Of a stretch of 64,000 nt of DNA, positions 1 to 64,000 are shown piece by piece (position 1 is the first letter of the stretch; the number at the start of each line of letters is the position of its first letter). The stretch is from positions 1,364,001 through 1,428,000 of the forward strand of contig NZ_LT607412.1 in assembly GCF_900091455.1 (NCBI RefSeq). The letters run 5' to 3'. The stretch comes from Micromonospora coriariae (GTDB lineage Bacteria; Actinomycetota; Actinomycetes; Mycobacteriales; Micromonosporaceae). The notes beneath the pieces are model-generated. The model worked only from the letters and a program-made list of their open reading frames with translations, searched no databases and was not told the DNA's origin. Both the position numbers and the translations under genes were made by a program.

Positions 1-345
1 GAGGGTGGCGAGCTGGTGGAAGTTGTCGAACAGCTCCGGGTCCTCGCGGGCCATCCGGCGCTTGGTGCCGCTCAGCTCGGCGAGCCACCGGCGCAGCCGC
101 TGCGGGGCCGGGCCGGGGCCGGTGGCCACCTCGATCAGCGGGGTGGAGACCCGGGCCAGCCAGCGTTCGGCGACCGCCTCGCGCAGCGCGGTCTTGCTGG
201 CGAAGTGCCGGTAGACACTGCCGTGGCTGACGCCCAGCGCGCGGGCGACGTCCAGCACTGTGGCCTTGGCCGGGCCGTACCGGCGCAGCACCTCCTCGGC
301 GGTGTCGAGGATGCGGTCTGCCGTCAGGGCGGTGGCGTCGCTCAT
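1..345 (-). CDS. TetR-family transcriptional regulator (partial, C-terminus outside window)
   Basis: The first 115 codons of a TetR-type repressor are present; the frame is still open at the window edge, so the ligand-binding C-terminus is missing. The N-terminal helix-turn-helix is clear: an ILDTAEEVLRRYG helix, then VLDVARALGVSHGSVYRHFASK, the typical TetR recognition helix ending in Y-x-H-F. The ATG follows an aldo/keto reductase gene on the same strand by 73 bp, so the two are probably co-transcribed. The perfect inverted repeat upstream of the reductase at 1461-1488 is the likely binding site, which would make the pair autoregulated. The inducer cannot be inferred. Confidence 0.85.
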   Translation of the reverse strand, partial: MSDATALTADRILDTAEEVLRRYGPAKATVLDVARALGVSHGSVYRHFASKTALREAVAERWLARVSTPLIEVATGPGPAPQRLRRWLAELSGTKRRMAREDPELFDNFHQLATL

Positions 346-418
346 TGCTCCAGCCTCCCTGACCGCGCGGACGGCCGTGGCGCGGCCCCCGGCCGGCGGT
401 CGCGCCACGGCCGGGCGG

Positions 419-1417
419 TCATGCCCGCTCGCTGTCCAGGTGCGCCATCTGCGCCTCGTCGTAGCGGGCGCCGGCGGCCGCGCCGGCCGGGACGGCGGTC
501 TCGATCGCGGCCAGGTCCGCCTCGGTCAGGGTGATCGCGGCCGCGCCCAGCGCCTCGGTCAGCCGGTCCCGACGACGGGCGCCGATCAGGGGCACGATGC
601 TCTCGCCCCGGGCGAGCACCCAGGCGATGGCGATCTGCGCCACGGTGACGCCGCGGGCCTCGGCGATGGCGCGCAGGGCGTCCACCAGGGCGAGGTTGCG
701 GTCCAGGTTGGCGCCGGCGAACCGGGGCAGGTGACTGCGGAAGTCGGTGCCGGCGGTCTCCCGCTGCGCCGTCCAGTGGCCGCTGATCAGGCCCCGGGAC
801 AGCACCCCGTAGGCGGTGATGCCAACGCCCAGCTCACGCGCCGTCGGCAGGACCTCGGCCTCGGGGCCGCGGGAGATCAGCGAGTACTCGATCTGGAGGT
901 CGGTGATCGGGTGCACGGCGTGCGCCCGGCGCAGCGTCTCGGCGTTCACCTCGGACAGGCCGATGTGCCGGACGTGGCCGGCCTTGACCAGCTCGGCGAT
1001 GGTGCCCACCACGTCCTCGACGGGCACGTCCGGGGTGAGCCGGGCGGGGCGGTAGATGTCGACGTGGTCGGTGCCGAGCCGGCGCAGGGTGTACGCCAGG
1101 AAGTTCTTGATCGCGACGGGTCGGACGTCGACGCCGTTCCAGCCGCCCTCGGCGTCGCGCAGTGCGCCGAACTTGACGCTGATGACGGCGTCGTCCCGGT
1201 TGCGACCGCGCAGCGCCTCGCGCAGCAGCAGCTCGTTGTGCCCCATGCCGTAGAAGTCGCCGGTGTCGAGCAGGGTGAGACCGGCGTCCAGGGCGGCGTG
1301 GATGGTCGCGATGCTCTCGGCCTCGTCGGCGGTGCCGTAGAGGTCGGACATGCCCATCAGGCCGAGCCCGAGCGCGGCGACGGTGGGGCCGGTGGTGCCG
1401 AGGTTGCGGGTTTCCAT
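419..1417 (-). CDS. Aldo/keto reductase
   Basis: A 332-residue (beta/alpha)8 aldo/keto reductase expected to use NADPH to reduce carbonyl substrates in the cytoplasm. The opening METRNLGTTGPTVAALGLG is the usual first strand. LLDTGDFYGMGHNE carries the catalytic Asp and Tyr near residues 50-58, and VISVKFG carries the catalytic Lys. Where many family members have a catalytic His after the DxxxxxH segment, this protein reads HVDIYRPARLTPDVP, so the His position is substituted; this is seen in one actinobacterial subfamily. It is followed by the TetR gene on the same strand and preceded by a palindromic operator, which suggests induction by the compound the TetR senses. The substrate is unknown. 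Confidence 0.88.
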   Translation of the reverse strand: METRNLGTTGPTVAALGLGLMGMSDLYGTADEAESIATIHAALDAGLTLLDTGDFYGMGHNELLLREALRGRNRDDAVISVKFGALRDAEGGWNGVDVRPVAIKNFLAYTLRRLGTDHVDIYRPARLTPDVPVEDVVGTIAELVKAGHVRHIGLSEVNAETLRRAHAVHPITDLQIEYSLISRGPEAEVLPTARELGVGITAYGVLSRGLISGHWTAQRETAGTDFRSHLPRFAGANLDRNLALVDALRAIAEARGVTVAQIAIAWVLARGESIVPLIGARRRDRLTEALGAAAITLTEADLAAIETAVPAGAAAGARYDEAQMAHLDSERA

Positions 1418-1460
1418 GGGTCTTCCTCTCCTGGGGTGACCCGTTGAGCGTACATCCTTC

Positions 1461-1488
1461 GGCTGACAGATTCCAGATTCTGTCAGCC
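1461..1488. promoter_or_regulatory. Probable TetR operator of the aldo/keto reductase gene
   Basis: A perfect inverted repeat with 10-bp arms, GGCTGACAGA and TCTGTCAGCC, separated by 8 bp. It lies 44 bp upstream of the reductase ATG, where a promoter would be expected. Its size and symmetry suit a TetR dimer, and the TetR gene downstream is the natural candidate. Binding is inferred. Confidence 0.6.
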
Positions 1489-1511
1489 AGGGGCTGGCCC
1501 GTCGCCCGTTG

Positions 1512-2639
1512 TCAGTCCGCGGATGCCGACTCGGTGGGCCGTGGGGTGAAGAAGCGAACGACCTGGTCGGCTGCGCTGGAGGACAGCATCATTGCCTGGA
1601 CCCGTGCGGACATCTCGGCGATCGGGTGGATTCTGGCGAACATCGCCTCCTCGTAGTTCTGGATCGCCGAGTCGGGGTCGGTGGGGTTGGCGGCGATTTC
1701 GGCGGCGAGTTCGGCGGCGTCGAGCATGGCCTGGTTGGCGCCCTCGCCGACCGGCGGCATGAGGTGCGCGGCGTCACCGATGAGGGTGATGCCCGGTCGG
1801 TGGGCCCAGCGTGTACCGGTGGGCATCGCCTCGATCCTGCGTGGGTTCGGCGGACCGCCGGCCTCGATGAGCGCGGTGAGGCCGGGGGCCCAGCCGTCGA
1901 ACATGTCGAGCAGAGCGCGCTTGCTGCGGTAGGCGTCCATGTGGCGAGCGTCCGGGGGCAGGGAGATCCCCACCCGGATGCTGCCATCGCCGAGGCGTTG
2001 CGCCGCCAGGATCTGGTTCACACCGATGCACCAGAGGTTCCCGGGGCCGACCAGCTCGGCGAGATCCGGGTGACGCCGGTCCGGGTCGCTGATGCTCAGC
2101 TCCACCAAGGTGGCCACGGAGGAGAGTCTCGTGTCGGTCAGCAGCGACCGGACGACCGAGCGTGCACCGTCCGCGCCGATGAGGACGTCGCAGTCGGCGC
2201 GGTGACCGCCGTCGAAGGTCAGCCCGAACCCTCCGTCGGGTCGTGGCGTCGCCGCGACGAGCCGGTGCTGCCACGCGACCGCGTCGCCGGGGAGCGAATC
2301 GAGCAGCAGGTCACGCAGTGCGCTGCGGTCGATCTCGGGGCGTCCGGAGAATGAGCCGGGTTGTGGCGTGTGGTGCACGAGGGTGCGTCCGGCCGGGTCG
2401 AGGATGCGATGCTCCTCGCCCTCGGGCCGCGCCTCGGACCGGAACCGGCCGGTGAGGCCCGCATCGTCCAGGGCCTGCTGCCCGGACTCCGGGTGCAGGT
2501 CGAGCATTCCGCCCTGTGCTCGCGCGGATCGGCTCGCCTCGCGTTCGTACACGACCGCGTCGATGTCGTGCCGGTGCAGGATTCGAGCCAGTGTCAGGCC
2601 GCCGAGGCCACCACCGGCGATCGCAAATCGCAACATCAT
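1512..2639 (-). CDS. TetX-like FAD-dependent monooxygenase
   Basis: A 375-residue class A flavoprotein monooxygenase that would use FAD, NADPH and O2 to hydroxylate an aromatic substrate. FAIAGGGLGGLTLARIL is the N-terminal dinucleotide fold, DVLIGADGARSVVR the DG motif, and ITLIGDAAHLMPP the GD motif near residue 290. Several stretches look like the tetracycline-inactivating TetX enzymes: GGMLDLHPESGQQALDDAGL, PEIDRSALRDLLLDSL, and GDAAHLMPP followed by EGANQAMLDA. The length is also close to TetX (about 388). I chose the ATG at 2639 because TACGGT lies exactly 7 nt upstream, a leaderless arrangement; the next codon is also ATG, and a TTG after that has GGAG 6 nt upstream. It is divergent from a TetR gene across a shared operator. 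Related enzymes act on other phenols, so tetracycline is only a candidate substrate. Confidence 0.85.
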   Translation of the reverse strand: MMLRFAIAGGGLGGLTLARILHRHDIDAVVYEREASRSARAQGGMLDLHPESGQQALDDAGLTGRFRSEARPEGEEHRILDPAGRTLVHHTPQPGSFSGRPEIDRSALRDLLLDSLPGDAVAWQHRLVAATPRPDGGFGLTFDGGHRADCDVLIGADGARSVVRSLLTDTRLSSVATLVELSISDPDRRHPDLAELVGPGNLWCIGVNQILAAQRLGDGSIRVGISLPPDARHMDAYRSKRALLDMFDGWAPGLTALIEAGGPPNPRRIEAMPTGTRWAHRPGITLIGDAAHLMPPVGEGANQAMLDAAELAAEIAANPTDPDSAIQNYEEAMFARIHPIAEMSARVQAMMLSSSAADQVVRFFTPRPTESASAD

Positions 2640-2645
2640 CTCCGT

Positions 2646-2682
2646 TACCGTACGCTGTATATTATGGATACGCTGTACGGTA
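2646..2682. promoter_or_regulatory. Shared operator and overlapping divergent promoters (tetX-like / tetR)
   Basis: Outer arms TACCGTAC (2646-2653) and GTACGGTA (2675-2682) form a perfect inverted repeat. Inside them TACGCTGTA occurs twice as a direct repeat (2651-2659 and 2669-2677). TACGCT (2651-2656) lies 7 nt before the TetR ATG at 2664. On the other strand TACGGT (2652-2647) lies 7 nt before the monooxygenase ATG at 2639. The two -10 boxes therefore overlap, and one bound TetR dimer would block both transcripts. Confidence 0.7.
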
Positions 2683-3389
2683 GCGCACCGCTGCCCGTCT
2701 GGGAACGGCCCGAGCCTCAACCGCGGGCGGCGCCGGTGCCACTGAGCCGCGCGAAGATCGCCGCCACGGCGATCCGGATCGCCGACGCACACGGCCTCGA
2801 CGGGCTGTCGGTACGCAAGATCGCCAAAGAGCTCGGTGTCGGTCCGATGCGGCTCTACGACTACGTGGTCAACAGGTCCGAGCTGCTTGATCTGATGGTC
2901 GACGCCGTGTATGCCCAGATCGCCGAGGCCGGCCAGCAATCCGAGTGGCGCTCCACGCTACTGGCCATCGCTCACCGGACCCGCGATGCCGCTCTTGATC
3001 ATGAGTGGTTCGCCGACCTGCTCGGCGGAAGGCCACACCTGGGACCGCACGCGCTCGCCGTGGGCGAATCGACCGCGGCAGCGCTCAGCCAGGCCCCTGG
3101 CGTGCGCGGCATCGACGATCTTCAGCGGGCCCTGGGCGTCCTCAACGCGTTCATCGTCGGAGCGCTCCGCAGGGAGATCACCGAGCGACGCACCGCCCGT
3201 TCCACCGGCACCGACGTGTCCGCCTGGCAGGCCGCCCTCGGGCCCTACCTGACACGCATGCTCGAAACAGGCCGCTACCCCACGGTTGCCCGGCTCGTCA
3301 TCGACGGCGCCCACCTCAACGCCGAGGAGACCTTCCACCACAACCTGATCACCATCCTGGACGGCTTCACCACCCGTCCCCACACGTGA
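2664..3389 (+). CDS. TetR-family regulator with TetR_C-type effector domain
   Basis: A 241-residue repressor. Residues about 30-75 form the DNA-binding domain: AKIAATAIRIADAHGLDGLS, then VRKIAKELGVGPMRLYDYV, the LY-x-Y ending typical of the TetR/TetR_C subfamily. The remainder is an all-alpha ligand and dimer domain. The ATG at 2664 lies inside the operator itself, 7 nt after TACGCT, with no ribosome-binding site, so the mRNA is probably leaderless and the gene autorepressed. Divergence from the TetX-like monooxygenase suggests it senses that enzyme's substrate. Subfamily assignment rests on the HTH and overall helical pattern only. Confidence 0.87.
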   Translation: MDTLYGSAPLPVWERPEPQPRAAPVPLSRAKIAATAIRIADAHGLDGLSVRKIAKELGVGPMRLYDYVVNRSELLDLMVDAVYAQIAEAGQQSEWRSTLLAIAHRTRDAALDHEWFADLLGGRPHLGPHALAVGESTAAALSQAPGVRGIDDLQRALGVLNAFIVGALRREITERRTARSTGTDVSAWQAALGPYLTRMLETGRYPTVARLVIDGAHLNAEETFHHNLITILDGFTTRPHT

Positions 3390-3423
3390 GCCGGTGCTCG
3401 CAGGCCAGCACCGGCCGAAAACG

Positions 3424-3849
3424 CTAGTCGCCGTCGACGCGGCGGTCGCGCTTGCGCTGGGACTGGCGCTTCTTCTCGGCCAGCCGGCGCTCCTTGGCCC
3501 CTCGGGACGGGCGCGTCGCCCGGCGCGGTGGAGGCGGGGGCGCCGCGGCCTCGCGCAGCAGCGCGGCCATCCGCTCGCGGGCCGCCTCCCGGTTGGCAAG
3601 CTGCGCCCGGTGCTCACTGGCGGCGATCGTCAGCACCCCGTCCACCAGGCGGTTGGCCAGCCGGGCCAACGCCCGGGACCGGACCGACTCGGGCACGGCC
3701 GGCGAGTTGGCCAGGTCGTAGCTCAGCTCGACCCGCGAGTCGGCGGTGTTCACGCCCTGCCCACCGGGCCCCGACGAGCGGGAGAAGCGCTCCCGCAGCT
3801 CCCCGGCAGGGACGACCCACCGGTCGGTCACCCGCAGTCCGTCGTCCAC
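3424..3849 (-). CDS. arfB: Alternative ribosome-rescue factor / peptidyl-tRNA hydrolase ArfB
   Basis: A 141-residue protein of the ArfB (YaeJ) family, which hydrolyses peptidyl-tRNA on ribosomes stalled without a stop codon. The catalytic loop RSSGPGGQGVNTADSRVEL near residues 24-42 contains the GGQ motif shared with class I release factors. The C-terminus, rich in Lys and Arg (GAKERRLAEKKRQSQRKRDRR spans the last 25 residues), is the tail that sits in the empty mRNA channel. Length and the absence of a codon-recognition domain separate it from RF1/RF2. It is convergent with the upstream tetR gene, with about 34 bp between stops. Confidence 0.9.
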   Translation of the reverse strand: MDDGLRVTDRWVVPAGELRERFSRSSGPGGQGVNTADSRVELSYDLANSPAVPESVRSRALARLANRLVDGVLTIAASEHRAQLANREAARERMAALLREAAAPPPPPRRATRPSRGAKERRLAEKKRQSQRKRDRRVDGD

Positions 3850-3883
3850 GCCCCGAGGCTAACCCGCACCGCCGCTCCCGAGG

Positions 3884-4216
3884 TCACCGGTGCGGTGGTT
3901 CACTCTGCGTCGCCGACGGGCTGGGCGCCGGGCCCGCGGTCTCATCGTCCGAGCCGACCGCCGCGTACGCCACCGCGCCGACCAACAGCAACACCACGAT
4001 GCCCACCTTCGTCGCGGCGACCCGGATGAGCAACCAGGCGAGCTTGCGTAACCCCGGAACACTCGCCTTGGTCTTCTGATAATCGTCCCAACCTCGCCGG
4101 GCGCGGGCATAGGCGGCACCAACGACGCAGCCGACCAAGATTCCAACAGCCAGCATGGCGGACAGTGCAGGACGCTCCACCTCAGCCAGTATCCATACCG
4201 AGCGTGATATTTCCAT
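3884..4216 (-). CDS. Small membrane protein of unknown function
   Basis: A 110-residue protein I do not recognise. Two hydrophobic stretches are visible: about residues 17-35 (ALSAMLAVGILVGCVVGAAY) and about 66-86 (ATKVGIVVLLLVGAVAYAAV), separated by a basic loop. A hydrophilic Pro/Ser-rich tail follows. It stands alone between arfB and the serine protease gene on the same strand. The consistent GC-rich third positions suggest it is real. A later in-frame start is possible. Confidence 0.55.
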   Translation of the reverse strand: MEISRSVWILAEVERPALSAMLAVGILVGCVVGAAYARARRGWDDYQKTKASVPGLRKLAWLLIRVAATKVGIVVLLLVGAVAYAAVGSDDETAGPAPSPSATQSEPPHR

Positions 4217-4290
4217 GGCCCGATGCTGTCGGGCCGGATATCCGACAGTGGTGGCGATCCCACGGCGCCCCGCAGGGTTGTCCGGGCAGC

Positions 4291-5151
4291 TCAGCCGCCC
4301 TTGCCGATGATCGTGTCGGCGGTTTGCTGCACCTGCTCGATCGGGATGGCGAAGCCGATACCGATCGATCCATTTCCGTCGATGGTGGCGATCGCGGTGT
4401 TCACCCCGACCACCTCCCCGCGGGCGTTCACCAACGGCCCGCCCGAGTTGCCGGGATTGATCGACGCGTCGGTCTGCACCGCGCTGTGCCGGTTGTTGCC
4501 CAACCGCACCTGACGGTCCAACGCGCTGACGATTCCCGCGGTCACCGTCCCGGACAGACCCAGTGGCGAGCCCACCGCGAGCACCGGCTCACCGACCCGC
4601 GTGGCACCCGGCTTGGCCAGCGGTAACGGGGCGAGCCCGGCCGACGCCGGCACCTTCAGCACCGCCAGGTCGCTACGCGGTTCCCGGCCGACCACCTCGG
4701 CGGCGTACCGGCGACCGTCGGGCAGCTCCACCGTCACCGGTCCGCCGCCCCCCTTGGCCAGGATGTGGTCGTTGGTGATGAGGTGCTGCTCGTCGTCGAC
4801 GGCAAAGCCCGAACCGGTCGCCGACGAGCCGTTCGCGCCGCCGGCGAGCACCGACACCACGCCGGGTACGGTCCGCTCGGCGGCGGTGACCAACTCCGCC
4901 GGCACCGGGGCTGCGGACGCCGCCGCCTCGCCGGGAGCGCCGTCCCGCCCGGCCACCACGCCACCGGCCACCGCGCCCGAGACGGCGGAGAGCGCCACCA
5001 CCGCCAGCGCGGCGAGCAGTCGGCCCGGTCGACGCCCGCCGGGATCCCGCCCGTTGCCGGACGGGTCCCAGAACCCGCGGCCGTCCGGGTCGAGTTCCGG
5101 CGAGATGAACCAGGGACCGCGCGGTTCGCCCAGTCCGGTCTGCACTGCCAT
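4291..5151 (-). CDS. Membrane-anchored trypsin-like serine protease (HtrA/DegP type, no PDZ)
   Basis: A 286-residue S1C-type protease. Residues about 45-67 (LLAALAVVALSAVSGAVAGG) form a single membrane anchor after a charged cytoplasmic N-terminus, so the catalytic domain is outside the cell. The triad is complete: His in HLITNDHIL, Asp in RSDLAVLKV and Ser in INPGNSGGPLVN. The chain stops right after the protease fold (GIGFAIPIEQVQQTADTII), so the PDZ domain of classical HtrA is absent. It lies 38 bp downstream of the VWA gene and probably forms the last gene of the moxR operon. This suggests envelope quality control, which is inference. Confidence 0.85.
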   Translation of the reverse strand: MAVQTGLGEPRGPWFISPELDPDGRGFWDPSGNGRDPGGRRPGRLLAALAVVALSAVSGAVAGGVVAGRDGAPGEAAASAAPVPAELVTAAERTVPGVVSVLAGGANGSSATGSGFAVDDEQHLITNDHILAKGGGGPVTVELPDGRRYAAEVVGREPRSDLAVLKVPASAGLAPLPLAKPGATRVGEPVLAVGSPLGLSGTVTAGIVSALDRQVRLGNNRHSAVQTDASINPGNSGGPLVNARGEVVGVNTAIATIDGNGSIGIGFAIPIEQVQQTADTIIGKGG

Positions 5152-5189
5152 GCGTACTCCTCACGGTCGAAGTCCGTTGCGCGCGGGGG

Positions 5190-6149
5190 TCAGGGAAGCC
5201 GGGAGAACCAGCGCATCGAGCCGGCGGCGGCACCCATCGCGAAGACCAGTCCGAGGCCGATGAACCGGGCCGAGACGTCCTGCCGTTCGGTGCGGTAGCC
5301 GACCGAACTGCCGATGTCGTCGTAGACGGCACGCAGTTCGTCGGTGGTGCTGGCCTCGTGGAACATCCCGCCGGTCTCGTCGGCGACCGCCTTGAGGGTC
5401 TGCCCGTCGACCGGCACCTGGATCGGCCGCCCGCCGCGGTCCACGAACCCGGACGGGGTGCCGAACGAGATGGCGTGCACCGGCACCTCCGCCGCCACCG
5501 CGTCCGCCGCCGCCTCCATCGGGTCCATCCCGGAGGTGTTCGCCCCGTCGGAGAGCAGGATGATCCGCGCCGGCGGGGTCTCCGTGGCAGCCTGGCTGTC
5601 CAGGCCCTTGACCGCACCGAGCGAGGTGTTGATGGCCTCGCCGATCGCGGTGCCCTGCACCCCGGTCACCCCCTCGGCGAGCCGACCGATCCCCTCCTCG
5701 AGGGCCTCCCGGTCGGTGCCGGGCGGCACCAGCACGGCCGCGCTGCCGGCGAACGCGACCAGACCGACGTTGAACTCCTCGGGCAGGCCGTCGACGAAGC
5801 GCCGCGCCGCCTGCTTCGCCGCGGTCAGCCGGTCCGGGTCGACGTCGGTGGCGAGCATGGAGGTGGACACGTCCACCGCCACCATCACCGTGGCGCGTTC
5901 CCGGGGCACCTGGACCTCGGCGGTCGGCCGGGCGAAGCCGACCACGAGCAGCGCCAACATGGCCAGGAACAGCCCGGCGGGGACGTGTCGGCGCCACGCC
6001 GGCCGCTCCGGAGCCACCCGATCCAGCAGTCGCAGGTTGGTGAAGCGGACCGCGTACCGGCTGCGTCGGCGCTGCATCAGCAGGTACGCGACGACCAGGG
6101 CGAGCACGCCGAGCAGCAGCCAGAGTCGCAGCGGCGACTGCCAGATCAC
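5190..6149 (-). CDS. VWA-domain membrane protein (BatA-like)
   Basis: A 319-residue protein with two N-terminal membrane segments (about 8-24 and 57-74), a von Willebrand factor A domain, and a C-terminal segment near 295-310 (FIGLGLVFAMGAAAGS). The MIDAS motif is intact: VAVDVSTSMLATD (DxSxS), later T in GTAIGEAINTSL, and D in ILLSDGANTSG. Such domains bind divalent metal and protein partners. The GTG start overlaps the DUF58 stop by 4 nt (GTGA), so translation is coupled. MoxR, DUF58 and VWA proteins commonly occur together as a chaperone-like assembly module; the client here is unknown. Confidence 0.88.
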   Translation of the reverse strand: MIWQSPLRLWLLLGVLALVVAYLLMQRRRSRYAVRFTNLRLLDRVAPERPAWRRHVPAGLFLAMLALLVVGFARPTAEVQVPRERATVMVAVDVSTSMLATDVDPDRLTAAKQAARRFVDGLPEEFNVGLVAFAGSAAVLVPPGTDREALEEGIGRLAEGVTGVQGTAIGEAINTSLGAVKGLDSQAATETPPARIILLSDGANTSGMDPMEAAADAVAAEVPVHAISFGTPSGFVDRGGRPIQVPVDGQTLKAVADETGGMFHEASTTDELRAVYDDIGSSVGYRTERQDVSARFIGLGLVFAMGAAAGSMRWFSRLP

Positions 6150-7171
6150 GCGACACCTCCCCGGACGACTCCCGCCGGCGCGGCGGCCAACCGGCGCTGG
6201 GCGTGCACGTGCCGGACGATGTCCGCACTCCAGTCCCGATCGGTGCGCAGCGCCAGGTGGGTGGCTCCGCTGCGCCGCAGCGCCTGCTGGACCTGGTCAC
6301 GCTGGGCGGCGGCGGCCGCGGCGTACCGCTCGCGCAGCCGACGGTCCGATGTGCACACCTCGCGCCGGCGGCCGGTCTCCGGGTCGACCAGCGTGATCAG
6401 GCCGACGTCCGGCAGCTCCAGCTCACGCGGGTCGGTCACCTCGATGCCCAGCACCTGGTGCCGGACGCTGAGCCGGCGCAGGGTCCGCTCCCAGGGCGGT
6501 GGCTCGTCGGGATCGTCGGGCAGGCCGTCGAGGAAGTCGGAGACCACCACGACCAGACCGCGCCGGTTGGCGACCCGGTGCAGGGCGTCGAGCCCGTCCG
6601 CCAGCTCCGGCGGCCCGACTGGCACCGACACCCCGACCGACGGACCGGGCCCCTCGGCGGAACCGGTGCCACGGGGCGCGGCCAGCAGCGCGCGGAGCAG
6701 GCCGAGCAGGTGGGTACGCCCACTGCGGGCCGGGAAGCGCCGGACCCCGTCGGCGCGCAGCACCTGAGCGCCGAGCCGGTTGCCGACGCCGGCGGTCAGG
6801 AAGCCGATCGCGGCGACCGCGGCCACGGCCAGCTCCCGCTTGTCCAGCTCAGCGGTGCCGAACTCCATGCTGGCGCTGGCGTCGACCAGCAGCCAGGTGG
6901 TCAGTTCCCGGTCGGCGTCGACCTGCCGGACGTGCGGCACGGCGGTCCGGGCGGTCACCGCCCAGTCCATCCGGCGGACCTCGTCCTCGCCCGGCCGGTA
7001 CTCGCGACTGCCGGCCGGTTCGCTGCCCGGCCCGGGTAGCAGGCCGCGGTACTGGCCGTGCAGCAGGCCGTTCAGCCGGCGGGTGACGGTCAGCTCCAGG
7101 CGGCGCAGCCGCTGGTCCGGAGCCAGCTCGGCGAGGCCGGGATCGGCCGGCGCGGCGACGACGCGCCTCAT
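6146..7171 (-). CDS. DUF58 domain protein
   Basis: A 341-residue DUF58 protein. The signature region SREYRPGEDEVRRMDWAVTA near residues 56-75 matches the family core (G-D-xx-R-xIdW-xxxAR). A degenerate VWA-like fold follows with LLVDASASMEFG. No membrane segment or signal is visible, so it is probably cytoplasmic. Its ATG overlaps the moxR stop (ATGA) and its own stop overlaps the VWA start, so all three are made from one mRNA in coupled translation. The role is unknown; partnership with the MoxR ATPase is family knowledge. Confidence 0.88.
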   Translation of the reverse strand: MRRVVAAPADPGLAELAPDQRLRRLELTVTRRLNGLLHGQYRGLLPGPGSEPAGSREYRPGEDEVRRMDWAVTARTAVPHVRQVDADRELTTWLLVDASASMEFGTAELDKRELAVAAVAAIGFLTAGVGNRLGAQVLRADGVRRFPARSGRTHLLGLLRALLAAPRGTGSAEGPGPSVGVSVPVGPPELADGLDALHRVANRRGLVVVVSDFLDGLPDDPDEPPPWERTLRRLSVRHQVLGIEVTDPRELELPDVGLITLVDPETGRRREVCTSDRRLRERYAAAAAAQRDQVQQALRRSGATHLALRTDRDWSADIVRHVHAQRRLAAAPAGVVRGGVA

Positions 7172-8217
7172 GCCGCCGCCAGATCGGGGGCCTGCTGCGG
7201 GTGGCTGTCGGCCAGTCGGGGCGGTGGCACCGCCTCCACCAGCCGGCGGACCACGCCCTCAGCCGAGACACCGTCGGCCACCGCGTCGAAGGAGAGCACC
7301 AGCCGGTGCGCGAGGACGTCCACCGCCAGCTCGCGGACGTCCTCAGGCAGCACGTACTCCCGTCCGCGCAGCAGCGCCCGGGCCCGGGCGGCCGCGACCA
7401 GGCCGAGGGTGGCCCGCGGGCTGGCCCCGTACGCCAACAGTGGCGCGATCTCCGGTAGCCCGAACCGGCCCGGGTCGCGGGTGGCGAGGATGAGCCGGAC
7501 CACGTACTCGGCCAACGCGTGGTGGACGAAGACCCGCTCGGCGTGGGCCTGGAGGTTCTGCAGCCGTTGCGCGTCGAGCACCTGGCGCGGGCTCGGCCGG
7601 TCGGTGCTCATCCGGTAGAGGATCGCCAGTTCGTCGGCGTCGCTCGGGTAGTCCACCACCACCTTCATCAGGAACCGGTCGCGCTGCGCCTCCGGGAGCT
7701 GGTAGACCCCCTCGGACTCGATCGGGTTCTGGGTGGCCAGCACCAGGAACGGCGCCGGCACCGGCCAGCTGCGCCCACCGATGGAGACCTGCCGCTCCGC
7801 CATCGCCTCCAGCAGCGCCGACTGGACCTTGGCGGGGGCCCGGTTGATCTCGTCAGCCAGCACGAGGTTGGCCATGATCGGGCCCAGTTCGATGTCGAAG
7901 GTCTCCTTGGAGGCCCGGTAGATCCGGGTGCCGACGATGTCGGAGGGAACCAGGTCCGGGGTGAACTGGATCCGCGAGAAGGTTCCGCCGACCACGGTGG
8001 CGAGGGTCTGCGCGGCCAGCGTCTTGGCCACGCCGGGGACCCCCTCAAGGAGGCAGTGTCCGTTGGCGACCAGGGCGGTGAGCAGCCGTTCGACGAGCCG
8101 ATCCTGCCCGACGATCACGCGTTTGACCTCGAAGAGGGTCTGTTCCAGCTCGACGCCGGTCGGCTCGGGATCGACCGAGCTGGGCATGCTGGCCAGGGTG
8201 TCCGAGATGTCCGTCAC
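7168..8217 (-). CDS. MoxR-family AAA+ ATPase
   Basis: A 349-residue AAA+ ATPase of the MoxR family. Walker A appears in the MoxR form CLLEGVPGVAKTL (about residue 55), Walker B in LVLADEINRAPAKVQSALLE, sensor 1 in VLATQNPIESEG and the arginine-finger region in LPEAQRDRF. A MoxR lid domain follows. The GTG start was chosen because it begins just before the usual N-terminal helix. It is the first gene of a coupled operon (MoxR, DUF58, VWA, protease), and such ATPases are thought to remodel or metallate VWA partners. There are 235 bp upstream without a gene. Confidence 0.93.
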   Translation of the reverse strand: MTDISDTLASMPSSVDPEPTGVELEQTLFEVKRVIVGQDRLVERLLTALVANGHCLLEGVPGVAKTLAAQTLATVVGGTFSRIQFTPDLVPSDIVGTRIYRASKETFDIELGPIMANLVLADEINRAPAKVQSALLEAMAERQVSIGGRSWPVPAPFLVLATQNPIESEGVYQLPEAQRDRFLMKVVVDYPSDADELAILYRMSTDRPSPRQVLDAQRLQNLQAHAERVFVHHALAEYVVRLILATRDPGRFGLPEIAPLLAYGASPRATLGLVAAARARALLRGREYVLPEDVRELAVDVLAHRLVLSFDAVADGVSAEGVVRRLVEAVPPPRLADSHPQQAPDLAAA

Positions 8218-8452
8218 GGTGCTTGCTTCCCGGGCGGCAGCCCGGCAAACGTCGGATTATCAGCGCCGAAGTGCCCGATGACACCCCGGCTGGGGATGAA
8301 CTGTCCGGTCGGGTGACAACGACCCCGGTACGGCACGAGCCACGCGGACGGCGGCAGACCGGGTGCAGGGCGAAGCCGCCGGGCGGGCCGGCGGCTTCGT
8401 CGGGACAACCCGGGGTGCCGGCCCTTGTTCCACCGGGCCGGCACCCGGACCG

Positions 8453-8962
8453 TCAGGGAGTGTGGACGACCAGGTGGAAGCCCAGGTCCGCGGCGACCCC
8501 AGCCGAGTTGCGGGTCTGCACGAAGACCCCGTTCGGCGTGCTGAGCCGGCGCGCCACCGAGATCTCGCCGGCGGCAGGGATGCAGCAGGCGTCAGCGCGG
8601 CCGATGGTCGCCACGAAGATGCCCGCTGTGACGACGTGACCGAACTGGACCTCGTACTGGCCGACGCCGTACTTGATGACTGTGCCGACGCCGCGTGCCT
8701 TGGTGCCGTTGGCGTTGACGACCACGATGCTCGTGCTGGCGGCGAGTGTGGTTGCCGCACCGGACTTCAGGGCGGCCTTCGCCTTGCGTGCGGACTCCGC
8801 CGTCACCGGCGGCTGGGCGTTCGTGCCGCGCGCCGCAGGCTGGACGGTCTCCGCCGGCGCCTTCGCCGTCGGCTGGGCGACGGCGATCCCGCCGCCGGCC
8901 AGGCTCAACCCCAGGACAGCGAACGTGACCGCCGCCGCCTTACGTCGGAAAGATGTGCTCAT
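8453..8962 (-). CDS. Secreted protein of unknown function
   Basis: A 169-residue exported protein. Residues 1-29 form a classical Sec signal: MSTSFRRKAA, a hydrophobic core FAVLGLSLAGGGIA, and a VAQ cleavage site. A disordered Ala/Pro/Thr stretch follows to about residue 65, then a compact beta-rich domain (GVGTVIKYGVGQYEVQFG and VATIGRAD) ending in a segment rich in small residues. The last part, VFVQTRNSAGVAADLGFHLV, resembles C-terminal repeats I associate with actinobacterial surface proteins. The ATG at 8962 follows AAGGGGGACC, a strong ribosome-binding site. No partner gene is adjacent. Confidence 0.7.
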   Translation of the reverse strand: MSTSFRRKAAAVTFAVLGLSLAGGGIAVAQPTAKAPAETVQPAARGTNAQPPVTAESARKAKAALKSGAATTLAASTSIVVVNANGTKARGVGTVIKYGVGQYEVQFGHVVTAGIFVATIGRADACCIPAAGEISVARRLSTPNGVFVQTRNSAGVAADLGFHLVVHTP

Positions 8963-9301
8963 GACAGGTCCCCCTTGTGTGACCGTGCGAATTCGGCCGA
9001 CCCGCGGGGCGGGACGGATGACTGCCTGTAATAGTTGGACGACGCCCGATGAAACCGGAGGAAGCAATCTCACGCGCACCTGGTGAGGTCGATTTCTCAA
9101 CGATCTACGTCCGGCTTGAGCTGGGATTACTACTCAGAGTGGCGTCGTTTAGGCCAGATGGAACGTAGCATCAGAAAAAGCCGAACGTCAATAGTTGATC
9201 TCGCATTATCGAGCTGTCGGCCAGCCGTCAGATAATTGTGAAATGTGAGAGCACCACCATTCATGAAAATGGCTCCGCGAGTTCCCGCTAGGCTCACCGT
9301 C
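8963..9301. other. AT-richer divergent intergenic region
   Basis: These 339 bp separate the secreted-protein gene (leftward) from the endonuclease/phosphatase gene (rightward). The part from about 9040 to 9280 is visibly richer in A and T than its surroundings (for example TAATAGTTGG, CATCAGAAAAAGCC, CAGATAATTG). I see no open frame with credible codon use, no tRNA and no strong hairpin. It holds two promoters at least; the rightward one includes TAGGCT at 9289-9294, 7 nt before the ATG. Confidence 0.6.
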
Positions 9302-10297
9302 ATGATCGTCGACGCCCCGCCCGCACCGGCTCGACGCCGCGCTGACCGGATCGGCGCGGTGCTCTGCTGGCTGGCGGTCGCACCGACGGGCGCCTGGGCC
9401 GCCGCCCGGCTGGCCGGCCTGGACCGGGGACCGCTGGTGCAGGCGCTCGCCTTCACCCCGTACGTCGCGGGCTGGAGCGTGCTGGCGCTGACCCTCGCCC
9501 TCGCCCTACGGCGCTGGTGGCCGGCGGCGGTCGCGGCACTGGCCGCGGCGGCGCTCCTCGGCGTGGTCGCACCCCGGGCCCTGGCCTCGCCGCAACCCGC
9601 GACAGGCGGTCCCACAGTGCGGCTACTCACCGCCAATCTGCTCGCCGGCTCCGCCGACGCGCGGACGCTGGTCGAGCTGGTCCGGCGGCACCGGGTGGAC
9701 GTGCTCACCGTGCAGGAGTTCACCCCGGACGCGCAGGCCGCCCTGGAGCGGCTCGGCCTCGACCGGCTGCTGCCCCACCGGCAACTCAACGCGCAGATCG
9801 GCACGCCCGGCTCCGGGCTCTACTCGCGCTGGCCGATCACCGACGCCGGCGTCCGGCACAACCGCGGCGGCTGGGGCTTCAGCCAGGCGTACGGCACGCT
9901 GGCCGTCCCCGGCGCGCCCCCGGTCCGCGTCGAGTCGGCCCACCCCTCGGCGCCGTACGCGCTGGACCAGGTCGGCGCCTGGCGCGCCGACCTGACCGCC
10001 CAGCCACCGGCCACTCCGGACGGTGGCCTGCGGATCCTCGCGGGGGACTTCAACGCCACCCTCGACCACGGACCGCTACGGGCCCTGCTGCGCACCGGCT
10101 ACGTCGACGCCGCCGACGCCACCGGAGCGGGGCTGACCGGCACCTGGGGCCCGTACGACGGCGACCTGATCCCGCCGGTCACCATCGACCACGTGCTGGT
10201 CGACCGCCGGATAGCCGCCCAGACCGTGACCGTGCAGGACCTACCCGGCACCGACCATCGTCCCGTGCTGGCCACCCTCCGCCTCCCCGCCGCCTGA
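9302..10297 (+). CDS. Membrane-anchored endonuclease/exonuclease/phosphatase-family protein
   Basis: A 331-residue protein with three N-terminal hydrophobic segments (about 19-36, 46-64 and 70-88) followed by an EEP hydrolase domain. Catalytic signatures are LLTANLLAG (Asn), DVLTVQEF (metal-binding Glu), ILAGDFNATLDH (GDFN) and LPGTDHRPVLATL (the catalytic DH). EEP enzymes cleave phosphodiesters in nucleic acids, lipids or inositol phosphates; the membrane anchor makes an extracellular substrate likely. I place the start at ATG 9302 because TAGGCT ends exactly 7 nt before it, the pattern of a leaderless mRNA; an upstream ATG at 9245 lacks this. It is convergent with cimA, with 27 bp between the stops. 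Confidence 0.83.
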   Translation: MIVDAPPAPARRRADRIGAVLCWLAVAPTGAWAAARLAGLDRGPLVQALAFTPYVAGWSVLALTLALALRRWWPAAVAALAAAALLGVVAPRALASPQPATGGPTVRLLTANLLAGSADARTLVELVRRHRVDVLTVQEFTPDAQAALERLGLDRLLPHRQLNAQIGTPGSGLYSRWPITDAGVRHNRGGWGFSQAYGTLAVPGAPPVRVESAHPSAPYALDQVGAWRADLTAQPPATPDGGLRILAGDFNATLDHGPLRALLRTGYVDAADATGAGLTGTWGPYDGDLIPPVTIDHVLVDRRIAAQTVTVQDLPGTDHRPVLATLRLPAA

Positions 10298-10324
10298 CCC
10301 CGCCACCAGGCGCCCCACCGCGCC

Positions 10325-11986
10325 TCAGCGGCCGTTCGGCGTCCCGTGTGCGCCGGCTGGCGTGTTAGTAGGGGGCCCTTCCTCTACCGCAGGCGTTAAC
10401 AAGGTGCCCTTCCTTACCCCGAGGCCGTAGGTGAGGGCGTCGACGAGGGCGTGCCAACTGGCCTCGACGACGTTGGGGTGCACGCCCACGGTGGTCCAGT
10501 CCCGGCCGCCGCCGTCGGCGGTCTCCAGCAGCACCCGGGTAACGGCGCCGGTGCCGTGGCTGCCCTCCAGGATGCGCACCTTGTAGTCGGCCAGCTCGAA
10601 GTCGCGCAGCTGCGGGTAGTGCCGGGCCAGCCCCACCCGCAGCGCCTCGTCCAACGCGTTGACCGGACCGTTGCCCTCGGCGGTGGCGATCACCCGCTCG
10701 CCGCGTACCCGGATCTTGACGGTCGCCTCGGAGACCACCGCGCCGTCCTCGCGGTGCTCGACCAGCACCCGGTACGACTCCAGAGTGAACGGCCGGGCCG
10801 GGCCGCCCTCCGGCAGCTCCGAACGGACCAGCAGTTCGAAGGAGGCGTCCGCGGCCTCGAAGGACCAGCCGCCGGCCTCCAGCTCCTTGACCCGGTTGGT
10901 GACCCGGGTCAGCGCCTCCGGCTGGCCGGCCAGGTCCAGGCCGAGCTCACGACTCTTGAGCTCGACGCTGGCCCGGCCGGCCATCTCGGTTACCAGGATC
11001 CGCATGTCGTTGCCCACCACCGACGGGTCCACGTGGTTGTAGAGCAACGGGTCGACCTTGATCGCACTCGCGTGCAGCCCCGCCTTGTGAGCGAAGGCGG
11101 CGGCCCCGACGTAGGCCTGGTGGGTGTCGGGGGCGATGTTGGCGATCTCGGCGATGGCGTGCGAGACCCGCACCATCTGCGCCAGGCAGCCCTCCGGTAG
11201 GACGGGCATGCCGAGCTTGAGTTGAAGGTTCGCGACGATCGCGAAAAGGTCCGCGTTGCCGGGGCGTTCGCCGTACCCGTTGGCGGTTCCCTGGACGTGG
11301 CGGACCCCCGCCTCGACTGCGGCGATGGTGTTGGCCACCGCGCAGGCGGTGTCGTTCTGGGCGTGCATGCCGAGCAGTCCCGCGTCGATCCCGAGCCGGT
11401 CGGTCAGGTCGGCGATCACGGCGGTCACCTGGGACGGCAGCATGCCGCCGTTGGTGTCGCAGAGCACCATCCGCTCCGCGCCGGCGGCCAGCGCGGCCTG
11501 CACCACGGCAGCGCCGTACGCCGGGTCGTGCCGGTACCCGTCGAAGAAGTGCTCGCCGTCGACGAAGACGCGCCGGCCCTCGGCGACGAGGTGGCTGACG
11601 GTGTCGTGGATCATCGCCAGGTTCTCCGCGCCGGTGGTGCGCAGCGCCCGCTCGACGTGCCGGGTGTCGGCCTTGGCGACCAGCGCCACCGCCGGGGTCT
11701 GCGCGTCCAGCAGGCCGCGTACCTGAGGGTCGTCGGCGACCGCCACACCGGCCTTGCGGGTGGCGCCGAACGCGACAAGCACAGCGTGCCGCAGATCCAG
11801 CTCCGTGCGTGCCCGGCGGAAGAACTCGGTGTCCTTGGGCACCGCGCCCGGCCAACCGCCCTCGATGAAGCCGACGCCGAACTCGTCGAGCAGCCGGGCC
11901 ACCGCCAGCTTGTCGACCACCGAGTAGGTGAGCCCCTCGCGCTGGGCACCGTCGCGCAACGTCGTGTCGTAGACCTGGAACGTCAT
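10325..11986 (-). CDS. cimA: (R)-citramalate synthase
   Basis: A 553-residue enzyme condensing pyruvate and acetyl-CoA to (R)-citramalate, the entry to threonine-independent isoleucine synthesis. The N-terminal TIM barrel opens with FQVYDTTLRDGAQREG, then GVGFIEGGWPGAVPKDTEFF, which fits CimA rather than LeuA. Metal ligands are in GMHAQNDTACAVAN, with GTANGYGERPGNADL after it. A LeuA-type regulatory domain occupies roughly residues 390-530. The ATG at 11986 follows GAGAAAGGATCC. The last 31 or so residues are encoded by a 54-bp dispersed repeat (10364-10417) and the sequence after it, so the C-terminus is longer than expected. Upstream lie a leader peptide and terminator that indicate attenuation. 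The alternative call, 2-isopropylmalate synthase, is less likely. Confidence 0.92.
   Translation of the reverse strand: MTFQVYDTTLRDGAQREGLTYSVVDKLAVARLLDEFGVGFIEGGWPGAVPKDTEFFRRARTELDLRHAVLVAFGATRKAGVAVADDPQVRGLLDAQTPAVALVAKADTRHVERALRTTGAENLAMIHDTVSHLVAEGRRVFVDGEHFFDGYRHDPAYGAAVVQAALAAGAERMVLCDTNGGMLPSQVTAVIADLTDRLGIDAGLLGMHAQNDTACAVANTIAAVEAGVRHVQGTANGYGERPGNADLFAIVANLQLKLGMPVLPEGCLAQMVRVSHAIAEIANIAPDTHQAYVGAAAFAHKAGLHASAIKVDPLLYNHVDPSVVGNDMRILVTEMAGRASVELKSRELGLDLAGQPEALTRVTNRVKELEAGGWSFEAADASFELLVRSELPEGGPARPFTLESYRVLVEHREDGAVVSEATVKIRVRGERVIATAEGNGPVNALDEALRVGLARHYPQLRDFELADYKVRILEGSHGTGAVTRVLLETADGGGRDWTTVGVHPNVVEASWHALVDALTYGLGVRKGTLLTPAVEEGPPTNTPAGAHGTPNGR
10364..10417 (+). repeat. 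54-bp dispersed repeat, copy 1 (inside cimA)
   Basis: Two half-copies of a GTTANNAAGGGGCCCTTCCT-like unit, GTTAGTAGGGGGCCCTTCCT and GTTAACAAGGTGCCCTTCCT, are separated by CTACCGCAGGC. Copies 2 and 3 are at 32016 and 50563 in the same orientation. Read on the cimA strand it is open and encodes VRKGTLLTPAVEEGPPTN, so it has extended the CimA C-terminus. Confidence 0.85.
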
Positions 11987-12004
11987 CAGGATCCTTTCTC
12001 GGAG

Positions 12005-12037
12005 CAACAAAAAGACCCCCCGCGGATGCGGGAGGTC
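12005..12037 (-). terminator. cimA attenuator terminator
   Basis: On the minus strand GACCTCCCGC, loop ATCC and GCGGGGGGTC form a 10-bp hairpin (12037-12014) followed directly by TTTTTGTT. It is a classical Rho-independent terminator located between the leader peptide stop and the cimA ribosome-binding site. CCCTCCGC at 12055-12048 can pair over 8 bp (one G-T) with the terminator 3' arm GCGGGGGG at 12023-12016, giving an alternative antiterminator. Confidence 0.85.
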
Positions 12038-12067
12038 TGCGCGCTCGGCGGAGGGAGGGCCGGCGCG

Positions 12068-12100
12068 CTAGGTCGCAATAATCAGGGCGGTGCTGGTCAC
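12068..12100 (-). CDS. cimA leader peptide (isoleucine attenuation)
   Basis: A 10-codon frame beginning GTG and ending TAG that reads MTSTALIIAT. It contains CTG followed by two consecutive ATT isoleucine codons, which are rare in a genome that strongly prefers ATC. It lies 31 nt before the terminator hairpin and 81 nt before the cimA start. Ribosome stalling at the Ile codons when charged tRNA-Ile is scarce would free the antiterminator and permit cimA transcription. The start could also be read as leaderless, since CAGAGT lies 7 nt upstream. Function is inferred from the arrangement. Confidence 0.75.
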   Translation of the reverse strand: MTSTALIIAT

Positions 12101-12326
12101 GATCGCTACTCTGCCACCGCTCCCCTGGTTTTGGGAGGAACAATCCACATGGCGGGACGGTCACACACGGTTGCCACTATCCGGGCCCTCCTCCAGCCTC
12201 GGACACAACCCACCGCTCGTGATCGGCTTCACAAGTCACCTGCCCGCCCACCGGCGAAAACTCGCCTACGGAAGTATCTGGAACCAATCCAGTTACCGGC
12301 CCCTGTGCCGCTCCCGAGGAGGACCC

Positions 12327-12887
12327 TTGCTCACTGTCGGTGATCGCTTCCCCGAGTACGAACTCACCGCCTGCGTGTCCCTCGACGCCGACAAGGCGTT
12401 CGAGACGCTCAACCACAAGTCCCACGAGGGCAAGTGGCGCGTGGTCTTCTTCTGGCCGAAGGACTTCACCTTCATCTGCCCGACGGAGATCGCCGAGTTC
12501 GGCCGGCTCAACGGCGAGTTCGCCGACCGGGACGCGCAGGTCCTGGGGGCGTCGGTGGACAACGAGTACGTCCACTACGCGTGGCGCAAGGACCACCCGG
12601 ACCTTCGGGAGCTGCCCTTCCCGATGCTCAGCGACATCAAGCGCGAACTGGCCGCCGCCTGCGGCGTGCTCGGCGAGGACGGCGTGGCCCAGCGCGCGAC
12701 GTTCATCATCGACCCGAACAACGAGATCCAGTTCGCCATGGTCACCGCCGGCTCGGTCGGCCGCAACGTCTCGGAGGTGCTGCGGGTGCTCGACGCACTG
12801 CAGACCGACGAGCTGTGCCCGTGCAACTGGAACAAGGGCGGCGAGACCCTCGACGCCAGCGCGCTCCTCGCCGGCGCCGGAGCCTGA
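12327..12887 (+). CDS. ahpC: Alkyl hydroperoxide reductase C (peroxiredoxin)
   Basis: A 186-residue 2-Cys peroxiredoxin that reduces H2O2, alkyl peroxides and peroxynitrite. FFWPKDFTFICPTEIAEFG has the peroxidatic Cys near residue 46, and the C-terminal ELCPCNWNKGGETL has the CPC pair used in the mycobacterial-type AhpC-AhpD relay. The start is TTG at 12327: it gives the expected MLTVGDRFPEYELTACV opening, and GAGGAGGA lies 4 nt upstream. ahpD follows after 2 nt, so the two are an operon ending in a hairpin at 13433-13469. No oxyR gene is adjacent. Confidence 0.95.
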   Translation: MLTVGDRFPEYELTACVSLDADKAFETLNHKSHEGKWRVVFFWPKDFTFICPTEIAEFGRLNGEFADRDAQVLGASVDNEYVHYAWRKDHPDLRELPFPMLSDIKRELAAACGVLGEDGVAQRATFIIDPNNEIQFAMVTAGSVGRNVSEVLRVLDALQTDELCPCNWNKGGETLDASALLAGAGA

Positions 12888-12889
12888 CC

Positions 12890-13420
12890 ATGGGTCTGGA
12901 CGCGATCAAGGCGGCCCTGCCCGAGTACGCCAAGGACATCAAGCTGAACCTGGGCTCCACCGTCGGCACCTCCACGCTGACCCCGGTCCAGGCCTGGGGC
13001 ACCGCGTTGGCCTGCGCGGTGGCCGCCCGCAACCCGATGGTGCTGCGCGAGATCGCCGCCGAGGCGCCCGGTCACCTCACGCCGGAGGGCGTCGAGGCGG
13101 CCAAGGGCGCGGCGGCCATCATGGCGATGAACAACATCTACTACCGGGCCAAGCACCTCATCGGCGACGAGCAGTACGCCTCGATGCCGGCCCGGCTGCG
13201 GATGCAGATCATCGCCCGGCCGGGCGTGGACAAGGGCGACTTCGAGCTCTGGTGCCTCGCCGTCTCGGCGATCACCGGCTGCGGGGTGTGCCTCGAGTCG
13301 CACGAGAAGACGCTGCGCGGCAGCGGCTTCACCCGCGAGCAGGTCCACGAGGCGCTGCGGATCTCCGCAGTCGTGCACGCCGCTGCGGTCACCCTGGACG
13401 CCGAGGCCGCGCTGGCCTGA
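12890..13420 (+). CDS. ahpD: Alkyl hydroperoxide reductase D
   Basis: A 176-residue AhpD, the disulfide reductase that recycles AhpC using reducing equivalents from lipoylated enzymes. The active site ITGCGVCLESHEKTL near residue 130 has the CxxC pair and the following His of the carboxymuconolactone-decarboxylase fold. The ATG is 2 nt after the ahpC stop. Length matches the family (about 175). Confidence 0.95.
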   Translation: MGLDAIKAALPEYAKDIKLNLGSTVGTSTLTPVQAWGTALACAVAARNPMVLREIAAEAPGHLTPEGVEAAKGAAAIMAMNNIYYRAKHLIGDEQYASMPARLRMQIIARPGVDKGDFELWCLAVSAITGCGVCLESHEKTLRGSGFTREQVHEALRISAVVHAAAVTLDAEAALA

Positions 13421-13432
13421 GCAGGTACGCCC

Positions 13433-13469
13433 CGACGGGCCGACGCCGCACCGCGGTGTCGGCCCGTCG
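13433..13469 (+). terminator. Terminator of ahpC-ahpD
   Basis: Perfect 12-bp arms CGACGGGCCGAC (13433-13444) and GTCGGCCCGTCG (13458-13469) with a 13-nt loop, 12 bp after the ahpD stop and followed by CTGTTTCC. Confidence 0.75.
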
Positions 13470-13557
13470 CTGTTTCCGGCCCCCGGCGACCGGGTAGCTC
13501 CTGCGGGGACGCACTCACCTACGCCGTGAGCATCGGCGACAGTCAGGAGTGAACGGC

Positions 13558-14016
13558 ATGGAAAGGATCGACCCGCACGCGACCCACGCCGAGCCGGAGC
13601 CGCAGCGCGGAGGCGACCAGGGCACAGTGCCCGGCGGCGCCCCGGCTGGCGCCTTCGACCCCTGGCGCTACCGCGACCAGGCCGGGGTGGCCGACGCCGA
13701 CCTGGTCGGCTACATGGTCGACGCCACCGACGGCGGAATCGGCAAGATCGACAGCGCCAGTCACGAGGTGGACGGCAGCTACCTGGTGGTGGACACCGGC
13801 CCCTGGATCTTCGGCAAGAAGGTGATGCTGCCGGCCGGCACGGTCAACCAGGTCGACCACGACAAGCGCGTCGTCTCGGTGGACCGGACCCGCGACCAGA
13901 TCAAGGCCGCCCCCGAGTACGACGAGACCAGCCACAGCGACCCGAACTACCGCAACCAGCTGGGTGGCTACTACGACGAGACGTACGGCGCGCTCCCGCC
14001 CGGCACCGCGCGATAA
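13558..14016 (+). CDS. PRC-barrel domain protein
   Basis: A 152-residue protein with an acidic, disordered N-terminus (about 40 residues) and one PRC-barrel: LVGYMVDATDGGIGKID, then SYLVVDTGPWIFGKKVMLPA, the typical motif of this small beta-barrel. The C-terminus is rich in Tyr, Asp and Asn. PRC-barrels occur in RNA processing, photosynthetic reaction centres and many stress-linked actinobacterial proteins; none of these roles is shown here. I chose ATG 13558 because AGGAG lies 8 nt before it; the GTG at 13549 overlaps that site. Confidence 0.8.
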   Translation: MERIDPHATHAEPEPQRGGDQGTVPGGAPAGAFDPWRYRDQAGVADADLVGYMVDATDGGIGKIDSASHEVDGSYLVVDTGPWIFGKKVMLPAGTVNQVDHDKRVVSVDRTRDQIKAAPEYDETSHSDPNYRNQLGGYYDETYGALPPGTAR

Positions 14017-14073
14017 ACCGCTCGGACCCGACGGCCGGTGGGGCGTTGTCCCGCCGGCCGTTACCGTGTCAGC

Positions 14074-14817
14074 GTGGACGCCATCGAGGACAACCGACAC
14101 ATCTCGCTGCCCGCGACCTTCAACTTCCGCGACGTCGGTGGCTACCCCGGCCACGACAACCGCACCGTGCGCCGGGGACGGCTCTACCGCTCGGACTCAC
14201 TGCACCGCCTCACCGAGAGCGACCGGGACACGTTCACCGCGATCGGCATCCGCACGGTCATCGACCTGCGCCGCCCGCAGGAGGTGGAACGGGACGGCCG
14301 GGTGCCGTCGTACCAGGGGCTGACCTACCGGAACATCCACCCGGAGCACGTGGAGTGGGGCGAGCAGCCGTACCGCGAGGGCGACAGCCTGGCGCGCTAC
14401 CTCGCGGACCGGTACGCCGCCCTGGCCCAGACCGGCACCGCCGGGTTGGCCGAGGCGATCGGGCTGATCGCCGACTCGGCCAACGCCCCGGTGGTGGTGC
14501 ACTGCGTGGCCGGTAAGGACCGCACCGGCATCGTGTGCGCGCTGACCCTCGCCGTGCTGGGTGTCGACGACACGGACATCGTCGCGGACTACGCCCTCAC
14601 CAACGAGGCGTCCGCCCGGTTCGGCGCCTGGCTGGCCGAGACCACCCCGGGCGGGCTGGACCATGTGCCGGCGCCGTTCCTGGCCTCGCCCGCCGAGGCG
14701 ATGGAGCTGTTCCTCGCCGAGCTGCGCGAGGGGTACGGCTCGGTGGAGAGCTACCTGCGTCACGCCGGAGTCACCGACGAGCAGCTGGACGCCCTCCGCC
14801 ACCACCTACTCGACTAG
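14074..14817 (+). CDS. Tyrosine/serine protein phosphatase (PTP-like, Tyr_phosphatase3 family)
   Basis: A 247-residue cysteine-dependent phosphatase. The family opening is visible in TFNFRDVGGYPGHDNR and GRLYRSDSLHRLTESD. The catalytic loop VVHCVAGKDRTGIVCAL near residue 143 matches CX5R with the extra Lys-Asp of the lipid/tyrosine phosphatase subgroup. Substrates may be phosphotyrosine or phosphoinositides. GTG at 14074 was chosen because TACCGT lies 6 nt before it and no ribosome-binding site is seen, as in a leaderless mRNA. It is convergent with ilvE across the C-rich/inverted-repeat/G-rich element. Confidence 0.85.
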   Translation: MDAIEDNRHISLPATFNFRDVGGYPGHDNRTVRRGRLYRSDSLHRLTESDRDTFTAIGIRTVIDLRRPQEVERDGRVPSYQGLTYRNIHPEHVEWGEQPYREGDSLARYLADRYAALAQTGTAGLAEAIGLIADSANAPVVVHCVAGKDRTGIVCALTLAVLGVDDTDIVADYALTNEASARFGAWLAETTPGGLDHVPAPFLASPAEAMELFLAELREGYGSVESYLRHAGVTDEQLDALRHHLLD

Positions 14818-14871
14818 CCCCCTGCCACCCCGCCCCGTCCCCCGCCCGCCCCGCCCGCCCGCCCCTGACCT

Positions 14872-14935
14872 CGTCGATCTAGGGCAGATCGCTGTCAGTG
14901 GATCTCCATCCACGACGATCTGCCCTAGATCGACG
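14872..14935. repeat. Inverted-repeat element A, copy 1 (bidirectional terminator-like)
   Basis: A perfect 20-bp inverted repeat, CGTCGATCTAGGGCAGATCG (14872-14891) and its complement (14916-14935), with a nested small hairpin GTGGAT-CTCC-ATCCAC in the loop. It sits between convergent genes. About 50 bp of C-rich sequence precede it and about 30 bp of G-rich sequence follow it, so the fold can extend further. Copy 2 is at 63482-63547. Confidence 0.8.
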
Positions 14936-14965
14936 GCGGGGGGGCGCGCGGGGAGCGCGGGGGGG

Positions 14966-16063
14966 TTAGAGGACTCGGCGTACCCAGTTCTGGGGGTCGG
15001 TGGCCTTGCCTCGTTGGATGTCGACGAGCTGCTGGCGCAGGGCCATGGTGACGCGGCCCGGCTCGCCGCCGCCGATCAGGAACTCGCCGTCGGGGAAGCG
15101 GACTCCGCCGATCGGGGTGATCACCGCGGCGGTGCCGCAGGCGAAGACCTCGCGGAGCCGTCCGCTGGCCGCGTCGGCCTGCCAGTCGGCGAAGGTGACC
15201 GGCCGCTCCTCGACCCCGTGCCCGGCTGCGCCGGCCAGCGTGAGGACCGCGTCGCGGGTGATGCCCGGCAGGATCGTGCCGGTCAGTGGCGGGGTGACCA
15301 CCGTGTCGTCGTCGTAGACGAAGAAGACGTTCATGCCGCCCAGCTCGTCGACGAAGCGGCGCTCCACCGCGTCCAGGAAGACCACCTGGTCGCAGCCGGC
15401 CTCGATGGCCTCGGCCTGGGCCGCCAGTGACGCGGCGTAGTTTCCGCCGCACTTGGCGGCGCCGGTGCCGCCGGGCGCGGCCCGGGTGTAGTCCGGCGAG
15501 ACCCAGACGGTGACCGGCTTGACCCCGCCGCTGAAGTACGCCCCGACCGGCGAGGCGATGACCATGTAGAGGTACTCGTTGGCCGGACGGACACCGAGGA
15601 AGACCTCGCTGGCGAACATGAACGGCCGCAGGTAGAGGCTGCCGTCCTCGCCGGTGGGGATCCACTCCCGGTCGATCTCGATGAGCTTGTGCAGCGAGTC
15701 GACGAACACCTCCGGCGGCAGCACAGGCATCGCCATCCGCTGGGCGGAGGTGGCGAAGCGGGCCGCGTTGGCGTCCGGCCGGAACATCGTCACGCCACCG
15801 TCGGCGGTCCGGTACGCCTTCAGCCCCTCGAAGATCTCCTGCGCGTAGTGCAGCACCGCGCTGGCCGGGTCCATCGGGATCGGCCCGCGCGCCTCCACCC
15901 GGGCGTCGTACCAGCCCTTGCCGTCGGCGTAGCGGACGGTGACCATGTGGTCGGTGAAGACCCGTCCGAACCCGGGATTGGCCAGCAGGGCGGCCCGGTC
16001 GGTGGCGGATACCGGCGCGGGATTCGGACGGATCTCGAAGTCGAGCTTGTCACCACCGCTCAT
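14966..16063 (-). CDS. ilvE: Branched-chain amino acid aminotransferase
   Basis: A 365-residue fold-type IV PLP enzyme catalysing the last step of Leu, Ile and Val synthesis with glutamate as donor. [20 protein letters not shown] is a strong signature. The PLP lysine lies in [15 protein letters not shown] near residue 205. [20 protein letters not shown] and [18 protein letters not shown] follow in the usual order. ATG 16063 was chosen for GGGAGGTC 10 nt upstream; codons before it are not conserved in character. It lies 153 bp downstream of leuB on the same strand. Confidence 0.95.
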
Positions 16064-16216
16064 CGCGCTGACCTCCCTGCGGGACAACGGCATGCGGGAT
16101 CGCACACCGACATGGTTGTGCCAGAAACTTACCCCGAACGGTCGTTCAGCGGGTAGCGCCGCTCGGGGCATGGACGACCCCGGATGTTTGCTCGCCGGCG
16201 CGCGGCCGTGGGTGGG

Positions 16217-17248
16217 TCAGGCTACGGCGTGGGCGGCGAGCCGGTCGCCGACCTCGGCGGTACGCAGCGCCACGCCCGGGATCCGGCCGGCCAGCTCGGC
16301 GGCGACCGCCGCGTTGACCCGGGCCGCGGCCTCGGCGTGCCCGAGCTGCTCCAGCAGCAGCGCGGCCGAGAGCACAGCGGCGACCGGGTCGGCGACGCCC
16401 TGCCCGGCGATGTCCGGTGCCGAGCCGTGCACCGGCTCGAACATCGAGGGGTACGCCCCCTCGGGGTTGATGCAGCCGCTGGCGGCCAGCCCGATCCCAC
16501 CGGTGACCGCGGCGGCGATGTCGGTGAGGATGTCGCCGAACAGGTTGTCGGTGACCACCACGTCGTAGCGCTGCGGCTGGGTGACCAGGAACATCGCGGC
16601 CGCGTCGACGTGCTGGTACTCGGTCGCGACGTCCGGATGCTCGGCGGCGACCGCGTCGAAGGCGCGCGCCCAGAGCGACCCGGCGTGGGTGAGAACGTTG
16701 GTCTTGTGCACCAGGGTGACCTTGCGCCGCTCCCGGCGGCCGGCCCGGACGAACGCGTCGCGGATGACCCGCTCCACGCCGTGCCGGGTGTTCAGGCTCT
16801 CCTCGGTGGCGACCTCGGCGGGCGTGTCGCGATGCAGCGAGCCGCCGGCTCCCGCGTAGAGCCCCTCGGTGCCCTCACGCACCACCACGAGGTCGACTTC
16901 GCCCGGCTTCACGTTGCCCAGCGGGCCTGCGACCCCGGGCCAGAGCCGGGACGGGCGCAGGTTGACGTACTGGTCGAAGGCGAACCGGAGTTTGAGCAGC
17001 AGCCCCCGCTCCAGCACTCCGGGCGGGACCGTCGGGTCGCCGACCGCGCCGAGCAGGATCGCGTCGTGGCCGGCCAGCTCGGTCAGCACCGAGTCGGGCA
17101 GCACCTCTCCGGTACGGTGCCAGCGGGCCGCACCGAGGTCGTACTCGGTGGCCTGCACGCCGGGCAGCACGGCGTCGAGGACCTTGCGGGCCTGCGCGAC
17201 CACCTCGGGCCCGATGCCGTCCCCGGCCACCACCGCGATCCGCGCCAC
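16217..17248 (-). CDS. leuB: 3-isopropylmalate dehydrogenase
   Basis: A 343-residue NAD-dependent beta-decarboxylating dehydrogenase for leucine synthesis; in a citramalate pathway it can also process the C5 analogue toward isoleucine. [15 protein letters not shown] is the N-terminal strand. [20 protein letters not shown] carries substrate-binding Arg residues. [17 protein letters not shown] carries the metal-binding Asp, and [20 protein letters not shown] is the NAD-binding block. The GTG start at 17248 follows GAAGGAG. Confidence 0.95.
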
Positions 17249-17474
17249 GCCCGCACTCCTTCGTTCGACTGCACCGTCGCCGCAACGGTACGTCTCTGTC
17301 CCGCCTCCCGGTACGCGGCTTCCAAGATGTGGGAAACCGCGATACACAGCACCCTCTCAGGCGGGACTCATGTGGCGGTCATCTCCGCTGCCTACCGTGG
17401 GAGTCAGCGGGTCACGGGGGCCTGCGAACCGGGGTCGTCGACGACGCGATCCCAACTGCGAGGGGGCAGATGCC

Positions 17475-18317
17475 ATGCGCATCGACGAGCAGCCGCGGAC
17501 CCGCTGGCCGGACCTGTCGGCGTTCCGGAACCGCCGGCCGGACCTCCGGCTCGGCAGCCGGCGGCAGCGAATCGATCCGGCGGCCGCCAGCCAGGGCCGG
17601 ATCGCCGTGCAGCACACCGTGCGCACTCCGACGGCCGAGTACACGCTGCTGCTCAACGCCCCGGAATGGCTCGGCCGCCGGGGCGTCGGCGAGGCACTGC
17701 GGGACAGCGTCGCGGAGCTACGCGCCATTGATCTCACCTACGGTCCGAACCGGCCGGAGAGCCTGGTCTCGAGGCTGCGCCGGGGCGAGATCAGCCCCGA
17801 CTCGTACCCCCCGCTGGCCGACCTGGTGGACCGCTGCACGGCGATGCGCGCCGCCACCGACGGGTGGTTCGACGCCTGGTCGGTGCCGGGCGGCTTCGAC
17901 CCGGGCGGCCTGCTCGGCGGCTGGGCGGTGGAGCGCGCGGCCGCACGCCTGCGCGCCGCGGGCATCCACGACTACGCCGTGCTCACCGGCGCCGACCTCG
18001 TGGTCCGCGGCCGCGCGCCGCACGGCGGGCCGTGGCGGGTGGCGGTGCACCACCCGACCGCGCCGGAACGCGCGCCGCTGGTGCTGGAGATGACCGCCGG
18101 CGCCGTCGGCACGTCCGGGGTGACCGGACGACAGGGGCACGTGGTGGACCCGCACACCGGCGAGCCGGCCAACCACCTCGTCGCCGCCACGGTCGTCGGC
18201 CCCGACCTGACGGTGGCCGACGCCTACGCCACAGCGCTCTACGCCGCCGGCCAAACCGGGTTGGCCTGGTTCCGCGGCGGCTCGGACTATCGCGCGCTCT
18301 TCGCCCACCGGCGCTGA
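17475..18317 (+). CDS. FAD:protein FMN transferase-like protein (ApbE family)
   Basis: A 280-residue ApbE-type protein. Characteristic segments are AELRAIDLTYGPNRPESLVS near residue 85, WFDAWSVPGGFDPGGLLGGW (the FDPGGxxKG-like motif, with Gly-Trp replacing the usual Lys-Gly), AVGTSGVTGRQGHVVDPHTG and TVADAYATALY, the last carrying the metal-binding Asp-Ala. ApbE enzymes attach FMN to Thr of proteins such as NqrC or RnfG. There is no lipoprotein signal, so it would be cytoplasmic, and no obvious flavoprotein partner is adjacent. ATG 17475 has GAGGGGGC upstream. Confidence 0.8.
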   Translation: MRIDEQPRTRWPDLSAFRNRRPDLRLGSRRQRIDPAAASQGRIAVQHTVRTPTAEYTLLLNAPEWLGRRGVGEALRDSVAELRAIDLTYGPNRPESLVSRLRRGEISPDSYPPLADLVDRCTAMRAATDGWFDAWSVPGGFDPGGLLGGWAVERAAARLRAAGIHDYAVLTGADLVVRGRAPHGGPWRVAVHHPTAPERAPLVLEMTAGAVGTSGVTGRQGHVVDPHTGEPANHLVAATVVGPDLTVADAYATALYAAGQTGLAWFRGGSDYRALFAHRR

Positions 18318-18615
18318 GCGCGATCGGCCCCCACAGCCTCGGCAACGGCCGTGGGGGCCGGTCAGCGACGAGTGCGCGTGGCTCGCACAATCGAGGGGTG
18401 CGGACCGGTCGGGGCCGGACGTCGACCGCGCCACCCGAAGACGGGCCGACGCCGCGAACTCGGCCAGTGACCGCAGTCGGTACGCTAGCGAATCGACGCA
18501 ACTCGACGCAAGAGTCTCCACAGCGGACCGTCGCGGCCGGGGCTTGGCAGATCAGTGATTGGCCTGCGGCGAGGCAGTTTCGACATGGTGAACGACTGAT
18601 GGCACGCTGTCCGCC

Positions 18616-18972
18616 GTGAGTTTCGATCTGAGCGTGTGGGCCCTGGAGGACGGGGCGACGCCCGAGGACGTGCGGGCCGCGGTCGAGGGTTGCCGGCAGG
18701 GGCGGCACGTGGACCGTTACCCGGACCCTCGAGTGGTGGCCTTCTACCGGGCGATCACCGCCTCGTACCCGGACCGGCACCCCGGCCCGGACAGCCCGTG
18801 GGCGGTGGCGCCACTGCACGCCGCCCACGACCATGTCGAGCTGAACCTGCATCCGACCTGCGCGGACCAGGTGCTGCTGGACATCGAGCGGCTGGCCGGC
18901 GAGCACGGGCTGATGCTGTTCGACCCGCAGGACGGCTCGGTCTACCCGCCCCCGGCCCGGCTGCCCGGCTGA
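18616..18972 (+). CDS. Conserved small protein of unknown function
   Basis: A 118-residue cytoplasmic protein that I cannot assign. It opens SFDLSVWALEDGATPEDVRA and is rich in Asp, Glu and His in the middle (VAPLHAAHDHVELNLHP). It resembles small hypothetical proteins common in actinobacteria that start in the same way. The GTG start is preceded by CACGCT with 7 nt between, again a leaderless arrangement. The 298 bp before it hold no evident gene. Confidence 0.65.
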   Translation: MSFDLSVWALEDGATPEDVRAAVEGCRQGRHVDRYPDPRVVAFYRAITASYPDRHPGPDSPWAVAPLHAAHDHVELNLHPTCADQVLLDIERLAGEHGLMLFDPQDGSVYPPPARLPG

Positions 18973-19014
18973 TCCGGCCCGGGCGGCAGGCAACCCGACC
19001 CCCGGGTACGACAA

Positions 19015-19039
19015 GGGGCCCAGCGGATCGCCGGGCCCC
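19015..19039. terminator. Bidirectional terminator between convergent genes
   Basis: GGGGCCC (19015-19021) and GGGCCCC (19033-19039) pair around a GCG/CGC inner stem. It lies in the 84-bp gap between the small hypothetical gene and serA, which converge. Confidence 0.65.
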
Positions 19040-19056
19040 CCGTGGTGCTGCCGTGA

Positions 19057-20655
19057 CTACTCGTCGCGCAGGTCCGCCGCGCTGGCCGCCGTCGCGCCGA
19101 TCGAGTCGGCCGCCGAGGTGAGCAGGTCCGCGCCGAGCGCCTGGTCGACGGTGAGCGTCATCAGCGTCTCGCCACCCGCCTCGCGCCGGGCCACCTGCAT
19201 CGCGGCGATGTTGATGCCCGACTCGCCGAGCAGGGTGCCGACGGTGCCGACGACGCCGGGCCGGTCGGCGTAGCGCAGGAAGAGCAGGATGCCCTCCGCG
19301 CCGATCTCCACGTCGAAGCCGTCCACCTCGGTCAGCTTCAGGACGTCGCGAGCGCCGGAGTGGGTGACCGTGCCGGAGACGCTGACCGTCCGGCCGTCCG
19401 GTAGCGCGCCACGCACAGTTACCAGGGTGGGCTGCTCGGCGGTCTCGGCCAGGCTGGCCAGGGTGACCTCGACGCCGCGCTCGGCTGCCAGGTGCGGGGC
19501 GTTGACGTAGGTGACCTGCTCCTCGACGACGGAGCTGAACAGGCCCTTGGTGGCGGCGAGCTTGAGCACCGACACGTCGTGGCTGACGATCTCGCCGCGG
19601 ACCTCGACCGTGACGCTGGCGGCGACACCGCCGGCGACCGCGGTGAAGGCACGGCCGAGCTTCTCGGCCAGCGGGAGCAGCGGCCGCACGTCCTCGGCGA
19701 CCACGCCACCGGCCTGCACGTTGACCGCGTCCGGGACGAACTCGCCCTGCAACGCCAGCTTCACGCTCCGGGCCACCGCCAGGCCGGCCTTGTCCTGCGC
19801 CTCGTGCGTGGAGGCACCCAGGTGCGGGGTGGCCACCACGTTGTCGAAGGCGAACAGGGGCGAGGAGGTGCAGGGCTCCTTGCTGTAGACGTCGACGCCG
19901 GCACCGGCGACCCGGCCCTCGGCGATGGCGTTCGCGAGCGCCTGCTCGTCGACCAGACCGCCGCGGGCGGCGTTGACGATGCGCACGCCCGGCTTGACGA
20001 TCGCCAGTTCCTTCTCGCCGATCAGGCCCACCGTCTCGGGGGTCTTCGGGAGGTGGATGGAGATGAAGTCGCTCTCCCGCAGCAGCTCCTCCAGGCCCAC
20101 CAGGCGTACGCCGAGCTGCGCCGCCCGGGCCGGCTGGATGTACGGGTCGTACGCGATCAGCCGGGTGCCGAACGCGGCGATGCGCTGCGCGAAGAGCACC
20201 CCGATGCGGCCGAGCCCGACCACGCCGACGGTCTTGCCCTGCACCTCGACGCCTGTGTACTTCGACCGCTTCCACTCCCCCGCCTTGAGCGCTGCGCTCG
20301 CGCTCGCGGTGTTGCGGGCCACGGCGAGGAGCAGAGCGACGGCCTGCTCCGCGGCGGAGACGATGTTCGAGGTGGGCGCGTTGACGACCATGACGCCCCG
20401 CGCGGTCGCGGCCGGCACCTCGACGTTGTCCAGCCCGACGCCCGCCCGGGCGACCACCTTGAGTCGCGGTGCGGCGGCGATCGCCTCGGCGTCGATCTGG
20501 GTCGCGCTGCGCACGATGACGGCGTCGGCCTCGGAGAGCGCCGAGAGCAGGGCCGGACGGTCGGTGCCGTCGACGTGACGGACGTCGAAGTCGTGGGCGA
20601 GCACCTCGATGGCGGCGGGGGCGAGTTCTTCGGCGATCAGTACGACAGGATTCAT
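19057..20655 (-). CDS. serA: D-3-phosphoglycerate dehydrogenase
   Basis: A 532-residue type I PGDH, the first enzyme of serine synthesis. The order is: substrate domain; Rossmann domain with TVGVVGLGRIGVLFAQRI near residue 145; catalytic Arg in NAARGGLVDEQAL; Glu nearby; His in VVATPHLGASTHEAQ. An intervening ASB domain spans about 320-450, and a C-terminal ACT domain begins at GILLFLRYADRPGVVGTVG. The two extra domains give the long form seen in mycobacteria, which is feedback-inhibited by serine. ATG 20655 is the natural first codon (MNPVVLIAEELAP). It lies downstream of ilvC on the same strand but is separated by 400 bp and terminators, so it is probably transcribed separately. Confidence 0.96.
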   Translation of the reverse strand: MNPVVLIAEELAPAAIEVLAHDFDVRHVDGTDRPALLSALSEADAVIVRSATQIDAEAIAAAPRLKVVARAGVGLDNVEVPAATARGVMVVNAPTSNIVSAAEQAVALLLAVARNTASASAALKAGEWKRSKYTGVEVQGKTVGVVGLGRIGVLFAQRIAAFGTRLIAYDPYIQPARAAQLGVRLVGLEELLRESDFISIHLPKTPETVGLIGEKELAIVKPGVRIVNAARGGLVDEQALANAIAEGRVAGAGVDVYSKEPCTSSPLFAFDNVVATPHLGASTHEAQDKAGLAVARSVKLALQGEFVPDAVNVQAGGVVAEDVRPLLPLAEKLGRAFTAVAGGVAASVTVEVRGEIVSHDVSVLKLAATKGLFSSVVEEQVTYVNAPHLAAERGVEVTLASLAETAEQPTLVTVRGALPDGRTVSVSGTVTHSGARDVLKLTEVDGFDVEIGAEGILLFLRYADRPGVVGTVGTLLGESGINIAAMQVARREAGGETLMTLTVDQALGADLLTSAADSIGATAASAADLRDE

Positions 20656-21055
20656 CGGTCCTCGTAGAGGTCGTGTTTACGATCGGCGCGGGCGGCAAGG
20701 CGCCGCACTGCGCCCTGCGCTGATCCGTACCGTGGCCGTCAGGTGCGGGCTGCGCACCTACCCGCGATCGTAGGGGCCCCGCTGGTCGGCATGTTCCGGT
20801 CTTCGGGGTGAGGGCCCTCACACGCCGGGTCGGACGCCGGACATCGCCCGTTCACCCGACCGTCACTGTTGCTCCGGCCCGCCTCCACACGTCGTCCGAC
20901 GCTGGCCGAGGCGTTGGTCACCCGGTCTCAGCAGGTGAGCGGCCGGGCTGCACGACCCGGCCGTGGACGTGGACGTGGGCGTCCAACATCGGGTGACGAA
21001 ACGCGCGAGGACCGCCCGGCCGTGTCTGGACGGCCGGACGGTCCCCGCGGCGACG
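20656..21055. other. Intergenic region between ilvC and serA
   Basis: These 400 bp hold no credible gene. Near the ilvC end there is a strong hairpin (21009-21044) and a second inverted repeat GGCCGGG / CCCGGCC at 20941-20962. The part closer to serA must carry its promoter, but I see no convincing -35/-10 pair and no known riboswitch. Confidence 0.55.
21009..21044 (-). terminator. Terminator of ilvBNC
   Basis: GGACCG-C-CCGGCCG pairs with CGGCCGG-A-CGGTCC around an 8-nt loop, about 12 bp beyond the ilvC stop. It lacks a long T tract, as is usual in such genomes. Confidence 0.7.
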
Positions 21056-22641
<1,586 letters not shown>

Positions 22642-22722
22642 GCCGCGACCTCGCTCCGCTCGGTCGTGCCCTGACCATGCGCAAGGCTGAGCTTGCTGAT
22701 TCGTTCGCTGTGCTCACTCATG

Positions 22723-24606
22723 TCAGATGTCATCCTCGTCGAAGGCCGGGCGGACGCCCCGGGCGAACATGATCTCGTCGTTGCTGGTGCCGGCGGCGAC
22801 CATCGGCCAGACCATGGCGTCCTTGCCGACCACGAAGTCGATCACCACGGGGGCGTCGTTGATCTCCATGGCGGCGGCGATGGTCTTGTCCACGTCATCG
22901 GCGTTCTCGCAGCGCAGCCCGACGCAGCCCAACGCCTCGGCGAGCTTCAGGAAGTCGGGGATGCGGTGCTTGTGGGTGCCGAGGTCGGTGTTGGAGTAGC
23001 GCTCGTTGTAGAACAGCGTCTGCCACTGCCGGACCATGCCGAGGTTGCCGTTGTTGATCACGGCGATCTTGACCGGGATGCCCTCCAGCGCGCAGGTGGC
23101 CAGCTCCTGGTTGGTCATCTGGAAGCAGCCGTCGCCGTCCACCGCCCAGACCACCGTGTCCGGCTTGCCGACCTTGGCGCCCATCGCCGCCGGCACGGCG
23201 TAGCCCATCGTCCCGAGCCCGCCGGAATTCAACCAGGTGTGCGGCTTCTCGTAGGAGATGAACTGCGAGGCCCACATCTGGTGCTGGCCCACCCCGGCCA
23301 CGTAGATCGCGTCCGGGCCGACGATCTCGCCCAGCCGCTTGATCACGTACTGCGGGGAGAGCGTGCCGTCGGCCGGCTCGTCGTAGCCCAGCGGGTAACG
23401 GTTGCGCAGATCGTCGAGCTGGGTCCACCAGTCGCCCAGGTCGCTGTCGTGCCCGGCCGCCCGCTCGACGGTCACCGCCGCGATCAGCTCGTCGATGACG
23501 TGCCGGGCGTCGCCGACGATAGGCACGTCCGCGTGCCGGTTCTTGCCGATCTCCGCGGGGTCGATGTCGGCGTGCACAACCGTCGCGTCCGGGGCGAACG
23601 AGTCCAGCTTGCCGGTGACCCGGTCGTCGAACCGCGCACCCAGCGCGACGATCAGATCCGCCTTCTGCAGGCCGTAGACCGCGGCGACGGTGCCGTGCAT
23701 GCCGGGCATCCCCAGGTGCTGCGGGTGCGAGTCGGGGAACGCGCCGAGCGCCATCAGCGTGGTGACCACCGGGATGCCGGTCAGCTCCGCCAGCCGGCGC
23801 AGCCCGTCGGTGGCACCGGCCTTGAGCACCCCACCACCCACGTAGAGCACCGGTCGGCGGGCGCCGGCCATCAACCGGGCCGCCTCCCGGATCTGCTTGC
23901 CGTGCGGGTGCAGGGTCGGCCGGTAGCCGGGCAGCCCGAGGGTGGGCGGCCAGGCGAAGGTCGTCGGCGCCTGGAGCACGTCCTTGGGGATGTCGACCAG
24001 CACCGGGCCGGGCCGGCCCGTGCTGGCCAGGTGGAACGCCTCGGCCAGCACCTGCGGGATCTCCTCGGGGTTCTGCACGAGGAAGTTGTGCTTGGTGATC
24101 GGCAGGGTGATGCCCTGGATGTCCGCCTCCTGGAAGGCGTCGGTGCCGATCGACGGGCGGGCCACCTGGCCGGTGATCGCCACCATCGCCACCGAGTCCA
24201 TGTAGGCGTCGGCGATCGGGGTGACCAGGTTGGTCGCGCCCGGGCCGGAGGTGGCGATACAGACACCCACCTTGCCGGTGGCCTGCGCGTAGCCGGTCGC
24301 GGCATGACCGGCGCCCTGCTCGTGGCGGACCAGGATGTGCCGGACGGTGGAGTCGTAGAGCGGGTCGTACGCCGGCAGGATCGCACCGCCCGGGATGCCG
24401 AAGACGACGTCGACGCCGAGCGCCTCCAGGGACCGCACGAGCGAGCCGGCGCCGGAGACCTGCGCCGGAGCGGGTGTCCGTACCGCCGGGACGGCCGGGG
24501 TGGCCGCGGTGCGCGCGGCGGTGGAGTCGACGTCGCCGGCCGGCTCGGCGCCCGCGCGGGCGCGCCGGGCGGTGTGGGCGAGGGTCTCTGGCGTGGGTCT
24601 CGTCAT
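22723..24606 (-). CDS. ilvB: Acetolactate synthase large (catalytic) subunit
   Basis: A 627-residue TPP enzyme that makes acetolactate from pyruvate and acetohydroxybutyrate from 2-oxobutyrate. [15 protein letters not shown] leads to the catalytic Glu in [17 protein letters not shown]. The FAD-linked middle domain and the C-terminal TPP motif [15 protein letters not shown] with [12 protein letters not shown] are all present. The N-terminus carries an extra Ala/Thr/Pro-rich stretch of about 50 residues before the domain. ATG 24606 is the first suitable start after the attenuator. Transcription starts from a leaderless promoter at 24817-24786 and passes a leader peptide and terminator. Confidence 0.96.
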
Positions 24607-24690
24607 GGCGGTTCTGGCCTTCGGCTGGAATGGCTGGGGCTTGTCAAGCGAAGCGACGCGGGCGGGGCCCGCCCCGACAGGTTCCGATGG

Positions 24691-24725
24691 CAATAAAAAC
24701 GGCCCTCGTGCAGATGCACGGGGCC
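24691..24725 (-). terminator. ilvB attenuator terminator
   Basis: On the minus strand GGCCCCGTGC, loop ATCT and GCACGAGGGCC form a hairpin with one bulge (24725-24701), followed by GTTTTTATT. It lies 94 nt before the ilvB start, after the leader peptide. Confidence 0.85.
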
Positions 24726-24726
24726 A

Positions 24727-24753
24727 GCGCACTCTCGATGAGGGAGAGTGCGC
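24727..24753 (-). promoter_or_regulatory. Pause hairpin of the ilvB attenuator
   Basis: A perfect 10-bp stem, GCGCACTCTC and GAGAGTGCGC, with a 7-nt loop. It begins at the base after the leader peptide stop codon, so a ribosome on the last leader codons would cover its 5' arm. I do not see a clear antiterminator pairing by eye. Confidence 0.7.
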
Positions 24754-24786
24754 TCAGGTAAGTACTCGCGACCGGTACGACGACAT
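24754..24786 (-). CDS. ilvB leader peptide (valine/leucine attenuation)
   Basis: A 10-codon frame reading MSSYRSRVLT and ending TGA. It contains GTA CTT, uncommon Val and Leu codons in this genome, just before the stop. The ATG lies exactly 7 nt after the -10 box CAGGCT, itself 17 bp after TTGACT, so the transcript probably begins at the A of the ATG. An in-frame GTG at 24810 would add 8 residues but lies inside the promoter. The length is the same as the cimA leader. Confidence 0.75.
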   Translation of the reverse strand: MSSYRSRVLT

Positions 24787-24822
24787 GTGGCTAAGCCTGA
24801 CGCATCTCACGCGATGAGTCAA
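24787..24822 (-). promoter_or_regulatory. ilvBNC promoter
   Basis: TTGACT (24822-24817), a 17-bp spacer, CAGGCT (24799-24794), then 7 nt to the leader ATG. It overlaps the last codons and stop of the upstream GGDEF-EAL gene, so that gene and ilvB share this stretch. Confidence 0.7.
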
Positions 24823-27163
24823 CTGATCCCACATGTTGGTTAACGGAGCGCGGCGAGTCGGGCGGCGACGCGCCCTCGGCAACCGGAATGACCTGCCCGG
24901 ACCCCCCGGAGACCCGGCGTGGCGTGGGCACCGGGGTGGGCCGCGCACCCGGCGAGGTGGCCGCCTCCAGCATCGCCTCCAGGTGCTCGGCGGGCACGCC
25001 CCAGCCGAAGAGCGCGCCCTGACCGAACCGGCAGCCGGCGGCCACCACCGCGGCCAACTCGGTGGGGCTGGTCACCCCCTCGGCGATCACCTCCAGCCCC
25101 AGCTGGTGACCCAGTCGCATGACGATGTCGACCATCGGCGCGAACGCCGGACCGTCCGCGCCGACCGGGCGGACCGGCTCGTGCTCGGCGACCAGACTGT
25201 GGTCGATCTTCAGGATGTCGATCGGCAGCCGGCGCAGCTGCCCCAGCGAGGAGTAGCCGGCGCCGAAGTCGTCCAGCGCGATCCGGACACCGGTCAGCCG
25301 CAACGCGGTCAGCCGCCGGATCAGCTCGTCCAGGTCGGTGGCGACCGCGTGCTCGGTGACCTCCAGCACCAGCCGCTGCGGCGGCACGTGGTGGGCGCGC
25401 AGCGCCTCGGCGACCTGGACCACGTACTCCGGGGCGTGCAGCTCACGCCGAGAGACGTTCACCGAGACCCAGACGTCGTGCCCGTCGGCCAGCCAGCGGG
25501 AGAGCTGGTAGCAGGCCTGGTGCAGCACCCAGGCGCCGAGGGTGGCGATCATGCCGCACTCCTCGGCCAGCGGGATGAACTCGTCCGGGCGGACGTTACC
25601 CAGCTGGGGATGGTGCCAGCGGAGCAGCGCCTCGGCGCCGACCGGCCGCACCGACGGCAGCGAGGCCACCGGCTGGAAGGCCAGCCGCAGCTCGTCGCGC
25701 TCGATGGCGCCGCGCAACTCGTGCTCCAGCGTGGTGCGCCGACGCAGCAGCTGGTCGTACGTGGCGTCGTAGCGCTCGATCCGGTTCTTGCCGCGCTGCT
25801 TGGCGTAGCGCAGCGCCAGGTCGGCATGGCGCAGCAGCAACTCCACGTCCGGCTCGCCGGCCCACCCGGCCACCCCGATGCTCACCGAGAGGAAGACGGG
25901 CCCTTCGGGCTGGTCGTACGGCCTGTTGAGCACCCCGAGCAGCCGCTCGGCGACCCGATCGGCGTCGGCCGGCCGGCCCCCCATGAGCACTGCGAACTCG
26001 TCACCGCCGAGCCGGGCCGCCACGTCGCCGGGGCGCAGGTTGCCGCGCAGCCGCCGGCCCACCTCGGCCAGCACGGCGTCGCCCACGTCGTGGCCGCGCA
26101 TGTCGTTGACGTTCTTGAAGCCGTCCAGGTCCAGACCGAGCAGCACGCACGGGGTGCCCGCCGCCGCGCTGTCGTGCAGCGCACGCAGCAGCCCGCGCCG
26201 GTTGGCCAGCGCGGTCAGCGGGTCGGTGTGCGCCAGCTCGCGGAAGTGCGCCTCCCGCTCGGCCAGCCGGCCGGCGTAGTTGCGGACGTCATTGAGGGTG
26301 AGGTACTGCCGGGCCACCAGGGCGAAGCCCTCCACGCTGCCGGCGACGATGCCCGCCGCGGTGAACCGGCCGTCCTGCAGGAGGTGGTACATCGCCGAGG
26401 CGGCCATCGCCAGCATCGGGGCGATCGCGTACTCGCCGTCGCGACCGATCAGGTCCAGGTCGACCTGACCCGGCCGGTCGGCGCGAAGCACCGCGAGCGC
26501 GACGGTCAGCAGACCGGCGGCGAGCACCGCCGCGCCGGTCAGGGCCATGCTCGGCCCGGCCTGGCAGAGCCCGGCGGCGAGACCCAACCCGCCGCAGGCC
26601 ACCGCGCTGATGCCCGCGCCGAGTGCGGCGAGCCGGCGACGCGGGGCGGCAGCCCGGAAGACGACGATCACGCAGAGCCCGGCGCCGAGCGCGGCGCTCA
26701 CCGTGGCCAGCAGGATCGCCGGGCAGGCCATCGGGGTGGCGGCGCCGAGCAGCCGGGTGGGCTCGGAGAAGAGCACCCAGCCGACGAACCACAGCGCCGC
26801 GGCCATGATCAACCCGTCCAGGGCGAGCCGGGCGGTCCCCGCCGCGGTGGCCGCCAGCCCGGGCAGCCGGAGCAGGCCGGCGGCGAAGGCCAGCGCGCTC
26901 ACCGCCGTGCCGATCGCCACCACAGTGGCCCAGCCGGTGCGCTGTCCCTGCTCGTGCGCCCAGTGCTCGCCGGTGACGAGCACTGTCGCCACCCCGGCCA
27001 GGAGGCTGAGCAGGGCGGTGCCGGCGGCAACCGCGAGCAGCACGTGCGCCGGGCGGCGGGGCCCGGTGCGCCGCCGGGCGATCACGGTCAGCAGTGCGGC
27101 GGCGGCAATGGCGACGAGCCCGCTCAGCGCCGCCACCGCGACCATGCCCGGGGGGAAGTGCAC
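24791..27163 (-). CDS. Membrane-bound bifunctional GGDEF-EAL protein (c-di-GMP turnover), first of three
   Basis: A 790-residue protein. Residues 1-260 hold about eight membrane segments forming a sensor of unknown ligand. The GGDEF domain (about 300-450) has an intact signature in [16 protein letters not shown], and RPGD five residues before it fits the inhibitory I-site RxxD. The EAL domain (about 475-735) has [33 protein letters not shown] and [19 protein letters not shown], then ILKIDHSLV and [14 protein letters not shown]. The usual EGVE is EGVT here. Both activities are plausible. It is divergent from ilvD, with its 3' end carrying the ilvB promoter. Confidence 0.88.
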
Positions 27164-27273
27164 GCACTCAAGAGTGCCGGATGCGCGCTCGTCGTGGGGA
27201 CCGGGTGTGCATCTGTTGGGACACGGCGCCCGCTCCGGACGGCCGGAGCCCCGGCGGTGTCATGCTGGTACGC

Positions 27274-29121
27274 ATGCCTGAGCTGCGGTCGAGGACCTCC
27301 ACACACGGTCGGACGATGGCCGGCGCCCGGGCCCTCTGGCGGGCCACCGGGATGACCGACGACGATTTCGGCAAGCCGATCGTCGCCATCGCCAACAGTT
27401 TCACCCAGTTCGTGCCGGGGCACGTACACCTCAAGGACATGGGCGGCCTCGTCGCCGACGCGGTGGCCGAGGCCGGCGGAGTGGGGCGGGAGTTCAACAC
27501 CATCGCGGTCGACGACGGCATCGCGATGGGCCACGGCGGCATGCTCTACTCGCTGCCCAGCCGCGAGTTGATCGCCGACGCGGTGGAGTACATGGTCAAC
27601 GCGCACTGCGCGGACGCCCTGGTCTGCATCTCGAACTGCGACAAGATCACCCCCGGCATGCTGCTGGCCGCGCTGCGCCTCAACATCCCGACCGTCTTCG
27701 TCTCCGGTGGCCCGATGGAGGCCGGCAAGACGATGGCGATCGAGGGCGTCGTGCACAGCAAGATCGACCTGATCGACGCGATGATCGCCTCCTCGAACGA
27801 GGCCGTCACCGACGACCAGCTCGGCGAGATCGAGCGTTCCGCCTGCCCCACCTGCGGCTCCTGCTCCGGCATGTTCACCGCCAACTCGATGAACTGCCTC
27901 ACCGAGGCGATCGGGCTTGCACTGCCCGGCAACGGCTCGACGCTCGCCACCCACGCCGCGCGCCGGTCGCTCTTCGTCGAGGCCGGCCGCACCGTCGTGG
28001 AGATCGCCAAGCGCTGGTACGACGGCGACGACGACTCGGTCCTGCCCCGCACCGTCGCCTCCAAGGCCGCTTTCGAGAACGCGGTCGCGCTGGACGTGGC
28101 GATGGGCGGATCCACCAACACTGTGCTGCACCTGCTCGCCGCCGCCCGCGAGGCCGAGATGGACTTCGGTGTCGCCGACATCGACGCGATCTCCCGGCGG
28201 GTGCCCTGCCTGGCCAAGGTCGCGCCGAACTCGCCGATGTACCACATGGAGGACGTGCACCGGGCCGGCGGCATCCCGGCGATCCTCGGCGAACTGGACC
28301 GGGCCGGGCAGCTCAACCGGGACGTGCACGCAGTGCACTCGCCCTCGCTCGCGCAGTGGCTGACCGACTGGGACGTACGCGGCGGCTCGCCGACGCCGAC
28401 GGCGGTCGAGCTGTTCCACGCCGCGCCGGGCGGGGTACGCACCACCGAGCCGTTCTCCACCACCAACCGCTGGTCGTCGCTGGACACCGACGCGGCCGGC
28501 GGCTGCATCCGGGACCGCGAGCACGCGTACTCCGCCGACGGCGGGCTGGCCATCCTGCACGGCAACCTGGCACCCGAGGGCAGTGTGGTGAAGACCGCCG
28601 GCGTGCCGGACGACTGCCTGACCTTCCGCGGCCCGGCGAAGGTCTACGAGTCCCAGGACGACGCGGTGACCGCGATCCTGGCCAAGCAGGTGGTCGCCGG
28701 GGACGTGGTGGTGATCCGGTACGAGGGGCCCAAGGGCGGCCCCGGCATGCAGGAGATGCTCTACCCCACCTCGTTCCTCAAGGGCCGCGGGCTGGGCCGG
28801 TCCTGCGCGCTGCTCACCGACGGCCGCTTCTCCGGCGGCACCTCCGGGCTCTCCATCGGGCACGTCTCCCCCGAGGCTGCCTCCGGCGGGCTGATCGCGC
28901 TCGTCCGCGAGGGCGACGAGATCGTCATCGACATCCCGGGCCGGTCCATCGAGCTGAACGTGCCGTCCGACGAGCTGGAGGCGCGACGGGTGGCCGAGGA
29001 GAAGCGCGACAAGCCGTACACCCCGACCGACCGGCAGCGGCCGGTGTCGGCGGCGCTGCGGGCGTACGCCTCGATGGCCACCTCGGCCAGCGACGGCGCC
29101 TACCGCCGCGTCCCGGAGTAG
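27274..29121 (+). CDS. ilvD: Dihydroxy-acid dehydratase
   Basis: A 615-residue Fe-S dehydratase for the third common step of branched-chain amino acid synthesis. Cluster cysteines are in [13 protein letters not shown] and [40 protein letters not shown] and [14 protein letters not shown] then [21 protein letters not shown] are diagnostic. Length fits the long E. coli-type form. ATG 27274 follows CATGCT by 7 nt, a leaderless arrangement; the ATG at 27262 lies inside that -10 box. It is transcribed separately from ilvBNC. Confidence 0.96.
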
Positions 29122-29129
29122 GCACTCGT

Positions 29130-29208
29130 GTGATCAACACGGGATCGGCGATATCGGGGTATCCCGTCGACCCGGACACCGCGATATCAGCGATCCCGTG
29201 TTGATCAC
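29130..29208. terminator. Long inverted repeat, bidirectional terminator of ilvD and the next gene
   Basis: Arms of 31 nt (29130-29160 and 29178-29208) with three mismatches around a 17-nt loop. The outer part reads GTGATCAACACGGGATC on the left. It lies between convergent ilvD and the membrane-protein gene. It shows no sequence similarity to element A. Confidence 0.75.
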
Positions 29209-29234
29209 GTCATCCGGTCTGGCAGCGGCCAGCC

Positions 29235-29771
29235 TCAATAGGCCAACAGGGCGATGAGCAGCGAGGACACTGCGGCGATCAGGAGCACGCCGCCGGTGCC
29301 GAGCCCGACCACCGCGCTCACCGCCACGGCGCGGGCCCGGGCCACCGGGACGGCCGCGAGCGCCACCACTGTGACGAGCGCGGCGACCAGATGAATCAAC
29401 GGGTAGTCGATCAGCGCCGCGACCGGGAAGAGGTGCACGCCCACGACGAGGGCGATCCAGGGGGCGGTCAGCTCACGACGCCGCAGCAGGGCGAGCAGCC
29501 CGGCACCGACCGCGGCGGCGGCGAACTCGATGCCGACGACGAGGCCGAAGGTGGGGCTGGTGTCGGCGTCGAACGCCGTACCGTCCGACCAGTGACGCCA
29601 GGCGAGCAGCGCGCCGGCCGCCGCCGTGAGCAGCGCGAGAACCGAACCGACGATGAGCACCGGCCGCCACCGCTTCGGGGGCGCCTCCTGCGCCCAGCCG
29701 AACCAGCTGGTGGCGAAGAAGCCGAAGACGAACGCCGTCGCCGCCGCGTCTCGGACATGTTCGGTGATCAT
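29235..29771 (-). CDS. Integral membrane protein of unknown function
   Basis: A 178-residue protein with five hydrophobic segments (about 10-27, 40-59, 74-93, 104-125 and 133-175, the last possibly two). The first loop carries AQEAPPKRWRP. I do not recognise a family. Neighbours, ilvD (convergent) and the ArsR-SulP operon (same strand, upstream), give no strong hint. Confidence 0.65.
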   Translation of the reverse strand: MITEHVRDAAATAFVFGFFATSWFGWAQEAPPKRWRPVLIVGSVLALLTAAAGALLAWRHWSDGTAFDADTSPTFGLVVGIEFAAAAVGAGLLALLRRRELTAPWIALVVGVHLFPVAALIDYPLIHLVAALVTVVALAAVPVARARAVAVSAVVGLGTGGVLLIAAVSSLLIALLAY

Positions 29772-29918
29772 TGTGCTCCCCGGGGTACCGCTTGGCTCGA
29801 TGTCTTCGCCTGTTCCGTCAGCCGCTCTCCGACGCAGCGGACCCGTCGCGGTAGATCTTGTCGTAGCGGGGCAAGTCGCACTACCCGCACCGACCCCGGC
29901 CGCGCACTTCTCAACCCG

Positions 29919-31604
29919 TCACATCCGGCCAGTCCGGTCGGCTGCCGGAGAGAGTGCGGCCCCCCTGGCGTGGCGGATCGCGGCCGGGGTGTCGGGGAAG
30001 ACCAGCCCCTCGCGGCGTAGGTCATCAGCCACTCCGAGGGTGGCGAGTACCTGGTCGTGGGCGGGGGTGATGCCGGAGAGCAGGACGGTGATCCCGCGTC
30101 CGCGGAGCCGTCGGATGGCGTCGCCGAGGACGTGCGCGCCGGTGGCGTCCATGGTGGTCACCCGGGACATCCGCAGGATGACGACACGGACGTCGGCGAC
30201 CTCGGACAGTTCGAGCAGGAAGGTGTGGGCCGCGGCGAAGAAGAGCGGCCCGTCCAGCCGGTACGCGACGATGTGTTCGGTGAGCAGCGCGTACTCCTCG
30301 GCGCTGTGTTCCCCGGGGTCGAGGGGCACCTGTTCCAGCCGGGCGCTGCGGGCCACCGCGCGCAGGGCGAGCACCACGGCGACGGCGACGCCGACCGCGA
30401 CGGCGGTGATGAGATCCCAGATCACGGTGACGGCGAAGGTGAGCACCAGCACGACCGCGTCGCCCCGGGTGGCCCGCGCCAACGCCCACAGCGAGCCGGC
30501 CTCCACCATGCGGACCGTGGTGGCCAGCAGCACCCCGGCCAGGGCGGCGAGCGGGATCCGGCCGACCAACGGCGCGGCGGCCAGCACGATCGCCGCGAGG
30601 GCGACGGCGTGGGTGAGGGCCGCCAGCTTCGAGGCCGCCCCGGCGCGGACGTTGACCGCCGTACGGGCGATGGCGGCGGTCGCCGGGATACCGCCGAAGA
30701 GCGGGGCCGCGAGGTTGGCCAGCCCCTGACCGAACAGCTCCCGGTCCGGGTCGTGCCGTTCGCCGACGGTCATGCCATCGGCGACCGTGGCGGACAGCAG
30801 GCTCTCCAGGGCGGCGAGCGCGGCGACGGCGAGGGCGCTGGGCAGCAGCACGCCCAGCGCGCCGAGGTCGAGGAAGCCGAGCGAGGGGGTGGGCAGGCCC
30901 TGCGGCAGCGCGCCGATGCGGATCAGGTCGACCGGGACGACCTCGGCGAGGACCGTGGCGGCCGCCACGCCGAGCAGCGAGAACGGCAGGCCGGGTCGCC
31001 ACCGGGCGCCCAGCAGCATCAGCGCCGCGACGGCGAGGGCCACAGCGAGCGCGGCCGGCCGCGGGTGTACGACGAAACGGGCGACCGCGTCGGCGGCGAC
31101 GGCCCAGACCTTCTCCCCGTGCGCGTCGGTGACGCCGAGCGCGGCGGGCACCTGTTGCAGGGCGATGACCACGGCGATGCCGGCGGTGAAGCCCTCCAGC
31201 ACCGGGGTGGGCAGGTAGCGGACGTACCGGCCCAGGCGGGCCACGGCGAGCGCGATCAGCACCAGGCCGGCCATCGCCCCGACCATGAGCACGCCGGTGG
31301 CTCCGAACTGCTGCACCACCGGCACCAGCACCACTGTCATCGCCCCGGTCGGCCCGGAGACCTGGAGGTTGGAGCCGCCGAAGACGGCGGCCACCGCGCC
31401 GGCGATCACGGCGGTGATCAGCCCGGCCTGGGCGCCCAGGCCGGAGGTGACGCCGAATGCCAGGGCCAGTGGCAGCGCCACCACCGCCACGGTGAGCCCG
31501 GCCAGCAGGTCCCGGCGCGGTGAGCGGTGGACGGCCGCCCAGTCGGCCCGGCCGGGCAGCAGCCCGAGGAGCCGTTCGCGGGCGAGGGGAATGGCGCCGC
31601 TCAC
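29919..31604 (-). CDS. SulP-family anion transporter with STAS domain
   Basis: A 561-residue transporter. Residues about 30-420 hold the membrane core with the SulP signatures RDLLAGLTVAVVALPLALAF and GSNLQVSGPTGAMTVVLVPV and the repeat LFGQGLANLAAPLFGGIPAT. A cytoplasmic STAS domain fills about 440-545 (VVILRMSRVTTMDATGAHVL). Members carry sulfate, bicarbonate or other anions with Na+ or H+. The GTG start overlaps the stop of an ArsR gene (GTGA), so the two are translated together. An ArsR without cysteines as partner does not by itself tell the substrate. Confidence 0.88.
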   Translation of the reverse strand: MSGAIPLARERLLGLLPGRADWAAVHRSPRRDLLAGLTVAVVALPLALAFGVTSGLGAQAGLITAVIAGAVAAVFGGSNLQVSGPTGAMTVVLVPVVQQFGATGVLMVGAMAGLVLIALAVARLGRYVRYLPTPVLEGFTAGIAVVIALQQVPAALGVTDAHGEKVWAVAADAVARFVVHPRPAALAVALAVAALMLLGARWRPGLPFSLLGVAAATVLAEVVPVDLIRIGALPQGLPTPSLGFLDLGALGVLLPSALAVAALAALESLLSATVADGMTVGERHDPDRELFGQGLANLAAPLFGGIPATAAIARTAVNVRAGAASKLAALTHAVALAAIVLAAAPLVGRIPLAALAGVLLATTVRMVEAGSLWALARATRGDAVVLVLTFAVTVIWDLITAVAVGVAVAVVLALRAVARSARLEQVPLDPGEHSAEEYALLTEHIVAYRLDGPLFFAAAHTFLLELSEVADVRVVILRMSRVTTMDATGAHVLGDAIRRLRGRGITVLLSGITPAHDQVLATLGVADDLRREGLVFPDTPAAIRHARGAALSPAADRTGRM

Positions 31605-31939
31605 CTGTCCCCACCGGTGGCGCGCAGCTCGTCGAGGAGGCCGTCCCGGTCGGTGAGGACCGCGCCGAGGATCCGCCGCCCGGCGGCCAGCAGGTCGGCC
31701 ACGTCCGGGGTGCTGAGCGCGTACATGACGAGGGGACCGTCGCGGTGTGAGGTGACCATCCCGGCGCGGCGCAGCACGGCGAGCTGCTGGGAGAGGTTGG
31801 AGGCCTCGACCTCGATCACGGCGAGAAGGTCACGGACCGGCTTGGGGCCGTCCTGGAGCAGTTCGAGGACCCGGATGCGCACCGGGTGCCCGAGGGTGCG
31901 GAAGAGTTCCGCCTTCGCCTGGTACAGCGGGACCGACAT
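31601..31939 (-). CDS. ArsR-family transcriptional regulator
   Basis: A 112-residue winged-helix repressor. AELFRTLGHPVRIRVLELLQ, then AVIEVEASNLSQQLAVLRRAGMV is the recognition region and SHRDGPLVMYAL the wing. There is no cysteine at all, so it cannot use the thiolate metal sites of ArsR or CadC. ATG 31939 has GGGAGGG 4 nt upstream; an upstream GTG at 32008 would run through the operator. A palindrome, TTGAAGA-AG-TCTTCAA (31975-31990), lies 36 bp before the start and probably mediates autoregulation. It is the first gene of a coupled operon with the SulP transporter. Confidence 0.87.
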   Translation of the reverse strand: MSVPLYQAKAELFRTLGHPVRIRVLELLQDGPKPVRDLLAVIEVEASNLSQQLAVLRRAGMVTSHRDGPLVMYALSTPDVADLLAAGRRILGAVLTDRDGLLDELRATGGDR

Positions 31940-31974
31940 GAGCACCCTCCCGATCGATACAAAGACTTTAGCAG

Positions 31975-31990
31975 TTGAAGAAGTCTTCAA
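31975..31990. promoter_or_regulatory. Probable ArsR operator
   Basis: A perfect inverted repeat TTGAAGA / TCTTCAA with a 2-bp centre, just upstream of the -10-like TAAAGT on the minus strand. The AT-rich character stands out in this region. Confidence 0.6.
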
Positions 31991-32015
31991 TCGTTGAGGG
32001 CGCTCCACCCAGGTT

Positions 32016-32069
32016 GTTAAGAAGGGGCCCCTCCTCTACCGGAGGCGTTAAGAAGGGGCCCCTCCTTTC
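32016..32069 (+). repeat. 54-bp dispersed repeat, copy 2 (at mannosidase stop codon)
   Basis: GTTAAGAAGGGGCCCCTCCT, CTACCGGAGGC and GTTAAGAAGGGGCCCCTCCT, i.e. two identical 20-nt halves each with a self-complementary GGGGCCCC core. Its last 2 bp overlap the stop codon of the mannosidase gene. Confidence 0.85.
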
Positions 32070-34509
32070 AGATGTCGTTGACGCAGCGCAGCACCGGGCG
32101 GGTGGTCAGCGCCCGGTCGTCCAGGGGAGCGTCGGCGCGCACCGTGAGGGTGACCGACTCGCCGGGCAGCAGTGTGACGAGTGCCCGGTCCACGGACGCC
32201 GACGGGTCCAGCCGGTCCGGGAAGAGGGTCAGGTCACGCAGCACCGTGCGGGCCGTGACCCGGACCCGCTGCCCGCCGTCGACCGGCTCCACCGTCGCGT
32301 CCCAGGCCGCGGCCGGCCAGTCGACGTCCCGGTCCTCGGCGAAGAACCACAGCGCCCGTTCGGCGCTCTCCCCCGCCTCGGCGACCAGCAGCTCCCGCCG
32401 GCTCTCCTCCGGATCGGCCAGCTCCGCCGGCAACGCCAGCGTCACCGCCGAGTACGCGGGCACGTCCAGCTCCATCGTGGTCTTCGCCCGGGGCTCTCCC
32501 GCGAGGGTCAGCCGGGTCACCGAGGCCGACGCCCGCCAGGGCGTGCCGCCGTCGTTCACCGCGACGAGCGCCAGCCCCCCGTCGCGGGGCTGGACGGTGA
32601 GCAGCCGGTCGGCGTACGCGTGGCGTAGCGCGTACCACAGGGGTTTGCGCCGGCCGTCGCCGTCGACGGCCGACCAGGAGGTGACCGGCCAGCAGTCGTT
32701 GAGCTGCCAGACGATGGTGCCGGCGCAGACGTCCCGGTGCGAGCGGAAGTGCTCCACCCCGAGCTGGATCGCCCGGGCCTGGTTGAGCTGCGTCAGGTAG
32801 TGCCAGTCGTCGAAGTCCGCCGGAACGGGCAGGTGCGCGTCCAGGCCCCGCTGGAGCTTCGCGTCCCCGTCGGCGGCCTTCTGGTGGTGCGCCATGCCCG
32901 GTGAGTCGTGGGCGAGGGGTTCGTCGCTCAGCGCCCGGCGCACTGTGGCGTACGCCGGCGGGCCCTGGTAGCCGAACTCGGCGACGAAGCGCGGCACGTA
33001 CTCCCGGTACTTGCGGTAGTCGTCGGTGTTCCACACGTCCCAGATGTGTGTGGTGCCGTGCGCCGGGTCGTTGGGGTGGATCTCCTCGGTGCCCGACCAG
33101 GGGCTGCCCGGCCAGTACGGGCGGGTCGGGTCCAGCTCACCGACGATGCGGGGCAGCACGTCCAGGTAGTAGCCACGCCCCCAGGTACGCCCGCCCAGGG
33201 CCTCCTGCCAGTCCCAGTCGTGCCAGCCCCAGATGTTCTCGTTGTTGCCGGTCCAGAGCACCAGCGACGGGTGGGGTGCCAGCCGGGTGACCTGTTCGGC
33301 GGCCTCGGCGGCCACCTCGCTGCCGAACGGCTCCTCCTCCGGGTACGCGGCGCACGCGAACAGGAAGTCCTGCTGGACCAGCAGTCCCCGCTCGTCGGCG
33401 AGGTCGTAGAAGTCCGCCGACTCGTACCGGCCACCGCCCCAGACCCGCAGCAGGTTGATGTTGGCCGCGGCCGCCTGGTCGAAGCGGCCGGCCAGCCGTT
33501 CCCGGGTGACCCGGGTGGGGAACGCGTCGTCCGGGATCCAGTTGACCCCCCGCACGAAGACCGGGACGTCGTTGACCGACAGCGCGAACGAGGTGCCGTG
33601 CTCGTCGGGGGTGGTGTCCAGCCGGACCGACCGGAAGCCGATCCGCCGGGACCAGCTGTCCAGGGCGTCGCCGTCCGGCGCGTGCAGGGTGACCTCCAGC
33701 AGGTGGCGGGCCTGCTCGCCGTACCCCCGGGGCCACCACAGCGCGGGCTCGCGGACGGCGAGCGTCAGCACGGCCGTGCGCTGCCCGGCCGGGACGACCA
33801 CCTCGGCGCGGGCACCGGCGACGGCGGCCCGGACGGTCAGCGGGACGTCCGCGACCCGTTCCACCTCCACGTGCAGCTCGACCCGCCCGTCCCGGCCGGC
33901 CAGGGTGACCAGCGGACGGACGGTGGCCAACCGGGCGGTGGACCAGGCGTGCAGCCCGATCTCCTGCCAGATGCCGGCGGTGACCAGCGTCGGCCCCCAG
34001 TCCCAGCCGAAGTTGCAGGCCATCTTGCGGATGAAGTGGAACGGCTCCGGGTAGGCGTTGGGCCGGTCGCCGAGCCGCTCCTGCTGCGCCTCGGCGTAGC
34101 GGTAGGCGGAACCGAACTCGACCACCAGGTCGTTGTCGCCGTCCCGCAGCAGCGAGCGGACGTCGAACCGGTAGCCACGGTGCATGTTCTCGGTACGGCC
34201 CACCTCGACGCCGTTGACGCTGAGGGTGGCGACGGTGTCCAGGCCGGCGCAGACCAGGTCGACCCGGTCGTGGTCGCCCGCTGGGCGGCGAAAACTCGTC
34301 CGGTAGCTCCAGTCGGTGCGTCCGATCCAGGCCAGTGCCACCTCGTTGTCGTCGAGGTAGGGGTCGGGGATCAGGCCGGCGTCGAGCAGGTCGGTGTGCA
34401 CGCAGCCGGGCACGGTGGCCGGCACGGACCGGTCGGCGATCTCCGCCGGGACCTGCGCTCCGGGCGCCGCCCGCAGGGTCCAGCCGTCGTGGAGTGCCTG
34501 TCGGCTCAA
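32068..34509 (-). CDS. Beta-mannosidase (glycoside hydrolase family 2)
   Basis: An 813-residue GH2 enzyme expected to remove terminal beta-mannose from oligosaccharides in the cytoplasm. The N-terminal jelly roll includes WSYRTSFRRP and NMHRGYRF. The barrel includes NLLRVWGGGRYESADFYDL. The acid/base Glu is in LVLWTGNNENIWGW (NE pair), and the nucleophile Glu is in VPRFVAEFGYQGPP. Length and motifs fit beta-mannosidase rather than beta-galactosidase. The TTG start at 34509 overlaps the TGA stop of the permease gene (TTGA), giving coupled translation. No signal peptide is present, so substrate is imported first by the adjacent ABC system. Confidence 0.88.
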   Translation of the reverse strand: MSRQALHDGWTLRAAPGAQVPAEIADRSVPATVPGCVHTDLLDAGLIPDPYLDDNEVALAWIGRTDWSYRTSFRRPAGDHDRVDLVCAGLDTVATLSVNGVEVGRTENMHRGYRFDVRSLLRDGDNDLVVEFGSAYRYAEAQQERLGDRPNAYPEPFHFIRKMACNFGWDWGPTLVTAGIWQEIGLHAWSTARLATVRPLVTLAGRDGRVELHVEVERVADVPLTVRAAVAGARAEVVVPAGQRTAVLTLAVREPALWWPRGYGEQARHLLEVTLHAPDGDALDSWSRRIGFRSVRLDTTPDEHGTSFALSVNDVPVFVRGVNWIPDDAFPTRVTRERLAGRFDQAAAANINLLRVWGGGRYESADFYDLADERGLLVQQDFLFACAAYPEEEPFGSEVAAEAAEQVTRLAPHPSLVLWTGNNENIWGWHDWDWQEALGGRTWGRGYYLDVLPRIVGELDPTRPYWPGSPWSGTEEIHPNDPAHGTTHIWDVWNTDDYRKYREYVPRFVAEFGYQGPPAYATVRRALSDEPLAHDSPGMAHHQKAADGDAKLQRGLDAHLPVPADFDDWHYLTQLNQARAIQLGVEHFRSHRDVCAGTIVWQLNDCWPVTSWSAVDGDGRRKPLWYALRHAYADRLLTVQPRDGGLALVAVNDGGTPWRASASVTRLTLAGEPRAKTTMELDVPAYSAVTLALPAELADPEESRRELLVAEAGESAERALWFFAEDRDVDWPAAAWDATVEPVDGGQRVRVTARTVLRDLTLFPDRLDPSASVDRALVTLLPGESVTLTVRADAPLDDRALTTRPVLRCVNDI

Positions 34510-35417
34510 GATTTCACCGCACCTTCCATGATTCCGCGGACGATCTGGCGTCCACCGATGAACAGCATGATCAGCAGGGGGATGGTAGCCACGAACGCGC
34601 CGGCGAGCACCCGTCGGTAGATGACGTAGTTGCCGCTGGCCAGGTCGGAGATGGCGACCATCGAGGTCGGGTAGTCGGTGCCGCCGAGGGTGATCAGCGG
34701 CCACTGGAAGTCGTTCCAGGTGGACACGAAGGTGAGCAGGCCGAGCACCGCGAGGGCCGGCCGGATCGCCGGGAGGACGATGTTCCAGTAGACCCGCATC
34801 GTCGTGGCGCCGTCCATCCGGGCCGACTCGACCAGTTCGTCGGGGACCGTGTTGAGGATGAACTGCCGCATGTAGAAGACGCCGAACGCGGTGACGAGGC
34901 CGGGCACGATGACCGCCAGCAGTGTGCCGTTCCAGCCCAGCTTGCCCATCACGATGTAGAGCGCGACGACGCCGAGCTGGTTCGGCACGGTCAGGGTGAG
35001 CACCACGAACAGCATCAGCCACCTGCTGCCGGCGAAGCGCAGCTTGGCGAAGGCGAACCCGGCCAGCGAGCAGAAGAACAGCATCGCGGCGGTCACCACT
35101 GTCGAGACGATGACGCTGTTGATCAGCGAGGCGGCGAAGTACACGTCCTGGAGGGAGAAGACCTCGTCCAGGTTGACCAGGAACCGGTCGCCGGGGATCA
35201 CCGCGGGCGGGATCTGGGCCAGTGCCTCGTCGTTGCTGGTGGCGATGACGAACATCCAGTACAGCGGAAACGCCGCGAACAGCATGGTGGTGGCCAGCAA
35301 GAGGTACGTCCCGATGCCGGCCGGGGTGTCCTGTGGCGCGCGACCCATCAGGGCGGCCCGCCTGCGGCGGCTCGTGCTGACCGCCGGCGGTGGCGGTGCG
35401 GTGTCGATGGCGCTCAC
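34506..35417 (-). CDS. Sugar ABC transporter permease (MalG type)
   Basis: A 303-residue inner-membrane permease of the CUT1 class with six membrane segments. The EAA loop is visible: DELVESARMDGATTMRVYWN, followed by IVLPAIRPALAVLGLL. The GTG start overlaps the stop of the upstream permease by 4 nt (GTGA), and the stop overlaps the mannosidase TTG. Together with the other permease and the binding protein it imports an oligosaccharide. No ATPase gene is present in the locus; actinobacterial CUT1 systems often share an MsiK-type ATPase. Confidence 0.92.
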   Translation of the reverse strand: MSAIDTAPPPPAVSTSRRRRAALMGRAPQDTPAGIGTYLLLATTMLFAAFPLYWMFVIATSNDEALAQIPPAVIPGDRFLVNLDEVFSLQDVYFAASLINSVIVSTVVTAAMLFFCSLAGFAFAKLRFAGSRWLMLFVVLTLTVPNQLGVVALYIVMGKLGWNGTLLAVIVPGLVTAFGVFYMRQFILNTVPDELVESARMDGATTMRVYWNIVLPAIRPALAVLGLLTFVSTWNDFQWPLITLGGTDYPTSMVAISDLASGNYVIYRRVLAGAFVATIPLLIMLFIGGRQIVRGIMEGAVKS

Positions 35418-36427
35418 CTGGATCGCCCTCCGGAGAGTCGGTTGGTCAGCAGGGTGTTGATCCCGGCCACGACCAGGATGATCAGGAAGAGGGCCCAGCT
35501 CATCGCGGCCGCGTAGCCGAGGTTGAGGTCCTTCCAGCCGACCTTGTAGATCAGCTGGGCGATGGTCTGCCACTCGCCGTTGGGTCCACCGGTGGCGGCC
35601 TGGGAGTTGAGGTCGAACAGCATCGGCTCGATGAAGAGCTGGAACCCGCCGATGGTGGAGAGGATGACGGTGAAGACGATCACCGGCTGGATCATCGGCA
35701 CGGTGATCCGCCAGAGCTGCCGCCACGGACCGGCCCCGTCGACCGCGGCGGCCTCGTAGACATCGCGCGGGATGGACTGCATGGCCGCCAGGTAGAGCAG
35801 TGCGTTGTAGCCGATCCACTTCCAGTTGACCATCGTGGCGATGGCGATCCAGGCGTGCAGCTTGTCGGCCCGCCAGTTGATCGGTTCGTCGCCGCCGATG
35901 CCGAAGAGGCCGAGCACCCAGTTGGCCATCCCGAAGTCGCGGGAGAAGAAGACGCTGAACACCATCGTCGAGGCGACGATGGGGGTGACGTACGGCAGCA
36001 GCACGCCCACGCGCCACCAGGTCTGTGCCCGCAGCCGGCGGTTCAGCAGCGAGGCGACGATCAGCGCGAGCAGCAGCTGCGGCACCGAGGAGAGCAGGAA
36101 GATGCCGAAGGTGTTGTAGAGGGCGTTCCAGAAATCCTCGTCGCCGAAGAGCTGACGGAAGTTGGCCAGGCCGGCCCAGCCGGTCAGCGTCGGGTCGTCC
36201 AGTCGATAGTTGCGCAGCGCGACGACGCCGTTGAAGACGAGCGGGAACAGCCCGAAGACCAGGAAGATCAGGAAGAAGGGCGCGATCAGCACGTACGGCA
36301 TGTAGCGCATGTCGAAGCGGTACAGCCGGTCCCGCCAGCTGGGTCGACGGTGGTCCGGGTCGGTGCCGTGCCGCCCGGCGGCGGCACGGCGGCCCGACGA
36401 CGCGGGCGCGGCGCGGGTGGTGGACAT
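35414..36427 (-). CDS. Sugar ABC transporter permease (MalF type)
   Basis: A 337-residue permease with a cytoplasmic N-terminus of about 42 residues, six membrane segments and the EAA loop PRDVYEAAAVDGAGPWRQLW, followed by RITVPMIQPVIVF. It follows the binding-protein gene by 87 bp. Confidence 0.92.
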   Translation of the reverse strand: MSTTRAAPASSGRRAAAGRHGTDPDHRRPSWRDRLYRFDMRYMPYVLIAPFFLIFLVFGLFPLVFNGVVALRNYRLDDPTLTGWAGLANFRQLFGDEDFWNALYNTFGIFLLSSVPQLLLALIVASLLNRRLRAQTWWRVGVLLPYVTPIVASTMVFSVFFSRDFGMANWVLGLFGIGGDEPINWRADKLHAWIAIATMVNWKWIGYNALLYLAAMQSIPRDVYEAAAVDGAGPWRQLWRITVPMIQPVIVFTVILSTIGGFQLFIEPMLFDLNSQAATGGPNGEWQTIAQLIYKVGWKDLNLGYAAAMSWALFLIILVVAGINTLLTNRLSGGRSR

Positions 36428-36514
36428 CGGGACACTCCAGGGCCGAAGAGACGGGGTACGCGCGCGGGCGGCGCGGGGGCGGTGTGGTGACCGGCGCGCC
36501 CCCGCGCCGACGGC

Positions 36515-37795
36515 TCAGGACTTGCTGGCCTTCTCGGCTTCCTTGATCGCCTCGGCCCAGGCGGCCTCCGGCTTGAGGGTCTTGTTCTGCACGCGGGTCA
36601 GCACGTTCTCCACCGCCACCCGGGTCGGCCCGTTCTTCTTGCCCAGGTACTGCGGCGTGAGGCCCTGCGCCATCTTCGGGAAGATCTGCCCGACCGGCGC
36701 GTTGCTGAAGAACGGGTTCGTGAAGTCGGCGATGGCCGGGTCGCTGTAGAGGGCCGGCTGCGAGGGCAGGTTGCCCACCTTCTTGAAGATCTCGATCTGC
36801 TGCTCCGGCTGCACCAGCCACTCCAGCAGCTTGTACGCCTCGTCGACGTGCTTGCTCTGCTTGGGGATGGTCAGGAACGAGCCGCCCCAGTTGCCACCGC
36901 CACCGGGAACCGCGGCGATGTCCCACTTGCCCTCGGTGCCGGGGGCGGTGTCCTTGATGTGCCCGAGCATCCACGCCGGGCAGGCGAGCACGGCGAAGGA
37001 GCCGCTGGTGAAGCCCTTGTCCCAGTCGGCCTGGAAGCTGGCCAGGTTGGCCGAGAGCCCGGCCTGGATCGCCTTGATGGTGTAGTCGAAGGCGATCTTC
37101 GGACCCTGCTCCATCTGGAGCTGGTCCTGCTCGTTGTAGAAGCCGACCGGCTGCTGGCCGAGGATCGGGTTGAACAGGTTGCTGCCGGCGTCGATGAACT
37201 TCTTGTTGGTCTTGCCGGTGTACTGCTGGCCGACCTCGATGAACTTGTCCCAGGTGGGCCAGAGGGCGGAGACCTGGTCGCGTTCGGTGGGCAGCCCGGC
37301 GGCCTTGAACAGGTCGGTGCGGTAGCACATGGCCAGGCCGCCGGTGTCGGTGCCGAGGCCGATCTGGGTCTTGCCGTCGGCGGAGAGCGACTGCTTCCAC
37401 TTCCAGGGCAGGTACTTGCTCTCGTACGAGCCGGCGCCCTTGTCCAGCAGGTTGACGAACTTGTCCGACTGGCTGCGGAACTGGACCATGAAGCCCTCGT
37501 CGATCGCTGCGATGTCCGCCGCGCCGGAGCCGGCGACCAGCTTCTTCTGCAGGTCCTCGTGCTGGGCGTTGTACTCGCCGGAGTTCAGCTGGATCTTGAC
37601 GTTCGGGTTGGCCGCCTCGTACTTCGTCTTCAGGTCCTGGAGGCCGAAGTCGCCCCAGAAGTTGATTTTCAGGGTGACCTGACCGTCCGCCGCGTCGGAA
37701 TCCTGCCCGCTCTTGCCGCTGCACGCGGCGACCAGGGCGAGGCCGGCCGTGCCCGCGGCGACGGCGCGGGCCCATCGGGTCCAGGACCGTTTCAT
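36515..37795 (-). CDS. Sugar-binding lipoprotein of ABC transporter
   Basis: A 426-residue extracellular solute-binding protein of family 1. The signal ends in a lipobox LALVAACSG, with the lipidated Cys near residue 25. The mature part opens VTLKINFWGDFGLQDLKTKY, typical for CUT1 binding proteins. It probably binds mannose-containing oligosaccharides given the mannosidase downstream; this is inference. It is the first gene of the operon, with GGAGG 7 nt before the ATG and a LacI-type operator just upstream. Confidence 0.92.
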   Translation of the reverse strand: MKRSWTRWARAVAAGTAGLALVAACSGKSGQDSDAADGQVTLKINFWGDFGLQDLKTKYEAANPNVKIQLNSGEYNAQHEDLQKKLVAGSGAADIAAIDEGFMVQFRSQSDKFVNLLDKGAGSYESKYLPWKWKQSLSADGKTQIGLGTDTGGLAMCYRTDLFKAAGLPTERDQVSALWPTWDKFIEVGQQYTGKTNKKFIDAGSNLFNPILGQQPVGFYNEQDQLQMEQGPKIAFDYTIKAIQAGLSANLASFQADWDKGFTSGSFAVLACPAWMLGHIKDTAPGTEGKWDIAAVPGGGGNWGGSFLTIPKQSKHVDEAYKLLEWLVQPEQQIEIFKKVGNLPSQPALYSDPAIADFTNPFFSNAPVGQIFPKMAQGLTPQYLGKKNGPTRVAVENVLTRVQNKTLKPEAAWAEAIKEAEKASKS

Positions 37796-38206
37796 GGCAT
37801 CCTCCGAGCAACTGGGAACGCTCCCGGCATCGAGAGACGTTGACTGAACCGGATAAGTGAGGCCACCGTACGGGCCGGTTCCAGGGGTGTCAACGGCTTG
37901 TTACGACATGCGCGCTCGGCGCTCGAAATGGCCCGTGGGAGCGCGAACACGCGTGGTAGAGCGCTTTCCGCCGCAGCTCCGCGCGTCGGCCCCGCCCCGA
38001 CATCGAGTGAGCGTCGGTACGCTGAACCGTGCAAGCACCGCCGCATTCAGTGGCGGATTGAACGTGGACGGTGGTCATCGGCCGCCGGCACCGGCTGCGC
38101 TAGGTTGATGCCGCCGACACGCCCCGCGCCACGCTGGCCGGGCCGAGCGTGTGGCGGCAGGCCAGAAGACCCGGCCCCTGGGGGCGGAGAGCAAAGGAGC
38201 ACGCCG
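37796..38206. promoter_or_regulatory. Divergent control region of the mannosidase/ABC locus with LacI-type sites
   Basis: These 411 bp separate the binding-protein gene from the LacI gene. Three sites resemble the TGGGAGCGCTCCCA box known for actinobacterial CebR-type LacI proteins: TGGGAACGCTCCCG (37813-37826), 18 bp before the binding-protein ATG; a half-site TGGGAGCGC (37936-37944); and an AGCGCT-centred near-palindrome (37960-37965). No other gene is evident. Confidence 0.65.
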
Positions 38207-39226
38207 GTGAAGCGGCCGACCATCGCCGACGTCGCCCGACGCGCCGGGGTGTCCAAGGGCGCCGTGTCGTACGCGCTCAACGGGCAGCCCGGCGTCTCCG
38301 AGGCCACCCGGCAGCGCATCCTGGCCATTGCCGCCGAGATCGGGTTCAGCCCGAGCAGCGCAGCTCGGGCGCTCTCCGGCGCCACCGCCGAGGCGGTCGG
38401 CCTGGCCCTGTGCCGGCCGGCCCGGATACTGGGCATCGAGCCCTTCTTCATGGAGCTGATCAGCGGCGTCGAGGCCGAGCTCTCCGCCCGCTCGTACGCG
38501 CTGACCCTGCAGGTGGTGGCCGACCAGGACGCCGAGATCGCGGTCTACCGGCGCTGGTGGGGCGAACGTCGGGTGGACGGAGTGCTCGTCTGCGACCTGC
38601 GCACCGACGACCGCCGGATCCCCGCGCTCGAACAGCTCCAGCTACCCGCTGTGGTGATCGGCGGGCCGGGCGGCACCGGCGACCTGGCCAGCGTCTGGTC
38701 CGACGACGCGGCCGCACTGACCGAGGCGGTGGAGTACCTGGTCGCGCTCGGGCACCGGCGCATCGCCCGGGTCGGCGGCCTGCCCGACCTGCGGCACACC
38801 GAGATCCGCACCGAGGCCTTCGCCGCGGTGTGCCAGCGGCTCGGCCTGGTCGACGCGGTCACCGTCTGGTCCGACTACACCGGCGAGGAGGGCGGCCGGG
38901 CCACCCGCCGCCTGCTCAGCTCCGCACATCGGCCCACCGCGGTCATCTACGACAACGACGTGATGGCCATCGCCGGGCTCTCCGTGGCCCAGGAGATGGG
39001 GCTCACCGTGCCGGGCGATCTGTCCATCGTGGCCTGGGACGACTCCCCACTCTGCCGGCTGGTGCACCCGTCACTGACCGCGTTGGGCCGCGACATCCCG
39101 GCGTACGGCGCGCACGCCGCCCGGCAGCTTCTCGCCGTCATCGCCGGAGACCCCGCCACCCGGGTCCAGGACGAGACCCCGCACCTCACCCCGCGCGGCA
39201 GCACCGCGCCGCCCCGCGACAGGTGA
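38207..39226 (+). CDS. LacI-family repressor of the mannosidase/ABC locus
   Basis: A 339-residue LacI protein. The N-terminal HTH is textbook: TIADVARRAGVSKGAVSYAL with the hinge RILAIAAEIGFSPSSAARAL. A periplasmic-binding-like effector domain follows (LVALGHRRIARVGGL and AVIYDNDVMAIAGL). The GTG start follows AAAGGAG by 7 nt. Its divergent position and the LacI-like boxes between the genes make it the probable local repressor, relieved by an imported sugar. Confidence 0.92.
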   Translation: MKRPTIADVARRAGVSKGAVSYALNGQPGVSEATRQRILAIAAEIGFSPSSAARALSGATAEAVGLALCRPARILGIEPFFMELISGVEAELSARSYALTLQVVADQDAEIAVYRRWWGERRVDGVLVCDLRTDDRRIPALEQLQLPAVVIGGPGGTGDLASVWSDDAAALTEAVEYLVALGHRRIARVGGLPDLRHTEIRTEAFAAVCQRLGLVDAVTVWSDYTGEEGGRATRRLLSSAHRPTAVIYDNDVMAIAGLSVAQEMGLTVPGDLSIVAWDDSPLCRLVHPSLTALGRDIPAYGAHAARQLLAVIAGDPATRVQDETPHLTPRGSTAPPRDR

Positions 39227-39248
39227 ACCGGTTCACCCACGGGAGTCG

Positions 39249-41759
39249 TCAGCGGGAAGCCGAGGGAAACTCCTCGAAGTACGCCTCGACCCGCTCGGCG
39301 GTCGCCGGGCGAGCCAGCGCGAAGCCCTGCCCGTACCGACAGCCGGCCCGGTGCGCCCCCTCGACCTGGTTCGGTGACTCCAGCTCCTCGGCGACGATCT
39401 CGACCCCCAGCCGCTCGCCGACATTGACCACCACGTCGATCAGCGGCGGCTGCCCGTCCGGTCGGGCGCCCACCAGCTCCGGGCCCACCTTCAGCAGGTC
39501 GATCGGCAGCCGGCGCAGCTGGGCCAGCGAGGCGTGTTCGGCCCGGAAGTCGTCCAGCGCGGTGCGGACGCCCAGCGACCGCAGGCCGGCCAGCCGGGCC
39601 ACCACGGTCGTCAGGTCGGCGGCGACCCTCGGCTCGGCCACCTCCACCACCAGCCGCTCCGGCGACACCCCGTACGCGGCCAGTACGGCCGCGGCACGCT
39701 GCACGAAGTCCGGTGTGGTCAACTCCCGGGTGGTGACGTTGACGGCCATCCACAGCTCGCGGGTGCCCGCCGACCAGTCGGCCAACTGGCGGCAGGCCCG
39801 GTCCAGCACCCACCACTCCAGCTCGCCGACCAGGTCCAGGTCCTCGGCGACCGGCAGCAGCTCGGCCGGGAGCACAGTGCCGAGCACCGGGCTGCGCCAG
39901 CGCAGCAGCGCCTCGGCGCCCACGGGCTGCCGGCTGGCCAGGTCGAGCACCGGCTGGTAGACCAGATCCAACTCGCCGCGCGCCACCGCGCCCGGCAGCT
40001 CACGTTCCAGGTCGAGCCGGCGGACGAGCTGCTCCTCGAGGAACGCGTCGTACCACTCGACCCGGTCCCGGCCCAGCTGCACGGCCCGCCGCCGGGCCAG
40101 CTCGGCCTGGCGGAGCACGTCCGCCGGCCCGGCACCGCTCACCTCGGCCAGCCCGATGCTCGCCTGCACCCGCAGCACCGCCCCGGCCAGCCGGTAGGGC
40201 GGGGCGAGCGCGGTCAGCAGCCGGGTGCCCAACGCGTACGCCAGCACCGGGCCGGCGGCGGTGACCACCGCGAAGCCGGCACCCGTGCACCCGGTGACCA
40301 GGTCCCCGGGGGCGACGACCGCGCGGGCCCGGCGGACCGCCTCGGCCAGCATGTTCTCCCTGGCCGCCGGGCCGATCCCGTCCGCGCCGTGCAGGTCGAC
40401 CAACAGCAGCGCGCCGGCCGGCGCGGGCACGTCGCCGATCGAGGCGAGGGCGTCCAGCAGCGCCGCGCGGTCGCCCGGACCGTCGCCGGCCGACACGGAC
40501 CGAGGGCCGAGCGCCGACCACGACACCTCGCCGTCGGGCGGCCAGGTCGAGCCGACGCCGTTCGAGCTGGTTGGCCCGTCGTCGGGCGTACCGGTGTGAC
40601 CCTCCGGCGACCCGAGCCAGCCTGGCTGCATCGCGCGGCGGTGCCGGACGGCGCGGCCGGCACGCCGACGGTGTGCGGCACGGCGGTCGGGGGTGGCCGC
40701 GTCACCGGAGCGCAGCAGCTCGCGCAGCACCAGTGGTGGCACCGCGGCCACGGCCAGCAGCACGCTCATCCGATCCGGTGAACGGCCCGCGCCCAGCTGC
40801 AGACCCGAAGCCAGCAGCAGCAACGCCGCCGGGAGGACCGACCGGGGCCAGGCGGTGGTGTGCTCACCCTCCGCCGGTTCCACACCGCCCGCATCCATCG
40901 CGTCGCCCGCACCGAGCGCGGTGAGCAGCATTCCGAGCACCAGCGGCGGTACGGCCAACAGGGCCGCCCGACCGGCCGGCGCGGGGGGCGGCAGGGTCGC
41001 CACCAGTGCCAGGCCGGTCAGGGTGAGCAGAACTCCACCCCGGCAGATTGCGGCGCCTGAGCGCCGCTGCGGGCCGGTGAACGCATTGAGCGCTGCCATG
41101 CCCAGCCCGCCCAGCCCCAGGGCCGCGACGAGCCGGCCGGGCACCGGCAGGATGTCGTGGGGCAGCAGCAGCCAGGCGGCGAGGGCCAGCCCCACCGCCG
41201 GGCCGGTGGCCTCGATCAGGTGACGCAGCCGGACCCGGGCCGGTGGCCGCGCCCGGCCGGGAAGCCGGCGCAGTCCGGCCGTGGACAGGACCGCAGTGAC
41301 CAGCAACCCGGTCAGCGTGGCGGTCCGGTGCCCGGTGTCGACCAGCGGCAGCACGGCGGCGGTGAGGCCGGCCGCCACCACCGCCGCATCGAGCAGTACG
41401 CCCGCCGAACGCCGGGCCGCGCGCCGCCACTGTTCGGCGGTCGACGGGTCGACGGGCGGCACGTCGGTGGGCGACAGCTCGGCGGGACGGCGGGTCGCCA
41501 GCCGGGAGAGCCGCACCCCGGCGAGCGTGGCGCCAGCGCCGCCGGCCAGCGCGCTCACCACCGAGGTCGGGACCAGGTCGGCGGCGCCGGCGAGGACGAG
41601 CAGCGCCACCGCCGCGGACACGGCGGCCTCCGGTGCCGCCCGGCGAGGGACGAGGAGGCGGAACGGGTACGCGAGGAGCACGGCGGTCGCCTTCGTGAGG
41701 GGGCACGGGGGCGGTGCGGCGGTGTAGGCATCGGACGTTGCGGGTCCGGTGCCCAACAA
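39249..41759 (-). CDS. Degenerate GGDEF-EAL membrane protein, second of three
   Basis: An 836-residue protein with about ten N-terminal membrane segments (to about residue 330), a hydrophilic linker and tandem GGDEF-like and EAL-like domains. The GGDEF signature position reads VTGCTGAGFAVVTAA, so the active-site motif is lost. The EAL domain keeps [20 protein letters not shown] and LVVEVAE, but loop 6 is DDFRAEHAS instead of [12 protein letters not shown] has become KVG, and AEGVE has become AEELE. It may be a c-di-GMP receptor or scaffold. The start is uncertain (TTG at 41759 assumed; later GTGs are possible). It is convergent with lacI, with 22 bp between. Confidence 0.78.
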   Translation of the reverse strand: MLGTGPATSDAYTAAPPPCPLTKATAVLLAYPFRLLVPRRAAPEAAVSAAVALLVLAGAADLVPTSVVSALAGGAGATLAGVRLSRLATRRPAELSPTDVPPVDPSTAEQWRRAARRSAGVLLDAAVVAAGLTAAVLPLVDTGHRTATLTGLLVTAVLSTAGLRRLPGRARPPARVRLRHLIEATGPAVGLALAAWLLLPHDILPVPGRLVAALGLGGLGMAALNAFTGPQRRSGAAICRGGVLLTLTGLALVATLPPPAPAGRAALLAVPPLVLGMLLTALGAGDAMDAGGVEPAEGEHTTAWPRSVLPAALLLLASGLQLGAGRSPDRMSVLLAVAAVPPLVLRELLRSGDAATPDRRAAHRRRAGRAVRHRRAMQPGWLGSPEGHTGTPDDGPTSSNGVGSTWPPDGEVSWSALGPRSVSAGDGPGDRAALLDALASIGDVPAPAGALLLVDLHGADGIGPAARENMLAEAVRRARAVVAPGDLVTGCTGAGFAVVTAAGPVLAYALGTRLLTALAPPYRLAGAVLRVQASIGLAEVSGAGPADVLRQAELARRRAVQLGRDRVEWYDAFLEEQLVRRLDLERELPGAVARGELDLVYQPVLDLASRQPVGAEALLRWRSPVLGTVLPAELLPVAEDLDLVGELEWWVLDRACRQLADWSAGTRELWMAVNVTTRELTTPDFVQRAAAVLAAYGVSPERLVVEVAEPRVAADLTTVVARLAGLRSLGVRTALDDFRAEHASLAQLRRLPIDLLKVGPELVGARPDGQPPLIDVVVNVGERLGVEIVAEELESPNQVEGAHRAGCRYGQGFALARPATAERVEAYFEEFPSASR

Positions 41760-41897
41760 TCGAGAACGAACGGCGGCCAGATCGGTTACGCGCCGGTCAC
41801 CCGGAGGAGGCAGTGACCCGTGTCACTGTACGGCCTGCGGGTCGGCCGGGCCCCGCCCGCCGCGAGCCGGACCGGCCGGTGGTGGGATCATCAGAGG

Positions 41898-42275
41898 GTG
41901 AGTACGCCCGACACCGTCCGCTTCCGGTACAACCAAGCCATCCTGGTGGCCTCGGTCATCGCCTTCATCGGCGCCCTGCCGCTGGCCAACGCCCGGACGT
42001 ACCTGCTGCCGGTGCTGCTCGTCCCGCTCGCCGTCGCGGTGTGGGCCTGGCGGGCCGGCACCGACGCCGACGCCCGGGAGCTGCGCCTGCGGGCGCTGGC
42101 CGGGCAGCGCCGGATCGGCTGGGACCGGGTCGTCGAGCTGGCCACCGACCCGCGCGGGCGGGCGGTCGCCCGGCTCGACGACGGCCAGCAGGTCGTCCTG
42201 CCGGCGGTACGCGGCACGGACCTGCCCCGGCTGGTCGCCGCCACCGGCCAGCCACTGCCCGACGCGGCCGGCTGA
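41898..42275 (+). CDS. PH-domain-like small membrane protein
   Basis: A 125-residue protein opening with STPDTVRFRYNQAILVASVI. Two hydrophobic segments lie at about 13-30 and 36-53, followed by a small beta-rich domain (LRALAGQRRIGWDRVVELA and RLDDGQQVVLPAVRG) that matches the bacterial PH-domain proteins found throughout actinobacteria. The function is unknown. The GTG is preceded by GATCAT with 6 nt between. It is convergent with the 2-hydroxyacid dehydrogenase gene, with only 10 bp between. Confidence 0.75.
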   Translation: MSTPDTVRFRYNQAILVASVIAFIGALPLANARTYLLPVLLVPLAVAVWAWRAGTDADARELRLRALAGQRRIGWDRVVELATDPRGRAVARLDDGQQVVLPAVRGTDLPRLVAATGQPLPDAAG

Positions 42276-42285
42276 GACCTCCCCG

Positions 42286-43212
42286 TCAGTAGCCGTCGAC
42301 CACCGTGTTGATCAGCGGCTGCCCGGCGGCGAACCTGCGCACCTGATCGCCGACCAGCCGGTAGGCCCGCGGCAGCAACCCCCGCACCGACCCGGCCACG
42401 TGCGGGGTGAGCAGCACGTTCGGCATCGTCCAGAGCGGAGAGTCGGCGGGCAGCGGCTCCGGGTCGGTGACGTCGAGCGCCGCCGAGATCCGGCCGGTGC
42501 CCAGCTCGGCGACGAGCGCCTCGGTGCGGGCCACCGGCCCCCGGGCAGCGTTGACCAGCAGCGCCCCGTCCGGCATCGCCGCGAGGAACTCCTTGTCGAT
42601 CAGGCCGCGGGTCTGGTCGGTGAGCGGCACCAGCACCACCACCACGTCGGCCTCGGGCAGCAGCCCGGGCAGCTCGTCGACGCCGTGCACCCCCTGCCCC
42701 GGCCGGGCGGTCCGCGCGACCAGGGTGAAGCTGACCTGGAACGGGGCGAGCCGGTCCCGTACCGCGGTGCCGATCGACCCGGCCCCGACGATGAGCACCC
42801 GCTTGCCGGTCAGCTCGTCGGTCGGGGCGGCCTCGTGGAACGCCCACCGCCGGTCCGCCTGCGCCCGGACGAACGCCGGGAACGCCCGCAGCTGGGCCAG
42901 GATCGCGGTGACCACCCACTCGGCGGTGGACGGATCGTGCACGCCCCGGGCGTCGCACAGCGTGACGCCGGGCGGCATCCGGCCCGCCCAGGCGTCCGCC
43001 CCGGCGGAGAGCAACTGCACCGCCGCCAGGTCGGGCAGCTCGTGCAGCAGGGCTGTCGCGTCCGAACCGGCCAGGAACGGCGGCACCCAGAACCGCACGT
43101 CGGCCACCGCCGAAGGCAGCCGGTCAGCGTGCTCGACGACCTCCACCGTCACGTCCGGGGGCAGCTCGCCGATGAGGTTCAGGCCGGCCTGGTGCGGGAT
43201 CCATACCTTCAC
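42286..43212 (-). CDS. D-2-hydroxyacid dehydrogenase
   Basis: A 308-residue NAD(P)-dependent dehydrogenase of the D-isomer 2-hydroxyacid family. RVLIVGAGSIGTAVRDRL is the nucleotide fold. Catalytic Arg is in LVNAARGPVARTEAL, Glu in DVTDPEPLPADSPLW and His in LLTPHVAGSVRG. It lacks the ACT domains of SerA, so it acts on glyoxylate, hydroxypyruvate or similar. The GTG start at 43212 gives MKVWIPHQAGL and has TATCGT 8 nt before it. Confidence 0.88.
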   Translation of the reverse strand: MKVWIPHQAGLNLIGELPPDVTVEVVEHADRLPSAVADVRFWVPPFLAGSDATALLHELPDLAAVQLLSAGADAWAGRMPPGVTLCDARGVHDPSTAEWVVTAILAQLRAFPAFVRAQADRRWAFHEAAPTDELTGKRVLIVGAGSIGTAVRDRLAPFQVSFTLVARTARPGQGVHGVDELPGLLPEADVVVVLVPLTDQTRGLIDKEFLAAMPDGALLVNAARGPVARTEALVAELGTGRISAALDVTDPEPLPADSPLWTMPNVLLTPHVAGSVRGLLPRAYRLVGDQVRRFAAGQPLINTVVDGY

Positions 43213-43392
43213 GTCCGCCGACGATAGCCGCCCCCGCGGCGGCGGGTGCGGGCACGGCGGCAAACGGGGATCCGGGGGCCGGCGCCGGAGGCGAGCGAGC
43301 CTCGGCACAACGATGTTAGGCCCGGGCGCCCGCGAGGTATAACGAAGGCTCGGAGCCCAGTTCGGCCTCCACCCCCGGCAGAAAGTTCCACG

Positions 43393-45210
43393 ATGACCGA
43401 CGGCTCCTCCGCCCGCCCCCGGCGCGTGATCGCCCCACCCGTGGCGCTCCGCGACCCGGCACGGCTGCGGGCGCTCGCCGACACCGGGCTGAGCGCCGCC
43501 CCGGACGAGGCGTTCGAGCGGTTCGCCCGGCTGGTCAGTGACCTGCTGGACGTTCCGGTCGCGCTGGTCTCCCTGGTCTCCGCCGACCGGCAGTTCTTTC
43601 CGGGTGCGGTCGGGCTGCCGGAGCCCTGGGCGGAGCTTCGGCACACCCCACTGAGCCACTCGTTCTGCCAGCACGTGGTGGACATCGAGGTGCCCATGGT
43701 GCTGCCGGACGCCCGCCTCTACCCCCGGGTGCGGGACAACCCGGCCGTCGAGGACCTCGGCGTGGTCGCGTACGCGGGGATGCCGCTGACCGACCTCTCC
43801 GGCCGGGTGCTCGGCGCGCTCTGCGCCATCGACAGCAAACCGCGCGCCTGGACCGCCGGGCAGCTGCGGACGCTGGCCGACCTGGCCGCCGCCTGCTCGT
43901 CGGAGCTGCGGCTGCGGATCGCGCTGGACGGCGCGCAGGAGGACCGCCGGCGGGTCGTGCAGGCGCACGAGCGGCTGGAACTGCTCGCCGGGGTGAGCGA
44001 GACGCTGGCCGGCACGCTGGACGTGGGCACCGCGCTGCGCCGGCTCGCCGCGACCATGGTGCCGCTGCTCGCCGACTGGTGCCTGCTCACCCTGGTCGGG
44101 CCGGCCGGCCTGCCGCGCGAGGTGGTCGCGGTGCACCGCGATCCGGCCCGGACGACGGACGTCGACCGCTTCGCTACGCTGCTGCGCACCGGGCTGAGCC
44201 CGGAGTCGATCATCCGGGCGGTGCTGCGGACCGGCCAGCCCCGACTCGGTGGCGTGGCCTCGCTGGCCGACGTGACGCGGGGGACCACGAACCCGGAGAT
44301 GGCGTCGATCGCCGACCGTCTGGGCATCGCCTCCTACCTGACAGTGCCGGTGCGGGCCGCCGGCGGCACCGTGCTGGGCGCGATCACCCTCGTCAACGAC
44401 TCCCGACGCCAGCAGTTCGACGACCGCGACCTGCTCACCGCTGTGGACATCGGCCGCCGGGCCGGGCAGGCGATCGGCAACAGCTCGATGTACGGGGAGC
44501 AGCGGCACGTCGCCGAGGTCCTGCAGCACAGCATGCTGCCGCGGCTGCCGGTCGTATCCGAGCTGGAGCTGGCGGCGCGCTACCAGCCGGCGGCCGACCG
44601 GGTGGAGGTGGGCGGCGACTGGTACGACGCCTTCGTCCAGCCCGACGGGGATCTGATCGTCGCGATCGGGGACGTCGCCGGGCACGACATCGAGGCGGCG
44701 GCGACGATGGGTCAGCTGCGCAACCTGGTGCGCGGCAACGCGTTCGGCCGGCCGGACACGGTCGGTGAACTGATGACCCATCTGGACGGCACCATGCGCG
44801 GGCTGCGGCTGCCGATCCCGGCCACCGCGACGCTGGTCCGGATCTGCCCCGAGCGCTCCGGCGCCCGGGAGTTGACGTGGTGCAACGCCGGGCACCCGCC
44901 GGCCCTGCTCGTCCGCGCCGGCGGGGCGGTGGAGATCCTCGAAGCGCCGCCGGAGCCGTTGCTCGGCCTGGCGCGCCCGTCGCGGCGAACCAGCCGGTCG
45001 ACCAGCCTGGCCGCCGGCGACACCCTGCTGCTCTACACCGACGGGCTGATCGAACGGCGGGACCGACCCATCGACGACGGGCTGGCCGAGCTGGTGGCCC
45101 GGCTGGCCGGCACCGACACGCTGCCCCTCGACGACCTGTGCGACCTGCTGCTCACCTCGATCCGACACCGTGAGGACGACACCGCGCTGCTGGCCGTACG
45201 GGCACGCTGA
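43393..45210 (+). CDS. GAF-GAF-SpoIIE (PP2C) serine phosphatase
   Basis: A 605-residue cytoplasmic signalling protein. The first GAF domain spans about 25-170 (FERFARLVSDLLDVPVALVS, then AGMPLTDLSGRVLGALCAID). The second spans about 190-360 (LTVPVRAAGGTVLGAITLVN). A SpoIIE-type PP2C domain spans about 380-603, with metal ligands in VGGDWYDAF and AIGDVAGHDIEAAATM, LTWCNAGHPPALL and the C-terminal HREDDTALLAVR. Such phosphatases usually dephosphorylate anti-anti-sigma factors. No kinase or STAS gene is adjacent. ATG 43393 begins MTDGSSARPRR. Confidence 0.9.
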   Translation: MTDGSSARPRRVIAPPVALRDPARLRALADTGLSAAPDEAFERFARLVSDLLDVPVALVSLVSADRQFFPGAVGLPEPWAELRHTPLSHSFCQHVVDIEVPMVLPDARLYPRVRDNPAVEDLGVVAYAGMPLTDLSGRVLGALCAIDSKPRAWTAGQLRTLADLAAACSSELRLRIALDGAQEDRRRVVQAHERLELLAGVSETLAGTLDVGTALRRLAATMVPLLADWCLLTLVGPAGLPREVVAVHRDPARTTDVDRFATLLRTGLSPESIIRAVLRTGQPRLGGVASLADVTRGTTNPEMASIADRLGIASYLTVPVRAAGGTVLGAITLVNDSRRQQFDDRDLLTAVDIGRRAGQAIGNSSMYGEQRHVAEVLQHSMLPRLPVVSELELAARYQPAADRVEVGGDWYDAFVQPDGDLIVAIGDVAGHDIEAAATMGQLRNLVRGNAFGRPDTVGELMTHLDGTMRGLRLPIPATATLVRICPERSGARELTWCNAGHPPALLVRAGGAVEILEAPPEPLLGLARPSRRTSRSTSLAAGDTLLLYTDGLIERRDRPIDDGLAELVARLAGTDTLPLDDLCDLLLTSIRHREDDTALLAVRAR

Positions 45211-45291
45211 GCGGCCCAATGGGGCTGGCGGCACCGCCGATCGGATCCCGTCGGGCCCGGCCGGGCCGGCCGGCGGGCTACCCTGGGCCGG

Positions 45292-46464
45292 GTGAGCGCC
45301 CGTCCCCCGTACTTCCGCGCCCGCCGCCTCCGGGCGGCCCTCGCGGCGTCCTGCGCGGCACTGCTCCTCACCGCCGGTTGCAGTTTCGGCGAGCCGGAGC
45401 CGGACCCGGCCGGTGAGCCGCCCAACCTGCCGACCCCGTCGGCGTCGGCCAGCCCCGGCGGCGCCGGCCAGCAGGCGGTGGCGACCGTGCTCGCCAAGGG
45501 CCTGCGGGTGCCCTGGGCCATCGCCTTCCTGCCGGACGGCGGGGCGCTGGTCACCGAGCGGGACACCGGCCGGATCCTCCAGGTCGGCCCCGAGTCCGGG
45601 CCGGACGGGCTGCGGGTCCGCGTCGTGCAGACCATCACCGACGTCGCGGCGGCCGGCGAGGGCGGCCTCCTCGGCATCGCCGTCTCCCCCGGCTACGACC
45701 GGGACCGGACGGTCTTCGTCTACTACACCGCCGAGCAGGACAACCGGGTCGTCCGGTTGCAACTCGGCGGGCAGCCCACCCCGATCGTCACCGGCATTCC
45801 CAAAGCCAATGTGCACAACGGCGGCGGGCTCGGCTTCGGCCCCGACGGGCAGCTCTACGTCAGCACGGGCGACGCCGGGCAGCGCCCGAATTCGCAGGAC
45901 GTGAAGAGCCTCGGCGGCAAGATCCTGCGGATCACCCCGAACGGCAAGCCGGCGGCGGGCAATCCGTACCCCGGCTCCCCGGTCTGGTCGCTCGGGCACC
46001 GCAACGTGCAGGGCTTCGCCTGGGACGCGGCCAAACGGATGTACGCCGTCGAGTTCGGCCAGAACACCTGGGACGAGATCAACCAGATCACCAAGGGTGG
46101 CAACTACGGCTGGCCGCAGGTCGAGGGGCGGGCCGGCGACAAGCGGTACACGGACCCGATCACCCAGTGGGCGACCTCGGACGCGTCCTGCTCCGGCCTG
46201 GCCGCCACCGATCGGCTGCTGGTCACCGGTTGCCTGCGCGGCAAGCGGCTCTGGGTGATGGAGCTGACCGACACCGGCGCACTGCTCGGGCAGCCCAGCG
46301 AGCTGCTCACCAACCGGTACGGCCGGCTGCGAGCGGTTGCCGCCGCGCCCGACGGTTCACTCTGGGTGAGCACCTCGAACCACGACGGGCGGGGCGACCC
46401 GGCGGCCGACGACGACCGTCTCCTGCGGGTGGTCTTCGCCGGCGGCGACGGCGGTCGCAGCTGA
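45292..46464 (+). CDS. PQQ-type sugar (glucose/sorbosone) dehydrogenase lipoprotein
   Basis: A 390-residue lipoprotein. Signal and lipobox: LAASCAALLLTAGCSF, with the lipidated Cys near residue 30. The beta-propeller shows the family path: VPWAIAFLPDGGALVTERD, GEGGLLGIAVSPGYDRD, NGGGLGFGPDGQLYVSTGDA, then SLGGKILRITPNG, LGHRNVQGFAWD and GGNYGWPQVEG. It is a soluble-GDH-like fold; whether it truly binds PQQ is not shown. The GTG is preceded by TACCCT and 7 nt, a leaderless arrangement. Confidence 0.88.
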   Translation: MSARPPYFRARRLRAALAASCAALLLTAGCSFGEPEPDPAGEPPNLPTPSASASPGGAGQQAVATVLAKGLRVPWAIAFLPDGGALVTERDTGRILQVGPESGPDGLRVRVVQTITDVAAAGEGGLLGIAVSPGYDRDRTVFVYYTAEQDNRVVRLQLGGQPTPIVTGIPKANVHNGGGLGFGPDGQLYVSTGDAGQRPNSQDVKSLGGKILRITPNGKPAAGNPYPGSPVWSLGHRNVQGFAWDAAKRMYAVEFGQNTWDEINQITKGGNYGWPQVEGRAGDKRYTDPITQWATSDASCSGLAATDRLLVTGCLRGKRLWVMELTDTGALLGQPSELLTNRYGRLRAVAAAPDGSLWVSTSNHDGRGDPAADDDRLLRVVFAGGDGGRS

Positions 46465-46525
46465 TTCGCGTCACCATCCGGTCAGGTTTGCCAAGATCCT
46501 CCGACGGGCAGGTCAGACTCTCAGC

Positions 46526-48094
46526 ATGGACGGGCAGCACGACGAGCAGCATGACGGCACCGGGGACCGGGACGAGCCGGTGACCGACGCTGCGCCGCGG
46601 CGGTCGGTGGGTCGGCCGGCCGGCCGGCCCGGTCCCGTACGCCGCACCGGGGTCATCCTCGCCGTGCTCGCCGTGGCCCTGGCCGGAGCGGTGCTCGGGG
46701 TGCTCGCCGGCGGCCGGGTGGACACCGACATCGGGCCGTTCCGGGCCAACCTCACCCTCACCCCCGCCAGCACCGGCGGCACCACCGTCGACGTGCCGCC
46801 GCTCGGCGCGCTGCTGCTCGACAGCCACGACGGGCCGACGCACCTCACAGTGCGACTGGGCGCACTGGACCAGGGGCGCACCGAGGCGCTCATCGACGAC
46901 CCGGCGAGCATCAGCCGGGCCAGCCAGAGCGCCGTCGAGGACGTCCGGTCCGGGGTGATGCGGCTCGGCCTGCGGACCCTCGCCTCGGCGGTGCTGGTCA
47001 CCCTGATCCTGGCCGGGCTGGCCTTCCGCGACGTACGACGCACCGCCTGGGCGGGCGGGTTGGCGCTGCTGGTCACCGCCGGCAGCCTCGGCACAGCGGC
47101 GGCCACCCTGCGCCCGCAGGCGATCGAGGAGCCGCGCTACGAGGGGCTGCTGGTCAACGCGCCGGCGATCGTCGGTGACGCCCGCCGGATCGCCAACGAC
47201 TACACCAAGTACGCCGAGCAGCTGCAACGCATCGTCGGCAACGTCAGCCAGCTCTACACCACTGTGTCGGCGCTGCCGGTGTACGAGCCGGCCCCCGGCA
47301 CCACCCGGGTGCTGCACATCTCGGACCTGCACCTCAACCCGACCGCCTGGCAGCTGATCCGGACGGTGGTGGAGCAGTTCGGCATCGACGTGGTGATCGA
47401 CACCGGGGACATCACCGACTGGGGCAGCGAGCCGGAGGCGTCCTTCGTCGGCTCGATCGGCCTGCTGAAGAAGCCGTACGTCTTCATCCGCGGCAACCAC
47501 GACTCCGGCCGCACAGGTGCCGCGGTGGCCCGCCAACCGAACGCGATAGTGCTGAACAACACGACGACCACTGTCGCCGGACTGACCATCGCCGGCATCG
47601 GCGACCCGCGCTTCACTCCGGACAAGAACACGTCCCCGGCCGGCAGCGGGCTCACCCAGAAGGTGGCCGACCAGGTGATCGGAGCCGGCGAGCAGTTGGC
47701 CACCACTGTGCGCCGCTCACCGCGGCCGGTGAACATCGCGCTGGTGCACGATCCGGCATCGGCCGGGCCGCTCGCCGGCACCTGCCCGCTGGTGCTGGCC
47801 GGGCACGCCCACGCCCGCCAGATCTCCAAGCTGCCCCAGGCCCCCGGCCAGCAGCCCACCACGCTGATGGTGGAGGGCTCCACCGGTGGCGCAGGGCTGC
47901 GCGGCCTGGAGGGTGAGAAGCCGACCCCGCTGTCGATGAGCGTGCTCTACTTCGACCAGCAGAAGATGCTCCAGGCGTACGACGACATCACCGTCGGCGG
48001 CACCGGGCAGGCCCAGGTCAACCTGGAACGGCACGTGGTGGAGGGCCCGACCGCAGGGCCGTCCCCCTCGGTCACCCCGACCCCGACCCGCTGA
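46526..48094 (+). CDS. Membrane metallophosphoesterase
   Basis: A 522-residue protein with two membrane segments (about 45-65 and 150-195) and an extracellular or cytoplasmic calcineurin-type phosphoesterase domain from about residue 270. All metal motifs are present: VLHISDLHLNP (DxH), VVIDTGDITDWGS (GD), VFIRGNHDSG (GNHD), IALVHDPAS (H) and VLAGHAHARQIS (GHxH). The substrate is unknown. ATG 46526 has CAGACT 6 nt upstream. It is convergent with the AceE-like gene. Confidence 0.87.
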   Translation: MDGQHDEQHDGTGDRDEPVTDAAPRRSVGRPAGRPGPVRRTGVILAVLAVALAGAVLGVLAGGRVDTDIGPFRANLTLTPASTGGTTVDVPPLGALLLDSHDGPTHLTVRLGALDQGRTEALIDDPASISRASQSAVEDVRSGVMRLGLRTLASAVLVTLILAGLAFRDVRRTAWAGGLALLVTAGSLGTAAATLRPQAIEEPRYEGLLVNAPAIVGDARRIANDYTKYAEQLQRIVGNVSQLYTTVSALPVYEPAPGTTRVLHISDLHLNPTAWQLIRTVVEQFGIDVVIDTGDITDWGSEPEASFVGSIGLLKKPYVFIRGNHDSGRTGAAVARQPNAIVLNNTTTTVAGLTIAGIGDPRFTPDKNTSPAGSGLTQKVADQVIGAGEQLATTVRRSPRPVNIALVHDPASAGPLAGTCPLVLAGHAHARQISKLPQAPGQQPTTLMVEGSTGGAGLRGLEGEKPTPLSMSVLYFDQQKMLQAYDDITVGGTGQAQVNLERHVVEGPTAGPSPSVTPTPTR

Positions 48095-48129
48095 GCGCGG
48101 GCCGGGGCCGCAACGTCGGTAACTCGGGG

Positions 48130-50487
48130 TCAGCGCAGGGCGATGGCTGCCAGGGCGGCGTTGACGATGCTGCCGGGCAGCAGGTCGTGCAACTCGTACA
48201 GCTCGGTCACGCTGCCGGACTGGCCGAACTCGTCCACCCCGAGCGGCACCGCCGGCGCGGCGAGCGCCGAGCCGAGCCAGGCCATCGCGTGCGACGCGGC
48301 GTCGTGCACGGTCACCACCGGCACCCGGTCGGCGAACGCGGACCGCAGCGCACCCGGAACGCTCGGCACCGTCGCCGTCCGCACGCCCTGGCGCAGCGTG
48401 CGCTGCCAGGCGCGGTAGAGCCGATCCAGCGAGGTCACGTCCACCACGTGTGCGGCGACGCCCTCCTCGGCCAGCTCCGCGGCGGCGGCCAGCACCTCGG
48501 GCAGCACAGCGCCGGAGGCGGCCAGCTGCACCACCGGGGCGTCGGCCAGGTGCGGGTACGCCTGGTGGGCGTCGACCAGCCGGTACGCCCCGGCGACCAC
48601 CTGCCGGCGCAGCACCGCGTCGCCGAGCCGGGCCCGGGCCGCCTCGAACGGTGCCTGCTCCAGCGGCCGGGTGCTCAGCCGGAAGTAGTACGCCCCGTCC
48701 TCGGCCGGCGCGGCGGTCGCGGCCGGGGCCGACCCGCCGGCGATCTGCCCGAGCGCGTCGCAGAGCAGCCAGTCCAGGCTTGTCGCGTACGCCGGCTCGA
48801 CGAAGGTCACCCCGGGCAGCTCCAGCCCGACAGAGGCGGTGATGGTGGACTGGTGGGCGCCGCCCTCCGGGGCCAGGGTGATGCCCGACGGGGTACCGGC
48901 GACCACGAACCGGGAGCCGGAGTAGGTGCCGTACAGGAACGCGTCCAGGCCGCGCAGCACGAACGGGTCGTAGACCGTGCCCACCGGCAGCAGCGGCTGC
49001 CCGGACAGGTCCCACGAGAGGCCGAGCTGGCCGAGCAGCAGGAACAGGTTCATCTCCGAGATGCCCAGCTCGATGTGCTGCCCGGCGGGGCTCTCGGTCC
49101 AGCGCAGCATCCGGTCCTCGGTCCAGGAACGCTGCTCGGTGGGGGCGAACACCCCGGTCTTGTTGATGAACCCGGCGAGATTGGTGGAGGTCGCCACGTC
49201 CGGTGCCGTCGTCACCAGGTAGCGGCCGACCTCCCGGTTCCGGGCCAGGTCCACCAGCACCCGGCCGAAGACCTCCTGTGTGGAGATCGGCTTGGCCGCG
49301 CGTACTCCCGTGCTCTCCGGAACGGTGACCCCCAGGGCCCGCTCGCGGGGCGCGCGGGACAGCGCCTCCCGGCGGGCGCCGGCCCGGATGCCGGCGGGTG
49401 ACGCCGGGTCGAGGCGGTCCCACTCGGTGTCCCGGGTCAACCCCTGCGCGGCGCGCAACGTGTCGACCTGCTCGGTGCTGAGCAGCGCCGAGTGGTTGCG
49501 CGGATTGCCGGCGATGGGCAACCCCCACCCCTTGACCGTGTACGCGAAGACGACGCTGGGCCGGTCGGTGACCGCGTCACACTGGGCGTACGCGTCGAGC
49601 ATCGCCTCCAGGTCGTGCCCGCCGAGGTCGGTGACGAGCGGGCCCAGCTCCTCGTCCTCGATGCCCTGGACGAAAGCGCCCACCTCGGCCGGCGCGCCGT
49701 CCAGGAACTGCTTGCGCAGCTCCGGGCCGGCCAGCCCGAACAACGACTGGTACTGCTCGTTGGGCATCGCGTCGATCCAGTCGCGCAGCGACTCGCCGCC
49801 CGGCCGGGCGTACGCCTCGGCGAGCCGACGGCCGTACTTGACCTCCACGACGTGCCAGCCGGCCGCCTCGAACTGCCCGCGCCACTGGTTGATCCGGATG
49901 CCGGGCACCACCCGGTCCAGCGACTGGCGGTTGAAGTCCACCAGCCACATGACGTTGCCCAGGCCGGTGGTGGCCGGGTCGGCGACCGCCTCCCAGATGT
50001 TGCCCTCGTCCAGCTCCGCGTCGCCGATCAGCGCGACGAACCGGGAGTGCGGGCGGGCGCCGAAGTGCGCGTCGACGTAGCGCCGGGTGGCGGCGGCGAA
50101 GAGCGGCGCCGCCGCGCCGAGGCCGACCGAGCCGGTGGAGAAGTCCACCTCGTCGGGGTCCTTGGTGCGCGACGGGTACGACTGGAGGCCGCCACGGGCC
50201 CGCAGCCGCGGCAGGTACGAGCGGTCCAGGTTGCCGAGGAGGTACTGGATGGCGTGGAACACCGGGGAGGCGTGCGGCTTCACCGCCACCCGGTCCTCGG
50301 CGTCCAGGTGCGCGAACCAGAGCGCGGTCATCGCGGTGACCAGTGAGGCGCTGGACGCCTGGTGCCCGCCGACCTTCACCCCGTCGCCGGTGGCCCGGTC
50401 GTGGTTGGCCGCGTCCACGATCCGGGTGGCCAGCCAGAGCACCCGCCGCTGGATCTCGTCGAGGACATCGAGGTCGTGCTGGTTCAC
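48130..50487 (-). CDS. AceE/transketolase-like TPP enzyme
   Basis: A 785-residue TPP-dependent enzyme resembling the homodimeric pyruvate dehydrogenase E1 (AceE) but about 110 residues shorter. GVKVGGHQASSASLVTAMTA and VAVKPHASPVFHAIQYLLG hold substrate-site His residues. FVALIGDAELDEGNIWEAV with WLVDFNRQSLD is the TPP/Mg motif (GDxxxxxN). TPSGITLAPEGGAHQS lies in the pyrimidine domain. It could be a pyruvate or 2-oxoacid dehydrogenase component, or a transketolase-like enzyme. No lipoyl E2 or E3 gene is nearby. ATG 50487 is preceded by GGAGTCAC. Confidence 0.8.
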   Translation of the reverse strand: MNQHDLDVLDEIQRRVLWLATRIVDAANHDRATGDGVKVGGHQASSASLVTAMTALWFAHLDAEDRVAVKPHASPVFHAIQYLLGNLDRSYLPRLRARGGLQSYPSRTKDPDEVDFSTGSVGLGAAAPLFAAATRRYVDAHFGARPHSRFVALIGDAELDEGNIWEAVADPATTGLGNVMWLVDFNRQSLDRVVPGIRINQWRGQFEAAGWHVVEVKYGRRLAEAYARPGGESLRDWIDAMPNEQYQSLFGLAGPELRKQFLDGAPAEVGAFVQGIEDEELGPLVTDLGGHDLEAMLDAYAQCDAVTDRPSVVFAYTVKGWGLPIAGNPRNHSALLSTEQVDTLRAAQGLTRDTEWDRLDPASPAGIRAGARREALSRAPRERALGVTVPESTGVRAAKPISTQEVFGRVLVDLARNREVGRYLVTTAPDVATSTNLAGFINKTGVFAPTEQRSWTEDRMLRWTESPAGQHIELGISEMNLFLLLGQLGLSWDLSGQPLLPVGTVYDPFVLRGLDAFLYGTYSGSRFVVAGTPSGITLAPEGGAHQSTITASVGLELPGVTFVEPAYATSLDWLLCDALGQIAGGSAPAATAAPAEDGAYYFRLSTRPLEQAPFEAARARLGDAVLRRQVVAGAYRLVDAHQAYPHLADAPVVQLAASGAVLPEVLAAAAELAEEGVAAHVVDVTSLDRLYRAWQRTLRQGVRTATVPSVPGALRSAFADRVPVVTVHDAASHAMAWLGSALAAPAVPLGVDEFGQSGSVTELYELHDLLPGSIVNAALAAIALR

Positions 50488-50562
50488 TGTGACTCCATCC
50501 GGGCGTCGCCGTTGACGCCCTCGCGAGGGGTGCGGGGTCGCGCCGCGCGAGGCGGCAGCATT

Positions 50563-50616
50563 GTTAGGAAGGGCCCCTTCTTATGCACCAGGCGATAAGA
50601 AGGGGCCCTTCCTTAC
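50563..50616 (+). repeat. 54-bp dispersed repeat, copy 3 (next to gatB stop)
   Basis: GTTAGGAAGGGCCCCTTCTT, ATGCACCAGGC and GATAAGAAGGGGCCCTTCCT. It ends 3 bp before the gatB stop codon. This copy lies between gatB and the AceE-like gene downstream, both on the minus strand. Confidence 0.85.
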
Positions 50617-50619
50617 GGC

Positions 50620-52119
50620 TCAGCCCTGGACGCCGAGGCGCTCCAGGACCAGCTCGCGGACGGTCTTCGCGTCGGCCTGGCCGCGGGTGGTCTTCATGAC
50701 CGCGCCGACCAGCGCGCCGGCCGCGGCGACCTTGCCGCTGCGGATCTTGTCGGCGATGCCGGGGTTGGCGGCGATCGCCTCGTCCACGGCGGCGGTGAGC
50801 GCGCCGGTGTCCGACACGACCTCCAGGCCCCGGTTGGTCATGATCTCGGTGGGCGAACCCTCGCCGTCGACCACGCCCTCCAGCACCGCGCGGGCCATCT
50901 TGTCGTTGAGCTTCCCGGCGTCGACCAGGCCCTGCAACTCGGCGACCTGGGCCGGGGTGGCGCCGATGTCGGCCAGCTCCAGGCCGCTCTCGTTGGCCCG
51001 GCGGGACAGCTCACCGAGCCACCACTTACGGGCGGCGGCCGGCGTGGTGCCGGCGGCGACGGTCGCCTCGATCAGCTCGACCGCGCCGGCGTTCAGCACC
51101 GACTGCATGTCCAGGTCGGACAGCCCCCACTGCTCCTGGAGCCGACGCCGGTGCACCCGGGGCAGCTCCGGCAGGGCGGCCTTCAGCTCGGCGACCCAGG
51201 CCGGGTCCGGGGCGATCGGCACCAGGTCCGGCTCCGGGAAGTACCGGTAGTCGGTCGCGGTCTCCTTGGAACGCCCCGGGGTGGTGTCGCCGGTGTCCTC
51301 GTGGAAGTGCCGGGTCTCCTGGGTGATCCGGCCGCCGGCGTCCAGCACCGAGGCCTGCCGCAGCATCTCCGAGCGGACCGCCCGCTCCACCGAGCGCAGC
51401 GAGTTGACGTTCTTTGTCTCGGTGCGGGTGCCCCACTCCTGCCCGGGCAGGTTGAGCGAGGTGTTCACGTCACAGCGCAGCGAACCCTCCTCCATCCGCA
51501 CGTCCGAGACGCCGAGGGTGCGGATCACGTCCCGCAGTTCGGTGACGTACGCCTTGGCCACCTCGGGGGCGAGCGCGCCGGTGCCCGGAATGGGCTTGGT
51601 GACGATCTCCACCAGCGGAATGCCGGCCCGGTTGTAGTCGACCAGCGACTCGGTCGCGCCGTGGATGCGGCCGGTGGCACCGCCGACGTGCAGCGTCTTG
51701 CCGGTGTCCTCCTCCAGGTGCACCCGCTCGATCTCGATGCGCACCGTCTCGCCGTTGACCTCGACGTCCAGGTAGCCGTCGACGCAGATCGGCTCGTCGT
51801 ACTGGCTGATCTGGAAGTTCTTCGGCATGTCCGGGTAGAAGTAGTTCTTCCGGGCGAACCGGCACCACTCGGCGATGGAGCAGTTCAGCGCCAGGCCGAT
51901 CCGGATGATCGCCTCGATGGCCGCCTTGTTGGCCACCGGCAGCGAGCCCGGCAGGCCCAGGCAGACCGGGCAGACCCGGGTGTTCGGCTCGCCACCGAAG
52001 TCGGTGGGGCAGCCGCAGAACATCTTGGTGTTCGTGCCCAGCTCGACGTGGGTCTCCAGGCCGATCACCGGTTCGTAGCGCGCGACGACCTCGTCGTACG
52101 CGGGCAGCGTCGTCGTCAT
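50620..52119 (-). CDS. gatB: Asp-tRNA(Asn)/Glu-tRNA(Gln) amidotransferase subunit B
   Basis: A 499-residue GatB, which activates the misacylated Glu-tRNA(Gln) or Asp-tRNA(Asn). [20 protein letters not shown], then [20 protein letters not shown] with zinc-site cysteines, and [20 protein letters not shown] are diagnostic. A YqeY-like tail domain ends the protein. It follows gatA by 13 bp. Confidence 0.97.
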
Positions 52120-52132
52120 CTGGGCTCCTGCC

Positions 52133-53608
52133 TCACAGTGCCGGTGGGGTGAACGTGCCGACCGCGGACTCCAGCGCGGCGGCGACCCGGTACATCCGGT
52201 CGTCGGCCATCGTCGGTGCCATCACCTGCAGGCCGACGGGCAGCCCCTCGGAGAGACCGCAGGGCACCGAGATGCCCGGCCCGCCGTACAGGTTGGTCGG
52301 AATGGTGAACAGGTCGGCCAGGTACATCTGGTACGGGTCGGCGGTGCGCGCGCCCATCGGGAACGCCACGGACGGGGTGGTCGGCGAGATCAGCGCGTCG
52401 ACCTGCGCGAACGCGGCGGTGAAGTCCCGCGTGATCAGCGTCCGGACCTTCTGCGCCTGCCCGTAGTAGGCGTCGTAGTAACCCGACGACAGGGCGTACG
52501 TGCCGATCATGATGCGGCGCTTGACCTCGGGGCCGAAGCCGGCCTCCCGGGTCAGCGACATGACCTCCTCCAGCGACCGGTTGCCGTCGTCGCCGACCCG
52601 CAGGCCGAACCGGACACCGTCGAACCGGGCCAGGTTGGAGGAGCACTCGCTCGGCGCGATCAGGTAGTACGCCGGCAGCGCGTAGGCGAACGTCGGGCAG
52701 GACACCTCGACGATCTCCGCACCGAGCTTGGCCAGCGCGTCCACCGCCTCGCGGAACGCGGCCATCACGCCCGGCTCGGCGCCCTCGCCGACGAACTCGC
52801 TGACGATGCCGAGCCGCACGCCGGTCAGGTCACCTGTCGCGCCGAGCCTCGCCGCCGCCACCACGTCCGGCACCGGCTGCGGGATGGAGGTGGAGTCGCG
52901 CGGGTCGTGCCCGCCGATCACCTGGTGCAGCAGGGCCGCGTCGAGCACCGTACGGGCGCACGGGCCGGGCGTGTCCAGCGACGAGGAGAAGGCGACCAGC
53001 CCGTAGCGGGAGGTGCCGCCGTAGGTGGGCTTCACGCCCACTGTGCCGGTGACCGCGCCGGGCTGGCGGATCGAGCCGCCGGTGTCCGAGCCGATCGCCA
53101 GCGGCGCCTCGTACGCGGCCAGCGCGGCGGCGCTGCCGCCACCCGAGCCGCCCGGGATCCGGCCCAGGTCCCACGGGTTGTGCGTCGGGCCGTACGCCGA
53201 GTATTCGGTGGAGGAGCCCATGGCGAACTCGTCCATGTTCGTCTTGCCGAGCATCACAGTGCCGGCCGCACGCAGCCGCTGCACGATCGTCGCGTCGTAC
53301 GGCGGGCGCCAGCCCTCCAGGATCTTCGACCCCACAGTGGTCGGCACGCCGCGGGTGGCGAGCACGTCCTTCACCGCGACCGGCACGCCGGCCAGCGGGC
53401 CCAGCTCCTCACCGGCGGCCCGGCGCTCGTCCACCGCGCGGGCGGCGGCCAGCGCGCCGTCGGTGTCCACGTGCAGGAAGGCGTGCACCCGGTCGTCGAC
53501 GGCGGCGATCCGGTCCAGGTGCGCCTGCGTCACCTCGACGGCGGAGGTCTCGCCACCGGCGACCAGGGCGGCGATTTCCGTCGCGGTCATTCTGGTCAGA
53601 TCGCTCAT
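52133..53608 (-). CDS. gatA: Asp-tRNA(Asn)/Glu-tRNA(Gln) amidotransferase subunit A
   Basis: A 491-residue amidase-signature enzyme that releases ammonia from glutamine. The Ser-cisSer-Lys triad is visible: Lys in [11 protein letters not shown], the Gly/Ser loop [16 protein letters not shown], and the nucleophile Ser in [16 protein letters not shown]. The ATG overlaps the gatC stop (ATGA). Confidence 0.97.
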
Positions 53609-53910
53609 GAGGCCACATCCTCGGTCAGGATCCGCGGTACGCGGAACCGCTGGTCCTCGACGTCGGGTGCGCCCGACAGCACCTCCTGCGGCGTCAGACA
53701 CGGCGTGACCACGTCCTCGCGGAAGATGTTGGTCAGCGGCACCGAGTGCGAGGTCGGCGGGATGTCCGCCGCGGCGACCTCGCCGACCTGGGCGACCGCC
53801 TGGAGGATCACGTCGAGCTGGCCGGCGAACATGTCCAGCTCCTCCTCGGTGACGGCGAGCCGCGACAGGCGCGCCAGGTGCGCGACCTCCTCGCGGGAGA
53901 TGGCGGCCAT
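53605..53910 (-). CDS. gatC: Asp-tRNA(Asn)/Glu-tRNA(Gln) amidotransferase subunit C
   Basis: A 101-residue stabilising subunit. [20 protein letters not shown] and the C-terminal [11 protein letters not shown] are family features. It is the first gene of gatCAB. The set implies that this organism makes Gln-tRNA or Asn-tRNA by the indirect route. Confidence 0.95.
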
Positions 53911-54067
53911 CCGTGCCCCCTTCTGATGTCCTGCTGGTCGGGCGGTGTGCCGATCGCGCGACGGGTGGAGCGTGACGCGCGGTGACCGGAGCGAGTCTAT
54001 TGTTCCGCTCCGGTGCCGCGTCCACGACTCCCCCTCCGCCGGCCTCTCGGGCCGGGCCGTCTGCGGG

Positions 54068-56716
54068 TCAGCGGGTGGGGCGACGGCCGGCGTCCGGCTC
54101 CGGGCCGCCGCTCGGGCGGACCGGCCGGTACCGGGCCAGCCAGGTGGCCAGCTCCTCGGCGGGCATCGGTCGGGCGTAGAACCAGCCCTGCGCGGCGTCG
54201 CAGCCGGCGGCGTGCAGCATCCGCCAGGTCCGCTCGTCCTCCACGCCCTCGGCGACCACCCGCAGCCCGAGCGCGCCGGCCAGCTCGATCATCGACCGGA
54301 CGATCGCCGCGTCGTCGGCGTCGTCGGCCATCCCGAGCACGAACGAGCGGTCCACCTTCACCTCGGACAGCGGCAGCCGGCGCAGGTGCTGCAACGAGGA
54401 ATACCCGGTGCCGAAGTCGTCCAGGGCGATGGCCACCCCGATCCCGTGCAGCCGGGAGATGGTGGCCAGCACCCGGCGCGGGTCGGCCATCAGGGCACCC
54501 TCGGTGATCTCCAGTTGCAGCCGCTCGGCCGGCACGCCGTAGCGGGTCAGCCGGTCGGCGATCTGGTCGGCGATCTCGCCGGTGTGCAGGTCCCGCACGC
54601 TCACGTTCAGCGCGGCCCGCAGCCCGATGCCGGCCGCCGACCACTTGGCGAGCTGCTCCACCACGTCGTCGACCACCCGCCGGGTGAGCAGCCGCATCAC
54701 AGCGCTCTGCTCGGCGACCCGGATCAGTTCCTCCGGGTCGACCATGCCCCGCCGCGGGTGCCGCCAGCGCAGCAGCGCCTCGACGCCGACCACCTCGCCG
54801 GTCGCGATGGCGATCTGCGGCTGGTAGTACATGGTGATCTCGCCGGCGTCGTCGGCCGGCTCATCGCCGGAGTGCGCCCACCCGGTCGGCCCGAGCGGCT
54901 CATCCGGGGTGCCCGGCCCGACGTCGCGTCGCGGACCGGCACCGCCGGCCAGCGCGGACACCGCGCCTGAGTTGGGCGATCGCCGCCCGTGCCCGCCGGC
55001 GCGCCGGTCCCGGCCGGGACCCGGGCGGGCGCCGGTGACCGTCGCCCGGGTGTTCCGGCCACGGATCGGGTCGGCGCCGGTGGCGATCCGGTTGATCAGC
55101 TCGTCGGCGTGCACCAGCTCGGTGCCCGGCCGCCGGCGGCGACCCCACCACCGGCCGCCGGCCGGCGGTGCCCCGGCTACCACCGGCGACGCGCCCGCGT
55201 GCGGCGCCGACTCGGCGGGGTGCAGGTCACCGCTGGGCAGCGCCGCACCGTCCCCGCCGCGCACCTCCGCCACCGCACCGAGGGGTACGTCGGCAGCCCG
55301 CTCGGCGCCGTCCGGCTCGGTCAGCTGCGCGTCCCGGCCGGCCCCGTCGACCGTCCCCGTCGGGTGGGCGTGCCCCGCCGGCTCGGCGTCCAGCGCGTCG
55401 TCGACCGACGGGCCGGACTCCAGGACCCGGCGCAGGTCGGCGAGGAGGCCGAGCCGCTCGGCGGAGTTGTGATCGGATTCCGGGGCGTAGACGGCGACTG
55501 TGTCGTTGCGGTGCTTGGCGTCGTACATCGCCACGTCGGCGTGGCGCATCAGGGTGGCGAAGTCCTCCCCGTGCTCCGGGAACAGGGCGATCCCGATCGA
55601 TCCGCCCACGTCCAGCGGCAGCCCGTCCAGCGGCACCGGCTCGGCCAGCGCCCGGACCACCCGGTCGGCCAGGTCGCGCGCCTGGCTCGCGTCGGTCAGC
55701 CCGGTCATCACGATGGCGAACTCGTCCCCGCCGAGCCGGGCGATCATCTGCGGACGGGGCTCCACGTCGGTGAGTCGGGCGCTGACCTCGACGAGCAGCC
55801 GGTCGCCCACGGCGTGCCCGAGAGCGTCGTTGACGTTCTTGAAGCGGTCCAGGTCGATCAGCAGCAGGGCCAGGTGCCCGTCGGGTTCGCCCCGGGCGGT
55901 CCGCTCGGCGTGCACGTGCACCTGCTCCGCCACCTCGGTCAGCAGCGCCTTGCGGTTGGGTAGCCCGGTGAGCGGGTCCGCGGCGGCGAGGTGCTGCTGC
56001 TCGACGGTCAGCCGGGCCATCCGGTACACGGCGAACAGCGGCACCAGCACCAGCGGGATCAGCGCCGCGCTGACCCGCGCGGCGGCCACCAGCACCGGGG
56101 CGAGCAGCAGCAGCGAGCCCGTGGAGAGCAGTTCGAAACCGAGGCCCTGCCGGACGGTGGGCCACCACCGGTCGCCGAAGCGCAGCCGTACCGCCCAGCT
56201 GACCAACCCGTAGTTGACCACGAACCAGGCCACCGTGGCACCGCCCACGGCGGCCACGTCCGGCCAGTGCAACCGACCGCCGGAGAAGACGATGCCCGGC
56301 CCGAGCCGGAGGATCCCGTACGCGGCGGCGAGAGCGCAGGCGTACTGGCCGACGTTGAACGCCGTCCGCCACGCGGCGTGCCGCATCCGCCAGCCCGACA
56401 CGACCACGCCCGCCGCCTGCACGGCCACCGCCGGGCCGAGCCCCCAGCCGAGCAGGATCGCGAAGGTGAAGCAGGTGGAGGGGAAGACCGCGGAGGACTG
56501 CCGGCGCCCCGGCGGCACGAACGGGCGGGCGTCGCAGACCAGCGCGAGCGCGGCCATCGTCCAGAACGCCACAGGCAACCGGGACAGCTCGGCCGGGAGT
56601 GTCGCGAGTGGACCGGCGGCGGTCAACGCGGCGACCACCAGGATGCTGACGATGAAGGCGGTGAACGGCGCCACCCGTCCGGGCGGGACGGAGTTGCGCG
56701 GGTCGGCGACCTCCAT
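54068..56716 (-). CDS. Membrane GGDEF-EAL protein with a long insertion splitting the EAL domain, third of three
   Basis: An 882-residue protein. About seven membrane segments fill residues 15-255. The GGDEF domain (about 270-425) is intact: [16 protein letters not shown], though the I-site position reads RPQM. The first EAL helix ends at [12 protein letters not shown]; roughly 188 low-complexity residues rich in Gly, Ala, Pro, Arg and Asp follow; then the domain resumes at [20 protein letters not shown]. The rest is complete: [51 protein letters not shown] and [10 protein letters not shown]. Both activities are plausible. ATG 56716 follows GGGAGGTC. ligA lies upstream on the same strand and gatC downstream. 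Confidence 0.88.
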
Positions 56717-56863
56717 CAGACCTCCCGACCGACGGCTGGCGTGCCGTGTGCACGCCGTGACCCAATGAAACGCCCTCAGCCCCGGGTTTCCCGGTATGAC
56801 AGTCACGAATCGGTCGTAGTCGTAATTAAGTTGGTATGCGCGGCCAGTGGCCGCCGCAGCCGC

Positions 56864-59750
<2,887 letters not shown>

Positions 59751-59775
59751 CCGGGTTCGGAGACGGGGACCAGGA

Positions 59776-60783
59776 TCAGTCCCAGGCCGCGCCGAGCGTG
59801 GCGAGCTGGTCGGCGTACTCGATCCGGTCGGCCCACCCCGGTGGCCACGCGGTCATCCCCGCGGCCGCGCCCACGAAGGCGCCGGCCAGGGCGGCGATCG
59901 AGTCGGAGTCCCCGGCGGTGGTCGCACCCCGGGCCAGCGCCGCGACCGGGTCGTCGGCGTGCCGTACGGCGCAGAGCACAGCGGTGGCCAGCGCCTCCTC
60001 GGCGACCCAACCCTCCCCGGTGGCCCGGCACGGGTCGCCGCCGTCATCCGGCTGGCCCAGGGCATCCGTCAGCCGGGCCAGCACCGCCAGGCACTCGTCC
60101 CAGCCCCGGGCGATGAAGTCCTCCGCGGTGCCGACCCCGGCGCGTTGCCAGAGGTCACCCAGCCACTGCTCCCGGTACACGCGGCGCTGGCTCCGCGCCC
60201 GCTCGGTGAGAATCGCGGGAAGCTCCGCGAGCTTGGCGCCCCCGCGCAGGGCGAAGACCGCGTACGCGGTGAGCTCGCTGGCCGCCAGCCCGGTCGGATG
60301 GCCATGGGTCAGCCCCGCCTGCAACTGCGCCAACCCGGCCAACGTGTCCAGATCCACGTCGAGCAACCCGACCGGCGTGACCCGCATGTTGGCCCCGCAC
60401 CCCTTGGACCCGGCCACCGTCGCCTCCTGCCAGCGGAGCCCGCGACCCAGCTCGGCGCAGGCGCGCAGGCAGGTCATGCCGGGGGCGCGATTGTTGTCCG
60501 GGCTGACCGCCCAGGCCAGGAAGCGCCGCCGGAGCAGCGGCTCCACCCCCTGTGCGGTGAGCGACGGGGCCTCGTGCAGCGCCCAGCCCACCGCCAGCGC
60601 CATCTGGGTGTCGTCGGTGACCAGCGCCGGCTCGCCGGTCAGCTCACGCGGACCGGCCGGCCCGTACCGGTGCTCGATCTCGGCGACGGTCAGGAATTCG
60701 GTCGGCTTGCCTATCGCGTCACCATAGGCAAGGCCGAAGAGCGAGCCAGAGGCGCGCAGAGGGTCGTGGGCCACGGCGGCCAT
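59776..60783 (-). CDS. ADP-ribosylglycohydrolase (DraG-like)
   Basis: A 335-residue ADP-ribosylglycohydrolase that removes ADP-ribose from proteins or small molecules, with a two-Mg active site. LFGLAYGDAIGKPTEFL, VTDDTQMALAVGWALHEA and the C-terminal TTAGDSDSIAALAGAFVGA carry the metal-binding Asp and Thr residues. No matching ADP-ribosyltransferase gene is in the window. ATG 60783 was chosen (MAAVAHDPLRASG); an ATG-like start 18 nt earlier is possible. Confidence 0.88.
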   Translation of the reverse strand: MAAVAHDPLRASGSLFGLAYGDAIGKPTEFLTVAEIEHRYGPAGPRELTGEPALVTDDTQMALAVGWALHEAPSLTAQGVEPLLRRRFLAWAVSPDNNRAPGMTCLRACAELGRGLRWQEATVAGSKGCGANMRVTPVGLLDVDLDTLAGLAQLQAGLTHGHPTGLAASELTAYAVFALRGGAKLAELPAILTERARSQRRVYREQWLGDLWQRAGVGTAEDFIARGWDECLAVLARLTDALGQPDDGGDPCRATGEGWVAEEALATAVLCAVRHADDPVAALARGATTAGDSDSIAALAGAFVGAAAGMTAWPPGWADRIEYADQLATLGAAWD

Positions 60784-60813
60784 GATGCCCGGCCGCCGCA
60801 ACCCGCACCACTG

Positions 60814-61182
60814 TCAGTCCCAGCAGAGGCAGAACGGATGGCCGACCGGGTCGGCGTAGACCCGGAAGCCCTCGCCCTCGCCAGGAAGCCGGCGGGCGCC
60901 GAGTGCGAGCGCCCCCTTCTCGGCGGCCTCGATGTCGTCCACCGTCACGTCGAGGTGGAACTGCTGTGGGCGCTCCGGATCCGGCCAGGCCGGCGGACGC
61001 AGGTTGAGCGCCCGCTGGAACGCCAGGCGCGGCTGGTGCCCGGGCGGACCGCCCAGCACCACCCACTCGTCGTCATCGGAGTCACCCTCGGCCAGGGGAA
61101 CACCGAGCAGCTCCGCGTAGAACGCCGCCAGCGCCCGCGGATCCGGGCAGTCGATCACCACTGAACGTAGCTGTCCAATCAT
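60814..61182 (-). CDS. VOC-superfamily (glyoxalase-like) protein
   Basis: A 122-residue VOC protein with two beta-alpha-beta-beta-beta halves. It opens MIGQLRSVVIDCPDPRALA, then FHLDVTVDDIEAAEKGALAL, and ends VYADPVGHPFCLCWD. The His in QQFHLDV and Glu in the second half may bind metal. The substrate is unknown. ATG 61182 has AGGA 8 nt upstream; the ATG at 61191 is an alternative. Confidence 0.85.
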   Translation of the reverse strand: MIGQLRSVVIDCPDPRALAAFYAELLGVPLAEGDSDDDEWVVLGGPPGHQPRLAFQRALNLRPPAWPDPERPQQFHLDVTVDDIEAAEKGALALGARRLPGEGEGFRVYADPVGHPFCLCWD

Positions 61183-61218
61183 GTCCGTCATCCTGCCCAG
61201 CGGGTACGACAGGAAACC

Positions 61219-62223
61219 TCAATCCTCGGCGAGCCGCCGGCCGGCGTCCCGACACGCGGCCAGCACCACCCGGGCGTACTCCGGGCTGGCTCCGGCCAGA
61301 CCACAGGCGGGGGTGACCACCACCTGCTGGGCCAGCTGCCGGCGGGGGAACCCCAGCCGGTCCCAGAGCTGGCGCACCCGGTCGGCCACCTGCGCGGACG
61401 TCGGTGCCTGGCCGGTCGACGGCGCTCGGGTCGGCACGGCCCCGGCCAGCAACCCGAGGCCGGCGTCGATCGCCTCGCCCAGCGGGTCCAGTTCGGTGAG
61501 CAGGCCCAGGTCGAGGGCCACCCCGGCGGCGCCCGTCGAACGGATCAACTCCAGTGGCACGTCCGGGGCGCAGCAGTGCACCACGGTCGGCACACCGACC
61601 CCCTCGACGACGGTGCGCAGCAGCGCCGCCGCGTCCGCCGACTCCACCGCCCGGTACGCGCCCAGCCCGCTCTCGGTGGGCACCCGCCCGGCCAGCACGG
61701 TCGGCAGCGACGGCTCGTCCAGCTGGAGCAGCACCGAGGCGCGGGGCAGTCGCCGGGCGACCGCCGCGACATGCGCGCGCAACCCCTCGGTGAGGGAGCC
61801 GGTCAGGTCACGGACCGCGCCGGGGTCGCGCAGCAGCCGGCCGCCGATCGGCAGCTCCAGGGAGGCGGCCAGAGTGAGCGGGCCGCCGGCCTGCACCTTG
61901 ATCGGCCCGGCGTACTCCTCGGCCTGCTCGGCGAGCTGGTCCAGGTCGCGTTCCATCAGGTCGCGGGCCCGGCGCAGGTCGCGACCCGGACGCGGGGCGA
62001 CCCGCCAGCGCCCGGTGTACAGCTCGACAGGCAACTCGACCAGCAGCCCCGCGGTGCGACCGATCAGGTCGGCTCCGGGGCCGCGGGCCGGCAGCTCCGG
62101 AAGGTGGGGCAGCGCGGGAAGCTCACCGAGGACCACCCGCTGGGCCTCGGCGATGTCGGTGCCGGGCAGCGAACCGATGCCGGTCGCGGCGCCGGCCGGC
62201 CAGGGCCACACCTGATCTGTCAC
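61219..62223 (-). CDS. Short MetE-like methionine synthase family protein (C-terminal domain only)
   Basis: A 334-residue TIM-barrel protein of the UROD/MetE superfamily. It corresponds to the catalytic half of cobalamin-independent methionine synthase. It opens WPWPAGAATGIGSLPGTDIA. QLDEPSLPTVLAG, TVVHCCAPDVPLELI (zinc-site His and Cys) and VVTPACGLAG (second Cys) fit the zinc site. The N-terminal MetE domain is absent, so the methyl donor may differ from methyl-tetrahydrofolate polyglutamate. The GTG start has TACCCT 6 nt upstream, a leaderless arrangement. Position next to mnmA is widely conserved in actinobacteria. Confidence 0.85.
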   Translation of the reverse strand: MTDQVWPWPAGAATGIGSLPGTDIAEAQRVVLGELPALPHLPELPARGPGADLIGRTAGLLVELPVELYTGRWRVAPRPGRDLRRARDLMERDLDQLAEQAEEYAGPIKVQAGGPLTLAASLELPIGGRLLRDPGAVRDLTGSLTEGLRAHVAAVARRLPRASVLLQLDEPSLPTVLAGRVPTESGLGAYRAVESADAAALLRTVVEGVGVPTVVHCCAPDVPLELIRSTGAAGVALDLGLLTELDPLGEAIDAGLGLLAGAVPTRAPSTGQAPTSAQVADRVRQLWDRLGFPRRQLAQQVVVTPACGLAGASPEYARVVLAACRDAGRRLAED

Positions 62224-62287
62224 GGCGGAAGGGTATCCGGTACGCCGGCCTCCCGGGCCGCGACGGCCAGGGAGATGGTGTGCCGGG

Positions 62288-63361
62288 TCAGCCGGTGATG
62301 GTGGCGGAGCCGAGGACCACGTCGCCGGCCGGGTCCGGCCGGTACGCCACCACGGCCTGGCCGGCGGCGACGCCGCGTACCGGCCGGCGCAGCTCGGCGT
62401 GCAGCGTGGCGCCGTCGAGGGCGACGGTGGCCGGCACCACGTCGCCGTGCGCGCGCAGCTGCACCTCGCACTCGACCGGCGCGTCCGGGCGCGGGCCACC
62501 CGTCCAGACCGGTCGTTCGGCACGCACCTCGGACACCTCCAGCGCCTCGGCCGGGCCGACCGTCACCGTGTTGGTCTTGGGCGTGATGGAGAGCACGTAG
62601 CGCGGCCGGCCGTCCGGGGCGGGCCGGTCCAGGTGCAGCCCGCGACGCTGACCCACCGTGTACGCGTACGCGCCGGTGTGGCTGCCGACCACCGCGCCGG
62701 TGCTCGCGTCCACCACGTCGCCGGGCGCCTCGCCGAGCCGGCCGGCCAGGAAGCCACGGGTGTCGCCGTCGGCGATGAAGCAGATGTCGTGCGAGTCCGG
62801 CTTGTCGGCCACCGCCAGGCCACGCTCGGCGGCCTCGGCGCGGACCTGCGCCTTCGTCGAGTCGCCCAGCGGGAAGATCGACCGGTCCAACTGCTCGCGG
62901 GTGAGCACCGCCAGCACGTACGACTGGTCCTTGGCCACGTCGACACTGCGGCGCAGCAACCCGTCGGAGCCGAGTCGGGCGTGGTGGCCGGTGACCACCG
63001 CGTCGAAGCCAAGGGCCACCGCACGGTCCAGCACCGCGGCAAACTTGATCTTCTCGTTGCAGCGCAGGCAGGGATTCGGCGTACGGCCGGCCGCGTACTC
63101 GGCCACGAAGTCGTCCACCACGTCCTCGTGGAACCGGTCGGCCATGTCCCAGACGTAGAACGGGATGCCGATCACGTCGGCGGCCCGCCGGGCGTCCCGA
63201 GAGTCCTCCAGCGTGCAGCAGCCTCGCGCCCCGGTCCGGTAGGTCTGCGGATTGCGGGCCAACGCCAGGTGCACCCCGGTCACGTCGTGCCCGGCCGTCA
63301 CCGCCCGCGCCGCCGCCACGGCCGAGTCAACCCCGCCCGACATCGCCGCCAACACCCTCAC
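62288..63361 (-). CDS. mnmA: tRNA-specific 2-thiouridylase
   Basis: A 357-residue enzyme that thiolates U34 of tRNA for Lys, Glu and Gln. [19 protein letters not shown] is the PP-loop. [10 protein letters not shown] carries the first catalytic Cys, [18 protein letters not shown] the second, and [20 protein letters not shown] a family motif. The GTG start follows GGGAG. The upstream cysteine desulfurase gene supplies sulfur. Confidence 0.96.
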
Positions 63362-63481
63362 CAGCCGACTCCCTTCCCCCTCACCACCCTATCCACCCCG
63401 CCCCAGACCCCCCGAACGCCGCACCCCGACCGCCCGCCCCCCGCCCCGCCGCCCCCGCCGCCCCCGCGCGCCGACCCCACC

Positions 63482-63547
63482 CCGTCGATCTAGGGCGAAT
63501 CGTCGTGATTAGAGATCACTCCACGACGACTTGCCCTAGATCGACGG
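63482..63547. repeat. Inverted-repeat element A, copy 2
   Basis: CCGTCGATCTAGGGC (63482-63496) and its perfect complement (63533-63547), followed inward by imperfect pairing TCGTCGTG / CACGACGA and an inner hairpin GTGAT-TAGAG-ATCAC. About 60 bp of C-rich DNA lie left and a (GGGGGGC)n tract lies right. It sits between two genes on the same strand (cysteine desulfurase and mnmA). Confidence 0.8.
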
Positions 63548-63558
63548 GGCGAGGGCGC

Positions 63559-63593
63559 GGGGGGCGGGGGGCGGGGGGCGGGGGGCGGGGGGC
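63559..63593. repeat. (GGGGGGC)5 tandem repeat, G-quadruplex candidate
   Basis: Five runs of six G separated by a single C with a 7-bp period, just beyond the stop codon of the cysteine desulfurase gene. On the transcribed RNA (minus strand) it is C-rich; the plus strand can form a G-quadruplex. Confidence 0.7.
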
Positions 63594-63595
63594 GG

Positions 63596-64000
63596 CTAGC
63601 GGGGGGTGCGGAGGGCGGCGGCTCGGCGGGCTCGGTCGACGGCCCCTGGGAGGGCTGCGATGAGAGCGTCGATCTCGTCCTGGGTGCTGGTGTGGCCGAG
63701 AGTGAAGCGCAGCGAGGAGCGGGCCCGGTCGTCGTCGGCGCCCATCGCCAGCAGTACGTGTGAGGGCTGGGCCACCCCGGCCGAGCAGGCCGAACCCGTC
63801 GAGCAGGCGATGCCCTGGGCGTCGAGCAGGAGCAGCAGGGCGTCGCCCTCGCAGCCCGGGAAGGAGAAGTGCGCATTGCCGGGCAGCCGGTCGACCGGGT
63901 CGCCGTTGTAGACCACCTCGGGCACCGCCCGGCGGACCCGCTCGATCAGGTCGTCGCGGAGCGCGGCCACCCGGGCCGCGTACTCCTGTTGGCCCTTCAC
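63596..64000 (-). CDS. Cysteine desulfurase (NifS/IscS family), C-terminal part
   Basis: The last 134 residues of a PLP-dependent desulfurase; the rest lies beyond the right edge. [20 protein letters not shown] contains the loop with the catalytic Cys of the group I type. [20 protein letters not shown] is the conserved C-terminal block. It provides persulfide sulfur, probably to MnmA, whose gene follows on the same strand. Confidence 0.92.

Follow-up and report, generated by a model that had tools for sequence, protein, structure and literature searches.

In Micromonospora coriariae, a short reading frame with two adjacent isoleucine codons and a terminator-like hairpin lies directly ahead of cimA, the gene for (R)-citramalate synthase, which raises the question of whether isoleucine supply sets the level of this enzyme through the leader RNA and, if so, which structure opposes the terminator. 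The locus sits in a 64-kb window, the whole stretch of DNA analysed here, within a genome of 6.93 Mb. A first-pass annotation read the element as an isoleucine leader-peptide attenuator of cimA, and that reading has held, with codons, frame, terminator and position all conserved. Its further remark that the full attenuator logic is visible goes too far, because the antiterminator it proposed lacks support from covariation; a hairpin that it did not report, P1, is the likelier partner of the terminator (T), and the step by which the two would exclude each other is one that we infer.

CimA scores far under the cut-offs of the listed LeuA models and is up to 97–98% identical to CimA of named Micromonospora. 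The gene belongs to a branched-chain cluster encoded on one strand (ilvB, ilvN, ilvC, serA, leuB, ilvE and cimA). Upstream is a divergent plus-strand gene at 12327–12887, its start estimated at about 12327, so that the terminator ahead of cimA serves no adjacent same-strand gene upstream; its protein, presumably peroxiredoxin-like by motif, has no NCBIfam match at E 1e-60. Across the 64 kb no Rfam family matched at its gathering score; the best match at the locus scored 21.5 bits, where 58.8 are required. The features are collected in Table 1.

Table 1. Features of the putative cimA attenuator and of the related ilvB leader, in window coordinates.
Feature	Position	Strand	Basis
cimA, (R)-citramalate synthase, predicted regulated gene	10325..11986	-	TIGR00977, 605.7 bits (cut-off 450)
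-10-like promoter box TGGCAGAGT, 7 nt before leader GTG	12108..12116	-	Motif spacing; putative promoter function
Leader ORF, GTG to TAG, MTSTALIIAT, 10 codons, probably leaderless	12068..12100	-	Sequence, relatives
AUU AUU, candidate regulatory Ile codons	12077..12082	-	Adjacent Ile codons in 142/149 leaders
P1 5' arm GCGCGCCGGC; first base is last base of stop codon (G of UAG)	12059..12068	-	Fold, covariation
P1 3' arm GCCGAGCGCGC, ending directly against terminator	12039..12049	-	Linker counts
Intrinsic terminator hairpin T (arms 12038-12028, 12023-12013)	12013..12038	-	Fold, covariation
Terminator U tract; first U pairs with first A of terminator	12009..12013	-	Direct reading of sequence
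ilvB leader, MSSYRSRVLT*, same architecture	24696..24786	-	P1 24754-24726, T 24725-24701

The ten-codon leader (GTG ACC AGC ACC GCC CTG ATT ATT GCG ACC TAG) lies before the terminator at the place and on the strand given in the first-pass annotation. We assembled 149 cimA loci of the family, fetched by protein: 80 from named relatives and 69 from a search of 150 family genomes, the 69 being drawn from the 149 non-window genomes as 29 search loci and 40 fetched stretches. These loci are not independent, as the collections overlap and 13 pairs are identical over the element and 250 nt upstream; they comprise 129 distinct sequences. Leader, P1 and T were present in front of cimA in all 149 loci examined, including 80/80 named relatives, which argues against a chance resemblance. 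The 69 loci together with the window represent 42 genera out of 44 sampled; the best cimA matches in the remaining two had E values of 1.7e-54 and 7.2e-8, and we read these genera as having no cimA orthologue.

Loss of the isoleucine codons or of the frame in close relatives had been named in advance as the result that would count against an attenuator. Adjacent isoleucine codons are instead kept in 77/80 named relatives, in 142/149 family leaders and in 123/129 distinct sequences; the seven other leaders carry Ile-Leu (three), a single Ile (two) or Met-Ile (two). The choice of codon is equally marked. Among leader isoleucine codons of the 149 loci, AUU occurs 267 times and AUC 32 times (89% AUU); within cimA itself (first 522 codons of 80 genes) AUC occurs 1,187 times, AUU 16 times and AUA 4 times, such that AUU accounts for about 1%.

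Transcription probably begins at the leader GTG, giving a leaderless message. In 131/149 loci the motif [CT]ANNNT lies precisely 7 nt upstream of the leader start, the next commonest distance being 2 nt (17 loci), and the extended form TGG[CT]ANNNT precedes the start in 127/149; because the initial choice of start had partly used the -10 match, the box was counted again with starts chosen independently of it. A Shine–Dalgarno-like motif precedes the leader start in 4/149 loci and precedes cimA in 108 of the 109 tested. The box at its fixed distance and the scarcity of ribosome-binding motifs together suggest a leaderless start, and the box also argues for a transcript that begins upstream of the hairpins. 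That the leader is translated appears probable from its frame and codons. Leaderless leaders have been reported for ilvB, leuS, leuA and trpE of Streptomyces lividans (PMC8079986), and in Corynebacterium glutamicum the 5' end of the ilvB transcript is a single nucleotide away from the start codon (PMC11857589). By eye, a conserved stretch (ATGTGGATT..., CTCCCA) was also spotted about 15–35 nt before the -10-like box (12150–12132, minus strand) and recurs at the same place in many of loci L002–L068; it lies in the interval upstream of both cimA and the divergent gene and may serve as a -35 element, an operator or the promoter of the divergent gene.

Behind the leader, the RNA folds into two hairpins. 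Together P1 and T reach -41.7 kcal/mol (z -5.05; 0/200 shuffles as low). T reads GACCUCCCGC-AUCC-GCGGGGGGUC followed by UUUUUG, and its stem has the 10 bp first described for it, although it is perfect only if G-U pairs are counted, one being a U-G wobble; the A-U pair noted in Table 1 extends it to 11 bp. In a separate fold with the terminator 5' arm held unpaired, the Shine–Dalgarno region of cimA pairs with the 3' arm and the U tract of T (12019–11988, minus strand).

The geometry around P1 is tightly constrained. The linker between P1 and T is 0 nt in 135/149 loci and 1 nt in 14/149 (117 and 12 among the 129 distinct sequences). The 149 comprise 109 loci, mostly Micromonospora (L002–L111 without L082), and 40 loci of 35 other genera (L112–L151); in the latter the linker is 0 nt in 37 and 1 nt in 3. 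The folds of the 149 loci contain no base common to P1 and T, with the P1 register taken as folded. From the end of the last isoleucine codon to P1 the distance is 8 nt in 129/149, 7 nt in seven, 5 nt in five, 11 nt in three, 6 nt in three and 10 nt in one; L126 was mis-scored because P1 there contains a later Ile codon. The stop codon ends on the first base of P1 in 135/149 loci and downstream of it in 14/149; in none does it end upstream, which is what coverage of P1 by a ribosome at the stop would demand. The span of P1 itself varies from 26 to 47 nt. Its ends are thus fixed to the presumptive stall site and to the terminator, and its interior drifts.

Covariation of the stems had been proposed as a check on the annotation, and it divides the candidates. 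Across 61 aligned sequences, 13/21 pairs of P1 and T changed on both sides, 89.4% of cells were paired and 0/500 shuffles scored as high on each of five measures. Sliding the P1+T register by +1 gave more double-change cells (57 vs 40), yet just 45.5% of cells then paired. Taken separately, T had 98.5% of cells paired, with 6/11 pairs changed on both sides, and P1 had 79.4% paired; in the alignment used, that of our RNA model R1, some rows have the upper stem of P1 out of place.

No such signal attends the antiterminator of the first-pass annotation, in which ribosome stalling would let CCCTCCGC (12055–12048) pair with the 3' arm of T. The pairing can form in the window sequence, over 8 bp, but the segment is made up of the P1 loop and some bases of the P1 3' arm, belonging to a hairpin that the annotation had missed. 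Over the 61 sequences this helix pairs 70.7% of cells in its own register, against 47–59% when slid; shuffled alignments give 70.9%, and 329/500 shuffles are at least as high. Helices of at least 8 bp to the terminator 3' arm occur in 74/109 of the mostly Micromonospora loci vs 28% for shuffles, but in only 8 of the 40 loci of other genera, the chance level (shuffles 20%). The pairing would further have to displace a nearer and stronger hairpin (-18.9 vs -32.1 kcal/mol with bases 1–43 masked) and is absent from the best terminator-free fold with only bases 1–34 masked. Lacking covariation and falling to chance outside the first set, it was rejected as a conserved part of the element; we regard it as very improbable as the switch, and P1 as the more likely partner.

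We likewise rejected an antiterminator of the classical type, one that would take up the 5' arm of T. The longest complementarity to that arm falls below shuffles over the 149 loci (mean helix 3.03 vs 4.38 bp in L002–L111 and 3.58 vs 4.66 bp in L112–L151), so that no antiterminator of this kind is visible, and no candidate other than P1 emerged from the search.

Beyond the family, we searched with R1, which was built with a zero linker; for this reason the spacing statistics above are limited to family loci fetched by protein. In the genome of the window, with E values allowed up to 10, R1 finds one copy; it misses diverged copies, since the ilvB leader in the same genome has the same layout yet goes unmatched. 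With Infernal's stricter filters, R1 matched in 131/200 genomes of the order at E 0.1 and in 99/148 genomes of the class at E 0.01. A cimA gene was detected at E 1e-100 in 116/148 class genomes, and in 83 of these 116 an R1 match lies 20–230 nt upstream. The 33 cimA genes without a match count against our preferred explanation. Upstream regions of 25 of them were inspected by eye: a leader was recognized in two (L263 and L290), and several of the genes stand directly behind an ilvE-like gene. The inspected set included 10/10 cimA genes lacking a match in family f32 and 4/10 in family f40. Those inspected in f40, and some others, directly follow an ilvE-like gene by eye, which suggests that the attenuator was lost there through operon fusion. 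In the class, 43 R1 matches are not in front of cimA. Strong matches occur at G336:C98:135113-135185 and G376:C46:13750-13821, in genomes without a cimA match at E 1e-100.

In another alternative no hairpin switches: T would terminate transcription prematurely, with readthrough governed by ribosome–polymerase coupling, by an unknown protein or constitutively, or it would end a small RNA encoded beside cimA. The want of any antiterminator sharing terminator bases, and the depressed complementarity to the 5' arm, speak for such an arrangement. It leaves the conserved isoleucine codons, the rare AUU and the fixed Ile–P1 and P1–T spacings without a role, and does not account for the recurrence of the element close upstream of cimA in the class; we consider it improbable.

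The same scaffold precedes ilvB. In the window, the ilvB leader (Table 1) has a zero P1–T linker and a z of -6.98, and the last base of its UGA starts P1; it has a leaderless-type start and contains GTA CTT codons. Ten second R1 matches were fetched from order genomes, nine of which precede an ilvB-like gene and one (L195) does not; eight of the nine genes are among the TIGR00118 matches, the ninth (G304) being assigned by sequence motif only. Among 31 ilvB loci chosen without the model (30 of 60 matches plus the window), our finder saw T in 19, with a hairpin ending 0–5 nt upstream of T, by the boundaries that the finder drew, a looser spacing than at cimA; its misses are uninformative, because it missed the window's own ilvB terminator although this is present. 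In the leaders displayed, cimA has mainly isoleucine codons and ilvB mixed valine, leucine and isoleucine codons.

Comparative evidence from sequence thus supports well an isoleucine attenuator of cimA, and we hold this identification to be highly probable. We propose a cis-acting, ribosome-mediated transcription attenuator through which the amount of citramalate synthase would follow isoleucine supply. Transcription would begin at the GTG and the leader peptide would be read from the leaderless 5' end. With ample Ile-tRNA, the ribosome would pass AUU AUU, reach the stop codon and cover the 5' arm of P1; with P1 blocked, T would form and transcription would end. With scarce Ile-tRNA, the ribosome would halt on AUU AUU, the last of these codons 8 nt before P1, with its front edge at about the start of the hairpin, leaving P1 free to form. 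A ribosome extends about 10 nt beyond its A-site codon. P1 is therefore placed to form under isoleucine shortage, as an antiterminator would need to be, since a ribosome that has reached the stop codon would lie over its 5' arm and one waiting at AUU would barely enter it.

How P1 would then oppose T is less apparent. In the unmasked minimum-energy fold of the window leader both hairpins form; in ribosome-masked folding T forms at every mask tried, P1 coexisting with it up to mask 34 and gone from mask 36, which covers four P1 bases, onwards. Thermodynamics by itself does not show a switch in this leader, and because both hairpins fold together in free RNA, exclusion would have to come from the polymerase or from kinetics. 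We suggest that P1 acts as an antiterminator that shares no base with T: its GCGCGC base touches the base of T with no linker, and paired P1 would prevent closure of the lower T pairs, a step that has to take place within the exit channel of RNA polymerase. We propose exclusion there on the grounds of the zero linker and of the stability of the GCGCGC base.

P1 might also have the opposite role and aid termination, as a pause hairpin, an anti-antiterminator or a partner of the terminator, and a ribosome stalled at AUU would then block P1 and allow readthrough. P1 and T do coexist in the unmasked fold, and clusters of hairpins have been proposed to help intrinsic termination (PMC8355165). In the lineages with 5-nt spacing (5/149) a waiting ribosome would overlap the base of P1, and the masking of four P1 bases, as at mask 36, already drops P1 from the window's best fold; both observations fit a termination-aiding P1 and count against an antiterminating one. 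Against this, at the prevailing 8-nt spacing a stalled ribosome of the usual footprint would reach no more than about 2 nt into P1. The stop codon, moreover, ends at or inside P1 in 149/149 loci, so that a ribosome finishing the leader also blocks P1, which gives the wrong sign for a termination aid unless release is fast. We judge a termination-aiding P1 unlikely. For P1 as an abutting antiterminator we see the case as evenly balanced; the combined statement, a leaderless ribosome-mediated isoleucine attenuator with P1 abutting T, seems probable to us as a whole, with the weight on its first half.

More tentatively, cimA and ilvB leaders may represent a class-wide actinobacterial family built on one scaffold. 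The antiterminator would have no base in common with the terminator, and zero-linker abutment would be all that makes the two mutually exclusive: the first base to close in the exit channel would win, and a ribosome halted at rare AUU would decide the fate of the upstream helix. The cimA element adds isoleucine synthesis by the citramalate route to what leader peptides probably control in Actinomycetes, the identity of the leader codons gives the regulated amino acid, and zero-linker exclusion offers a geometric hypothesis for actinobacterial branched-chain attenuators. The RNA model would let annotators mark such leaders.

In the trp-type attenuator of enteric bacteria the ribosome stalls at codons of the end product, and the 2:3 antiterminator shares a strand with the 3:4 terminator. 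The cimA element would have in common with it the stall at end-product codons and the choice between two RNA states by ribosome position. It has a leader of end-product codons, presumably translated, and a terminator between leader and gene, as ribosome-mediated attenuators do; it differs in having no antiterminator that shares a strand with the terminator, the pairing of the terminator 5' arm lying below shuffles, and its candidate antiterminator is unusual in not overlapping T. Leader attenuation is known for ilvB, and the literature searched, including under SCO5529, which we take to be the cimA locus tag, yielded no attenuator of cimA; because subscription papers lay mostly outside that search, we do not claim that none is in print. 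The term 'cima' is absent from the main texts of PMC8079986 and PMC11857589.

Within the phylum, the LEU element of leuA and the ileS T-boxes (PMC1262725) similarly place branched-chain genes under RNA-level control; as described there, they work through a pseudoknot or tRNA binding, and the window contains no Rfam match at gathering score. Actinobacterial ilvB leaders share with the cimA element a short Ile/Val/Leu reading frame and a terminator before a branched-chain gene, and the window's ilvB leader has the same P1/T layout as cimA; the available text of PMC1262725 describes no P1 antiterminator for these leaders and does not name cimA. That source, from 2005, called the mode of regulation of actinobacterial branched-chain attenuators unclear and some of their elements missing. 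It also cites a null result for the ilvB leader of Streptomyces coelicolor, in which altering codons had no effect, and this counts against our model.

The closest studied relative is C. glutamicum ilvBNC. According to the available text of PMC11857589, loss of its start codon cuts expression by 80%, a result taken there from earlier work. That result opposes our model, which without an anti-antiterminator predicts the opposite. An anti-antiterminator, H1, is proposed for Corynebacterium; none was seen in folds of the window's cimA leader, in which the unmasked RNA, examined for an H1 over the leader reading frame, retained P1 and paired weakly at its 5' end. The Corynebacterium leader also differs in serving ilvB and in carrying Ile, Val and Leu codons (PMC11857589, PMC10272879). 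The likenesses, by the same two sources, are closer to the mechanism: in ilvBNC and the ilvB-II motif, a leader with branched-chain codons has a hairpin close behind its control codons, CUU and GUA; in ilvBNC, the base of the terminator meets the base of the antiterminator; and the cimA leader, by its sequence, appears leaderless as these do. In ilvBNC the antiterminator hairpin (36–79) and the terminator (77–113) compete at touching bases (PMC11857589), overlapping by three nucleotides, GCC, where P1 and T of cimA abut at 0 nt with no shared base; even with those three bases shared, this competition, by analogy, supports the idea that two abutting hairpins could exclude one another.
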